Source: Sabellastarte sp. h YS-2021 (Eukaryota > Annelida > Polychaeta > Sabellida > Sabellidae). Taken from it: a stretch of 64,000 bases of DNA. Position numbers and translations under genes: made by a program. Where the stretch lies: the NCBI GenBank assembly GCA_964017235.1, contig OZ024932.1, positions 82,091,451 through 82,155,450 on the forward strand. Reading direction: 5' to 3'. Of this stretch, positions 1 through 64,000 are shown one piece after another. The notes under the pieces were generated by a model, which was given only the letters and a program-made list of their open reading frames with translations, ran no database searches and had not been told where the DNA came from. Each line of letters opens with the position of its first letter. Position 1 is the stretch's first letter.

Positions 1-739
1 TATGAATTCTGTCTTGTCAGGATTTAATTTAAGCTTATTATTTCCCATCCAAGCCTGGACCGCCTCAAGGCAATTTGTTAATTCAGTGATACTGGAATCG
101 AAGTTCCTAGAGTCGAGTTCCAAGTAAATTTGTGTGTCATCTGCATATAAGTGGTGGGTGACATTGAATTTAGATATGACTGAACTGAGAGGGGTTGTGT
201 ATAGGGTAAAAAGGAGTGGCCCTAGAACTGAGCCCTGGGGAACCCCGTAAGGGAGTTGAAAAGCATCTGAAAGATGTCCATCTATTTTGATGCGCTGCTT
301 GCGTGAGTTGAGGTATGACTGGACCCACTTAAGCACTACCCCATCAATGCCATACCAGTGCTGAAGGCAGTTGAATAGGATTGAATGGTCTATTGTATCG
401 AAAGCTGCAGATAAGTCCAAAAGGACTAATCCAACAGCTGCACCCTTGTCCATTGATGTGGCAATGTCATTTTGTATTTTGAGCAATGCCGTTTCAGTTG
501 AGTGAAAAGCTCTATATGCGGACTGGTTTTCGTTAGATATACCCTCGTGAGCAATATGCTCATTTATCTGCTTAGCCACAGCTTTCTCTATGAGTTTGGA
601 GATGTAGCTGAGGTTGGACACTGGTCGATAATTCTTGAGAATATTCTTGTCAAGACCAGCTTTTTTCAACAAGGGTGTAACATGTGCAGTCTTAAAACAG
701 TAAGGGAAACTGCCCTCCTGTAGAGAGTAGTTCACATTA
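1..739 (-). mobile_element. Non-LTR retrotransposon reverse transcriptase, C-terminal part (CR1/L2-like), left half of a split LINE
   Basis: Read on the minus strand this stretch is one open reverse-transcriptase segment. Visible motifs in order are a fingers block (NYRPVSNLS-like), motif A ([16 protein letters not shown]), motif B ([16 protein letters not shown]) and the catalytic motif C ([10 protein letters not shown]), then the KLNPDKTEF block running off the window start. These are the palm motifs of CR1/L2/Jockey-group LINE polymerases; assignment to CR1/L2 is by overall feel of motifs B and C. The segment stops abruptly at 739, where an H1 element begins. The missing N-terminal part of the same ORF resumes at 6683, and the two ends are in the same frame. 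It is a broken LINE copy, not a host gene. Confidence 0.85.
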
Positions 740-1130
740 TTAAGCGTCCCGTTTGTGTATGGGAGAGCTTCAGGCTCCGGCGGCTCCGCCGGCTCCGCAT
801 TTTGTTTTCCTTATAACTCTGTAACCGTTTGGCAGATTCTTTTCAAATTTGGCAGGTTTAGGCAGTAGCCTTGGGGAATTTTTTTTAATATGCTGCAGTG
901 ACATTTCAACCAATCAGAGAGGTCACATGACCAAAAATGTCTTTTTTCGATGGGGAAGCTTGTCCGGATGATAACTTGAAAGGATTTTATCAATTCACTT
1001 GAAACTTGGCAAATACATTCATTCTATTAAAATCTGGAAATCATTAGATTTTGGCATTGATTGGTCAAGAAATGGCCGAGTAATTAATGATTAATTAATC
1101 ATTACGAATTTTCCAAATAAGGAAAACACA

Positions 1131-2065
1131 AAAATGCTTATATCTCGAAAACCGTGCTAGATAGAGCGATTTCGACGAAATTTTTGACCCGCATGGTATC
1201 TCTGTGGAGTAGTTTTCCCAATTTTCAAAAAATTTTTGTCTCGCCAAAAATGGCGGCCATTTTGAATTTTCGAAATTTTCGCAAAAATTGCAAAACACAA
1301 AAATGCTTATATCTCAGAAACCGTGCTAGATAGAGCAATTTTGACAAAATTTTTGACCCGCAGGATATCTCTGCGGAGTACTTTTTCCAATTTTCAAAAA
1401 ATTTTTATCTCGCCAAAATGGCGGCCATTTTGAATTTTCGAAATTTTCGCAAAAATTGCAAAACACAAAAATGCTTATATCTCGAAAACCGTACTAGATA
1501 GAGCGATTTCGACGAAATTTTTGACCCGCAGGGTATCTCTGCAGAATAGTTATCCCAATTTTGAAAAAAAATTTGTCTCGCCAAAAATGGCGGCCATTTT
1601 GAATTTTCGAATTTTTCGCAAAAATTGCAAAACATAAAAATGCTTATATCTCGAAAACCCTGCAAGATAGAGCGATTTCGACGAAATTTTTGACCCACAG
1701 GGTATATCTGCAGAGTAGCCATGCCAATTTTCAAAAAAATTTTGTCTCGCCAAAAATGGCGGCCATTTTGAATTTTCGAATTTTTCACAAAAATTGCAAA
1801 ACATAAAAATGCTTATATCTCGAAAACCCTGCTAGATAGAGCGATTTCGACGAAATTTTTGACCCGTAGGGTATCTCTGCAGAGTAGCCATGCCAATTTT
1901 CAAACAAAAAATTTCTCGCAAAAAATGGCAGCCATTTTGAATTTTCGAATTTTTGCGCAAAAATTGCAAAACACAAAAATGCTAATATTTCGAAAACCGT
2001 GCTACATAGAGCGATTTTGACGAAATTTTTGATCTTTAGGGTATCTCTGCAGAGCAGCTATCCCA
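1131..2065 (+). repeat. 169-bp tandem array (H1 core, array 1)
   Basis: The phrase AAAATGCTTATATCTCG recurs at about 1131, 1300, 1468, 1637, 1806 and 1976, giving a period of 168-170 bp. Each monomer also carries a TGGCGGCCATTTTGAATTTT block and a GTATCTCTGCAGAGTAG block. Short minus-strand ORFs across it are read-through of the monomer and repeat the same peptide, so they are not genes. Confidence 0.92.
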
Positions 2066-5000
2066 AAGAACTTTCACTTGGTGAAGTTTCAGACCCATAG
2101 CTAATTGCTCACCTACTCAAAAAGAGTAAATGCGAATTACCTCTAAAAGTATTGCAGATGGCCAATTTTTCTCAAATAACTCATTCACCTACTTTTGGAA
2201 GAGCTTTCACTTGGTGAAGTTTCTGACCCGTAGCTAATTACTCACCTACTCAAAATGAGTAAATGCTAATTATCTCTAAAAGTATTGCAGATAGCCAATT
2301 TTTCTCAAATAACTCATTCATGTACTTTTGGGAGAGCTTTCACATGGTGAAGTTTCAGACCCGTAGATGATTACTCACCTACTCAAAATGAGTAAATGCG
2401 AATTATCTCTTAAAAGTATTGCAGATAGCCAATTTTTCTTAAATAACTCATTCACCTACTTTTGGAAGAGCTTTCACATGGTGAAGTTTCAGACCCATAG
2501 CTAATTACTCACCTACTCAAAATGAGTAAATGCGAATTATCTCTAAAAGTATTGCAGATAGCCAATTTTTCTCAAATAACTCATTCACCTACTTTTGGGA
2601 GAGCTTTCACATGGTGAAGTTTCAGACCAATAGCTAATTATTTACCTACTCAAAATGAGTAAATGCTAATTATCTGTAAAAGTATTGCGGATATCCAATT
2701 TTTATCAAATAACTCATTCATCTACTTGTGGGAGAGCTTTCACACGGTGAAGTTTCAGACCCATAGCTAATTACTCACCTACTGAAAATGAGTAAATGCG
2801 AATTATCTCTAAAAGTATTGCAGATAGCCGATTTTTCTCAAATCATTCACCTACTTTTGCGAGAGCTTTCACTTGGTGAAGTTTCAGACCCATAACTAAT
2901 TACTCACCTACTCAAAATGAGTAAATGCGAATTATCTCTAAAAGTATTGCAGACAGCCAATTTTTCTCAAATAACTCATTCACCTACTTTTGGGAGAGCT
3001 TTCACTTGGTGAAGTTTCAGACCCATAGCTAATTACTCACCTACTCAAAATGAGTAAATGCGAATTATCTCTAAAAGTATTGCAGATAGCTAATTTTTGT
3101 CAAATTAATCATTCACCTACTTTTGGGAGAGCTTTCACTTGGTGAAGTTTCAGACCCATAGCTAATTACTCACCTACTCAAAATGAGTAAATGCGAATTA
3201 TCTCTAAAAGTATTGCAGATAGCCAATTTTTCTCAAATAACTCATTCACCTACTTTTGGGAGAGCTTTCACTCTGTGAAGTTTCAGACCCATAGATAATT
3301 ACTCACCTACTCAAAATGAGTAAATGCGAATTATCTCTAAAAGTATTGCAGATAGCCAATTTTTCTCAAATAACTCATTCACCTACTTTTGGGAGAGCTT
3401 TCACTTGGTGAAGTTTCAGACCCATAGCTAATTACTCACCTACTGAAAATGAGTAAATGTGAATTATCTCTAAAAGTATTGCAGATAGCCAATTTTTCTC
3501 AAATAACTCATTCACCTACTTTTGGGAGAGCTTTCACTTGGTGAAGTTTCAGACCCATAGCTAATTACTCACCTACTCAAAATGAGTAAATGCTAATTAT
3601 CTCTAAAAGTATTGCAGATAGCCAAATTTTCTCAAATAACTCATTCACCTACTTTTGGGAGAGCTTTCACTCTGTGAAGTTTCAGACCCATAGCTAATTA
3701 CTCACCTACTCAAAATGAGTAAATGTGAATTATCTCTAAAAGTATTGCAGATAGCCAATTTTTCTCAAATTAATCATTCACCTACTTTTGGGAGAGCTTT
3801 CACTTGGTGAAGTTTCAGACCCATAGCTAATTACTCACCTACTCAAAATGAGTAAATGTGAATTATCTCTAAAAGTATTGCAGATAGCCAATTTTTCTCA
3901 AATAACTCATTCACCTACTTTTGGGAGAGCTTTCACTTGGTGAAGTTTCAGACCCATAGCTAATTACTCACCTACTCAAAATGAGTAAATGCGAATTATC
4001 TCTAAAAGTATTGCAGATAGCCAATTTTTCTCAAATTAATCATTCACCTACTTTTGGCAGAGCTTTCACTTGGTGAAGTTTCAGACCCATAGCTAATTAC
4101 TCACCTACTCAAAATGAGTAAATGGGAATTATCTCTAAAAGTTTTGCAGATAGCCAATTTTTCTCAAATAACTCATTCATCTACTTTTGGGAGAGCTTTC
4201 ACTTGGTGAAGTTTCAGACCCATAGCTAATTACTCGCCTACTCAAAATGAGTAAATGCGAATTATCTCTAAAAGTATTGCAGATAGCCAATTTTTCTCAA
4301 ATTAATCATTCACCTACTTTTGGGAGAGCTTTCACTTGGTGAAGTTTCAGACCCATAGCTAATTACTCACCTACTCAAAATGAGTAAATGGGAATTATCT
4401 CTAAAAGTTTTGCAGATAGCCAATTTTTCTCAAATAACTCATTCACCTACTTTTGGGAGAGCTTTCACTCTGTGAAGTTTCAGACCCATAGCTAATTACT
4501 CACCTACTCAAAATGAGTAAATGCGAATTATCTCTAAAAGTATTGCAGATAGCCAATTCTTCTCAAATAACTCATTCACCTACTTTTGGCAGAGCTTTCA
4601 CTTGGTGAAGTTTCAGACCCATAGCTAATTACTCACCTACTCAAAATGAGTAAATGCGAATTATCTCTAAAAGTATTGCAGATAGCCAATTTTTTTCAAA
4701 TAACTCATTCACCTACTTTTGGGAGAGTTTTCACTCTGGGAAGTTTCAGACCCATAGCTAATTACTCACCTACTCAAAATGTGTAAATGTGAATTATCTC
4801 TAAAAGTATTGCAGATAGCCAATTTTTCTCAAATTAATCATTCACCTACTTTTGGGAGAGCTTTCACTTGGTGAAGTTTCAGACCCATAGCTAATTACTC
4901 ACCTACTCAAAATGAGTAAATGGGAATTATCTCTAAAAGTATTGCAGATAGCCAATTTTTCTCAAATAACTCATTCACCTACTTTTGGGAGAGCTTTCAC

Positions 5001-5344
5001 TTGGTGAAGTTTCAGACCCATAGCTAATTACTCACCTCAAAATGAGTAAATGCGAATTATCTCTAAAAGTATTGCAGATAGCCAATTTTTCTCAAATAAC
5101 TCATTCACCTACTTTTGGGAGAGCTTTCACTTGGTGAAGTTTCAGACCCATAGCTAATTACTCACCTACTCAAAATGAGTAAATGTGAATTATCTCTAAA
5201 AGTATTGCAGATAGCCAGTTTTTCTCAAATAACTCATTCACCTACTTTTGGGAGAGCTTTCACTCTGTGAAGTTTCAGACCCATAGCTATTTATTCACCT
5301 ACTCAAAATGAGTAAATGCTAATTATCTGTAAAAGTATTGCGGA
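2066..5344 (+). repeat. ~132-bp tandem array (H1 core, array 2), about 25 monomers
   Basis: GGTGAAGTTTCAGACCCATA recurs every 131-133 bp (about 2081, 2214, 2347 and onward). Monomers are very homogeneous. Two variant positions recur non-randomly: CACTTGGTGAAG versus CACTCTGTGAAG, and AAATAACTCATTC versus AAATTAATCATTC, suggesting short higher-order patterning. The array is interrupted at 5345 by a hAT-like MITE and resumes at 5861. Confidence 0.93.
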
Positions 5345-5852
5345 TAGTGCTGGGAGATCGCCATGACTTTACCTGTCAATGTTCGTATCGGAAATTTGTG
5401 TGCAAACTTAGAACATTTCCGATCATGGAGTAGAAATTGAAAACCAGACAGAAAAATCAAATATTAAATAATAACAAGTAAAATACACACAAATATAACC
5501 AAAATATAATATAAAAGCCATTCACAGACGTCTCCCTCACTAACAGATAATGCTTGATGTATCTCCACTTGTGATTGGCTAATTTTATGATTACCTTGAC
5601 AACAGTGGGAAAACCCCAAGGTGTTTCCATTTACATTAGATTTATTGCATTCACGGCTAGTTTTGTCATTTTAACTGATGAATATTTCATATTTTTACAA
5701 AATATTAATACGGTTGGTGTTTTATTGTGACCAAAAGGCTACAAAGAAATGAATTTAGCAAACATCGGTTTTACTTAAAATTTACCGGTCATTGATCGGC
5801 AGTGAGCCAGCGAGCGATAATACCGAAGTTTGCAAACATCGTCCCAGCACTA
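5345..5852. mobile_element. hAT-like MITE (TAGTGCTGGGA family), copy 1
   Basis: Terminal inverted repeats TAGTGCTGGGA and TCCCAGCACTA bound a 508-bp AT-rich insert. The 8-bp sequence ATTGCGGA flanks both sides (5337-5344 and 5853-5860), as expected for a hAT-superfamily target duplication. No transposase ORF is present. A second, diverged copy lies at 26737-27253. Confidence 0.85.
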
Positions 5853-5860
5853 ATTGCGGA

Positions 5861-6180
5861 TACCCAATTTTTATCAAATACTCATTCATCTACTTGTGGG
5901 AGAGCTTTCACATGGTGAAGTTTCAGACCCATAGCTAATTACTCACCTACTCAAAATGAGTAAATGCGAATTATCTCTAAAAGTATTGCAGATAGCCAAT
6001 TTTTCTCAAATAACTCATTCACCTACTTTTGGGAGAGCTTTCACTTGGTGAAGTTTCAGACCCATAGATAATTATTCACCTACTCAAAATGAGTAAATGT
6101 GAATTATCTCTTAATAGTATTGCAGATAGCCAATTTTTCTCAAATAACTCATTCACCTACTTTTGGAAGAGCTTTCACAC
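5861..6180 (+). repeat. 132-bp tandem array, continuation after MITE
   Basis: About two and a half further monomers of the same 132-bp family continue the array cut by the MITE. The array ends at about 6180 within the phrase GAGCTTTCACAC. Confidence 0.9.
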
Positions 6181-6621
6181 ACGAAAATGAAAAATTGTGA
6201 ATATCTTGGAAAAGTTATTTCTTCTGCTTTAATGCTTGGTGGGAGATACACACCGCGGCAGTGGTCTTGACAAAAGTTTTTGTCTCCCCAAAAATGGTGG
6301 CCATTTTGAATTTTCAAAGTTTTTGCAAAACACAAAAATGCTTATATCTCGAAAACTGTGCTATATGGAGCGAACTCAACAAAATTTTGGACCTGCTGGG
6401 TATCTCTGCAGAGTAGCCATGCCAATTTTCAAAATATTTTTGTCTCGCCAAATATAGCGGACATTTTCAATTTTTTTATTTTTTGCAAAACACAAAAATG
6501 CTTATATCTTGAAAACCGTGCTAGATAGAGCAGACTGCGCTGACTTTGGTTGCCACAACAGTATAAGGCTAGAAACGAAGCATTTTCTTAATACTTTAGC
6601 ACTCACCTTTATAGCCTTTTC
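6181..6621 (+). repeat. Return of 169-bp-type monomers and H1 3' unique region
   Basis: 6181-6270 is a junction segment that includes GGTGGGAGATAC, resembling the H7 end. From 6280 to about 6530 two degenerate 169-bp monomers (GGCCATTTTGAATTTT, AAAATGCTTATATCT) reappear, followed by a short unique stretch before the 3' inverted repeat. The 132-bp array is therefore bracketed by 169-bp monomers. Confidence 0.8.
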
Positions 6622-6682
6622 GGGACGCTTTGTTTTTGCTATGCAAAAACATTATCTTTTTTTTTTGCGAGCGATCCTCTAG

Positions 6683-7860
6683 TTTGTAATAGGAGTCAGG
6701 AGCACACTGATACATTCAAGGACCAATGATGTTGGGATGGGATCCAAGTCACATGATTTATTTGGTGTGGACTTTATGATTTTAAGGACTTCTTCCTCTG
6801 ACATGGTCCGGAAAGAAACAAACTTGTTTTTGTAGGAACCTGAGACAGGGGGATCGGCATCAGTAGACAGTAATCCAGATCTTAATTTAGCAATTTTGTC
6901 TGCAAAATACCTGCCAAAAGTGTTGACTAGACTGTTCATGGTGGTATAATCTGAAAGTACCATTTTTGGTGATCTATGGAGGACTTTCTTTATGGAATTC
7001 CACAAGGCCTTGGGGTTATCCTCATTTTCCCTAACCATATCACTGTAGTGTTTGGTTTTTGCACATTCCACAAGACGGTTGAAATGGTTCACAGCGGCTC
7101 TATACCTACTGCGGTTTATGGCAGAGTTGTCTTTTCGCCACTCCCTTTCGAGTTTGCGCTTACGTCTCTTTGCTGCCAAAATCTCACTGTTGATGAACCC
7201 TTTGTTGGCATGTTGTGGGGTTTTACATTCATGTACAGGTGCATGCTTGTCAAGTATGTTCCTAAGGGTATGAAAGTACCGGTGTGAAAGTAAGTTAGCT
7301 GTTTTGTAAGGAGCCTGGATAAGCTCAGAATTTGCAATGTCAGACATAAATTCAGTTTTATTTATCTTGCGAAGTTTCCTGATTTTCAACCGTTTTACTC
7401 TGCAGGAATTTTTGACAGGGAATGTTGTAGTGAAAAAGACAGCTAGGTGGTCTGATATGCCGTCCTTTACATGATGGTGAACTGAGGAAGTTAGGGATTT
7501 ACTAGTGCAGAGTACATCAAGGATATGTCCTTGTATGTGTGTAGGTGTTGACACATGTTGAATAAAATCAAAATCCAATAGAACTGTGTTGAAGTTTTCT
7601 GTCCAGCAATTTTGACTGTCAAGCTGGATATTGACATCTCCCAGGATAATATTTTCATGTGGTGACAAAGCAGCTGCTTCCATGAAACTGTTGAATTCCT
7701 CGATAAATCTGCTTTTGCTGGTACTTGGAGGTCGGTAAATTACATGTACCAGGAGCTGGCTTGACTGTCGATCTGACAGTTTGATGGTAATGTGTTCAAA
7801 CGTTTCCCACCGATCAATTTGTAATTTGTAATTATTGTAAGAGATAGAATTTCATCAAGT
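6683..7860 (-). mobile_element. Non-LTR retrotransposon, endonuclease and N-terminal RT part, right half of the split LINE
   Basis: The minus-strand ORF is open from about 7860 to 6683. It shows the APE-type endonuclease block with a GDVNI motif, an ISDHLAVFF motif (the SDH signature), the basic linker after the endonuclease, and the start of the reverse transcriptase (TPNKSCDLDPIPTSLV, the usual PGPDxIP-type block). It ends at the H1 insertion site; the reverse transcriptase continues at 739 downwards in the same frame. The endonuclease N-terminus is missing: similarity stops near 7860 and a different repeat follows. It is a 5'-truncated, disrupted LINE copy. Confidence 0.85.
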
Positions 7861-9155
7861 GAGCCACAGATTTTGCTCCAACACCACACATAAGCATTCA
7901 CTAAATGTATTACCACTTCTGTATGCATGATAATATTCAAACCATCTAAACCATAATTGGGCCATGCAGGTGTAGATAAAGAGTGTTGAATTTTAGTTTG
8001 CTGATTAATGCTGTTATCTTGTTATTGAATTATCTTGTTTTAGTACTTCATCTTTATATGCATTATCTTTCTTTTAAACATTATTTCTCCATTTAAACAT
8101 TGTTTGGACCTTTATATAACTGACAGTGCTCTGAAAGTATCCTGAAGTTTGTACTGGTACAGTAATTCTGTATCTCATGGTGTTGAAAATATTTCCCTAG
8201 GCAGTGGGGTACGGGCATCTCTGATGCTATTTTTTATGCTGTTTTTATTTGTCATTTTTTTTAAAAATTTCACTTCAAAAGCACATCTAAGCCTTAATGG
8301 CTGGGTGCTACTGTTTTTGTTACTGCTGGAATCATCAAATAAAACAAGGGTGCAGTGGCTGGCTTTCTGCCAACCACAGAGTCGAATCTTAGGACAGCAA
8401 TGGATGTTGAAATCTGTAAATTGTTCAATTATCGCCTGAATTTTGAAACTGCTTGCAAAAATGTTTACAGATCTGTGTAGCAAGATGTGTTGGCTATTTG
8501 TAGTGACCAGAAATGTTATGAGAAAGGTTTACAAATATAAGGGGTCGTTTGTGGGTTAACTGTGCAGTTTGGATATTGATTTCAAAGGACGAAGACGTAG
8601 TATTTATGTTTGAAGCATACACATAAAATAAGATTAGCAAAATATAAAACAAGTTGGCAAAATTGTAGTGTAAAATGGATATTTTACACAAGCAAACTAA
8701 GTATTTTTATAAAATATTTAACAATTTCATTTACAATTTTACACGATCTGTGTACATGTGGCAGTTGGTACTTTTCATGTAACGTCCTGTGCAGTCTTCA
8801 TCTATATATTTCTTGTGGCCATAGTATTTAAGATTCATAAATATTTAAAAGTGAAATAAAAATATATATTGCCTTTGCAGATCTTTGCAGATCTTTGTAG
8901 TAGTTATATTCCCTGATGAAAGCCATTTGTCACATTTTTGAAAATATATCTCACAGATCAGCTCCTGAATATTACTGTAATGAGATGTACAAGTCCATGA
9001 ATAGATCTTTACACCCAAAGTGTGAAAATTTCAACACTTTTATCAGAATTTTCTCATTCACTATTGCAGGGATTTTGCTTATATCTTGCATATATGTACT
9101 AGGCCACTAGTAGATTACCTTGTGTGAGTATTAGACCTGGATCTGTCTTAATTTT
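7861..9155. other. Non-coding, dispersed repeat fragments
   Basis: 7861-8240 resembles 15300-15690 and 37513-37800, sharing phrases such as GAGCCACAG, TTTAAACATT and GCATCTCTGATGCTATTTT. It is an unclassified dispersed repeat. 8241-8915 is AT-rich and shows nothing recognisable. 9060-9150 (TGCATATATGTACTAGGCCA) recurs at about 20450-20540. No gene seen. Confidence 0.6.
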
Positions 9156-10483
9156 TACCCCAAAGCCCTTAAGGGCTGACGGGGTATTGTTTTCACCCAT
9201 GGTGTCCGGATAGGCGGGGGGTGGGTGGGCCAGGGTTTAGATGAAAAACCCGCCCGGGAAAACCCGGGCTGGGCAATAATCCATTAGTGGGCAGTCACTG
9301 GGCAATACTATTTTTTAACCCAAATCTGGGGAAAAACCAATGATTTAATTAAGCTTCATAATGCTCTTTATTGTGCTAAATATGTGCAAGGTTTTATTAT
9401 AAGTATATAAATACAATTGTACATGTAATATTTACATTAGTAAAGCAATTATGACCAAGGATTAGAATAACTTCTACTTATTTCTATCCACTCACTGCCA
9501 GTGAAGCCATACTGTTAATGCAGTGTCTCAAAACCTTATTACTGACAAGCCAGAGTTAAGCTGACACGCCACTGAGTTTATACTACCTGATGATAGTCCT
9601 AGAATAGTGGCCAAGGGACAAGTATAAACCCCTCTTTTTTGTATTATACTTGAAAGTGACACCAGTAGCAAACATGTTTGATTGTTTATATATGTTAATG
9701 CATACAGTTTTAATTCTGTCCACTGATTTAAGTGAAACAAATTGATACTTTGCATCGTGTATAACAAGACCCAAAGAGATTACACTGCACTTATCTTCAA
9801 TTTTCCTATGTCCTTTTTAAGTTCCTATTGTCATGAAAAGTATATCATAAAAACAATAAGAACTAATTTTACTGTAAGACAGTATTATAACCCCTTAAAG
9901 TCACACACTGTTTAATAACACAAATCTTATTCATAAAGTTGTTAAAGTCTGCATTTGTGCCTAATACACCAATTGAGTCCAGTATTACCCACTTAGGACC
10001 ATTTTTCTATAATTTATGTGACAGTATTTTCATTTCTAATATTCCAGGATAATTTAATAACACTATTGCTCTCTATAAAGTAGTTAAAATCTGTCTTTTG
10101 GTTTAATAAACCCATAAGTCCAGCATTACCCAGTATTGCCCAGTATTGGCCTTTATTACCCAGTTAGGACAAATTTTTATATGTGACAGTATTATAACTT
10201 CTTAAAGCATTGCCCAGTAAGAACAAGTTTTTAAGCTGTGACAGTATTATAATTTCTAATAGTCACAGATAATTTAATAACACTAGTGCTTTCTATAGAG
10301 TAGTTTATATCTGTCTTTTAGTTTAATAAAGCCATTAAGACCAGTATTGCCCAGTAATGGTCATTATTACCCAGTTAGGACAAATTTTTTGTTTGTGACA
10401 GTATTATAGCTTTTTAAAATATTGTCCAGTAAGAACAAGTTTTAATATGTGACAATATTATAATTTCTAATAGTCACAGATCA

Positions 10484-10530
10484 TTATATCCCCAGACGAA
10501 AGTCGGGGATATATTGGATTCAGGTCCGTC

Positions 10531-10576
<46 letters not shown>

Positions 10577-13500
10577 AGAAATTTCCTTGTGGACGCGATA
10601 ACTCAAAAACAAATTAATATTTTTTTTTCAAACTTGGTACACATGTTAAGGGTGCCCAAAGGAAGATCCCTATTTTAAGGTGACCTTAAACTCCCAGTAA
10701 AAAAGAACTTATGGCCACCTTAAGGTCAGAAATTGCACTTTTGGCCACTTAGAGCCCTGTAGGTCACAAACTATGATGCTCAGCTGGCTGAAATTTTACC
10801 TGACAACACATTAATATGTTCTTAGTACATGTGCCGAAAATCATGACTTTAAGTTGAGGAGAAAATTGTGTTTGAGGCCCATAAATACCCCCACTTAGGG
10901 ATTTTTTGCTATACTTTTCACATATTTTGCCCTATAATTTGGAAGTGATAATTCTGATGAGTCTCAAACTGCGCTAGGTATAACTTTGATATGTAATCCT
11001 TGTCTGTAGAAAATTTTAGGGCTGTAGGTTTACCCAAAGGGGTCGACTTAAGGTCTCAAAAGTGCCCACAGAGACCCAATTTATGCACTTTTTGCCACTT
11101 TCAAGTAGGGGTGGGACGAGTACAAATAATTCGGGTCGATTACTCGCAGATAAAAACTCGACTCGACATCGAGCCCTCGCGACATTTAGTATCCACCATA
11201 ACAGGAAATGACATCCAATATGGCGGCTCCCGTAAACGAAAAAAATATAAAGATAAAAGCTTTGAATCGCTTGAATTAGCTATTGTCAGCACATAATATC
11301 ATTAATTTTATGTTACAAATGGTGGATTATGCGATTTAATGAAAGTAAGGTATGTTATTTATGTTTTATTAACTAAAAAACGTAACCGGTTCTATAGGTT
11401 ATTATATATACACGAGTAATCGACCCTAAGAATTGGGGTCGAATTTTCGTGAAATTCGCCTCGCTCGGCGAGTGTCGACTGCTCGGTCACACCCCTACTT
11501 TCAAGCACTGTAGCTTTCAAACTATGTCTCTCATCTAAGTTAAATATCATCTGGGAATATATATATGTGTTTTCTTATATGTGCCCCAACATTTAGGCCT
11601 TTAATAGACAGTTAACCTGTGTATCAGGACCATAAACACCCACCCGAGTGACCCTTATAAGACATTTTTCACATCTTTTTCCCTGTAACTTGGAAATGGT
11701 AAGTCTGAGAAGTTTCAAACTGTATTAGATATATATTCTGTGTGTAATCTTAGTATGTAACAGATTTTAAGTCTGAAGCTTTAATTTTGAAGGTCAAATT
11801 GAGGTCTCTAAAAGGCTCCCAAAGACCCAATATTTGGACTTTTTGCTACTTTTAAGCCCTGTGACTGTCAAACTATGTGACTGATAGAGCTCAAATCCTA
11901 TCTGAGAAGATATTAGTATGTTATTTTTATATGTGCCAAAAATTAAGGCTTTAAGAAGACATTTAACCTGTGTATGAGGACCATAAATCCCCACCCGAGT
12001 GACCATTTTTAGACATTTTTCACATATTTTTCCCTGTAACTTGGAAATGGTAAGTCTAAGAAGTTTCAAACTGTATTAGATCCATATTCTATGTGTAATC
12101 TTAGTATGTGACAAATTTTAAGTCTGAAGCTTTAATTTGAAGGCCACATTTAGGTCTCTAGAAGGCCCCATAAAGACCCAGTATTTGGACTTTTTGCCAA
12201 TTTTAAGGCCTGTGACTGTTAAACTATGTGACTGATAGAGCTGAAATCTCATCTGGGAATACATTATTATGTTCTTTTTATATGTGCCAAAAATCAAGGC
12301 TTCAAGTAGACATTTAACCTGTGTATGAGGACCTTAAACACCCACCTGAGTGACCCTTTTAAGACATTTTTCACATATTTTGCTCTGTAACTTGGAAATG
12401 GTAAGTCTGAGAAGTTTCAAACTTTATTAGATACATATTCTATGTGTAATCTTAGTATGTAACAAATTTTAAGTCTGAAGCTTTAATTTGAAAGCCACAT
12501 CGAGATCTCTAAAAGGCCCACAATGACCCAATATTTGGACTTTTTACCACCTTTAAGCCCTGTAACTGTTAAACTATGTGATTGATGGAGCTGAAATCCC
12601 ATCTGGGAATGCATTATTATGTCCTTTTTACATATGCCGAAAATCAAGGTTTTTAGTAGACATTTAACCTGTGTATGAGGGCCATAGACACTCGCCCAAG
12701 TGCCTTTTTTGACATTTTTTCCGTATTTTGCCCTGTTATTTGGAAATGCTTAGTGTGACAAGTCTTAAACTGTATTATATATAATTTTTGTTTGTTATGT
12801 ATGTCCCCCAAAAAGTTTCAGATCTGTAGTTTAATTGCTAAGGTCTCTTTAACAATTGTAAAATGCCCACAGAAACCCAATTTATGGATATTATGCCACT
12901 TTAAAGCCCAGTAACTGTCAAACTATGTGGGTTATAGAGCTGAAATCTTTGAATTTTTAAAAGGAAATGCCTGTCTATTTAAATTTTGAATATTAATAAT
13001 GTTATGGCTATCTTAGTCTTTTAAGAACTTATTTTTGTGTGTTATACCTCTGCTTGCTGAGTTTTTCACTTTTTAAAATGAAACTGGTTAAACATATTCA
13101 AGTAGACAAAATGGACACTTTAAGTGAGCTTTAAGTCCCAATATTAATGAAATTATATCCTTATGTAGTAAAACTAGGGGATTTTTAACCCTCAACTAGC
13201 CCAGTTTTATTCAACTTGCCTCAGTTAATTTTGGCACAGCTCCTACAGTTATGAACTCATTTCAGTTGATAATCACATACTTAAAATTTTCAATTCTTTT
13301 TGTATTTGAGTACCCCTTTTATATAGATTGTTTGTTTACCATTTATGCTCAACCCACATCCCCCACCCGGATTCCCCCCACCCACCTCTGGGACCTCCAG
13401 CTATATTGAGTGACACTAAATAAACAAAGGTATTTAATGATATCAGATGAGAAACAAAGAACTCAATGGGGTTGCAGATCTTGTGTAATAGTGAGAGAGG

Positions 13501-14172
13501 TGTGGAGAAGGGGAGAGGGGTGGGGGTGGGAGGTGGTGGGCTTCATTACATATAACACAAAGGGGAGTCAGAACTGAGATTGTGTCACATATTTAGGTTG
13601 CATATATATGGACCACATATATAGGTATAGAGGAAATGAATAACTGAAAACAATTTGCAAATTCTAAAAATAATATAATAAAATAATAATATAAATAATT
13701 TTTTTTTAAATAATATTTTATTTGTGAACAAATATAGAAACAGATATGCGCTTTTGGGATTATGAATTTTAGAATGGACATTGAATCATCAATCATTTAA
13801 ATACTTTGAAGGAAGATTGAAAAATATGATGAGTTGAGTTAAAAATAATATTTTATTTGTCAACAAATATAGAAACAGATATGCTCTTTTGGGATTATTA
13901 TTTTAGAATGGACATTCAATCATCAATCATTTAAATACTTTGAAAATAGGTTTAGAGTTATCATTGCAGGAAGATTGAAAATATAATTTGAGTTATGTAT
14001 TCGGCGTCTGGGGATACACCATCTTCCTTGGGGAGATATAAACGGAGTAGATTGATGTGCTGAAGTTCATATAATAATGGGTAATTATGTTTTAAAAAAT
14101 TCCCGATCAAAACCTGTGGCGTGAGTGATGACCTGTCTGGGGATATGTTGGCGCCGAGTTGGCCCAATCTAG
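10484..14172 (+). mobile_element. H3 Helitron-like element, copy 1
   Basis: It begins TTATATCCCCAGACG and contains the local hairpin CCCCAGACGAAAGTCGGGG. The 3' end is TCTGGGGATATGTTGG followed by an imperfect hairpin (TTGGCGCC / GGCCCAA) and CTAG at 14169-14172. After the 5' end comes a (GCC)n microsatellite at 10536-10574. The core consists of about five tandem units of roughly 350 bp (about 11500-12960), each with AACCTGTGTATGAGGACC and TAAGTCTGAAGCTTTAATTT. Flanks join precisely into an X repeat unit without target duplication. A near-identical copy lies at 21993-25244. A hAT-like MITE is inserted at 11106-11497. Confidence 0.78.
11106..11497. mobile_element. hAT-like MITE (TAGGGGTG family)
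   Basis: Ends TAGGGGTGGGACGAG and CGGTCACACCCCTA form terminal inverted repeats of a 392-bp insert. Exact 8-bp target duplications CTTTCAAG lie at 11098-11105 and 11498-11505. The second H3 copy has the empty site (one CTTTCAAG, near 22583), which confirms the boundaries. No transposase is present. Confidence 0.92.
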
Positions 14173-14339
14173 TTTATTAACACTAGTGCTCTTTATAAAG
14201 TAGTTAAAATCTGTCTTTTTGTGTAATAAACCCTGTAAGTCCAATATTGCCCAGTATTGCCCAGTAAAACCCGGGTTTTCCCACTGGGCTGGGCAATACT
14301 CATAAAACCCGGGTTTTCTCAACCCTGGGGCGGGCGGCG

Positions 14340-15130
14340 GGAAAAAGTTTGTCTAGGCTGTATCTCAGAAACCGTAAGGTGTAGGAGGTGTAGGAGTGCA
14401 GCGTCATGGTCTGACCTTGATTTGACCTTTGACCTTGCCGTAGTGACCGATAAAATCTTGTCCGGGCTATATCTCGGAAACCGTAAGGTGTAGGAAGTTA
14501 ATACTTGGTAGGGACATTGGTTAGGGGGTGTAGGTGTGCAACGTCATGGCGTGACCTTGATTTGACCTTGTCGTAGTGACCTTGACCTATAAAATCTTGT
14601 CCGGGCTATATCTCGGAAACCATAAGGTGTAGGAAGTTGATACTGGTTAGGGGGTGTAGGTGTGCAACGGCATGACGTGACCTTGATTTGACCTTGCCGT
14701 AGTGACCTTGACCTGTAAAATCTTGTCCGGGCTATATCTCAGAAACTGTAAGGCGTAGAAAGTTGATACTTGGTAGGGACATTGGTTAGGGGGTTGTAGG
14801 TGTGCAACGTCGTAGCATGACCTTGATTTGACCTTTGAGCTTGCCGTAGTGACCGTGACCTATAAAATCTTGTCCGAGGTATATCTCGGAAACCGTAAGG
14901 TGTAGGAAGTTGATACTGAGTAGGGACATTGGCTGGGGTGTGTAGATGTAAAATGTCGTGGGTGTGACCTTGATTTGACCTTTGCCCTTGCCGTGGTGAC
15001 CTTGACCTATAATGCCTTGTCTGGGCTATATTTTGGAAACCATAATATGTAGGAAGTTGATATTTGGTAGAGACATTGTTCAAGGGTTATATGCGTGCAA
15101 TGTCATGGTGTGACCTGGATTTGACCTTTG
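14340..15130 (+). repeat. 147-bp tandem array with TGACCT half-sites (H2 core)
   Basis: Monomers of about 147 bp contain CTCGGAAACCGTAAGGTGTAG, a TTGGTAGGGACATTGG phrase and a cluster of TGACCT hexamers (TGACCTTGATTTGACCTT and GTAGTGACCTTGACCT). About five units are present, more diverged than those at 60600-61860. Minus-strand ORFs across it repeat the same peptide every 49 residues and are not genes. Confidence 0.88.
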
Positions 15131-15138
15131 ATCTTGCA

Positions 15139-15696
15139 TATCTGATGCTATTTTATGTCTCTACCAGGATATCTGATACTATTTATCTCTCTTATATCTC
15201 TCATATCTTTTTACTTGAATCTTGGTTGTTGCACCTTTGGGTGTTTTTTGGTGTAGATTAAGCACTGTTAAAGTCATATTAGAATTCATTAACTGTTTTA
15301 CTTTTGCAACTTCCCATTGTAACAGATGGTATTGCATTAAGTGAGCCACAGGTTTTGCCCCAGTTCCACATAAAAACATGCATTGCTACATCTGTATGTA
15401 TGGGTAATATTCAAAACATCCAAACCATAATTCGACCATACAAATGAAAATCAAAATGGGAGAAGTCTTAAAGCTTCATAATTTTTAGTTTACTGAATTG
15501 TCTTGTTTTTATACTTAATCTTTACGTGCAATTTCTTTCTCTTAGATGTTATTTTCTCTACTTAAACATTATTTGGACACTGACACTGCTCTGAAAGTAT
15601 CCCTATCTGTGTACTGTTTCACTACTTCTATATCTCATGATGTTGAAAACTGTTTCCCCAGGCTGTGGGGTACAGGCATCTCTGATGCTATTTTTT
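15139..15696. repeat. Dispersed repeat fragment (also at 7861-8240 and 37513-37815)
   Basis: It shares GAGCCACAG, TTATTTGGAC, GACACTG and GCATCTCTGATGCTATTTTT with the other two loci. It is followed by the H5 element, which appears to be inserted in the T-run. No coding capacity is visible. Confidence 0.55.
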
Positions 15697-15962
15697 TATT
15701 ACCTATGCCAAGGAGGTTATGTTTTTGCCTGGGTTTGTCTGTCCATCTGTTTGTTTGTTTGTGAACAAGATAACTCAAAAACTTATGGACGGATTTTAAC
15801 GAAATTTTCAGGATATGTCTGATAAGGTAAAAGGAAGAATTGATTAAATTTTGGGAGTGATCGGGATCACTATCTGGATCTTCTGGATCCATAACATGTA
15901 ATTTTCAAAGACAGATAACTCAAAAAAGTTATGGATGGATTTTCATGAAATTTTCAGGAAAT

Positions 15963-16291
15963 TATTATTATTATGTATTTATACTCAGTGCAATATCTCC
16001 ATATACAACACTTACAGGACTCAAACCGCTATTTAACCAATCTGACTGTACAGGTACAGCCCCAACTCACAACTAACTGACATTCCCCTAACTGGAAGAT
16101 AGAGGCTCAAGGATGACCATTTATCAATTTTCTTGAGGTTCTTTAACCTGCCACTGGGGATAGGACCCAATGACAGAGGACCGCCATTTTAAGTGGTCAT
16201 CCGAGCCACTATGTATCTGCCTGTACCTGGGATTGAACCCACGTCCTCTGAGTTCCTAGACAAGTGTGTTATCCGCTAGGCCACAGTGGCA
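15963..16291 (-). mobile_element. tRNA-derived SINE, copy 1
   Basis: On the minus strand the head reads CTGCCACTGTGGCCTAGCGG, with an A-box-like TGGCCTAGCGG. About 45 bp on is the B-box GGTTCAATCCC, the internal pol III promoter of a tRNA-related SINE. The tail on the plus-strand left side is (ATT)n. Flanks carry a short target duplication GAAAT (15958-15962, 16292-16296). A homologous copy lies at 35846-36182. Confidence 0.82.
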
Positions 16292-16404
16292 GAAATGTCC
16301 CAAATGGGAAAAGAAACAAGTTATTAGATTTCGGGAGTGATCTGGATCACTGTCTGGATCATCTGGATCCAGGCTTTTTAAAAAGGAAGTTATAACCAGA
16401 TAAA

Positions 16405-18684
16405 TGTATCCACCGGATAGCATCCGGTGGATACTATGGATTTGACTTCGTTACGCCGCCCCAGTGTGTAGAGAGATTTCACCGTTACTGCTCTAACGAA
16501 AAAAATATTATAGCTAGCCTTCTCAAATTTGCAGGATATATTCATAGCCATAAAATCTTGCCTGGGAATATTTTTGGCCTCATTTTGAAAAACAAGATGG
16601 CCGCCACGGGCGTTTTTCGACTTTAAACAAGGACTTTTGGTGGCCCTCTAGAGCAAAGGGTATTATAGGTAGAGATCTCAAATTCGCAGGATATGTTCCT
16701 CATTATAAAATCTTGACTGGGAATATTATTGGCCTCATTTTGAAAAACAAGATGGCCGCCACAGGCGTTTCTTCGTCCATCATGAAAAGTGCTTATATCT
16801 CCCTTATTATTGGTCCTAGAGGTTCGGGATGGTAAACCAACCTATAGGAAATCATGGGCCGGGAATCTTTTGGTGTGGTCGGATTTGACCGTGGACCCCT
16901 CCTACAAGGTCAAACGAGGATAGCCAAACTAAAAAGTGCTTATAACTCGCTTATTATTGGTCCTAGAGGTTTGGGATGGTAAACCAACCTATAGGAAATC
17001 ATGGGCTGGGAATCTTTTGGTGTGGTTGGATTTGACCTTGGATCCCTCCTTCAAGGTCAAACGGGGATAGCCAAACTTAAAAGTGCTTATAACTCACTTA
17101 TTATTGGTTCTAGAGGTTTGGGATGGTAAACCAACCTATAGGAAATCATGGGCCGGGAATCTTTTGGTGTGGTTGGATTTGACCTTGGACCCCTCCTTCA
17201 AGGTCAAACGGGGATAGCCAAACTTAAAAGTGCTTATAACTCGCTTATTATTGGTACCAGAGGTTTGGGATGGTAAACCAACCTATAGGAAATCACGGGC
17301 TGGGAATCTTTTGGTGTGGTCAGATTTGACCTTAGACCCCTCCTTCAAGGTCAAACGAGGATAGTCATACTTAAAAGTGCTTATAACTCGCTTATTATTG
17401 GTCCTAGAGGTTTAGGATGGTAAACCAACCTATAGGAAATCATGGTCTGGGAATCTTTTGGTGTGGTCGGATTTGACCTTGTACCCCTCCTTCAAGGTCA
17501 AATGAGGATAGCCAAACTTAAAAGTGCTTAGAACTCGCTTATTATTGGTCGTAGAGGTTTAGGATGGTAAACCAACCTACAGGAAATCATGGGCTGGGAG
17601 TCTTTTGGTGTGGTTGGATTTGGCGTTGGACTCCTCCTTCAAGGTTAAATGAGGATAGCCAAACTTAAAAGTGCTTATAACTCTCTTATTATTGGTCCTA
17701 GAGGTTTGGGATGGTAAACCAACCTATAGGAAATCATGGGCTGGGAGTCTTTTGGTGTGGTCGGATTTGACCTTGGACCCCTCCTTCAAGGTCAAACGAG
17801 CACAGCCAAACTTAAATGTGCTTATAGCGCGCTTATTATTGGTCCTAGAGGTTTTGGATTGTCAACCAACCTATAGGAAATCATGGGCTGGGAATCTTTT
17901 GGTGTGGTCGGATTTGACCTTGGACCCCTCCTTCAAGGTCAATCGAGCATAGCAAAACTTAAAAAGTGCTTATAACTCGCTTATTATCGGTCCTAGAGGT
18001 TTGGGATGGTAAACCAAACTATAGGAAATCATGGGCTGGGAATCTATTGCTGCGGTCGGATTTGACCTTGGACCCCTCCTTCAAGGTCAAATGAGGATAG
18101 CCAAACTTAAAAGTGGTTATAACTCACTTGTTATTGGTCCTAGAGGTTTGGGATGGTAAACCAACATATAGGAAATCATGGGCTGGGAATCTATTGGTGT
18201 GGTCGGATTTGACCTTGGACCCCTCCTTCAAGGTCAAATGAGGATAGTACACAAAATCATGTGCTGGGAATCTATTGCTGTGGTTGGATTTGACCTTGGA
18301 CCCTCCATCAAGGTCAAACGAGGATAGCCAAACTTAAAAGTGCTTATAACTCGCTTATTATTGGTCCTAGAGCTTTGGAATGGTAAAGCAAAATCTAGGA
18401 AATCATGGGCTGGGAATCTTTTGGTGTGATCGGATTTGACCTTTGGCCCTCTTTCAAGGTGAAATGAGGATTGCCAAAATTAGTGTTTATATCTTGCTTA
18501 TTCGTATTCCTAGAGGTTTGCAGTGTCACACCAACCTATAGGAAATCATGGGCTAAAAATCTTTTGATATGGTCAGATTTCACCTTGGGCTTCTCCTTCA
18601 AGGTTAAGCGATGTTAGAATGGCTTTGGTGAGTATTCTTCTGGTGGATACAATTTGCATCGGTTCTCCGATGCGATAGGTCTAG
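16405..18684 (+). mobile_element. H4 Helitron-like element, copy 1
   Basis: The 5' end contains the palindrome TATCCACCGG/CCGGTGGATA (16407-16433). The 3' end has CTGGTGGATAC as a partial inverse, a hairpin GCATCGG-TTCT-CCGATGC (18653-18673) and CTAG at 18681-18684. The core is a 150-bp tandem array (16790-18620). The opening part includes two GGCCGCCAC blocks (AACAAGATGGCCGCCAC). A reverse-orientation copy lies at 29039-30684. Confidence 0.78.
16790..18620 (+). repeat. ~150-bp tandem array with inverted TTTGACCTTG/CAAGGTCAAA (H4 core)
   Basis: AAAAGTGCTTATAACTCGCT, TTATTGGTCCTAGAGGTTT and GGAAATCATGGGCTGGGAAT recur about every 148-150 bp for about twelve units. Each monomer has GATTTGACCTTGGACC followed by CCTTCAAGGTCAAACGAGG, an inverted pair of extended AGGTCA half-sites. 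The last two units are diverged. Confidence 0.9.
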
Positions 18685-18763
18685 TTTTACTGTGGATTTT
18701 GATGCTAGTCCCGGAATTGAGCTCCCTTGGCGGAGGTCTGCACTGTCCGAGTGGTCTTGTTAA

Positions 18764-20380
18764 TTAAGCGTCCCTGAAAGGGCGCTTATTTGTTTTCGCC
18801 TCAGTTTCCTCGCTGCCACCGCCGCCACTGCCGCCGCATTATGGTCTCCCTTTAATATCTCCCTTATTATTAGAAGGTTTCAAACCATATTTTTCATTTA
18901 TATACCTTAGGCATGGGAAAATTTTTCTGTATGCTTAAATTTGACCTTTGACCTTTATGAAGGTCACATGATCAAAAACAATTTCTTTAAGTACACCCCC
19001 CCCGTCATCACAGTTCAGGAAAAACTACTTGCTACACAGCCTTATGCTTTGACACACCTGTTCATACTATCGAAAACGCAAGCTGATTAGATTTTGGGAG
19101 CAATCCCTGGAAAAATGTCTCATTTATGGGTGATTTCCTCACACCTTCCAATCTTAGAGCCTTAAATTTAGGTCAACCCCCCTATTATCTTCTTAAGTAT
19201 TGCATTTAGAGCCATAAAATGTATTGGGAGGTAATAGGAAACCATATGTGGAGAGTCTAAATAGCCGGTCAGTTTTACTCCACGGCCCCCCCTTATGGGT
19301 CAAACTGAGGTCATAAAATAGCTGATTTTGAGGTTTTGCCTTATATCTTCTTTATTGTTGCTTTTATAGCTTCAGAATGTATTAAGAGGTATTGGGAAAG
19401 CATATGTGGAGAGTCTAAATAGCCGGTCAGTTTTACCCCCCGACCCCCCCCTTATGGGTCAAACTGGGGTCATAAATAGCTGCTTTGGAGTTTTTACCTT
19501 CTATCTCCTTTATCGTTGCTTTTATAGGTTCAGAATGTATTAAGAGGTATTGGGAAAGCATATGTGGAGAATCTAAATAGTTGGTCACTTTTATCCCCTG
19601 ATCCCTTTCCCCCCAGGGGTCAAAATGGGGTTATAAAATAGCTGATTTCGAGTTTTTGTCTTATATCTCCTTTAATGTTGCTGTTATAGATTGAGGATGT
19701 ATTAAGAAGTATTGGGAAAGCATATGTGGAGAGTCTAAGTAGCCGGTCAGTTTTACCACCCGACCCCCCCCCCCCCTTATGGGTCAAACTGGGGTAAAAA
19801 ATAGCTGTTTTTGAGTTTTTACCTGCTATCTCCTTCATTGTTGCTATTATAGCTTCGGAATGTATTAAGAGGTATTGGGAAACCATATGTAGACAGTCTA
19901 AATAGCCGGTTAGTTTTACCTCCTGACCCCCATGTATGGGTCAAACTGGGGTCATGAAATAGCTTTTGCCTTTATTGTTGCTTTTATGTTTTCACAATGT
20001 ATTAAAACCTATTGCAAAACCCTGTGGACAATCTAAATAGCAATACATACTTGCACACATAATTATATATGAAGTTATCAATACTCGTTACTGAAATGCT
20101 TTGTAGCATTTACACAAAATTTACTAAAGTTACATCCAATGCTGTACATCCAATGTACAACACTTTCTCCAGCTTGTCTATGTCTACAACGCTTGTTTAT
20201 GTTAATTAAAGAAGACCTTTGTAGGATTTTCCCTGTCATGATATCACTAAGGGGGTTGGTTTATGTAACAGTATGGTACAGCTTTGTGCATTCTTAGCTT
20301 TACAGCATGCTTATTAAAACCACAAGGCATTTTAAACTCTCAGGGACGCTTCGCTTTTGTTAGCAAAAGCATTCATCTAG
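18764..20380 (+). mobile_element. H1 Helentron/pearl-like element, copy 2 (different core)
   Basis: It starts TTAAGCGTCCC. The 3' side has GGGACGCTT (20343-20351), a perfect hairpin GCTTTTG-TTAG-CAAAAGC (20353-20370) and ATTCATCTAG ending at 20380, so CTAG lies 10 nt after the hairpin, the canonical Helitron spacing. A CCGCC-type microsatellite (about 18818-18840) follows the 5' end. The core (about 19190-20040) is about five tandem units of about 150 bp containing GTCTAAATAGCCGGTCAGTTT and a C-rich run. The termini match copy 1 but the core is unrelated. It also contains TTGACCTTTGACCTTT at 18951. Confidence 0.82.
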
Positions 20381-20650
20381 TTTTTTAAATAATTTTTAAT
20401 GCATTAAAAGTTCATGAAATCATGTACTAAATCACCTATTTTTTCATTGACTATTGCAGGGATTTTTCTCTTATATTGCATATATGTACTAGGCCACCAG
20501 TAGATAACCTTATTTGAGTATCAGGCCTGGATCTTTCTTAATTATTTTTTTAATGAGTTTTTAAGTAATTTTTAGTGCATTAAAATTCATGAAATCATGC
20601 ACTAAATCACTTATAACTTGAAAAGTATTACATTTAGAGCATTTTGTCAA
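20381..20650. other. Non-coding, short dispersed repeat
   Basis: It contains two related segments of about 60 bp (AATGCATTAAAAGTTCATG, AGTGCATTAAAATTCATG) and the TGCATATATGTACTAGGCCA phrase seen at 9090. No gene. Confidence 0.5.
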
Positions 20651-21992
20651 AATATGCTATTCGGCTACTTTTTCCATAACTACATGGTGAGTAAATTGAG
20701 TGTCTATCCCAAAAGCTAAGTGAGTAATAGCTACTTTCTGACTTTTCAAGACCTCCCGTAATGAGTAAAATCACCTATAACTTGAAAACTATTGCATATA
20801 CAGAATTATGTGTAAATACGTTATTCAACTACTTTTGGCTCAGCTATAATATAGTAAAATTTCAGACCTGTAGCTAGGGACATCACGACTCCAAATATTT
20901 CATGTCGACTAATCGGTAAGTACTATTCGTGTCGACACCGAATAACCGTCAAATTAAAATAACATCCAAAAATCTTTTTTATATTGTAAAAAGCACTGAA
21001 AACGATAAATATGTTAAATAAAATGAAAATATATGTATATAACCTGTAAAAATGAATAAATTTGCTGTTTTCCTGCGATTTTTGCTTCGTTTATTTCAGA
21101 CAGGAAGCGGGCGATATAAGAGATATATGGTACTTCCGGCTTTACGTGAATGCATAAACAGTACAGAAAACGTGGCTGTTTTCGGATTTTAACTTATTTT
21201 ATGTGACATTATAGATATATTTGATGGATTCAGACCTTCTGCCATCTTTTACTACCTGAAGCGATTATTCTTACTTTAAAATATGAAACCGGAAAATATC
21301 ACTATTCTAACCGTTGTCGATTATTCGGTTAGTCGTGACGTCCCTACCTGTAGCTCATTGCATAGCTGAGTAATAGCTACTTTGAGGTTATCACTGTTGA
21401 GTAAATCAATTGTAACTTGAAAAGTATTGCATTTGGAGTATTTTGTGTAAATATTTTTTCTTCACGTAATTTTTGGTCAGCTATAACATAGTGAAATTGC
21501 AGACCTGTAGCTCATTACATAGCTAAACAATAGCTGTTTTCGGGTTCTCACTGTTGAGTAAATCAGTTGTAACTTGAAAACTTTTCCATTTACGGTATTT
21601 TGTTTAAATATGTTGTTCACCTACTTTTGGGTCAGCTATAACATAGTGAAACTACAGACCTGTAGCTCACGGCATAGCTGAGGAATAGCTATTTTCAGGT
21701 TCTCACAGTTGAGTAAGTCAGTTGTAACTTGAAAACTATTGCATTTACAGTATTTTGTTTAAATATGTTGTTCACCTACTTTTGGGTCAGCTATATCATA
21801 GTAAAATTTCAGACCTGTAGCTCATTACATAGCTGTGTAATCACTGTTGAGTAAATCAGTTGGCCCTTTAACTGATTGCATAACTGAGTAAAAGCTACTT
21901 TGAGATTCTTTCTGTTGAGTAAATCAGTTGTAACTCAAAAACTTTTTATTGGCCAATGTCTAGTACTACTGTGACGTCATTTCATTCATTAA
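20651..21992 (+). repeat. ~140-bp tandem array related to the H1 132-bp satellite
   Basis: Units contain TTCACCTACTTTTGGGTCAGC, CAGACCTGTAGCTCAT and GTAACTTGAAAACTATTGCA. The first two align with TTCACCTACTTTTGGGAGAGC and CAGACCCATAGCTAATTA of the 132-bp array. Units are more diverged and slightly longer. A hAT-like MITE (20875-21346) is inserted. The array stops where H3 copy 2 begins. Confidence 0.75.
20875..21346. mobile_element. hAT-like MITE (TAGGGACRTCACGACT family)
   Basis: Ends TAGGGACATCACGACT and AGTCGTGACGTCCCTA are terminal inverted repeats. Exact 8-bp duplications CCTGTAGC lie at 20867-20874 and 21347-21354. It is a 472-bp non-coding insert. An internal subterminal repeat GTCGACTAATCGG / GTCGATTATTCGG is also visible. 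Confidence 0.9.
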
Positions 21993-24900
21993 TTATATCC
22001 CCAGACGAAAGTCGGGGATATATTGGATTCAGGTCCGTCGCGCCGCCGCCGCCGCCGCCGTAGAAATTTCCTTGTGGACGCGATAACTCAAAAACAAATT
22101 AATATTCTTTTTTCAAACTTGGTACACATGTTAAGGGTGCCCAAAGGAAGATCCCTATTTTAAGGTGACCTTAAACTCCCAGTAAAAAAGAACTTATGGC
22201 CACCTTAAGGTCAGAAATTGGACTTTTGGCCACTTAAAGCCCTGTAGGTCACAAACTATGATGCTCAGCTGGCTGAAATTTTACCTGACAACACATTAAT
22301 ATGTTCTTAGTACATGTGCCGAAAATCACGACTTTAAGTTGAGGAGAAAATTGTGTTTGAGGCCCATAATTACCCCCACTTAGGGATTTTTTGCTATACT
22401 TTTCACATATTTTGCCCTATAATTTGGAAGTGGTAATTCTGATGAGTCTCAAACTGCGCTAGGTATAACTTTGATATGTAATCCTTGTCTGTAGAAAATT
22501 TTAGGGCTGTAGGTTTACCCAAAGGGGTCGACTTAAGGTCTCAAAAGTGCCCACAGAGACCCAATTTATACACTTTTTGCCACTTTCAAGCACTGTAGCT
22601 TTCAAACTATGTCTCTCATCTAAGTTAAATATCATCTGGGAATATATCTATGTGTTTTCTTATATGTGCCCCAACATTTAGGCCTTTAATAGACAGTTAA
22701 CCTGTGTATCAGGACCATAAACACCCACCCGAGTGACCCTTATAAGACATTTTTCACATCTTTTTCCCTGTAACTTGGAAATGGTAAGTCTAAGAAGTTT
22801 CAAACTGTATTAGATATATATTCTGTGTGTAATCTTAGTATGTAACAGATTTTAAGTCTGAAGCTTTAATTTTGAAGGTCAAATTGAGGTCTCTAAAAGG
22901 CTCCCAAAGACCCAATATTTGGACTTTTTGCTACTTTTAAGCCCTGTGACTGTCGAACTATGTGACTGATAGAGCTCAAAACCTATCTGGGAAGATATTA
23001 CTATGTTATTTATATATGTGCCAAAAATTAAGGCTTTAAGAAGACATTTAACCTGTGTATGAGGACCATAAATCCCCACCCGAGTGACCATTTTTAGACA
23101 TTTTTCACATATTTTGCCCTGTAACTTGCAAATGGTAAGTCTAAGAAGTTTCAAACTGTATTAGATGCATATTCTATGTGTAATCTTAGTATGTGACAAA
23201 TTTTAAGTCTGAAGCTTTAATTTGAAGGCCACATTTAGGTCTCTAGAAGGCCCCATAAAGACCCAGTATTTGGACTTTTTGGCAATTTTAAGGCCTGTGA
23301 CTGTTAAACTATGTGACTGATAGAGCTGAAATCTCATCTGGGAATACATTATTATGTTCTTTTTACATGTGCCAAAAATCAAGGCTTCAAGTAGACATTT
23401 AACCTGTGTATGTGAGGACCTTAAACACCCATCTGAGTGACCCTTTTAAGACATTTTTCACATATTTTGCTCTGTAACTTGGAAATGGTAAGTCTGAGAA
23501 GTTTCAAACTTTATTAGATACATATTCTATGTGTAATCTTAGTATGTAACAAATTTTAAGTCTGAAGCTTTAATTTGAAAGCCACATCGAGATCTCTAAA
23601 AGGCCCACAGAGACTCAATATTTGGACTTTTTGCCACCTTTAAGCCCTGTGACTGTTAAACTATGTGATTGATGGAGCTGAAATCCCATCTGGTAGACAT
23701 TTAACCTGTGTATGAGGGCCATAGACACTCGCCCAAGTGCCTTTTTGGACATTTTTTCCGTATTTTGCCCTGTTATTTGGAAATGCTTAGTGTGACAAGT
23801 CTTAAACTGTATTATATATAATTTTTGTTTGTTATGTATGTCCCCCCAAAAGTTTCAGATCTGTAGTTTAATTGCTAAGGTCTCTTTAACAATTGTAAAA
23901 TGCCCACAGAAACCCAATTTATGGACATTATGCCACTTAAAGCCCAGTAACTGTCAAACTATGTGGGTTATAGAGCTGAAATCTTTGAATTTTTAAAAGG
24001 AAATGCCTGTCTATTTAAATTTTGAATATTAATAATGTTATGGCTATCTTAGTCTTTTAAGAACTTATTTTTGTGTGTTATACCTCTGCTTGCTGAGTTT
24101 TTAACTTTTTAAAATGAAACTGGTTAAACGCTGGTTAAACATATTCAAGTAGACAAAATGGACACTTTAAGTGAGCTTTAAGTCCCAATATTAATGAAAT
24201 TATATCCGTATGTACTAAAACTAGGGGATTTTTAACCCTCAACTAGCCCAGTTTTATTCAACTTGCCTCAGTTAATTTTGACACAGCTCCTACAGTTATG
24301 AACTCATTTCAGTTGATAATCACATACTTAAAATTCTCAATTCTTTTTGTATTTGAGTACTCCTTTTATATAGATTGTTTGTTTACCATTTATGCTGTAG
24401 CACTCCATCTCTTTGTAGTCCTAACCCACATCCCCCACCTGGATTCCCCCCACCCACCTCTGGGACCTCCAGCTATATTGAGTGACACTAAATAAACAAA
24501 GGTATTTAATGATATCAGATGAGAAACAAAGAACTCAATGGGGTTGCAGATCTTGTGTAATAGTGAGAGAGGTGTGGAGAAGGGGAGAGGGGTGGGGGTG
24601 GGAGGTGGTGGGCTTCATTACATATAACACAAAGGGGAGTCAGAACTGAGATTGTGTCACATATTTAGGTTGCATATATATGGACCACATATATAGGCAT
24701 AGAGGAAATGAATAACTGAAAACAATTTGCAAATTCTAAAAATAATATAATAAAATAATAATATAAATAATTTTTTTTTAAATAATATTTTATTTGTGAA
24801 CAAATATAGAAACAGATATGCGCTTTTGGGATTATGAATTTTAGAATGGACATTGAATCATCAATCATTTAAATACTTTGAAGGAAGATTGAAAAGTATG

Positions 24901-25244
24901 ATGAGTTGAGTTAAAAATAATATTTTATTTGTCAACAAATATAGAAACAGATATGCTCTTTTGGGATTATTATTTTAGAATGGACATTCAATCATCAATC
25001 ATTTAAATACTTTGAAAATAGGTTTAGAGTTATCATTGCAGGAAGATTGAAAATATAATTTGAGTTATGTATTCGGCGTCTGGGGATACACCATCTTCCT
25101 TGGGAAGATATAAACAGAGTAGATTGATGTGCTGAAGTTCATATAATAATGGGTAATTATGTTTTAAAAAATTCCCGATCAAAACCTGTGGCGTGAGTGA
25201 TGACCTGTCTGGGGATATGTTGGCGCCGAGTTGGCCCAATCTAG
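21993..25244 (+). mobile_element. H3 Helitron-like element, copy 2
   Basis: It is near-identical to 10484-14172 along its length. It lacks the hAT-like MITE, has a shorter (GCC)n run and a shorter core (one unit is partly missing at about 23690), and has a small insertion near 24400. Ends are TTATATCCCCAGACG and the hairpin plus CTAG at 25241-25244. Left flank is the 140-bp array; right flank is apparently unique sequence. Short ORFs in both copies are shared non-coding reading frames. Confidence 0.8.
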
Positions 25245-26736
25245 TTTCTTTCTGGTTTACTGGTTTGACAAATGAGTAAGGCTACGACTACATATTACTC
25301 AAATATCTGTCAAGCTATGTGATTGGTTCATAATAAATGTTCTGTAAATAATTTGTCATGCTTCGATGAATGAATGAAGACACATACATGCGCAGACAAC
25401 GATTTTATGTTAACAGTGACTGTGTGATACACCAGCAGACAAATGAATATATATTTTAATTAGAGATGCGCAGACGACTTTTACACTGACTAGACCACTA
25501 GAAACCATTAAAAAGACTCTTTCGAGTATGCCAAAACAATAGGGAAAACAATAGTTTTTAGCACATACGGGACCTTACACAAAGGCAGACGTAGTGCCAG
25601 ACAAGCTTTTTACTTTATATAATATACTTTAATAAAAACATTTAAAAAAATCAAAATGGCAGAGTGTATACTATACACCTTAATGTACAGATATGTGCAC
25701 AAATATTATGAAGAATTTTGATATTTAAGGGCTTAAACAGCTGATTTAAAATCGCGGCCACAACTCAGTACATAACTTGAATCAAAGATTCAACTAATAA
25801 ACTGCATTTCTTATCTTTTCTTTGAAGAAATATATATTTTGTCTCTTCCGATAAAAGACAAATTTCTTTGGTCAGTAGTTGTTTCGAATGTTTTGCCTGT
25901 GGTACTCTATGCAGAAGATGAGTTAAAATTTCAACAAAAAGCACTGAAATATCACGAGAATACCCAAATTCTCGCGTGAATTACTGTTAGCTGGATGTAT
26001 CAAATAAACTCACTTCCATGTCTTTCTCACCCATTTCTAATATTTTCTATGAGGAAATATGTATGTTGTCGCTTCCAATAATAAACAAATTTCTTTGGTC
26101 AGTAGATGTTTTGACTGTTTTGCTTGTACAACATGTGCAGAAGACGAGTTACAAAAGCCACTGAAAAGCACTGCTACATTTTGAAAGCTATCGTCTGATT
26201 GGTCGATGGTAGATGTGATGACAATATTTGTTTACAATAATGGCTACCGCTTTTAGTAGTAAATCGATTGTCTACAGACATCGAATGGTTGGTCAAAATT
26301 CACTGTAGTAGCGATGATCGATCTGGAAAGAGTGTCCATCGATTCATCATTATCAATGAAAATTTCGTAATATTTAGTTACTTTACTTTATGTATCTAAA
26401 TATCCACATGATTTTTTAAATATTCTCTGCAGTTTCCTTAATAAATCAGCAGATTTATAACGAATTTTGGGTTTGTTTATATCTACTGCCATATTTACAG
26501 GAAGTGAGTGTTTTTGGTAGATTCTAAACATTGGAACACCGTTATTCCTACCGCATTGACATACACTTCATCCCAGAATGTGTTTTATGATATAACCAAC
26601 AATGGAATCGATTATGGTTCGATCATTGCTCAGAAAAATGGACGATTAATCGACCATACAACTTGGAGGCGATTCCCATCACTAACCGCTTTAAACCCCC
26701 TAATATGTTGAAAAACATAGCAATATACGTGGATAT
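25245..26736. other. Apparently single-copy non-coding DNA
   Basis: No convincing ORF, RNA gene or MGAT2 exon was recognised here. Two loosely similar segments (about 25840-25960 and 26040-26170, sharing CAAATTTCTTTGGTCAGTAG) suggest an old local duplication. Confidence 0.5.
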
Positions 26737-27253
26737 TAGTGCTGGGAGATCGCCCTGATTTTACCTGTCGATGTTCGTATTGGACATTTGTGACCAAACT
26801 TCGAACATTGCCGATTATGGAGTCAAAAGTGTAAACCAGACAGAAAAATCAAATATTAAATGATAAAAAGTATAATACACACAAATTACCACAAATATGA
26901 CCAAAATATAATCTAAAAGCCATTCACAGACGTCTCCCTCACTAACAGACCATGCTTGATGTATCCTCACTTGTGATTGGCTGATTTTATGATTACCTTG
27001 ACAACAGTTGGAAAACCCCAAGGTGTTTCTATTTACGTTATTTTTTTGCATTCACAGCTACTTTTGTGATTTTAACTAACGAGTATTTCAGATTTTTACA
27101 AAATAATATTCCAAATAGTGTTTTATTGTTACCAAAAGGCTACAAAGAATTGAGTTTAGCAAATATCGGTTCCCCATAAATTTTACCGATCATTGATCGG
27201 CAATGAGCCAACGAGCGATAATACCAAAGTTTACAAACATCGTCCCAGCATTA
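26737..27253. mobile_element. hAT-like MITE (TAGTGCTGGGA family), copy 2
   Basis: It has the same terminal inverted repeats as 5345-5852 (TAGTGCTGGGAGATCGCC and GTCCCAGCATTA). Exact 8-bp duplications GTGGATAT lie at 26729-26736 and 27254-27261. It is 517 bp. The body shares CACAGACGTCTCCCTCACTA and TGACAACAGT with the first copy but with many differences. Confidence 0.88.
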
Positions 27254-29038
27254 GTGGATATATCTTAGGTTAAAAGTTTCTGGACATCAGGACCGATGCA
27301 GTGCGCAATGTTTTCAGTCTGGAGATGAAATTTGCGGACACAGGCCGCCGGGTATTAACCGCCGATATCGAACACTGCTGTACACACACTATAGGTTCTA
27401 TATATACCTTGCTATTATCATTGAAAGTAACACTTGGTGTATCAAATTAGGTTCTAGTTATGGCAACTGTAAGTCAAACTTCTTGTTGAGTTAATAATTG
27501 TTCGGAGTTAGAAACTACTTCTACTTGTAACAATATTCCATTTATGGCAGTTCTAATTATACCAGATTTACTCTGCTATATATCACTATGGTTGATTTCA
27601 CTACAGGTACAAAAGGAAATCTGTTATATATGACAACTCACAAATTTTGTGAATTGTGTAACGACATCTTTCATTTGCAAAATGTAACCGACACATTATT
27701 TTAGTATTATGTTTGGTCGCAGATTGTTTATCTGCCTATAGTGAAGTGAAGTTTCGCTGCACTTTGCTTGGTTAATACTTGAATGGGTGACAATCCATTT
27801 CCTTTGAGAAATTCTTTACAGGTATCTGATTTTTTAAATACATTTAGTCTCTGATCACACCTGATCCCACTTAAGCACAAAGTCTTTCTTATAAAGGGTG
27901 CCCCCAATAACAAATTTCAAATAATCTCACACATGCTACAAATTGCACATTTGTTATTCTATTCTTACTAAGAGATACTTGCACAAGTGTTAGTATGGTA
28001 GACTATTGGTATAGGAGTTACTTAGAGCCTGAGGAACTGAGCTGTACAACTTTCATATACAAAAACAAATTGTGCCAAATGAATTAGTTATAGTCCGAAA
28101 ATGATTCAGACAACATGATGGTACTCTATCCAGTTCTCAACTCAGAATGCTCAGCCATTTATCACCTAATTACTTGTCTGTTTCTTCTGTTTTTTTTTGT
28201 TTTTTTTCTTTGTTCTTATGTTTTTATCATACCAGCATGTAATTGCCATGGAAACAAACAAGAACCCCACAAGTGCTAAATATTTCCAATTTTTTTCCTC
28301 ACAGTCAAGGAAGTGAACAGATGAGTAACAAGTATTTACATTGTAGACATGTTCGTTACAAATCATTTTGAAGGTAAGGAGTGACATTGCATGGACTGAA
28401 AATAATACTTCTCTGAGGAAAATGGGTGGAATGAGAAGCAGTATTGTGATTGAGTACACTTTTATAGTTACTCGGTACAGCAGTAAGTACTGTAAAAAGT
28501 AACCAGTACTACTCAAAAATCACATAAATTGGATTATTTACCAATAAATCACGTAAATTGGAAAATTTGTGAAACTTCTGATATTCAACAAGTCAGTGAC
28601 ACTCTTTTCTTCAAATTTGTACTCAGAATAGGCCAGCACTGTATTCTTTTTTTACTTGCTCTTTGTCAATTTGTGAAATTTTTTTTTTTTTTTTTTTTAA
28701 TTATGTGGCTAACTTTTGAAATTTCTCTTAACAACTGATATTTCCATTTTTTTATCATAGATGAAACTGTGATTTAGAGAAATTGACCATTCCACAAATG
28801 GAGACTCCAATAGGAGTTTCCACAAACAGAGACTGTTTAGTGGTTCAATGCTTGTTGGCGTCTCTTGGAAAATTCCCAATTCAACTAGTTTTCAGTAATG
28901 AAAATAATATTCAGATGAACTTGCATGAAATTGCACACACATAGTTCAATGCAACAGGTTTATTGGCAAAACAATAGAAACATGCACATGAAATGGAGAA
29001 TGTAAACAAATAAAACAACTAATTGAGCGCATAAATAA
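27254..29038. other. Non-coding, apparently single-copy
   Basis: AT-rich sequence with a T-homopolymer at about 28679-28699. No gene, exon or repeat was confidently recognised. Confidence 0.5.
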
Positions 29039-30684
29039 CTAGACCTACGCATCGGAGAACCAATGTAAATTTGTATCCACCGAAAAGACAACTCACCAAA
29101 GGCAGTGAACCATCGTTTCACCTTGAAGGAGAGGCCCAAGGTCAAATCTGAAAACATCAGAGAATTCCCAGCCCATGACCTCCTATAAGTTGGTTTCATA
29201 TTGCAAACCTCTAGGACCAATAATAAGCAAGTTATCAGCACTTATAAGTAGGGATGGGTCGGTATGGAAAGTATGTACATCGGGAGGTCGCCAATGCAAA
29301 ACCGTACCGATTCCGGGATTCCATGTTTTAGTAAACCTCAAACAAACCTGGACGTTTCCTCTTCACAACATCACAATAAAAGTGACCAAATGCACGAAAT
29401 AGGAGATAAAAGCTTATAATTTCTTCAGATTTCTTGTTTGTTCCCAATATTTTAAGTTTTCCTTCAATTATATGGACTGACAAGCGAGATTAAGGTGATA
29501 AATTGTCGTAACCAAAATATGGCCATTCTGCTCAACGTAATCGCAAGTACTGTATAAAGTCTGCAAATGAATGAAAATTGGGGATAAAACCTTATAAATT
29601 CTTCAGATGCTGATAAGCGAAGTGGCGGTTGTACAATTTCATCACAGTATTTCAGTAAAATCCTCTCGATACCGAGATACCGGACCTACCGACCCATCCC
29701 TACTTATAAGTTTGGCTATTATCGTTTGACCTTGAAGGAGGGGTCCAAGGTCAAATCTGACCACATCAAAAGATTCCTAGCCCATGATTTCCTATAGGTT
29801 GGTTTCACATTACAAACCTCTAGGACCAATAATAAGTGAGCTATAAGCACTTCTAAGTTTGGGTATCCTCGTTTGACCTTGAAGGAGGGGCCCAAGGTCA
29901 AATCTGAGCACATCAAAAGATTCCCAACCCATGATTTCCTATAAGCTGGTTTCACTTTGCAAACCTCTAGGACCAATAATAAGCAAGTTATAACCACTTT
30001 AAGGTTTGGATATTCTCGTTTGACCTTGAAGGAGGCGCCCAAGGTCAAATCTGACCACAGTAAATTATTCCCAGCCCATGATTTCCTATAGGTTGGTTTA
30101 CCATCCCAAACCTAGGACCATTAATTAACGAGTTATAAACACTTGTAAGTTTGGCTATCCTCGTTTGACCTTGAAGGAGGGGTCCAAGGTCAAATCTGAC
30201 CACTCCAAAAGATTCCCAGCCCATGATTTCCTATAGGTTGGTTTACCATACCAAAAATCTAGGATCAAAAATAAGGAAAACATAAGCACTTTTTATGACT
30301 GACGAAGAAATGTCTGTGGCAGCCATCTTGTTTTTTTTTCAAAATGAGGCCAAAAATGTTCTCAGTCGAGATTTTGTAATGAGGACCATACCCTGCGAAT
30401 TTGAGATCTCTACCTATAATAGCCTTTGCTCTAGAGGGCCACCAAAAGTCCTTGCTGAAAGTCAAAAAAACGCCCGTGGCGGCCATCTTGTTTTTCAAAA
30501 TGAGGCCAAAAATATTCCCAGGTAAGATTTTATGGTTATAAATATATCCTGCAAATTTGAGAAGGCTAGCTATAATATTTTTTTTGTTAGAGCGGTAACG
30601 GTGAAATGTCTCTACACACTGGGGCGGTGGCGGCGTAACGAAGCGAAATCCATAGTATCCACGGATGCTATCAGGTGGATACAA
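29039..30684 (-). mobile_element. H4 Helitron-like element, copy 2 (reverse orientation)
   Basis: In reverse orientation the 3' CTAG lies at 29039-29042 with a degenerate hairpin (ACGCATCGGAGAACC). The 5' palindrome lies at about 30654-30684. The core is about five 150-bp monomers (TTTGACCTTGAAGGAGG, CCCATGATTTCCTATAGG) in the inverse sense of 16790-18620. The 5' region includes the same GCCATCTTGTTTTTC blocks. It contains a hAT-like MITE. Confidence 0.75.
29249..29702. mobile_element. hAT-like MITE (TAGGGATGGGTCGGTA family)
   Basis: Ends TAGGGATGGGTCGGTA and TACCGACCCATCCCTA are perfect 16-bp inverted repeats. Exact 8-bp duplications CTTATAAG lie at 29241-29248 and 29703-29710. It is 454 bp, non-coding, and lies within an H4 tandem monomer. 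Confidence 0.93.
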
Positions 30685-31575
30685 TTATAGTCACTATTAC
30701 TAATCATTATAGTATATATATCACTGACATTAAATGTTTTTGAACTTGTCTCTCAAATACTGATTTCTTTACAAGATATGCAGGCTGAACTGTTTGTATC
30801 TACACGGAGACTATTGGTTATACAGGTACTTTGTGTGAACACATTGTTAATTCCTTCACTACTGTGCAAGCTTATATCTCACTAATAAACTACTAGAAAT
30901 GCTTTTTCACTGGTCTTTCATGTATTCTTTGGTTGATGAAACATGAAATAAAACTGCAATTGATGAACACAGATCCCTACTACTCCCTGTTTATACTAGT
31001 AGACGCAACTTATAAAATCAGTCAAGGCCACATGATGTTGTGAATCAAGTAACATGAAACTGTTCTCATATTTCATATAGACAATTAATTTCATTATTTT
31101 ATTTTATATAACTATTGTAAATACTATTTCAAGGCATCTATTTTTAACATTTACTCTAAAAAGTACTAGTATCTATTAGTAGTTGTATTAGTAGTTGTAT
31201 TTTATAAGTGGCTTTAGGATAAAAAAAATTTCAATTATTATATTAAAAGTACAAAAAACCAGCATGGACAATTGAATAATACTTTGTCACCATCATTACA
31301 TGATATGTTCAGAATATGAATAAAAATTCAGCAAGTTGTAAATCAGAACTGAAATAAGGATTGTCATAAAGCCAGAATTAGTTTGAATTTCTGCCCAGCT
31401 GAACACACATGGTGTATCAATCTAGGCAAAAAGAATGTGAAATACTGTTAGATATTACTGTAATCATATAGGACCCTTCACTGAAAAATGTCTTGTAAAT
31501 AGGCTTAAAACCTCAACAGTCAGCTGACAACATTCAAGAAATTGATGTACATTATAAAAATTGCAACCTGTTTTT
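30685..31575. other. Non-coding, nothing recognised
   Basis: AT-rich. A 42-nt stretch at 30781-30830 between an AG and a GT was inspected as a possible exon and did not resemble MGAT2. Confidence 0.5.
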
Positions 31576-32345
31576 GGGTGGGTTGCGTGTAACCAACCCA
31601 CCTATTAGATTGATGTGTCCGTCTGTCTATCCGTCCACATTTTCATTTCCGGATTCTCACTCAAAAACGCTTTAACCAATCAAATTCAGACTTAACAGGG
31701 ACATAGATCACCTTCACAGCTAGGTTCCTTTCGAAATTGGTGTAATTCCGTCCGTCCGTTTTTTGTCCGTTTGTCTGTCCGACAAAATTTCTGTTTCCGG
31801 ACTCTAACCCGAAAACAGTTGGTCCAATCGAATTCAAACTTGACGGGGAGATAGATCACCATCACAGCTAGGTTGCTTTCGAAATTGGTGTAATTCCGTT
31901 CGTTCATTTGTCCATTTTTTGTCTGTCAAAATTTCCGTTTCCGGACTCTAACTCAAAAACCGTTTTTCCAATCGAATTCAAACTTGACAGGGAGAAAGAT
32001 CACCATTATAGCTAGGTTCCTTTCGAAATCGGTGTAATTCCGTCTGTTTGTCTGTTTTTTGTCCGTTTGTCTGTCCGTCAACATTTCTGTTTCCGGACTC
32101 TAACCCGAAAACGCTGTTTCCAATCGAATTCCAACTTGACAGGGAGATAGATCACCATCACAGCTAGGTTCCTTTCAAAATTCATGTAATTCTATCCCTT
32201 TGTCCGTCAACATTTCTGTTTCCAGACTTTAACTCGTAAACGCTTTGTTGAATCAAATTCAAATTTGACAGGGAGATACAGCACCATCATAGATAAGTTG
32301 CTTCAAAATTGGTGTAATTCCGTCCTTTCGTTTGTCTGTTTATAG
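31576..32345 (+). mobile_element. H6 repeat element with hairpin head and ~140-bp tandem core
   Basis: It begins with an imperfect hairpin (GGGTGGGTTGCGTGTAACC, 31576 onward), then a GTCCGTCTGTC-type microsatellite. Four to five tandem units of about 140 bp follow, with TTTCCGGACTCTAAC, AATTCAAACTTGACAGGGAG and CACAGCTAGGTTCCTTTCGA. The order (hairpin, microsatellite, ACTCAAAAACG module, tandem core) parallels H1/H3/H5. The 3' end is not identified. Confidence 0.65.
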
Positions 32346-33149
32346 CATAGATACAATTATGTAACCTAGATTACAAGTTTTACATTTCTTAGTACGTCTA
32401 ACACATTCACCTTAACTGGGTGACCTAACATTTCTTTCCTTGTTTCTAAATGTAATTACAGCAGTCGCTAACCTTTTGGGGCATCTTTGTCCCTCTTGTT
32501 AATACATATCATAAAGTCAAGACTTCTTAATCAAAAATAGCACCAAACTATAATGTAATATCAGAGTGCCTTATCAGAATGCAGTTTTGTATTTCACGCA
32601 GACAGATGGTCAGATTGTTTTATTATTCTGTTTTTGCATTTATTTCATAGAACTGCCACGTCAGTGTCATTAATCCATTCCTTGTACAAACACTTTTACT
32701 GCAAAAGCAGCCAAACATCAGTACACCACTGTCAAAAAAAAAAAAAAAAAATTATCTTGATAAATATTTTGATTTGGCTGTGTATTACAATTCACAAGTA
32801 ATAGTTGCAGCTTCTATCATGAGTGTATAGTTTACTACTATGCAGTAAATACATCAAGGTCTCATGTTATACTCCCGGCACATCTGACATATTGAATCAT
32901 AATTTATTATTTCCAAAGTGTTTCTTTTTTCTATACATGGCTATCAAGATATCCTGTTACTTATTGCCAACATTTTGGTTTTGTCAAGCAAAAATTAAAT
33001 CAATTTTGTTATTTCTGTGTATATCTAATTAGAATGGACTCAGCAGCTGTTGGTTAAGTTAGTCTTTTTTATAACAATTTCAGACCAAAGATTAATGCCC
33101 TTTTCATGTTTATAAATAATTGAGCAGATGTTTTGTTGTCATGTTACAG
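32346..33149. other. Non-coding, upstream intron of MGAT2
   Basis: It contains a poly(A) run at about 32733-32751 and no recognisable exon. It ends with the acceptor of the first visible MGAT2 exon (TTACAG at 33144-33149). Confidence 0.5.
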
Positions 33150-33247
33150 GTGCTTCAGATATTCTACCCAGTCCCAATACAGCTGTATCCCAATGAATTT
33201 CCTGGGGAGGATCCTGGTGACTGTCCCAGAGATTCCAACAGGGAGAA
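33150..33247 (+). CDS. MGAT2: MGAT2 internal exon A (N-acetylglucosaminyltransferase II)
   Basis: This 98-bp exon lies between an acceptor TTACAG and a donor GTAAGT. Its translation starts VLQIFYPVPIQLYPN and contains FPGEDPGDCPRD, matching the part of Golgi GlcNAc-transferase II just upstream of the catalytic metal motif. The enzyme adds the second GlcNAc branch to the alpha-1,6 mannose of N-glycans, committing them to complex type. The exon starts in phase 0 and ends with two bases of a lysine codon; the first base of the next exon (37938) completes it. Earlier exons (transmembrane anchor, stem, nucleotide-sugar block) were not found upstream in this window. The identification rests on my recognition of family sequence, not on a search. 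Confidence 0.88.
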
Positions 33248-34711
33248 GTAAGTTCCTTCTGCAGGGATCATTATATAGCTCAGCTTGTTTTAGTAGAAGT
33301 CTCTGAAAAGAGAGTAAGGGATATCATGAGCAGTAATTTTTTGTACCTGAGTAATCATTACTCTATTCTTTTAACAGTTATTCTTTTTAGCAATACAATA
33401 GACAAACAAGAGTACATGGAGGTGAGCCGAGTGCAGACTTTGCAAAGTTTTTGCAAAGTATATTACTCAGTCTTCTCCAGAATCAAGGACTTTGACCCGA
33501 TCATATCTAAATTCAAATCGGTCCTTCCTTGTAATAGTATTGATGCTTCCCAAAAATTTCATAACCATCCAGGCACTAGTGTTGGAGTTATGCTGTAAAC
33601 AGTCAAATAAACAAACTTACAAGCAAACAAGCAAACAAAATGAGTAATATACTTTGTGAAAAATCTTGCAAACAGTCATACAAACAAACTTACAAGCAAA
33701 CAAAATGAGTAATATACTTTGTGAAAAATCTTGCACAGTTAAAAAAAAAGTGGATTTTTATTTCTTCTTTGAAGAGTAATTGAAATTGATATTTTTATAT
33801 ATTTTGATGTGAATATTTAGATTTATGCTGATATTCAAGAATAAAAAATAAAAACATAATCTGAAAGAAAAAAAACATTCTCTGTGTAATTAAGAACAAA
33901 TACTGTCGTAACCTTAAAGATTATTTTAATAGAGCAAAGTAGAGCTGACTTTTCCTCAGCTATTTTCAATAAAACTCCACTAAGTTATATCAACTTATTT
34001 GCAAACCTGATTGAGAAGAGGATTTTCTTATAACCTATAAAATGAGGATTTTAATATTACTTGTTATAAATTACATAACTGTCTTGCAAAATGGCTCACC
34101 ACTTTCTTGGAAATGACCTTAAACTTGAGAGTTTTAATAACAGTGTTGAAAATCATTCTTCGTCTCTGAAGGATGTCCCACGGTTTGCAGGCTTTTTTCT
34201 CTAGTTAATGACCAAGTTTAACTTATAAATTTGTCATGAAAATAAGACAAAATTACTGTGCCTGCCGTGACTGTGAGTTAAAACTGTGCAGTGGTTAAAA
34301 TTTGGCCATCATTTTGCAGGTCCAAAATGTAATACATTTGCTGCGATTCTGGTGCTAGCATTTCCATTCCCTAGGGGATTTTAGACCTTGTTGCTGTCAA
34401 GAGTACTGGGGAAGAGAAAAGTCTATGACTTTATCAAATTGCATGCCTGTGATGTTTCTTTGTTAATTCAGATCCCAATTTGGAATTGGATTTGTGAGTG
34501 GGTCCAGTTATATGCACCCATTAGAGCAGCTTTTCATCATAACTAGTAATCTGATCACACTGTGAATGACAGTACAATGGAGTCCTGTCCCATAATGCTC
34601 TTACTTTATACTGTGTGTTTCTGAGCTTCACTTATGTTTCTTTACTTGCTTCAGATTGTCTGCTATTTCTCATTTAGCAAATTATTTCAAACAAGACTAC
34701 TGCTGCAGTGG
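33248..34711. other. MGAT2 intron, with a short tandem duplication
   Basis: 33603-33735 contains about two copies of a 65-75-bp unit (ACAAACTTACAAGCAAACAA, AATATACTTTGTGAAAAATC). 33326-33600 has an open frame but no homology seen. The rest is unremarkable. Confidence 0.55.
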
Positions 34712-35749
34712 TTATCTCCCGCCTTAGGATCAGTAATAATGGAGAACCAAGGGAGTTGCAGTAAGATGACCCTACTTGACACTGCAGAAAGGGTCAAAGT
34801 TCAAAGTCAGCAATTGGAAAAGATTCCCAGGCCAAGACTTCCTATAAGTTATTTTCACATACCGAACCTCTAGTAGCAATGATAAGGGAGGTGTAAGGCC
34901 TTTTTAGTAGGATAATCCCATTTGACATTAAACATGTGATGTGGCGGCCATTTTGTTTTTGAACCTAGCCCAAATTACTATCAGCCCAACTTTACTAGCC
35001 ATATATCTTTTGTGCAAATTTGATGAACCTAGCTACAATATTTCAAGTTTTAGAGCATCTTAATAATTTTTAAATAATTGGCTATGGCAGCAATTTTGTT
35101 TTCAAAATGAGGCCAAAATTATCAACAGGCAAAACATTTACAGGCCAGAACGTCCCATGGGCTGTTTTTACATTCTGAAGCTTTAGCACCAATAATAAGG
35201 GAGATAAAGGACGTTTTGGTATGATCACCCCATTTAACCTTGAAGCAAGGGTCATAGGTCAAATTCAACACCTGGAAAAGATTCCCAGGTCATGACGTCT
35301 TACAAGTTGTTTTCACATTCTGAACCACTAGGAGCAATAGTAAGTGAGATATAAGGCCTTTTTAATAGGATAACCCCATTTGACATTTAACATGTGATAT
35401 GGTGGCCATTTTGTTTTTGTAAGTAGGCCAAAATTACTGTCAGGCTAGTTTTTCTAGCCATATATCTTCTTTGCAAATTTGATGAAATTAGCTGCAATAT
35501 TTCAAGATTTAGAGAATCTTTATGATTTTCAAGTAATTGGCTATGGCGGCCATTTTGTTTTTCAAAATGAGGCCAAAATTATGCACAGACATGTTTTCAT
35601 AGCCATAAACATTCCCTGCAAATTTGGTAAAGGTATCTGTATAAATGAAGGCGATAATAAGGATTAAGTAAAAACATGAAGAACAGATGTATGTACGGAA
35701 GGCGTTTTATAATCTCCCGACCGCGGCCTTGGCTACTGGTGGGAGATAA
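34712..35749 (+). mobile_element. H7 repeat element in MGAT2 intron
   Basis: Terminal TATCTCCC (34713) and GGGAGATA (35741-35748) are inverted. The 3' end has its own inverted ATCTCCCGACC/GGTGGGAGAT arrangement. The inside contains two repeats of about 470-490 bp, each with GGCCATTTTGTTTTT blocks and AGCCATATATCTT. No ORF. Class uncertain. Confidence 0.55.
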
Positions 35750-35845
35750 ATATGGAAATAGCCTGTAAAAGAGAGGAACAGTGTTTGCACAGTGTGTAGG
35801 TTTAAAATACAGCATATCATGTAGGAATTCGTAGTCACTTTTGTT

Positions 35846-36182
35846 GTGTATGTGTATTTGTGTATTTATTTTTATACTCAGCGCAATATCTCCATAGACT
35901 ATAGGACTCACAGCGCTATTTAACCCATCCGACTGCACAAGTACAGTCCCAACTCACAATTAACTCACATTTCCCTATCTGTAAGATAGAGGCTCAAGGA
36001 TGACCATTTATCAACATCCTGAAGGTTCTTTAGCCTGCCACTGGGGATAAGACCCAATGACAGAGGATCACCATTTTAAGTGGTCATCCGAGCCACTATG
36101 TATCTGCCTGTAACTTGGGTTTGAACGCACGTCCTCTTGAGTTCCTAGACAAGTGTGCTACCCGCTAGGCCACAGTGGCAGA
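35846..36182 (-). mobile_element. tRNA-derived SINE, copy 2
   Basis: It is homologous to 15963-16291 over its full length. The minus-strand head is CTGCCACTGTGGCCTAGCGG with an A-box; the B-box is decayed to GCGTTCAAACCC. Flanks show a 7-bp duplication TTTTGTT (35839-35845, 36183-36189). Confidence 0.8.
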
Positions 36183-36275
36183 TTTTGTTACCTAGTGCAC
36201 TGTATTTCTGCCAAATATTAACTGTTTAATTTGCATTACTTTTCAATGAAAACTGTTTTCATGGTAAACAGTTTT

Positions 36276-37512
36276 AACCCCATAGCCCTTAAGGGCTGTT
36301 GGGGTATTGTTTTCACCCATGGTGTCTGGATGGGCGGGCGTCAGGGCAGGCCGGCGGGAAGGTATCTCAGAAACTGTAAGGTGTAGGAAGTTTTTACTTG
36401 GTAGGGACATTATTTAGGGGTGTAGGTGTGCAACGTCACAGTGCGACCTTGATTTGACCTTTGACCTTGCTGTGGTGACCTTGACCTGTAAAATCTTGTC
36501 TGGGCTTTTTCTCGGAAACCGTAAGGTGTAGGAAGTTGATGCTTGGTAGGAACATTGATTGGGGGTTGTAGGTGTGCAACGTCATGGTGTGACCTTGATT
36601 TCACCTTTGACCTTGCCAACATGACCTTGACCTATAAAATCTTGTCCAGGCTATATCCCGGAAACCGTAAGGTGCAGGAAGTTAATACTTGGTAGGGACA
36701 TTGGTTGGGGGTTGTACTTGTGCAACGTCATGGTGTGACCTTGATTTGTGGTTTGACCTTGTTGTAGTGACCTTGACCTATAAAATCTTTTCCGGGCTAT
36801 ATCTCGGAAACCATCGTGAGTGGGCAGTTGATACATGGTAGGGACATTGGTTGGGAGTTTTGGGTGTGCAACATCATGGTCTGATCTTGATTTGACCTTT
36901 GACCTTGCCATAGTGACCTTGACCTATGAAATTTTTCCGGGCTATACCTCGGAAACCATAAGGTGTAGGAAGTAGATACTTGTTAGGGACATTGGTTGGG
37001 GGTTGTGGGTGTGGAACATCATGGTATGACCTTGATTTGACCTTTGACCTTGCCATAGTGACCTTGACATTTAAAATCCTGTCTGGGCCATATCTCAGAA
37101 ACTGTAAGGTGTAGGAAATTAATACTTGGTAGGGACATTGGTGGGGTTGCAGGAGTTCAGCGTCATTTGTGTGACATTGATTTGACCTTTGACCTTGCTG
37201 TAGTGACCTTGATCGTTAAAATTTTGACAGGGCTATGTCTCGGACATTGTAAGGTGTAGGAAGTTGATACTTAGTACGGACATTGGTTAGGGGTTGTAGG
37301 TGTGCAACATCATGGTGTGACCTTGATTTGACCTTTGACCTTGCCATAGTGACCTTGACCTATAAAATCTTGTCCGGGCTACATCTCGGAAACCGTAAGG
37401 TGTATTAAGTTGATACTTGGTAGGGACATTGGTTAGGGGATGTAGGTGTGCAACATCATGGTCTGACCTTGATTTGACCTTTGACCTTGCCGTAGTGACC
37501 TTGAGTTTGAAA
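36276..37512 (+). mobile_element. H2 Helitron-like element, copy 2, with 147-bp tandem core
   Basis: The head is ACCCCATAGCCCTTAAGGGC, then GGGGTATTGTTTTCACCCAT and a short GGGCGGGCG run. From about 36360 about eight tandem monomers of roughly 147 bp follow, each with CTCGGAAACCGTAAGGTGTAG and TGACCT clusters including TTTGACCTTTGACCTTGC. The end at about 37512 is inferred from loss of the repeat. Confidence 0.78.
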
Positions 37513-37815
37513 ATCTTGAATTGTCTTGTTTTAGTACTTTATCTTTACATACGTTTTCTTTCTCTTAGATGTTATTTTCTCTATTTAAACATTATTTGGG
37601 CCTTTATATAAGTGACACTGCGCTGAAAGTATCCCAGGCTTTGTGCTGTTTCACTAATATATGTCATGGTGTTGAAAACTCTTTTCCCAGACTGTGGGGT
37701 ATGGGCATCTCTGATGCTATTTTACTTCATCTGTCTTTCATGGTGTTGAAAACCATTTCCCCGGCTTCTGGTGTATGTGCATCTCTGCTATTTTTCAGAA
37801 AAAAGAAACCGGTAT
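37513..37815. repeat. Dispersed repeat fragment (third copy)
   Basis: It shares AATTGTCTTGTTTTAGTAC, TTTAAACATTATTTGG and GCATCTCTGATGCTATTTT with 7980-8240 and 15480-15690. The GTGTTGAAAAC phrase occurs twice locally, indicating a small internal duplication. Confidence 0.6.
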
Positions 37816-37937
37816 AATAAAATTCTGTGGACATATATGGTACTATGAATGCAGGGTTTAGTATTGCAATCTGTTTTTGATTGAAAGTTTGTTTGTGTTA
37901 TTGTTCTGGTGGTTGTATAGAAGCATTTCTGTTTCAG

Positions 37938-38037
37938 AGCTGCCAAACTCAGGTGTAATAATGCTGACTGGCCAGATAAATATGGCCATTACAGGGAGGC
38001 CAGGTATACTCAGACCAAACACCACTGGTTCTGGAAG
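37938..38037 (+). CDS. MGAT2: MGAT2 internal exon B
   Basis: This 100-bp exon is preceded by TTCTGTTTCAG and followed by GTGAGT. The first base completes the lysine codon left open by exon A. It then reads AAKLRCNNADWPDKYG and YGHYREARYTQTKHHWFWK, ending in phase 0. The block corresponds to the highly conserved GHYREAKFSQTKHHWWWK region of vertebrate MGAT2. The exact phase continuity with exons A and C, across introns of 4.7 and 19.6 kb, supports a functional gene rather than a processed pseudogene. No stop or frameshift is seen. Confidence 0.9.
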
Positions 38038-38208
38038 GTGAGTATACTTTTCTAATATTCTCTGCTTTAATTTATGAACAAAAAGTCATTTAAAATATAA
38101 AATTTTCATTAAAAATGTTATATCCTATTTAAAGAAGCAGAGAGAGATGTGCCTCTAACAATCTCTCATGTGACAATGAAAACCTTCTGCTTGTTGCTGC
38201 CTTTTATA

Positions 38209-39807
38209 CTCCAATTTCGAGCTTCTGGGAAGGACCCCTTTAAAATTTCGTCCCTCTGAGCAATTTTTCTTCACATTTGTACCAAATAATTTTGAGCCTC
38301 AGAGAAAGCACATTTTTCTGGACGTGAAGGTAAACACCCTGTAGTTCTGGTCACGTGATGGGATTCAAATATTTACTAATGACCTAGTTTTAGATTTGTT
38401 CATTGGTTGACACCTGATCCTGTTTTTGCCCAAAAATTTCTTTCTTGGAATAAGCTGGGATTTATTTTTGTTTAACCAAATAAAAACACTTTTTCAGGTT
38501 TCTTAATTGATTATAGCAAAAATGTGGAAACTAACCTGAAAATTATGATCACTTGTACTGTTTCTTTGTCATTTGTTGACATAATTTTTGATCATATTTT
38601 TACCTCACATCATTCTGGAAATGGACTGCAAATGAGTAGTACTTAAGTTGCAAAAGCCAAGCCGGCTTTCTGTTAGGACAAGGCTGGAAGTGATAAGGAC
38701 AAGCCTGGAGGTGATACAGACAAGGCTGGAAGTATAACAGACAGGCCCTTAACTGACAGGCCTGTTGTTAGGTGGATGAAATTAGGATCTGTTACAAGGG
38801 TCGGCAACGGACGTAGCATGTTTGATATTTCACCGACAGGCCGGGAAACTACCCTAACCGACCTTGTAAACATTGGTCCCAACTCTCAAAAAAAAACATA
38901 GTTACCGACCAGTCGGCTCCAGTTGAACAACCCCATAAGGCCAAAATGCTTGGCCGACTATTATACTGGTAGTACCGTATTGTAAGAAATTCCTGTGATG
39001 AAATTGTCTTTATTTCCTTGATTTATGGGAAATTATTCACACAGTTGTCACAGTGTTTCCTGAGCCTCGTTTTTCTGGAGGTCAACTGACCCCCGCTTTT
39101 GAAAACCGGGGGTCAATGCAAATTTTTGAGGGTCAGTTAGACTTGACCCCTTCTAGTTAAACTGCAGGGTAGAAAAATAATAGAAAAACAATGCTGAAAT
39201 ACCTCGCAAAGCCGGTATTCGGATTAGAGTTATGAAATGTGGGGTACCATGTATCCCATGGGGTACTTAAAATGGGGAAAAAAATAATATTCTGCCACAT
39301 TTTCCTCAATAAATAATGTTTAGATCTTTAGATATGCCCAGTTACTAAAAAGCAATAAATTTGTTTTATTTATGATGTTGATAAAAAAATTACAGTACAT
39401 TGTACATGGCTGTATATTCATAAAGATATCTGATCAGTTCACCTGTTCACCTTTACCCTTTACATCAGGGTAAAGAAAATAGTCAAAAAATAAACTGACT
39501 AAATTTTTTTTATTTACCCCACAAATATAATATTTATACTGGTTGAAAGACAAATTATTGTAGTTTATTTTGCTTTTTATTTGACAAAAATCCATTGAGT
39601 GGTTCCAAAGTTATAGTGTTTTTGCAAATATTTTTGAATTTCACAGCTAGTATTTTCCGGGGTTAAAAATTCAAGAGTTTCCGAGATTTAGTAGAACGTG
39701 TCTCCTAATACACAAGGTATTTGTCATCGTTCGGAGACGTTGTTTCCAATTGTTTCCTTGTAGAGATCACGTTTTCCTTCGATGTATGACGTTTCGAATA
39801 AGATTTG
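38209..39807 (+). repeat. Intronic tandem duplication, unit A (1.6 kb)
   Basis: It starts CTCCAATTTCGAGCTTCTGG and ends GTTTCGAATAAGATTTG, and is directly followed by a near-identical unit B. It includes a 349-bp segment (38990-39338) absent from B. No coding capacity; the 69-residue minus-strand ORF present in both units lacks a recognisable fold. Confidence 0.92.
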
Positions 39808-41058
39808 CTCCAATTTCGAGCTTCTGGGAAGGACCCCTTTAAAATTTCGTCCCTGTGAGCAATTTTTCTTCACATTTGTACCAAATAATTTTGAGCCTCA
39901 GAGAAAGCACATTTTTCTGGACGTGAAGGTAAACACCCTGTAGTTCTGGTCACGTGATGGGATCCAAATATTTACTAATGACCTAGTTTTAGATTTGTTC
40001 ATTGGTTGACAACTGATCCTGTTTTTGCCCAAAAATTTCTTTCTTGGAATAAGCTGGGATTTATTTTTGTTTAACCAAATAAAAACACTTTTTCAGGTTT
40101 CTTAATTGATTATAGCAAAAATGTGGAAACTAACCTGAAAATTATGATCACTTGTACTGTTTCTTTGTCATTTGTTGACATAATTTTTGATCATATTTTT
40201 ACCTCACATCATTCTGGAAATGGACTGCAAATGAGTAGTACTTAAGTTGCAAAAGCCAAGCCGGCTTTCTGTTAGGACAAGCCTGGAAGTGATAAGGACA
40301 AGCCTGGAGGTGATACAGACAAGGCTGGAAGTATAACAGACAGGCCCTTAACTGACAGGCCTGTTGTTAGGTGGATGAAATTAGGATCTGTTACAAGGGT
40401 CGGCAACGGACATAGCATGTTTGATATTTCACCGACAGGCCGGGAAACTATCCTAACCGACCTTGTAAACATTGGTCCCAACTCTCAAAAAAAAACATAG
40501 TTACCGACCAGTCGGCTCCGGTTGAACAACCCCATAAGGCCAAAATGCTTGGCCGACTATTATACTGGTAGTACCGTATTGTAAGAAACAGTTACTAAAA
40601 AGAAATAAATTTGTTTTTATTTATGATGTTGATAAAAAAATTACAGTATATTGTACATGGCTGTATATTCATAAAGATATCTGATCAGTTCACCTGTTCA
40701 CCTTTACCCTTTACATCAGAGTAAAGAAAATAGTCAAAAAATAAACTGACTAAATTTTTTTTATTTACCCCACAAATATAATATTTATACTGGTTGAAAG
40801 ACAAGTTATTGTAGTTTATTTTGCTTTTTATTTGACAAAAATCCATTGAGTGGTTCCAAAGTTATAGTGTTTTTGCGAATATTTTTGAATTTCACAGCTA
40901 GTATTTTCCGGGGTTAAAAATTCAAGAGTTTCCGAGATTTAGTAGAACGTGTCTCCTAATGCACAAGGTATTTGTCATCGTTCGAAGACGTTGTTTCCAA
41001 TTGTTTCCTTGCAGAGATCACGTTTTCCTTCGATGTATGACGTTTCGAATAAGATTTG
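39808..41058 (+). repeat. Intronic tandem duplication, unit B (1.25 kb)
   Basis: It aligns with unit A throughout with only scattered single-base differences. It lacks A's 38990-39338: GTAAGAAA is joined directly to CAGTTACTAAAAAG. Confidence 0.92.
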
Positions 41059-43662
41059 CTAGGGTACATTCTAACACTGGTCGTTTAAGATAGATTTCAT
41101 CTGCGTAGCTCTCGCCTTACAAGAAATTTTATTTTAAACTATACAGCTTACTTTCAGTGCTGTTTTATTGCATGTATATCTACGCTTTCAGTAAAAACAT
41201 CTTGCGTCTAACTGAATAACCCGAATGCGCATGCGTGACCTCGTAACCTCGCGAACTCTTCACCTCTCGACCTTTTGATACCACGCATGCGCAGTGACAA
41301 GTAAACAGCAGGAAATCGGCCATTTTTGTTTTGAAATTGGAATAAATAAAGAATTGCTTCATATATAGACGAAATATTGATGTTTCTTTTTACAAATACT
41401 TCTGCGTCAGTCTGACCCCCTGGTAAATAATATATGCGTAAATCGCTTGATTTCGGCGTAAATTTACACATGTTTGTAAACAGAAACACTGCTGTCATTT
41501 CTGTGACTACATTTGATCTCTGATCTCTGTTGATGTAAAATTGTGATCAGTTTGTCTTGTGTGTAAACAGTGCTCACAATTTAAATTTTCTGGATATTTA
41601 ACAATGTATGATTTATAAAACTGTTACGGTAATTTTTTCACCACTGGTATGTTTGTAAATTAATGTTCAAGTGAATGTGTGGTCCATAGGACTCTGAAAA
41701 TAATTAACAACCTTTACATGTATTGTTGGAAAAACTTCATAGTGTTCTTGTACCAATGATATCTGATTCATAAACTAAATCAAGTGTGATTGAGATAGAA
41801 CTACCCTTTGGCCAAGTCTTAGTGGAAAATCATATCTTTGCTGTATGAAGTTTGAATTTCATTGAACAGCATGAAATGAAAATGGAATGGTCTTTACACC
41901 ATATAATAGGCAACTGACATTCCTTACAGAAATGTTTAACCTTAACATTAAGTGTGTTGTTCCTTTATCATTGCATCTGATATTATTTGTGTAATTGCTG
42001 AAAACCTTGCAATGACAGTCAGTTTATGAGGTAGTGCTCAAATACATCAAGCATTTGAATTTCAATATATGTGTACCATTACCTGTGGCCAGTAGATTCT
42101 ACAGTAAATTTACAATGAAATTCTGTAGTTTCACAGTCACATACAAAGTAGGACAACTATATGACATGCCTGTAGTCTGCTTATGCTTGGGTAGTTGACA
42201 GAAGACGCTTTCATTGATTACATTATTGATTTTGAAGGAGGATTTTCATTTCCTCTTCAGATAAATCCTTTTTGAATGGAAACTGTGTATGCTTAATTGA
42301 TTAATATTTGTGCAGACAATCTACAATCTGTCAGTTGAACTCACTGCATGGATAAATGTGAGTGTCCTCTAGTTAAGTGAAACTATTGGTTACAGCTGTG
42401 TATAAATTACTGTAAAAAGGCTGCTAATTTATGCCTTTAGGCCTTGCAAGACATTTCCAAGGAATCTAGCCCAAGTTGGACAATTTCACATGAAACAAAT
42501 TATAAGTTACCTTGAAGAATATTTATCAAGAAATTCAGAGTTTGTGTTAACACCATATTTCCGCATTATTTCAATTAAAATCCACCAACAGATGCAGGAT
42601 TTTTACTGAACATGTATATATGCATGCAATATATACACTAAAGATAACCTTTATATTTTAAAATTTAATGGTGTCAAGTGATTTCCTAGCAAGTTGTTTA
42701 TGTCCGCCATTGTTATGCGAGATTTCATGCGTCACGAGAGCTAGACATGACAAGATCCTTCCGAAACAGCTGGTGAGTGCTGCTGTTGTACACTAGCAAA
42801 TCTACCCAAAACATATACCAAAAGAAAGTTTGATCTCTGCATGGACACAAGCCAGAACATCGATTTTTTTGGGAGACGCATTATACTAAATCTCGGATTC
42901 TTGATTTTTTTAACCCCCAGAGAGTCCCCCTGGAAAGTATAAGCTGTGACTCAAAAATATTTACAAGAGAATTATAGCAAAAACAGTATATCTCTGGAAC
43001 TGGAAAATGAATTTTTGTCAAATAAAAAGAAACAGAAGTTGAGAACTACAAATCTTTGTCTTTCAAACAGTATAAATACCATATTTGTAGCTTACATAAA
43101 ATACTCCTACAATTGAAAACAAATTTAACTCAAATTCCATTAAAATGAGGTTTGTTGACTCGGGTTCACCTTTGTAAAATACAGGGTACCCCACATTTCA
43201 TAACCCTAACACAAACACTTAGAAATGTTTACCACAGTATGGCCAAAGGCCTGAATTTTTTTAAAATCATTCCGAGAAATTAAATTGTTCAATCTTTTAC
43301 ATGATTTATTTCCATGATCTGACTTCAAGATTAGTGGATTTTTGTCAAAAGTACTATACAGTTTAGAAAATTTTTAGATACAAAAGAAATTTAACATTCT
43401 GCAGTAATTCAGTTATTATAATCTGTGTGATTTTCCAGAGGGGCTGCAATTTGGTGGTAAATAGGTGCTCTGATGTTCGGTCAGTTTTGCAATACCAAAG
43501 TATTTCCTTTTAGTCAGAAATACCTTAGATTTGTTGTGGTCACTGTCACTTATTAGAGTAAAGAATTTAGAAGGCGAGTATGACCAAATATTGATGATCT
43601 GTTTACCCTATATAAATCAAATTTGTTTCAGTCTCCAATATACAGGAAGATATATATTGTTA
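41059..43662. other. MGAT2 intron, with inverted repeat fragment
   Basis: About 42890-43209 is an inverted, diverged copy of part of unit A: GGGTACCCCACATTTCATAA at 43185 is the inverse of 39232-39251. Old transposon sequence seems likely. The remainder is AT-rich with no recognised exon. Confidence 0.55.
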
Positions 43663-43681
43663 TTTTATTGCGCTACAATAG

Positions 43682-43807
43682 CTGAATGCTGATCTCGGAT
43701 GGCCACAAGGCATCAGGCCAACGTCTAAGAAAAAAAGACATTTATAGTTGGCCGTAGCCTCAAGTTGTCCTCTCGTGGTACACTGTGAGATCTCGTGCTA
43801 CTTTCTC
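43682..43807 (+). repeat. DIRS left inverted terminal repeat
   Basis: It is the inverse complement of 56180-56303. Shared landmarks are TGATCTCGGATGGCC, AGTTGGCCGTAGCCTCAAG and CTCGTGGTACACTGTGAG. Confidence 0.9.
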
Positions 43808-44036
43808 GTTGGCCGCGTAAATTGTAGCGTCTGTCATTTACACAGATATTTTCATCTATTTCTCAGCACATACATAGTCTTGGATGTTAATTTTTGGTCA
43901 TTTCATGTATTATATATCATAGATTATTCTGTAACATTTATGTTTTGACAGGATAAGTATGTTTCATTATTTTGGTGTTTTTTTAGTTTTCCTCAGTTCA
44001 GGCTTTGCATCTACGTCTTTTTATTGCATTTCAAAA

Positions 44037-46073
44037 TGTCTGCCCACCAAACGATTAAAGATAAGCCCAGATCTAGTGTCGTCACTTTTGCTTCGCATTT
44101 GACACACATAATTATTGCCTTACCTGTAGGGAATTTGGCAAGGGTGATGACCCCTGTGTGACTTTTGAAAAACCTTGTGAAATTTGTACTTCTTTTACAG
44201 AAGAACAACTACAAAAAAATTCACAAAGAAAACAATATATTAAGAAGCAAAAGAGGGACACTGCTAGTTCCAAAGACGATGAACTTATTTACCTCACGCC
44301 CACGTCCTCAGCCCCTACCCTTCAGTTCATTGTCTAGCAAAACACTAGCAAAAACTGTCCCACCCACCCCAGGTACTGCCTTACAGCATAAAATAGAATC
44401 AAATATAGAGAAATCCCTGGGTAACACACTTAACATCCATTTACAGCAGTAAATGGGTTCTTTCCAGGCATCAATGTTTAAGAAGCCTTCCAGTCACTCC
44501 GAGAGGAATTGACTTCAAAAAAACAACCAGGGTGGATCAAACCTCGGCTTCAGCTTCTAAGCCTGGACCCTCTACTAGTGCTGTTGTAAATCTGGACCTA
44601 TCCCCTCCGAGACCTAGAACTACCTCACATGTTAAGGAAATGGAAGTGGTCTATGGTCCAGCACTTCCTCCACATCTCGGTTCTGACCTTCATTATGCAT
44701 CGGATCAGAATTCTGATGCATCCGAGGAGCCTCCTAAGAAGGACTCGGTTAGACCTAGAAAAACACTCTCACTCTCACAAAAGGCATGAGGTTGATCCGA
44801 GGTCTGCCTTGGATCAATTCTATGATGAATCCGATGAACCGATGCTGACAAGAGTAGACATAAGGTCAGGTCCAGATACGCATCGTCTTCCTCAAAGGAG
44901 GATCAGTCCTCTGCAATGAGACACAGGTCTTCAAAGCCCTCTGGGGCTCTCTCAGACCAAGACCAACCTCAACATGATCCAGAAGCCCCTTATTATAGTA
45001 GCTCTGTCTGACGTTCCCTCCCAATATGCTGAAGAGGTGGACACCTTCAGCACATTCTTTCCCTCCCTGACCCCAGGGAGTCTATGCCTAGGTTCTCAAC
45101 TTCAGTTATGGGTCAGGATGATGAAAAAGGCCGTCAAGAGCTCAGACCTAGAGGTCCTTCCTCTATGTTACCACTCAGCTCAGTTATCAAAGATGCTTTT
45201 GATAAGTTTGAACATGATTTCCAGGCCACTAATTTACCTGAGGGTAGATACACCAAACCTCCTCCATCCACTATAAAGTGGTACAAGGTGGGACAGCCCT
45301 GTTATGAGAAGAAAATACACGAGTTGAATACAGATTTTGCCAAAATCTGTATTACTCCTAAACCCACTGGGGCTCCTATGGGCAAGGTTCCCTACAAAAT
45401 TCTTAAGGAATTGGAACACCAAGCTAGGCAAAACATTTCCACGCTCAATTTTACTGCTGCCTTTGCCAAGACTTCTTCTTCCTGCAATGCCACTCTTGAG
45501 AAGTGCCAACACAGCCTGAAGGCAACCTTCAAGAGGGTTAAGTCTCAGATCCAGAAAGGTGCCAATCCTGAGAAAGCAGCTAAACGTGGATATGAGCAAG
45601 CCTGTGAGTATTTAGAATTATGGAATAAGACTGTAACAGTTCTTATTCAGCACAGGGCTCTCACATGCCTCAGCAAATCCTTGGCCCATGTTCTCCAGAG
45701 GGAACTCTATTCTATGGGTAACCCCAACTTGGTTAGGCGCGAAGCCGAAATGACCCTTCTGCAACCACAATTAGGGGAAACGAGACGCCAAGAACTCAGG
45801 AACTCGCCCTTTTGCCATTCCTCTTTGTTCAAGTCTCAACTTGTGAAGGAAGGGGAAGACTTCCTCCTAAAAAAAGGCACCTCTAAAGACTCTCAGGGTT
45901 TCGGACCCTATAAGCCCTTTCGTGGTTCCCACAACAAGAAAAGAGGCTCCTACAGAAAATGCCCCTATGGGGGCAACTCATCACAAAGCAGTAACCAATT
46001 GTTTTCCTCAGGCAGGGGGAAACCGAACTTCAGAGGCTCCAGGGGTCATTTTCGACCCCACAACAGGGGATGA
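44037..46073 (+). pseudogene. DIRS gag-like ORF, frameshifted
   Basis: An initial ATG lies at 44037. After a frame change near 44070 the frame reads a Cys/His-rich N-terminus (CRHFCFAFDTHNYC, CEICTSFTEEQ), typical of DIRS ORF1. A low-complexity Pro/Ser region follows in several frames (44250-45080). An intact 329-residue segment from 45084 to 46073 ends in a basic Gly/Arg/Ser tail (SGRGKPNFRGSRGHFRP). DIRS ORF1 products are thought to be the nucleocapsid-like partner of the reverse transcriptase. At least three frame changes break the ORF. Confidence 0.78.
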
Positions 46074-46109
46074 GGGCATGGAAACCCCTCCCCCAATGAC
46101 TCCTTAAAA

Positions 46110-46667
46110 GCCTGCCTCCGTCCACCAGTAGGTTGCCTCCGTTCTTTCAGAAGAAACTGGCAAATGTTCATCCAACATGTTAAACATTATCACCAATGGC
46201 TACGTACTGCCATTCCTCTCAAAACCAAGTCTGGTCAGATTTACTCTGATTCAGTCAGAATACAAGGGTGGAAAATGTAAAATCTCTCGGGTTTTACAGT
46301 CGCCTGTTTCTAGTCCCGAAGCCTCACCAAAGGTGGAGGCCGGTCATAGACCTAAGCAGGCTCAACACTTTTCTACACGTAGAAAAGTTCAAAATGGAAA
46401 CTCCAAAGTCCATCAGGACCTCCCTGATTCCAGGGGAATGGGTATCGTCAATAGACCTATCAGACGCTTACCTTCACATCCCCATCCTTCCAAACTCAAG
46501 GAAATACCTAAGGTTTTGCCACAGGTCACAGGTGTTCCAGTTCACCTCCCTCCTTTTCGGACTAGCCACAGCCCCCCAGGTCTTTACAATGATTGTAAAG
46601 GAAGTGAAGCTAATGGCCCTCTCCAGAGAACTCAGACTTCACCAATACCTGGACGACTGGCTGATCA
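46110..46667 (+). pseudogene. DIRS reverse transcriptase, N-terminal and palm part
   Basis: The sequence reads NGYVLPFLSKPSL in one frame, then from 46268 FYSRLFLVPKPHQRW, WRPVIDLSRLN, motif A SSIDLSDAYLHIPI, motif B FGLATAPQVFT and motif C YLDDWLI. These are the DIRS/Ty3-like palm motifs, with catalytic aspartates present. One frameshift separates the first block from the rest (about 46260-46270). The ORF is cut immediately after motif C by the nested MITEs and continues at 53319. Confidence 0.85.
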
Positions 46668-46781
46668 GGGCCGGGATTCACAAAAGGTCTTAAGCAAAAA
46701 AATGTCATAACTTTAGGAGAAAAGTCTTAACTCTGCAAGAATTTTGTCATAAAGTTAAGACTTTTTTTTTGCTTAGACAAA

Positions 46782-47465
46782 ATGGGATTCACAAAAGGTC
46801 TTAGACAAAAATTTGTCTTAGATTTTGTCATAACTTTAAGACCACTGCTTAATGCTGCTTATAACTCCCATTCACACAAAGCAAGGCTGCAAGGTGACAA
46901 GTTGTTACTTGATGACAAGCTGTACTCCATTAACGATTTCAACAAGCTGCCTGAAGAGTTAAGACCTGAAAACCTCACCACAATCACAAAGAAAAACATG
47001 ACAGCCTTCTTTTCGCGTCACTCCAAGCTATCAAACCACTATCCATGTGAATTTATGCAGGATGGCGTTTTTTATGTGTCTGTTGAACAATGCCTAATGC
47101 ATAAGAAAGCTGCTCTCTTTGATGACTATCACACTGCCACTGCTATCCTGAAATGCAAGGATCCAGCTGACGCAAAAGCCTTAGGGAAAAAGGTGCATAA
47201 CTACAACTCAGATGTCTGGAACAAAAATAGGGACTTGATCATGAAGTCCGCCATAGATGCGAAATTTTCCCAAAATCACTCTCTTGCTGAGTTCCTCAAG
47301 AGTACGGGCAACAACATTTTAATTGAAGCTAATCCTTTTGACCGATACTGGGGTGTAGGTCAATCCCTACAAGATGCTAATATTTGGAAGAAGGACTTGT
47401 GGAACGGTCGTAATAAGCTTGGGACCATACTAGCTGAAATTCGTGCTAAGTTGTCTAGACAGTGA
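46782..47465 (+). CDS. NADAR (YbiA-like) domain protein, ORF1 of the LINE, 5'-truncated
   Basis: The 227-codon frame starts in flanking MITE sequence; true LINE sequence begins at about residue 23. Residues 33-72 form a linker (LQGDKLLLDDKLYSINDF, KLPEELRPENL). Residues 73-225 are a NADAR/YbiA fold: FFSRHSKLSNHYPCEF, YVSVEQCLMHKKAALF (Glu102), Trp146, AKFSQNHSLAEFL, EANPFDRYWGVG (Asp188, Trp190), NGRNKLGTILAEIR. These are the conserved signature positions of the family, whose bacterial members are N-glycosidases acting on damaged riboflavin intermediates, with proposed NAD/ADP-ribose-linked roles. All appear intact. The role in a retrotransposon is unknown. The N-terminal portion of ORF1 is missing. 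It ends at a TGA, 1.34 kb before ORF2. Confidence 0.85.
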   Translation: MGFTKGLRQKFVLDFVITLRPLLNAAYNSHSHKARLQGDKLLLDDKLYSINDFNKLPEELRPENLTTITKKNMTAFFSRHSKLSNHYPCEFMQDGVFYVSVEQCLMHKKAALFDDYHTATAILKCKDPADAKALGKKVHNYNSDVWNKNRDLIMKSAIDAKFSQNHSLAEFLKSTGNNILIEANPFDRYWGVGQSLQDANIWKKDLWNGRNKLGTILAEIRAKLSRQ

Positions 47466-48808
47466 TTCTGTATGAAAAACTTGAAATAGTTACTCTGTCT
47501 TTTTAAAAAACTTTAAACTAAATGTTAATCGTATTGCAAAAACAGCCTGACCATATCGAAAAAATAAGATGTTTATATGTTATTTGAACCTGTTTTTTAA
47601 CTGCTATTAAAAACTACCTATATTTGTTAAAGATAATGTAAGTCAGATTACTTTTACATACAAAAACTATGTCCAAATAGTTTAATAATCAAAACTGTCT
47701 ATAAAACAGTGTTCTAATGTATTTAAAGTTGTTTCAAACTACCTTTTTGATCATGTTTTGTTAACATAATTAAAAACTGCTTTGATTATAATTATACGCA
47801 ATACTGACTAATACTTAAAAGATTCATTTTATAAGATATGTTTCAAGTTAATTACATTTATTCAACAAGAACCTTATTGGTAGATACATCAATTTGTGCA
47901 GATCACTCTCATTTTATTTAAAAGGATTTTTTTTTTTTTTTTTTTTTTTCTGAACTGTTTCTAATTGTAAATTGGCTGAAGGCTAACACTCTAAACTAAT
48001 ACTGATAATGTTTTGTAATTAAAACATCCTAACCTACTAAAGAAAATTATTGATCATGTTTTGTTAACTTTGATTATGATTATACGCAAATACTGAATAT
48101 CAATTAAAAGACTAATTTTATGTGATATGTTTGAATTTGATTACATTTATTCAACAAGTATCTTATTTGTACTTACATCATTTTGTGCAGATCACTCTCA
48201 TCTTATTTAAAATTATTGAAAATTGGTGTTTTTTGTTCTACGGTTCCTAATTGTAAATTGGCTGAAGGCTAACTTTCTAAAACAAATACTGATGTTATTG
48301 TAATTAAAAGACCATTTTTAATAGTTTTTCCTTATATGTATTTTTTTTTTTTTTTTTTTACAAAATAGAAACTGCTTATCATTATGATTATACATAAATA
48401 CAGAATATTAATTAGAAGACTTATTTTAATAGTCCTTTTCCGTATATGTATTTTTATTCTATCTAAGTTTGTTATTTTCAAAATTATTCTTTGATTTAAT
48501 GATACACCTACCCAGAAATCCATCATAGAGTTTTAACATTAATGCCTAATATATTTTGGATATTACAAAATCCTGCAGTGGAGTTTCCCTTCCCCATTTG
48601 ACCATATGCTTGTTCTGTATGTCATATTGTATATAAACATTGTACATATGTTTTTCCATGTAAATGCCAGGTATTCAGTTTTTATAAATGTCAACGTTCA
48701 TGATAGAGTCCTCTATAAAAATTACAGCAAGTGTTGCAGTGAATTATATTTAAATCTTTATAAGGAAGTGCACATTTTAAGTTTATTTTTTGAGTCTAAA
48801 AATATGTT
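47466..48808 (+). repeat. LINE inter-ORF spacer with degenerate tandem units
   Basis: AT-rich sequence (with T-runs at about 47928-47950 and 48341-48360) in which a unit of about 290 bp recurs. GATTATACGCAA(A)TACTGA occurs at about 47797 and 48078, GATTATACATAAATACAGA at 48385, and CATTTATTCAACAAG plus TTGTGCAGATCACTCTCAT occur twice. No ORF. Unusually long for a LINE inter-ORF region. Confidence 0.7.
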
Positions 48809-49564
48809 ATGGCTAACAACTCTGAAACATTGAATATCTTTAGCCTAAATGCAAGAGACTTGGGAGATAAAAAGAAAAGACAGGCTGTTTTCAATTGGTT
48901 AAATGACAAAGGTCCTGGTATATTTCTTATTCAGGAAGCCCACTCATGTCCTGAAAAGGAAAACGAATGGCGTTCTATGTGGAATGGTGTTATAAAATTT
49001 TCTCATGGCACTTCAAACAGCAGGGGACTTGCAGTTTTGATTTCCAGTGGCTTTGATATTAATATCACAAAAACCGTTACCGATAATGATGGAAGGTTTT
49101 TAATCCTTACTTGCACTGTTTCAGATTTAAATCTTACATTTGTAAATATTTATGCACCTACCATTGATAAGAGAAGTGAACAAGTGGCTTTTGCCAACTC
49201 TATCTGTGAAACATTAAGTAACTACAAAGAAGAAAATATTATCTTAGGCGGTGATTTAAATATCAATCTTGACACCTATGCCACAGATGGACTGTATAGC
49301 AAAAACCCAGGCTATAGGAAAGCCTTATTATCGTTAATGGATTCACATGATCTTGTTGATATCTGGAGAATTCAGCACCCAGATATTCTGCGTTACACAC
49401 GTCGAGAAAAGACTAAATCTGGTTTGAAGCAGTCCCGATTAGATTACTTTCTCATCCCATGTAATATGGGTTATATCACAACCCACACTGATATCAAGCC
49501 TAGTATTAAATCTGACCATAGTCTTCTTCATATACGTTTAGCTCTTTTAGGTCAACAAAGATGA
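48809..49564 (+). CDS. LINE ORF2 part 1: APE-type endonuclease
   Basis: This 251-residue frame starts at MANNSETLNIFSLNAR. Endonuclease landmarks are Asn14, Glu43 (IQEAHS), SRGLAVLI, Tyr115 (NIYAPT), Asp149/Asn151 (GGDLNI), SRLDYFLIP and Ser-Asp-His 235-237 (KSDHSLLHI), so all catalytic positions of the apurinic-endonuclease-like LINE nuclease appear present. It nicks target DNA to prime reverse transcription. The frame ends at TGA 49562-49564. The same frame continues without shift into the reverse transcriptase, so this is a point nonsense mutation in one ORF2 rather than a true gene end. Confidence 0.88.
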   Translation: MANNSETLNIFSLNARDLGDKKKRQAVFNWLNDKGPGIFLIQEAHSCPEKENEWRSMWNGVIKFSHGTSNSRGLAVLISSGFDINITKTVTDNDGRFLILTCTVSDLNLTFVNIYAPTIDKRSEQVAFANSICETLSNYKEENIILGGDLNINLDTYATDGLYSKNPGYRKALLSLMDSHDLVDIWRIQHPDILRYTRREKTKSGLKQSRLDYFLIPCNMGYITTHTDIKPSIKSDHSLLHIRLALLGQQR

Positions 49565-49633
49565 GGAAAAGGATTTTGGAAGTTAAATGTAAAACTACTA
49601 TCGGATAAAAAATACATAGAGCTTATTAAAAAT

Positions 49634-52591
49634 GTGATAAAAGACTCGATTTCTGATGCTAAAAATCTTACACAAGACTCTCTAATTTGGGATTTCATAA
49701 AATGTAGAATACGATCTGAGAGTATATCTTATTCCATAGCCAAAAGAAAAATGGAGAGGCAAGAGATTGAATCATTAACTAAACACTTAAGTGAATTAGA
49801 AGAAATAATATCTACCTCACCTACTACAGAATCCTTGGATGAGTATAGCCTTATTAAAACACAGCTAAATGGTCACTATGAGGAATTAGCAAAAGGTTCT
49901 ATAATCAGATCACGCTGTCAACAAATTCATGAATCGGAAAAGCCAACCCAATACTTTTTCAACTTAGAAAAGGCCAATTACAACATTAAGCATATTAGGT
50001 CCTTAAAACATAATGATGAATACATTTCTGATCCTCAAAAAATTTTAGATCTACAGAAAAGGTATTTTTCAAAAATCTATACTGAAACAATTCATGACAG
50101 TGAAAAACTGCAATCTGAAACTAACTTTTATTTAAATAAAATTAACATTCCATCTATTTCAGAGGACAGTAAGTTTTCTTGTGACCTTCCCATTTCTTTG
50201 GAAGAAGTAAAGACAGCAGTCCAAAGTATGGCCAATAACAAATCTCCTGGCCCGGATGGCATTCCTACTGAGTTTTACAAAACCTTCTGGCCTGACATTG
50301 GCGAGTCAGTTTATAGAAGTTTTACACTTGCTTACGAGCTAGGTAAATTATGTGGTAGTCAAAAACAGGGTGTAATCACCCTTATACCGAAAAAAGACAA
50401 AGATTTAACAGATTTGAAGTCATGGCGCCCACTTTCTATCTTGAACACGGACTACAAAATTATTGCAAAAGTATTAAGTACCAGGCTAAAATCTGTTTTA
50501 AAGGAAATTATAAACCCAGATCAGGTAGGCTACATGAAAGAGAGACTTTGTGGGGAGAATACTAGACTTATTTCAGATGTGATAGAATATTGTACAATTA
50601 AAAATCTTCCAAGCATAATCTTATTGGCGGACTTCGAAAAAGCTTTCGATTCAGTAAAATGGTCTTTTTTGACACAGATCTTGGGCTTTTATGGCTTTGG
50701 ACAAAACTTTAGAAAGTGGATCTCTATTTTGTATAAAGACTCTGAGAGTTGTGTGACAAACAATGGGTATTTGTCTTCATTCTTTAAACTGTCAAAAGGC
50801 ATCAGACAAGGTTGCCCAATAAGCGCACTGCTATTTTTGTTAATAGCTGAAATTGTAGCCATTGTTTTAAGAAGCTCCGAAAGGATACATGGCATAAATG
50901 TCAATGGGAAAAATATAAAATTCTGTCAATTAGCTGATGATTTAACATTGTTTTTATCCAATACCCCTTCTGTCTTAAGTGCAATAGAAATTTTTGAAGA
51001 ATTCTACAGATATGCTGGCTTAAAGTTAAATAAATCAAAAACTATTGCTTTTCTTTTAAAAACTGATCAGGAAAAGGTCTATCAAGATGACAACATTGGT
51101 ATTCAATGGACATCAAAACCATTCAAAACTTTAGGTGCATGGTTTTCCCCCGACATTGGTGAGTCCTCGCAGCTAAATATACAAGGTAAAATGATAACAA
51201 TTAAAAAAATTTTAAATTCCTGGTCTGCTAGATGCCTTACCTTAAAAGGTAAGATTACTGTTATAAAGTCTCTGGTAATCCCACATATTCTGCAGCTTGC
51301 TTCTATTGTAACTTTTAGCCACAATCTGATATCGGATATAGATAAAATACTGTTTGAATTCATTTGGAAAAAAAAACACCTAGTTTCAAAAAATACTTTA
51401 CAGCTGTCTTACGACCTAGGAGGTTTAAAAATGGTATCTATCAACCACATTGTAGAAACAGCAAAAATCATGTGGGTTAAAAGGTTTTTCAGTGAAATAA
51501 ATGCAAGTTGGAAAATCTTGGCATCAGAGCTGATGGGACTTGGAAAACATGTCTTGTTGAAAAAACAGTCTTTCAATAGTATCAAAAATAATGTGAAGAC
51601 TATCTTCTACTATGATCTATTACGTATTTGGTTTCAATTTCTGATGAAAAATTTAAAAAATGTAGATAACGTGCTTCATGAGCCAATTTTTAATAATCCC
51701 CATTTCTTGGTGGGAAATCATCCATTATCATCTCAGAATGTGAAAAATCCAGTGTTAAAGTGTTTCACTGTCCAGGACATTTGGGACAGTGATCATGATA
51801 CTTTCAGATCTAGAAATTATATTGAAAATTTTTATAACATTAGTTTGCCATATATGTTATACAATCAGGTTGTTAGATCAGTGTCATCTGTAATGAAGTT
51901 GATTAACAAATGTGGTAACAACATTGCCCTGGAAAGATGCTGTAATATTCCTGATAAGTGTCTGTCTAACATAAGCCAAATAAAAAGTTCAGAGGTTTAT
52001 TCATATTTCTTAGCACTTGAGTATAAGACACCAAAGAGTCAGGAAAAATGGATTGAAAACTACCCATTTCTTGAAAGTTTGGACTGGAAACCAGTGTATT
52101 TACTTCCAAATTTAATCCTAAATGATGCTTACCTGATCACCTTTCAATATAAAATACTACATAGAGTTTTTGCCTGCAATTATAACCTCTTTAAGTGGAA
52201 TATTAAAAATTCACCTCTCTGTGACATCTGTCAAAAAATAGACAATCTTGAACATTATTTCTACTATTGCATAGACACAAATGTATTCTGGGTTCAAGTA
52301 AAGAGCTGGCTGAACCAGTTGTTATCTATTGAATTGAGCTTGACTGTCTTGGAGATATTTTTCGGAGTCTTAAAGTTGGACCCAAAAGACTGGTATACAG
52401 TTAACTTTGTTATACTAATAGGGAAAAAATTTATATCAAAGTGCAAAAAAAATAACAAAGAATTATTTTTTAACAATTTTCTGGAGTACCTAAATTGGAT
52501 GTTAAGTTTAGAAGAGGGGGTCTACATCAGGCAGGGAAAATCAACAGCATTCTCTGCAAGATATAGCCTCTTGCAAGCACATTTTTTCTAA
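49634..52591 (+). CDS. LINE ORF2 part 2: reverse transcriptase with C-terminal Cys/His motif
   Basis: 985 residues are open, in the same frame as the endonuclease. Motifs: NNKSPGPDGIPTEFYK (201-216), WRPLSILNTDYKI, motif A LADFEKAFDSV (Asp333), motif B KGIRQGCPISALLF (388-401), motif C LADD (433-436; most LINEs have YADD or FADD), LNKSKTIAF and TLGAWFSP. A C-terminal Cys-x2-Cys...His-x4-Cys (CDICQKIDNLEHYFYYC, about residues 864-880) matches the zinc-knuckle found at the end of L1/Tx1-type ORF2 proteins. It catalyses target-primed reverse transcription. 3' UTR of about 190 bp, then poly(A). Confidence 0.9.
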   Translation: MIKDSISDAKNLTQDSLIWDFIKCRIRSESISYSIAKRKMERQEIESLTKHLSELEEIISTSPTTESLDEYSLIKTQLNGHYEELAKGSIIRSRCQQIHESEKPTQYFFNLEKANYNIKHIRSLKHNDEYISDPQKILDLQKRYFSKIYTETIHDSEKLQSETNFYLNKINIPSISEDSKFSCDLPISLEEVKTAVQSMANNKSPGPDGIPTEFYKTFWPDIGESVYRSFTLAYELGKLCGSQKQGVITLIPKKDKDLTDLKSWRPLSILNTDYKIIAKVLSTRLKSVLKEIINPDQVGYMKERLCGENTRLISDVIEYCTIKNLPSIILLADFEKAFDSVKWSFLTQILGFYGFGQNFRKWISILYKDSESCVTNNGYLSSFFKLSKGIRQGCPISALLFLLIAEIVAIVLRSSERIHGINVNGKNIKFCQLADDLTLFLSNTPSVLSAIEIFEEFYRYAGLKLNKSKTIAFLLKTDQEKVYQDDNIGIQWTSKPFKTLGAWFSPDIGESSQLNIQGKMITIKKILNSWSARCLTLKGKITVIKSLVIPHILQLASIVTFSHNLISDIDKILFEFIWKKKHLVSKNTLQLSYDLGGLKMVSINHIVETAKIMWVKRFFSEINASWKILASELMGLGKHVLLKKQSFNSIKNNVKTIFYYDLLRIWFQFLMKNLKNVDNVLHEPIFNNPHFLVGNHPLSSQNVKNPVLKCFTVQDIWDSDHDTFRSRNYIENFYNISLPYMLYNQVVRSVSSVMKLINKCGNNIALERCCNIPDKCLSNISQIKSSEVYSYFLALEYKTPKSQEKWIENYPFLESLDWKPVYLLPNLILNDAYLITFQYKILHRVFACNYNLFKWNIKNSPLCDICQKIDNLEHYFYYCIDTNVFWVQVKSWLNQLLSIELSLTVLEIFFGVLKLDPKDWYTVNFVILIGKKFISKCKKNNKELFFNNFLEYLNWMLSLEEGVYIRQGKSTAFSARYSLLQAHFF

Positions 52592-53318
52592 TTTTCTAAT
52601 TTATCCATATAATGAGTGAATATGTATGTGTATCTTCCTGTACAATTTATTTTCTCTTTTTGTTCTAATTATTGTCTGCTCACCTTTTGTATCTTTTTGA
52701 ATATCTTTTTAGATCTATTGTACATCTTGTGTCATGCTGTTTTTCTGGCAATAAAAACAAATAAAAAAAAAAAAAAAAAAAAAAAGACCACTGCAGGGCA
52801 GACTTAAGACAATTTTAAAATATTCCATTGCATGTATTTACATTTTACCCTTTGTTATGCCAACAAAATATATACTATGGGGATCTATACTTCCTATAAA
52901 AGTAATTTCTCTGGATTGTAATAAAAATTTACATCATTTAATTACCTCTAAATTTCCATATTTTACCTTCTTGTAGTAAAAATATTGTCATAAAAATGGC
53001 TGACTCACAACAAAACACAAATACTACTATTTTTACATAATTTTACAAAGAAAAAGTAACAAATCTGTTTTATAATTTTAAAGAGCATGTTTGGTGTATT
53101 TATTGATGAAAAATATTTTTGTTTTACTAAGATTAGTTCATTTGAATTCAAACTAGTTAAGACTTTTTGCACAAATTTTGTCTCAGCTAAGATTTTGCTA
53201 AGCACTTTTTGTGAATCCCAATTTAAGAGAAATCTTAGCGAAGACAAAAGTCATAACTTTAAGATTTGTCTAAGCAAAAAAATTGCCTAAACTTAAGACC
53301 TTTTGTGAATCCCAGTCC

Positions 53319-54120
53319 AGGTCCCAGTCTCAGGAGAAAGCTCAAGTGAACACTCAGGCAGTGGTAGACCTAACCCAGTCCTTGGGTTGGATAATAAATC
53401 AGGAAAAATCAGAACTGAAACCTACTCAGGTGTTTTTGTTTGTGGGTTACGAATACCATCAAGATTCAGCCCTTGTAAAATCCACTCAAGAGATCCAGGC
53501 TCAAACTTCAGGATTTGATCCAAAGACTCAAGTCCAAACATGTTTTAACTGCAAGATGTTTGATGTCACTAATTGGGTTGCTTGCCTCAACGGAGAAATT
53601 GTCCCGGAGGGACGCCTTCACATGAGGCCCTTTCAGTTTCATCTCAAGGAGCACTAGAGATATCCTCAGTTGCTGGACAGCGTCCTTCCTTGGACAGAAG
53701 CCATTTCAGCACACCTAGACTGGTGGCAAAATCCCTCAAATGTGATGAGAGGTGCAGACCTTCATTCCAAAGACCACAGTATCCAACTCTTTACAGACGC
53801 CTCAAATGAAGGTTGGGGCGCTCACTTAGATCAAAGTTCTACAGAGGGTCTGTGGTCAGACCGTGAAAAAAGGCTACACATAAACATTCTAGAATTAAAG
53901 GCGGTCTCCCTGGCCCTTCAAAGCTTCAAGGACCAGTGCCAGAGCCAAACAATGCTAGTTGCAACGGACAACTCAACAGTGGTAGCCTACATAAACAAAC
54001 AAGGAGGAACTCACTCAGCAGAGATGTGTGCTCTCCTGTGGAAGATCATGATCTTGCCATCACTATCACATAACATTGAAAGCCAGACACATTCCAGGGT
54101 GTCTGAATGTGATGGCCGAC
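53319..54120 (+). pseudogene. DIRS reverse transcriptase C-terminus and RNase H
   Basis: It resumes in frame with the palm (SQSQEKAQVNTQAVVDLTQ, SLGWIINQEKSELKPTQ, FLFVGYEY). From 53690 it is RNase H: LFTDASNEGWGAHL, INILELKAVSLAL, MLVATDNSTVVAYINKQGG, carrying the Asp, Glu and Asp metal ligands. A region near 53480-53670 is out of frame. A frameshift near 54060-54080 moves the final block (ARHIPGCLNVMADLLSR) to another frame. Confidence 0.83.
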
Positions 54121-54810
54121 CTTCTGTCCAGGTCGAACCAAGTGCAGTCAACAGAATGGTCACTGCATCCACAGGTGTTCAAACAGATCTGTCAAAAGTG
54201 GTTCACTCCTCATGTAGATCTATTTGCCACTCATCTGAACCACAAACGTCCACTGTACGTATCTCCTGTCCAAGACCCAAAGGCTTGGGACATAGATGCT
54301 CTGAACATAAACTGGATGGGTCTCACTGCCTATGCTTACCCTCCAACGACTCTCCTTCACAGGGTGATCCAAAAAATCAGGCAATGCCATTGCCTGATTA
54401 TTGTAATAGCCCCAGGCTGGCCAGGGATGCCCTGGTTTTGGGACCTAGTGCAGCTCTCAAAAGAGATCCCTCTACAACTTCCAGTGTCAACGACTCTTCT
54501 CAAACAATCCCACAATTATGTGTTCCACAGCAATCCACAACATCTCAACCTCCACGCCAGGTGTCTAGGAGTGGACAGCTCCAAGATCAAGGCTTCTGTG
54601 GAGGTGGCAGAGAGAATTGCTGCCCCTCAGATGTCATCAACAAGGACCATCTACAAGTCAAAGTGGGCCCTATTTGAGAAATGGTGCAGAGAAAATTTGG
54701 TGGATTTCTCCACTCCATCTGTGAAACAAGTCTCAGACTTTTTCATGTACCTGTACCAAGACCAAACAGGCGCCCCTCACCATCGTTGTTTACAGGATGG
54801 GCATTGTTGA
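54076..54810 (+). pseudogene. DIRS post-RNase H region and start of recombinase
   Basis: An open 244-residue frame contains HIPGCLNVMADLLSR (RNase H end), then HVDLFATHLNHKRPLYVSP, DPKAWDIDALNINWMG, TAYAYPPTTLL and IAPGWPGMPWFWDLVQL, a conserved block found after RNase H in DIRS-group elements. From about 54640 the N-terminal core-binding part of a tyrosine recombinase begins (IYKSKWALFEKWC, VKQVSDFFMYLY). It breaks at about 54780. Confidence 0.78.
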
Positions 54811-55670
54811 GTGTTGGCACTTTGTGCCCAGTGGGGTACCATATTGCACATAGTTCAGACCTTCATGGGTTGCTCTCCAGTTTTCACAGGGATCATCCCA
54901 AAAGTTACAGGAATCTTCCAAAATGGAACCTTTCTGTTCTCACAAAGTGCTCACAAAAGCGCCCTTTGAGCCTATGAAGGACACAGACCTCAAACATCTT
55001 ACTCTCAAAACTGCTTTCTTGCTAGGTTTGGCGTCCGGCAAGCGCCGCAGCGAAATCCATGCCTGGGTTGCAAACAAAGTATCTAATCTAGGCCAATGGG
55101 AAAAGGTTGCCTTGTTCCCTTCTTCTGACTTCACAGCCAAAAACCAACTAGCAAGAGAAGGTTCTCAAAGTGTGTCTCCGGTGACTATTCCTGCTTTGAC
55201 TACCCCTCCTTTTCATCTCCTTCAACAAAGGATACATCTCAGATATCAGACCCGCTACTCTCTCTTCTTGGTTGAAACAAACCATTCTACTTTGTTATAA
55301 ACAAGCAGACCAACAAGCCTTGGACTTGGTGCAAGTTAAAGCGCATGACATTAGGGCCTTCGCGACCTACAGTGGGGTATCTGTGGACCAAAGCATGCAA
55401 GCCTGTTACTGGAAAGCTCACAACACATTTACAATTTTTTACCTAAAAGACCTTACTTGGTTGGATAATGACAACAATATATATCTGGGACCAGTGGTGG
55501 CAGCACAACAAGTCCTAGACCCTTCCCCTCAGACCAAGTATCCTCGGAAAGAAAAGAAGGGGGGGAGGGGGCACATCCGCTACAACCAAGTCTTCAGGAG
55601 TCTAATCCCAGGGTCTAGGTATAGGTTTACCTCTCAAGATGTTACGAGTAAGGTCATTTTTTATTTTTAG
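54811..55670 (+). pseudogene. DIRS tyrosine recombinase, frameshifted
   Basis: Catalytic-domain pieces are spread over two frames. 54960-55140 has LKTAFLLGLASGKRRSEIHA, with the box I arginine. 55272-55500 has VKAHDIRAFATYSG (the HxxR pair) and CYWKAHNTFTIFYLKDLTW, with His/Trp and the likely nucleophilic tyrosine in FYLKD. This is the integrase of DIRS elements, replacing an endonuclease or DDE integrase. At least two frameshifts inactivate it. Confidence 0.82.
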
Positions 55671-56052
55671 TTTATCAAGTATGTATTAAGGACTTATCAA
55701 GGTTGTCATTAATCTCATATTCGGTGGCAAAAATTCCAACCATTGGGCTGGTTTTTCACTCGTGGATGGGCCCTAAGGGCCCTTACACTTCAAAAAGTGA
55801 GCACGGCTGCATTTTTCGCCTACAATCAAAACATCTTGACAGTTTTAGCACTGTCATTCATTCTATTCAGGTTTTTGGCTCTTCACAGGCCCGGTCTTCG
55901 GATTGGGGCACTGTATACAGGACTCAGACTGGTATTTCTAACATTCATTCTAATCTATTACTTCAAAATCTAAGAAAAATTGACATATCTTCCAGTCTCA
56001 GCTGTAATCCCTCCACCGTGCGGTTGGACTCCGCATTCTGTCCCACATAGTA

Positions 56053-56117
56053 AGCTATTGTAGCACAATAAAATTGAAAATTTTAATTACTTAAATGTAG
56101 CTTTTATAAGCTACAAG
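56053..56117 (+). repeat. DIRS internal complementary region
   Basis: 56053-56073 is the inverse complement of the left terminus 43663-43683 (one mismatch). 56074-56117 is the inverse complement of the right terminus 56318-56361 (one mismatch). The two halves abut exactly. In DIRS replication this region bridges the cDNA ends into a circle. Confidence 0.92.
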
Positions 56118-56179
56118 AGTCCCACCCTGCCTCCCCGCTGTATTACAGCTGAGGGGTATTAGGTTTAAAATTTCAACAA

Positions 56180-56303
56180 GAAAGTAGGACAAGATCTCAC
56201 AGTGTACCACGAGAGGACAACTTGAGGCTACGGCCAACTATAAATGTCTATTTTTCTTAGACGTTGCCCAGATGCCTTGCGGCCATCCGAGATCAGCATT
56301 CAG
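56180..56303 (-). repeat. DIRS right inverted terminal repeat
   Basis: It is the inverse complement of 43682-43807, with a few substitutions and indels (for example GTTGCCCAGATGCC versus GGCATCAGGCCAAC in the left copy). Confidence 0.9.
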
Positions 56304-56386
56304 TCCCACATGGTAAGCTTGTAGCTTATAAAAGCTACATTTAAGTAATCAAAATTTTCAATTTTGGTAGTTTAATGTGGGTGTTC

Positions 56387-56672
56387 CACCACACGACTAA
56401 GGCTCCCGATTAAGGGTTTTTGAGGGTCGGTTTCAAAAATTGCTTAGTCCCAGGCGTCCTGTAAGGGTCAGTTGTGGTCGGTTGAGGCTGTGTGAAAAAT
56501 CAAACATGTTTGATATTTCTCCCGACCCCAGCCGATTATTTTTTCCCGTCATAAACAAAATGTCTAGTCTCAGGCTTCCTCAGGCCTCCTCAGACCAAAT
56601 TTACACAGTCGTATGTTGTCCCAGGCCGCCTGCGACCCAGGATCGGGGCTTAATCCTTTGGTGGAACAAGGG
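56387..56672. mobile_element. Possible MITE with TTCCACCA ends
   Basis: GTTCCACCACACGACTAAGG on the left and CTTAATCCTTTGGTGGAAC on the right are roughly inverted. The interior is GGTCGG/CCGACC-rich, resembling parts of 38740-38920. The inverted repeats are imperfect and no target duplication is evident. Confidence 0.4.
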
Positions 56673-57021
56673 CATAAGAGTCTTTAGATTTATTAGGATT
56701 CAATAGGACCACTGGACCACCATGGCTTGTTGACTACAGTGTTAATTACCTCCACTGGCGACATTTTTGTGGGCTTTTTAAATAACGGTTAAAAGTTATG
56801 GACAGATTTTGGTAAAGTTTTCTGGAAATGCTACCAGTAGTGGCAGAAGGAACAGATGATTCCATTTCAGTGGTGATCAGGATTACTGTCGGGATCTAGA
56901 AATGTTCTGGAAGGATCTTGTCATTGAGGGATAAGGAAATTTTTACCTGTAATAAATCATTCAATTCAGGACAATCCCACAGTAGTGTCTATAATATACC
57001 CCAGTTTGATCCAGATCCCAG

Positions 57022-57168
57022 CAAGTAGAACCTCTATTATCCGACCCTCTTGGGGGAGCAACAATTAGGTCAGATAGTAGAAGGCTTAAATTGAGTTGGG
57101 AGAGTGGGTTTGAAGTCAGATAATTGAATATTCGGATAATAGAAAGTTGGATAATGGAGGTTCTACTG
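57022..57168. mobile_element. Pogo/Tigger-like MITE
   Basis: GTAGAACCTCTATTATCCGA at 57025 and TTGGATAATGGAGGTTCTAC at 57147 are inverted, and the core has further ATCCGA/TCGGATAA inversions. Ends of the CAGTAGAACCTC type are known from pogo/Tigger elements; a TA follows on the right. The left terminus is slightly decayed. Confidence 0.65.
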
Positions 57169-57598
57169 TACTGTGTTCCAGAACAGGAAGAGATAGGACT
57201 GGAAATGAGTTGTATGGCTGTTGTCTGCTCTCTCTGAGTACTTTTCTCATTATGATAGGGATCATTCTATAATTTAGATACTGAAACAATTTATAAATGA
57301 AAAGTCCATTGAAAAAAATACTGTATGATAAACAACGGTAGAAATGATTCATCATGCTTTTCTATGATCATAATCTAAATTCATTCAGTAGAATCTGTGT
57401 TGTCCAGACATGCTGGGAAAGAAAGATTATGTATGGATAACAGATTGATCATAAACAAATAGGTATTTTAGTATACAATAAGAAGGAAATAAATATTTAT
57501 GTTTGTGTTTAAGTAAATAAAAATAGGATACCAAATTAACAGGCAGAAATGGGGTAAATTTTGAAACCCATTATACCGATATATCATATGATCACCAG

Positions 57599-57729
57599 GT
57601 GAACCACATCTTTGACCATCTGGAAGTGACCAGACATTTCAACGGACCAGTGTTGTTCACAGAGGATGACCACCTAGTGTCTGCAGACTTCATTCATACT
57701 TTAATGAAGATGTACAGGTTCCGGGAAAG
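57599..57729 (+). CDS. MGAT2: MGAT2 internal exon C (metal-binding motif exon)
   Basis: This 131-bp exon lies between an acceptor ATCACCAG and a donor GTATGC. It starts in phase 0, continuing exon B directly, and reads VNHIFDHLEVTRHFNGPVL then LFTEDDHLVSADFIHTLMKM and ends RFRE plus two bases. TEDDH occupies the place of the EEDH motif that binds Mn-UDP-GlcNAc in vertebrate MGAT2, here Glu-Asp-Asp. The polypyrimidine tract upstream is weak. The next exon (around the conserved Cys and LSLGTY region) was not found before the window end. Confidence 0.88.
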
Positions 57730-59211
57730 GTATGCTGCTCCTTTGAGTGTGCTTTGTATTAAATTATATTTTCATGAAGTTTTGAGAAAATGTGTCATTC
57801 ACAGGTTATCTTTGTCTTGCGGTATTTCATATATTTATAAAATCTCAGGGTCTCTATGAACATTCCTTTAAGTCTGTGTTTGTGAAGTAAAATATTCTGT
57901 TCTACAAGAAATGTAAGTAATTATTACGAGTACTGAAAGGTTTGTATTTATAGTCCATATGCTTTGATTTTGCTGTAGTCTTTTCAAAAGAGTATTTTGT
58001 TTTGTGAAACTTATGCAGTGGTCCAAATATTTATATCAAAAATAGGACAGTTTTTGCTATTTTATGCAAGAAGGTCATTGTTGTGTATCACTAAATTGTA
58101 TATTTTCTGAAGAGTAACATATTAGTAATAGTGTGATAAAGAACAAAAATCAGTAGTTATGGCAGCCAAGTCTCAAAGGAAAAGAGTAAAAGACCATAAT
58201 ACCATGTGACAAACATGACCTAATGCTAACTAAGAGAATTTACTAAGAAAGTTGGTCTTTAGATGGGCACCTCTTCAGTTCAGTCCTTAGCCAGAGGTAA
58301 CCTGTGACTTAATGGCATCTTGTTTAAGGGAGTAGAATTCCCCATTATGCTGTAGAAACTTGCAATAGACATCAGGCATATATATATGTTACTAAATGAC
58401 CTAAAGAATTGCTCGACTTAACTTGATACAACACATTGAAGTGTAATGCCAGAGAACAAGGAGAAAAAGTAAGTCATGTAACTAAAGTGGAATGAAGAAA
58501 GTAGTTCACAAATGTATGGGGCATGTAAACTGGAAAGTACATATTCCCTGACCATGTTTATGCATTTGTTCATGAGAGTGTAAGTCAGACAAAGGGGTTA
58601 AACAGGTTGAGTATGGTATGAAGTGGCTCAATAAACTAGAAGCTTGGCTATACCATTCACTCTTCCCCACAGTCTTTGGGACTTCATTATGCTTTTCTCC
58701 AGGCAGTGTTTTGTTTGTTAATTTAGCATATGCTGTGAATCAGTACAAATCAGGAACTAGATAATAAATTAAATAAATTTCAGCCAATCAGGATTACTGA
58801 TACAAAAAAATATAATTTTGTGTATTGATTGGTTTTATACAGATTTGGAGAGCTCAGTGGATTTAAAAATATATATTTCACAATTTCAGTGTGCCTCAAA
58901 GATTAAATAAAGTGTCTTTTTCCTATAAATAATGCATATATGTTGTGGTTGTGTCAATGTATATTTTTATCAAAAGAGGTTTACAGGAAATTAAATTATG
59001 TTCTATTTGTAATCAATTACAAGCACCATATTTTCCTGCCATTAGTCTCAGCCTCTGTCAGATATACTTAGTGAATTATATTCAGATAATGACGCCTTGT
59101 AACAACTTATTTTGTATCAACGACTTGTTTTGTAATATATGACTTATTTTGTATAAATTTTTGACTTATTTTGTATTACCAACTTATTTAATTTGTAATA
59201 AAGTTGTCTTA
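57730..59211. other. MGAT2 intron, nothing recognised
   Basis: AT-rich. Near 59085-59200 a loose ACTTATTTTGTAT-type repeat occurs five times at 15-30 bp spacing. No exon recognised. Confidence 0.5.
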
Positions 59212-60484
59212 TTAATTGCTTGTTTGTATATGGGAGAAAATCAGGCTCTGCCGGCTCCGCGTTTCGTTTTCCTTCTAACTCTGTGACCTTTGGGTGGATT
59301 CTTTTCAAATTTGGCAGGTGTATGCAGTAGCCTTGGGGAATTGTTTTGAATATGCTGCAGTGACATTTTGACCAATCAGAGAGGTCACATGACCCAAAAA
59401 TGTCTTTTTTCGATGGATAAGCTTGTCCGGATGATAACTTGAAAGGGATTTTAAATCAATTCACCTGAAACTTGGCAAATACATTCTATTAAAATCTGGA
59501 AATCATTAGATTTTGGCATGATTGGTTAAGAAATGGCCGAGTAATTAATAATTAATTAATCATTATGAATTTTCCAAATAAGGAAAACACAAAAATGCTT
59601 ATATCTCGAAAACCGTGCGAGATAGAGCGATTTCAACGAAATTTTTGACCCACAGGGTATCTCTGTAGAGTAACCATCCCAATTTTCCAAAAAATTTGTC
59701 TCACCAAAACTGGCGGCCATTTTGAATTTTCGAATTTTTCGCAAAAATTGCAAAACACAAAATGCTTATATCTCGACAATCGTGCTAGATAGAGCGATTT
59801 CGATGAAATTTTCGACCCACAGGGTATCTGTGCAGAGTAGCCATCCCAATTTGCAACAATTTTTTTGTCTCACCCAAAATGGCGGCCATTTTGAATTTTC
59901 AAATTTTTCGCAGAAATGGCAAAACACAAAAATGCTTATATCTTGAAAACCGTGCTAGATAGAGCGATTTCGATGAAATTTTTGACCCACAGGGTATCTC
60001 TCCAGAGTAGCCATCCCTATTTTCAAAAAAAATTTGTCTTGCCCAGAATGGTGGCCATTTTGAATTTTCGAATTTTTTCGCAAAAATTGCAAAACACAAA
60101 AATGCTTATTATTCGAAAACCGTGCGATTTGTACAAAATTTTTGACCCACAGGGTATCTCTGCAGAGTAGCAATTCCAATTTTCAAAAAATGGTGGCCAT
60201 TTTGAATTTTCAAATTTTTGGCAAAATTACAAAACACAGAACTGCTTATATCTCGCAAAACTGTGCTAGATAGAGTAATTTCAACAAAATTTTAACCGAT
60301 AGGGTATCTCTGCAGAGTAGCCATCTCAATTTTCAAAACATTTTTGTCTCGCCAAAAATGGCGGCCATTTTGAATTTTCTAATTTTTTGCAAAAAATGCA
60401 AAACACAAAAATGCTTATATCTCGAAAACCGTGCTAGATAGAGCAGACTATGCAGACTATGCTGTGCAAAAACATTATCTTTTT
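59212..60484 (+). mobile_element. H1 Helentron/pearl-like element, copy 3 (169-bp core only, 3' end displaced)
   Basis: The head TTAATTGCTTGTTTGTATATGG corresponds to H1 with its inverted-repeat hairpin deleted. The module CTGCCGGCTCCG and AACTCTGTGACCTTTGGG follows, then about five 169-bp monomers to about 60445. There is no 132-bp array. It reaches the start of the 3' hairpin region (TGCAAAAACATTATCTTTT) and then meets H2 copy 3 at 60485, where H2 seems to have inserted into the T-run. Confidence 0.75.
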
Positions 60485-61869
60485 ACCCCACAGCCCTTAA
60501 TGGCTGTTGGGGTATTGTTTTCACCCATGGTGTCCGGATGGGCGGGCGGGCGGGCGTCCGGGCGGGCGGGCGGGTAGGTGGGCGGGCGGCGGGAAATAGT
60601 TTGTCCGGGCTGTATCTCAGAAACCGTAAGGTGTAGGAAGTCGATACTTGGCAGGGACATTGGTTAGGGGGTGTAGCTGTGCAACGTCATGGTCTGACCT
60701 TGATTTGACCTTTGACCTTGCCGTAGTGACCTTGAGTTTGAAAATCTTGTCCGGGCTATATCTCGGAAACTGTAAGGTGTAGGAAGTTGATACTTGGTAG
60801 GGACATTGGTTAGGGGGTGTAGTTGTGCAACGTCGTAGTCTGACCTTGATTTGACCTTTGACCTTGCCGTAGTGACCTTGACCTATAAAATCTTGTCCGG
60901 GCTATATCTCGGAAACCGTAAGGTGTAGGAAGTTGATACTTGGTAGGGATATTGGTTAGGGGGTGTAGGTGTGCAATGTCATGGTCTGACCTTGATTTGA
61001 CCTTTGACCTTGCCGTAGTGACCTTGACCTATAAAATATTGTCCGGGCTATATCTCGGAAACTGTAAGGCTTGGGAAGTTGATATTTGGTAGGGACATTG
61101 GTTAGGGGGTGTAGGTGTGCAACGTCATGGTGTGACCTTGATTTGACCTTTGACCTTGCTGTAGTGACCTTGACCTATAAAATGTTGTCCGGGCTATATC
61201 TCAGAAACCGTAAGGTGTAGGAAGTTGATACGTGGTACGGATATTGGTTAATGGGTGTAGGTGTGCAACGTCATGGTGTGACCTTGATTTGACCTGTGAC
61301 CTTGCCGTAGTGGCCTTGACCTATAAAATCTTGTCCAGGCTATATCTCAGAAACCGTAAGGTGTAGGAAGTTGATACTTGGTAGGGATATTGCTTAGGGG
61401 GTGTAGGTGTGCAGCGTCATGGTCTGACCTTGATTTGACCTTTGACCTTGCCGTAGTGACCTTGACCTATAAAATGTTGTCTGGGCTATATCTCAGAAAC
61501 CGTAAGGTGTAGGAAGTTGATACTTGGTAGGGATATTGATTAGGGGGTGTAGGTGTGCAACGTCATGGTCTGACCTTGATTTGACCTTTAACCTTGCTGT
61601 AGTGACCTTGACCTATAAAATATTGTCCGGGCTTTATCTCGGAAACTGTTAGGTGCAGGAAGTTGATATTTGGTAGAGACATTGGCTAGGGGGTGTAGGT
61701 GTGCAGCATCATGGTGTGACCTTGATTTGACCTTTGACCTTGCCATAGTGACCTTGACCTATAAAATCGTCAGGGCTGTATCTCGGAAACCGTAAGGTGT
61801 AGGAAGTTGATACTTGGTAGGGACATTGGTTATTGGCTATAGGTGTGTATTATCATGGTGTGACCTTCA
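60485..61869 (+). mobile_element. H2 Helitron-like element, copy 3, with 147-bp tandem core
   Basis: The head is ACCCCACAGCCCTTAATGGC, then GGGGTATTGTTTTCACCCAT and a long GGGCGGGCG microsatellite (about 60541-60592). About eight to nine well-conserved 147-bp monomers follow. The copy stops mid-monomer (GTGACCTTCA) where H1 copy 4 begins; the rest presumably lies beyond the window. Confidence 0.85.
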
Positions 61870-64000
61870 TTAAGCGTCCCACAAGGGACGCTTGTTTGTG
61901 TATGGGAGAGCTTACGGCTCCGCCGGCTCCGGCGGCTCCGGCGGCTCCGTATTTTATTTTCCTTGTAACTCTGTAACCGTTAGGCGGATTCTTTTCAAAT
62001 TTGGCAGGTTTAGGCAGTAGCCTTGGGGAATTTTTTTGAATATGCTGCAGTGACATTTCAACCAATTAGAGAGGTCACATGACCAAAAATGTCTTTTTTC
62101 GATGGGGAAGCTTGTCCGGATGATAACTTGAAAGGAATTTTATCAATTCACCTGAAACTTGGCAAATACATTCATTCTATTAAAATCTGGAAATCATTAG
62201 ATTTTGGCATTGATTGGTCAAGAAATGGCCGAGTAATTAATGATTAATTAATCATTACGAATTTTCCAAATAAGGAAAACACAAAAATGCTTATATCTCG
62301 AAAACCGTGCTAGATAGAGCGATTTCAACGAAATTTTTGACCCAGAGGGTATCGCTGCGGAGTAGTTTTCCCAATTTTCAAAAAATTTTTGTCTCGCCCA
62401 AAATGGCGGCCATTTTGAATTTTCGAAATTTTCGCAAAAATTGCAAAACACAAAAATGCTTATATCTCAAAAAACGTGCTAGATAGAGCGATTTCGACAA
62501 AATTTTTGACCCGCAGGATATCTCTGCGGAGTACTTTTCCCAATTTTCAAAAAATTTTTGTCTCGCCAAAAATGGCGGCCATTTTGAATTTTCGAATTTT
62601 TCGCAAAAATTGCAAAACATAAAAATGCTTATATCTCGAAAACCCTGCTAGATAGAGCGATTTCGACGAAATTTTTGACCCAAAGGGTATATCTGCAGAG
62701 TAGCCATGCCAATTTTCAAAAAAATTTTGTCTCGCCAAAAATGGCGGCCATTTTGAATTTTCGAATTTTTCGCAAAAATTGCAAAACATAAAAATGCTTA
62801 TATCTCAAAAACCCTGCTAGATAGAGCGATTTCGACGAAATTTTTGACCCACAGGGTATCTCTGCAGAGTAGCCATGCCAATTTTCAAACAAAAAATTTC
62901 TCGCAAAAAATGGCGGCCATTTTGAATTTTCGAATTTTTCGCAAAATTGCAAAACACAAAAATGCTTATATCTCGAAAACCGTGCTAGATAGAGCGATTT
63001 CGATGAAATTTTTGACCCACTGGGTATCTCTGCAGAGTAGCCATGCCAATTTTCAAAAAAATTTTGTCTTGCCAAAAATGGCGGCCATTTTGAATTTTCG
63101 AATTTTTTCGCAAAAATTGCAAAACACAAAAATGCTAATATTTCGAAAACCGTGCTACATAGAGCGATTTCGACGAAATTTTTTATCTTCAGGGTATCTC
63201 TGCAGAGCAGCTATCCCAAAGAGCTTTCACTTGGTGAAGTTTCAGACCCATAGCTAATTGCTCACCTACTCAAAAAGAGTAAATGCGAATTACCTCTAAA
63301 AGTATTGCAGATGGCCAATTTTTCTCAAATAACTCATTCACCTACTTTTGGAAGAGCTTTCACATGGTGAAGTTTCAGACCCATAGCCAATTACTCACCT
63401 ACTCAAAATGAGTAAATGCGAATTATCTCTAAAATTATTGCAGATAGCCAATTTTTCTCAAATAACTCATTCACCTACTTTTGGGAGAGCTTTCACATGG
63501 TGAAGTTTCAGACCCATAGCTAATTATTTACCTACTCAAAATGAGTAAATGCTAATTATCTGTAAAAGTATTGCGGATACCCAATTTTTAACAAATAACT
63601 CATTCATCTACTTGTGGGAGAGCTTTCACATGGTGAAGTTTCAGACCCATAGCTAATTACTCACCTACTCAAAATGAGTAAATGCGAATTATCTCTAAAA
63701 GTATTGCAGATAGCCAATTTTTCTCAAATAACTCATTCACCTACTTTTGGCAGAGCTTTCACTTGGTGAAGTTTCAGACCCATAGCTAATTACTCACCAA
63801 CTCAAAATGAGTAAATGCGAATTATCTCTAAAAGTATTGCAGATAGCCAATTTTTGTCAAAAAAATCATTCACCTACTTTTGGGAGAGCTTTCACTTGGT
63901 GAAGTTTCAGACCCATAGCTAATTACTCACCTACTCAAAATGAGTAAATGCGAATTATCTCTAAAAGTATTGCAGATAGCCAATTTTTCTCAAATAACTC
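61870..64000 (+). mobile_element. H1 Helentron/pearl-like element, copy 4 (runs off window)
   Basis: It starts TTAAGCGTCCCACAAGGGAC, with the intact 5' hairpin AAGCGTCCC/GGGACGCTT, then the GGCTCCGCC microsatellite. Six 169-bp monomers run to about 63215, where the array switches at the same place as in copy 1 to the 132-bp array, which continues to the end of the window. Sequence is very close to copy 1 over its whole visible length. Confidence 0.85.

What the first reader, a model, noticed from the sequence alone, without database searches (positions are those of the whole stretch)
46849..52783. A LINE retrotransposon whose ORF1 is a NADAR (NAD/ADP-ribose-related) domain protein
A single 11-bp target duplication (AAGACCACTGC) and poly(A) tail enclose both a NADAR/YbiA-like ORF and an endonuclease/reverse-transcriptase ORF, so the NADAR protein travelled as part of the element. 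Its signature residues (VEQ Glu102, Trp146, DRYWGVG, NGRNKLG) are kept. NADAR enzymes are known as N-glycosidases and are predicted to act on NAD/ADP-ribose-type substrates. In a mobile element this could counter ADP-ribosylation-based host defence, modify nucleotides, or serve as an RNP-associated module. The domain identification is from the sequence; the function in the LINE is inference. I cannot tell whether this combination is already described.
Basis: partly seen in the sequence, partly recalled or inferred. Interest (0 to 1): 0.88.

Follow-up and report, generated by a model that had tools for sequence, protein, structure and literature searches.

The report
LINE retrotransposon with NADAR-fused ORF1
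A jumping gene in what is probably a mollusc genome carries, fused to its RNA-coating protein, an intact-looking enzyme domain of a kind known to strip ADP-ribose off guanine, a modification that clams are known to make on DNA, which suggests a testable defence and counter-defence between host and transposon.

Summary
Window 46849-52783 is a LINE copy with an 11-bp target duplication, a poly(A) tail, a NADAR domain (Pfam 1.2e-40) and an APE-RT ORF2. Two corrections. The copy is 5'-truncated: ORF1 lacks its first ~222 codons, the ATG at 46782 is flanking DNA, and a TGA splits ORF2. In a full-length sibling NADAR is the C-terminal part of a 426-aa protein whose first part is an L1-type ORF1p (coiled coil, RRM, CTD), by sequence and by model. 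The family is young: 11 copies, this one included, match its RT piece at 100% (rounded) over 1008 aa. Other families in the genome share the ORF1, also in front of a very different 2A-APE-RT (CR1-like) ORF2, so ORF1 seems to have been exchanged between LINE lineages. Catalytic Glu and Lys are kept in 23 of 23 ORF1s read, the second Glu in 22, under purifying selection. NADAR in oyster Tx1 ORF1s is already in print in one sentence; the fusion anatomy, the second lineage and the selection were not found in print. Most likely it removes ADP-ribose from guanines of LINE RNA or cDNA; that function is inferred.

The parts
46849..52783 (+). LINE (L1/Tx1-like APE-type non-LTR retrotransposon), 5'-truncated copy with poly(A) tail
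46838..46848 (+). left copy of the 11-bp target site duplication AAGACCACTGC
52784..52794 (+). right copy of the target site duplication
46851..47465 (+). ORF1, last 204 codons plus stop (end of the L1-type CTD, linker, NADAR); start codon and coiled coil-RRM lost by truncation
   Evidence: alignment to L037 (426 aa)
47016..47453 (+). NADAR domain (YbiA subfamily); equivalents of E43, K50 and E125 of 8bau kept
47466..48808 (+). inter-ORF spacer with internal direct repeats (47800-47948 / 48089-48237, 81%)
48809..52591 (+). ORF2 (APE-RT-zinc knuckle), split by a TGA at 49562-49564; most siblings listed have a 1263-aa open frame there
48827..49519 (+). APE endonuclease domain
   Evidence: PF03372 2e-7
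50384..51139 (+). reverse transcriptase domain
   Evidence: PF00078 3.1e-35
52142..52291 (+). zinc-knuckle-like C-terminal motif (zf-RVT, below Pfam's cut-off)
   Evidence: PF13966 0.0017
52592..52783 (+). 3' end with poly(A)

Best explanation
What it is: a young LINE family whose ORF1 protein is an L1-type RNA-coating protein (coiled coil, RRM, CTD) with a C-terminal NADAR N-glycosidase domain; the window holds a dead, 5'-truncated copy. How it most likely works: the coiled coil makes a multimer, RRM and CTD coat the element's RNA, and the fused NADAR sits on that ribonucleoprotein and on the cDNA made at the target. There it hydrolyses ADP-ribose off guanine bases and so keeps template and first strand readable when the host (or a toxin) ADP-ribosylates foreign nucleic acid. 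Clams are known to have such a writer, CARP-1, which modifies guanine N2, the linkage that tested NADARs reverse. Shown: the anatomy, the linkage, many families, conserved catalytic residues, purifying selection. Inferred: multimer and RNA binding (from homology), catalysis, the substrate, the benefit. My split: anatomy 0.97, catalytically active enzyme 0.85, nucleic-acid guanine-ADP-ribose as main substrate 0.45, CARP-1-like enzyme as the opponent 0.25.
For: Profile of 15 ORF1s against PDB sequences: 8bau NADAR 3.4e-36 at positions 284-401, human L1 ORF1p 2ykp 6e-12 at 79-238. Model of the L037 ORF1: pLDDT 85, 90-97 in the ten-residue blocks of 281-420, pTM 0.60; Foldseek top hits 8bau 2.8e-12 and 2yko 2.4e-7. 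Equivalents of 8bau E43, K50, E125: E in 23/23, K in 23/23, E in 22/23 ORF1s (near-copies included). In 16 non-redundant full ORF1s 36 columns are invariant, 29 of them in NADAR (168 of 426 positions), among them E301, K308, W345, E381, D386, W389. NADAR dN/dS (NG86) 0.088, 0.070, 0.132 in three pairs, Fisher p 1e-25, 2e-28, 7e-5. Linkage: 8 of 11 RT copies have a listed NADAR upstream, seven at 1.8-2.1 kb and one at 7.9 kb. NADARs reverse guanine-N2 ADP-ribosylation and CARP-1 makes it (PMC11543638, passages); six edible clams show the activity (PMC11209040, passages); an immune role of CARP-1 is proposed (PMC8053099, passages). In the nematode protein SNA-3, which works with RNA, changing NADAR catalytic residues inactivates it (PMC9303266, passages): an animal NADAR tied to an RNP.
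Against: No activity was measured. No CARP-1-like gene was sought in this genome. The authors of PMC11543638 state that reversal of CARP-1 marks by NADAR is not tested. YbiA acts on riboflavin intermediates, and all 15 ORF1s of A1 match TIGR02464, riboflavin-intermediate N-glycosidase, so another substrate is possible. One of 23 copies (L026) has Lys at the second catalytic Glu. By mean majority-residue fraction NADAR (0.61) is hardly above the CTD (0.59). Young pairs have few changes (w 0 to 0.51), and dS is near or past saturation in two of the three pairs quoted and in the other divergent pairs.
Confidence: 0.45

Rival explanations
1. NADAR acts on small ADP-ribose or NAD-derived molecules (immune signals, by-products of RNA repair, NAD-type RNA caps) or in RNA processing, not on guanine-ADP-ribose in the element's nucleic acid.
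For: PMC9503650 (passages) proposes soluble ADP-ribose derivatives or RNA repair for many viral NADARs; PMC12477816 (passages) suggests RNA processing for the Ectocarpus and oyster elements; SNA-3 of nematodes, with three NADAR domains, is needed for trans-splicing (PMC9303266, passages); all 15 ORF1s of A1 match the riboflavin N-glycosidase model TIGR02464.
Against: NADAR is fused to the RNA-coating protein rather than free, which puts it on nucleic acid; PMC9503650 prefers macromolecular targets for NADARs of eukaryotic RNA viruses.
Confidence: 0.27
2. NADAR removes ADP-ribose from proteins of the RNP (counter-PARP), as viral macrodomains do.
For: NADAR and macrodomains are largely mutually exclusive in animal RNA viruses, suggesting similar targets (PMC9503650, passages).
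Against: Characterised NADARs reverse guanine base ADP-ribosylation (passages); the passages I read report no protein activity.
Confidence: 0.13
3. NADAR is only a binding module of the RNP, catalysis lost or irrelevant.
For: Other ORF1 types carry non-enzymatic modules such as PHD fingers (PMC4120745, passages).
Against: 29 of 36 invariant columns of ORF1 lie in NADAR, the catalytic ones among them.
Confidence: 0.1
4. NADAR is a host or viral sequence picked up by one copy, not part of the element.
For: None found.
Against: The same order of ORF1, spacer and ORF2 in independent insertions with near-constant spacing within families, and purifying selection.
Confidence: 0.02

Closest known systems
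Tx1 LINEs of Crassostrea gigas with NADAR-like ORF1 (one sentence in PMC12477816, Genome Biol 2025)
   Same: Tx1/L1-like LINE of a mollusc, NADAR of the YbiA family in ORF1
   Different: In the passages read it is only noted from Repbase matches; here the anatomy (C-terminal to an L1-type ORF1p), selection, a second LINE lineage and a young family are shown.
[quoted passage not shown]
   Same: a retrotransposon carrying NADAR
   Different: LTR element, other position; whether the acquisition was independent was not tested here
Human LINE-1 ORF1p (2yko, 2ykp; type II ORF1)
   Same: coiled coil, RRM, CTD
   Different: no NADAR
CR1/L2 elements with esterase ORF1 (PMC4120745, passages)
   Same: a LINE ORF1 with an added enzyme domain and a record of ORF1 transfer between lineages
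   Different: other enzyme, vertebrate subgroups
Phytophthora nicotianae NADAR (8BAU) and E. coli YbiA (2B3W)
   Same: fold and catalytic residues
   Different: not described as part of a retrotransposon in the passages read
NADARs of phages, giant viruses and RNA viruses
   Same: mobile genomes that carry NADAR (PMC9503650)
   Different: in the 48 IMG/VR loci only the NADAR part of ORF1 matched; LINE NADARs group apart (support 88)
SNA-3 of nematodes (PMC9303266, passages)
   Same: animal NADAR protein acting with RNA
   Different: three NADAR domains, host gene, no retrotransposon; no sequence compared

Membership tests
NADAR, YbiA subfamily | domain match | tested here: met
   PF08719 1.2e-40; 15 of 15 members of A1
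NADAR, YbiA subfamily | catalytic Glu and Lys, and Glu (not Asp or His) in the last strand | tested here: met
   E301, K308, E381 of L037; 23/23, 23/23, 22/23; mapping
NADAR, YbiA subfamily | ADP-ribose N-glycosidase activity | not testable with these tools
   bench assay needed
APE-type LINE | APE endonuclease and reverse transcriptase in ORF2, 3' tail, TSD, 5' truncation | tested here: met
L1 superfamily (Tx1-like) | end-to-end ORF2 similarity to L1 ORF2p | tested here: met
   met for relative L028 against 8uw3, 2.9e-87, residues 12-1201; the window's own ORF2 was not run against PDB but groups with the L1-like RTs
L1 superfamily (Tx1-like) | belongs to the Tx1 clade rather than another L1 clade | not tested
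   no Tx1 reference sequences at hand; the name is by analogy with PMC12477816 and recall
Type II (L1-type) ORF1 | coiled coil, RRM, CTD in order | tested here: met
   the Pfam model PF02994 found nothing in this genome nor in the 14 controls, so that search is uninformative
CR1-like lineage (sister set with the same ORF1) | APE-RT ORF2 with 2A motif, RT far from L1 | tested here: inconclusive
   2A motif in 7 loci, APE and RT by HMM in L012; L012 matches L1 ORF2p only at residues 296-736 or less; no CR1 reference used, name recalled

The most novel reading that the evidence does not exclude
In bivalves, LINEs of two superfamilies share by ORF1 exchange a NADAR-armed ORF1p that erases guanine ADP-ribosylation from LINE RNA and cDNA, countering a host guanine-ADP-ribosylating (CARP-1-type) defence against retroelements: a toxin-antitoxin-like arms race inside an animal genome.
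Probability: 0.2. Interest if true: 0.93.

Novelty: new variant of a known kind. Interest (0 to 1): 0.63.

Why it matters
The role of animal NADARs and of the guanine-modifying enzyme of clams is open. A NADAR fused to a nucleic-acid-coating protein, kept under selection in several mobile families, points to nucleic acid as its place of action. It would make the question 'does ADP-ribosylation of nucleic acids restrict retroelements?' directly testable. It also adds an enzyme to the short list of accessory domains of LINE ORF1 and a likely case of ORF1 exchange between distant LINE lineages.

Tried and rejected
Rejected: that the NADAR ORF begins at 46782 (flanking DNA); that the TSD is chance; that NADAR is a one-off capture. 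My first claim that nearly all invariant ORF1 columns lie in NADAR (33 of 34) was biased, because the window row has no N-terminal part; the recount without it gives 28 of 35 (21 rows) and 29 of 36 (16 rows).

Led nowhere: PF02994 search (nothing here or in the 14 controls); prokaryote genome scans (A1 had no usable stretch; the window NADAR gave no relative); L038, read to look for an L1-like family without NADAR, had no ORF1 in its 4.5 kb upstream stretch and seems truncated: inconclusive. One search listed 150 of 156 ORF1 matches; 143 of the 150 reach query residue 215 or more; 110 of these have a listed NADAR within 400 bp behind; 33 are unread, and each NADAR list shows only 150 scored places, so NADAR-less ORF1s are not excluded. 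Upstream NADAR by coordinates: 16 of 36 L1-like RT places (the other 10 of 46 rows were left out as fragments) and 22 of 48 CR1-like ones (10 of 58 rows left out likewise); the rest may be truncated or unlisted. Topology alone does not prove ORF1 exchange between the two superfamilies (RT tree with L015 joined to the CR1-like set not rejected, p-AU 0.46). Rows dropped: domain means left out window and L024 (a frame fused with foreign DNA); one search left out L024, window, L013, L017, L018, L026; my motif filter missed the RTs of L024 and L025; L014 and L023 have none left.
Full report
CHECK OF THE OBSERVATION. The window lies in a 1.79-Gb genome of 647 contigs (window = C6:82091451-82155450). 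The element runs from 46849 to 52783, between two copies of AAGACCACTGC at 46838-46848 and 52784-52794; these are the only two on the + strand, with one more on the - strand near 6268. None of 20000 shuffles of the left flank gave such a match. Sibling L034 (C6:140064152) matches at 99.8% over 3780 bp up to the poly(A) and then differs; sibling L037 (C7) matches from about 46851 and differs before. Domains: NADAR 1.2e-40, APE 2e-7, RT 3.1e-35, a weak zinc knuckle. The insertion sits in a repeat with inverted ends, in an element with RT and RNase H that I call DIRS-like by recall.

CORRECTIONS. The window copy is 5'-truncated. In L037 ORF1 has 426 aa; the window keeps the last 204 codons, with one residue different. 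The open frame upstream, with its ATG at 46782, is flanking DNA. ORF2 is split by one TGA at 49562-49564. The copy is therefore dead, but its family is young: 11 copies, the window included, match its RT piece at 100% (rounded) over all 1008 aa, most in open frames of 1263 aa, and besides the window 7 places match its NADAR part at 100% (rounded), six in a 428-codon frame and one in a longer fused frame.

WHAT ORF1 IS. A profile of 15 ORF1s (A1) finds among PDB sequences the NADAR of Phytophthora (8bau, 3.4e-36, positions 284-401), E. coli YbiA (9.4e-23) and human LINE-1 ORF1p (2ykp 6e-12, 2yko 8.5e-12, positions 79-238). The model of the L037 ORF1 has pLDDT 85 and pTM 0.60: a helix at 44-121, an RRM-like fold at 125-205, then the CTD and NADAR at 266-425; residues 1-38 are not modelled with confidence. 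Foldseek: 8bau 2.8e-12, human ORF1p trimer 2.4e-7, YbiA 3.0e-7. So ORF1 is an L1-type (type II) ORF1p with a C-terminal NADAR.

HOW WIDE IT IS. The NADAR profile gave 2705 first-look candidates in the genome; 150 were scored and all 150 pass Pfam's cut-off. 38 of these 150 have short frames of 167-179 aa and look like a different thing (see noticed in passing). I read 21 loci with long ORF1 frames, chosen for that length. Judged by motifs and by eye (HMMs only for L012 and L028), 19 have APE and RT downstream on the same strand, one (L014) only an APE start before a foreign insertion, one (L023) neither. In 12 of the 19 the ORF2 is L1/Tx1-like; the one tried (L028) matches human L1 ORF2p end to end (2.9e-87). 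In 7 the ORF2 starts with a 2A motif (..NPGP) followed by APE-RT; the one tried (L012) matches L1 ORF2p only within residues 296-736, about 1e-19. I call these CR1-like, a name from recall. By coordinates alone, 8 of the 11 RT copies above have a listed NADAR upstream, seven at 1.8-2.1 kb and one at 7.9 kb, two of the eight as partial matches with stops; of the other three one was read and is 5'-truncated. 16 of 36 L1-like and 22 of 48 CR1-like RT places have a listed NADAR upstream; the 22 spacings are 1745, eleven at 1838-1877, five at 2151-2168, three at 2503-2505, 2739 and 2922, where chance would give 0.0004 per place. 110 of 143 ORF1 matches that reach the CTD end are followed by a listed NADAR; the other 33 are undecided.

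ORF1 EXCHANGE. In the RT tree of 14 rows the CR1-like set stands apart with full support; the window's RT groups with that of L009/L010 (98/100), but its ORF1 (as L037) groups with L019 and L022 (97/93); holding these three together in the RT tree is rejected (p-AU 2e-41). The RT row named L037 there is the window's RT, 100% (rounded) identical to that of the C7 sibling. I chose that group after seeing a first tree, which weakens the p-value's meaning. ORF1-to-RT distance ratios (FastTree, pairs with RT distance over 0.1) are 1.04-2.57 within the L1-like set (42 pairs), 1.03-1.90 within the CR1-like set (19) and 0.28-0.69 between them (70), with no overlap. L015, with an L1-like RT, has an ORF1 that groups with the CR1-like ones (99/96 for the whole ORF1, 91/88 for NADAR alone, 94/90 for the rest); whether inside or beside them is unresolved (69/92). 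Against: the RT tree with L015 joined to the CR1-like set is not rejected (p 0.46), so exchange between superfamilies rests on distances, while exchange within the L1-like set rests on topology. ORF1 transfer among CR1 and L2 lineages is known (PMC4120745, passages). The 16 LINE NADARs tried form one side of a branch against 48 IMG/VR ones, two PDB ones and the short form (SH-aLRT 88, quick tree), in keeping with one acquisition but not proving it.

SELECTION AND CATALYSIS. In 16 non-redundant full ORF1s 36 columns are invariant, 29 of them in NADAR; in 21 rows 28 of 35. Mean majority-residue fraction: coiled coil 0.41, RRM 0.53, CTD 0.59, NADAR 0.61. Equivalents of 8bau E43, K50, E125: 23/23, 23/23, 22/23 (L026 has Lys); of K75 20/23 Lys; of R79 19/23 Lys or Arg; of Y84 21/23 Phe or Tyr; these 23 rows include near-copies and the window. 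NG86 dN/dS of NADAR: L022/L019 0.088, L023/L027 0.070, L009/L014 0.132 (Fisher p 1e-25, 2e-28, 7e-5). Synonymous distance in the first two is near saturation (2.1, 2.3), so those ratios are rough. Young pairs have too few changes (w 0 to 0.51, or undefined), and in the other divergent pairs dS is undefined or saturated. RRM and CTD give similar ratios.

MECHANISM. NADARs of bacteria and of an oomycete hydrolyse ADP-ribose from the amino group of guanine; CARP-1 of the clam Meretrix lamarckii and pierisins make this link; that NADAR erases CARP-1 marks is stated there as untested (PMC11543638, passages). The activity was found in six edible clams (PMC11209040, passages), and a role against DNA viruses and/or in NAD regulation has been proposed (PMC8053099, passages). 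In nematodes SNA-3, with three NADAR domains, works with RNA and is inactivated by changes at catalytic positions (PMC9303266, passages). Fusion to the RNA-coating ORF1p would bring the eraser to LINE RNA and cDNA. I take this as the best reading: substrate at 0.45, CARP-1 as opponent at 0.25. Rivals are small ADP-ribose derivatives or RNA processing, proteins, or a non-catalytic module.

PRIOR ART. PMC12477816 (passages) says that ORF1 proteins of several oyster Tx1 LINE families appear to hold YbiA-family NADAR domains and describes a Gypsy lineage with NADAR in Ectocarpus. Among the papers listed by the searches (one search listed 20 of 104, all 10 that hold 'NADAR domain', of which I saw passages of five) I found no other that joins NADAR with LINEs. 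Two mollusc LINE papers hold no 'NADAR' (PMC10294476, PMC11203168) and no 'YbiA'. The library lacks most subscription journals. Hence 'new variant of a known kind': the combination is in print; the anatomy, the second lineage and the selection were not found.

Noticed in passing
L001-L008, L031-L033 (e.g. C18:8625889, C1:16786015, C8:16717932): 38 of the 150 scored NADAR matches in the genome are short frames of 167-179 aa, near-identical (two variants) in the copies read, with no RT frame seen nearby; in L032 a dUTPase frame (PF00692 5.6e-11) and frames of 490, 151 and 144 aa without a Pfam match follow, so this looks like a multi-copy DNA-virus-like element with its own NADAR. Described only.
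   Followed up: partly
C14:61311159 to C14:61329744: One full-length sibling of the window LINE (NADAR at C14:61317183, RT to C14:61322925) lies between two copies of the short NADAR frame 18 kb apart, possibly inserted in that virus-like element.
   Followed up: no
window 45033-46693 and 53274-54677: An element with RT and RNase H pieces (DIRS-like by recall) is interrupted by a repeat with inverted ends (46673-.. / ..-53317, 'GGGATTCACAAAAGGTCTTA'), which is itself interrupted by the LINE: three nested insertions.
   Followed up: partly
window 47800-48240: The ORF1-ORF2 spacer holds direct repeats about 289 bp apart (81% over 149 nt) and long T runs; the truncated sibling L036 starts at about 48299, just 3' of them.
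   Followed up: no
L024 1556-2938: Another truncated NADAR LINE copy whose frame happens to read on from unrelated flanking coding-like sequence, much as in the window; its NADAR is identical to that of L025.
   Followed up: no
A1 members: All 15 ORF1s of A1 also match NCBIfam NF053876 'NADAR family anti-phage protein', best 2.8e-17; the score shown for L037 (50.9 bits) is far below the curated cut-off of 240.
   Followed up: no
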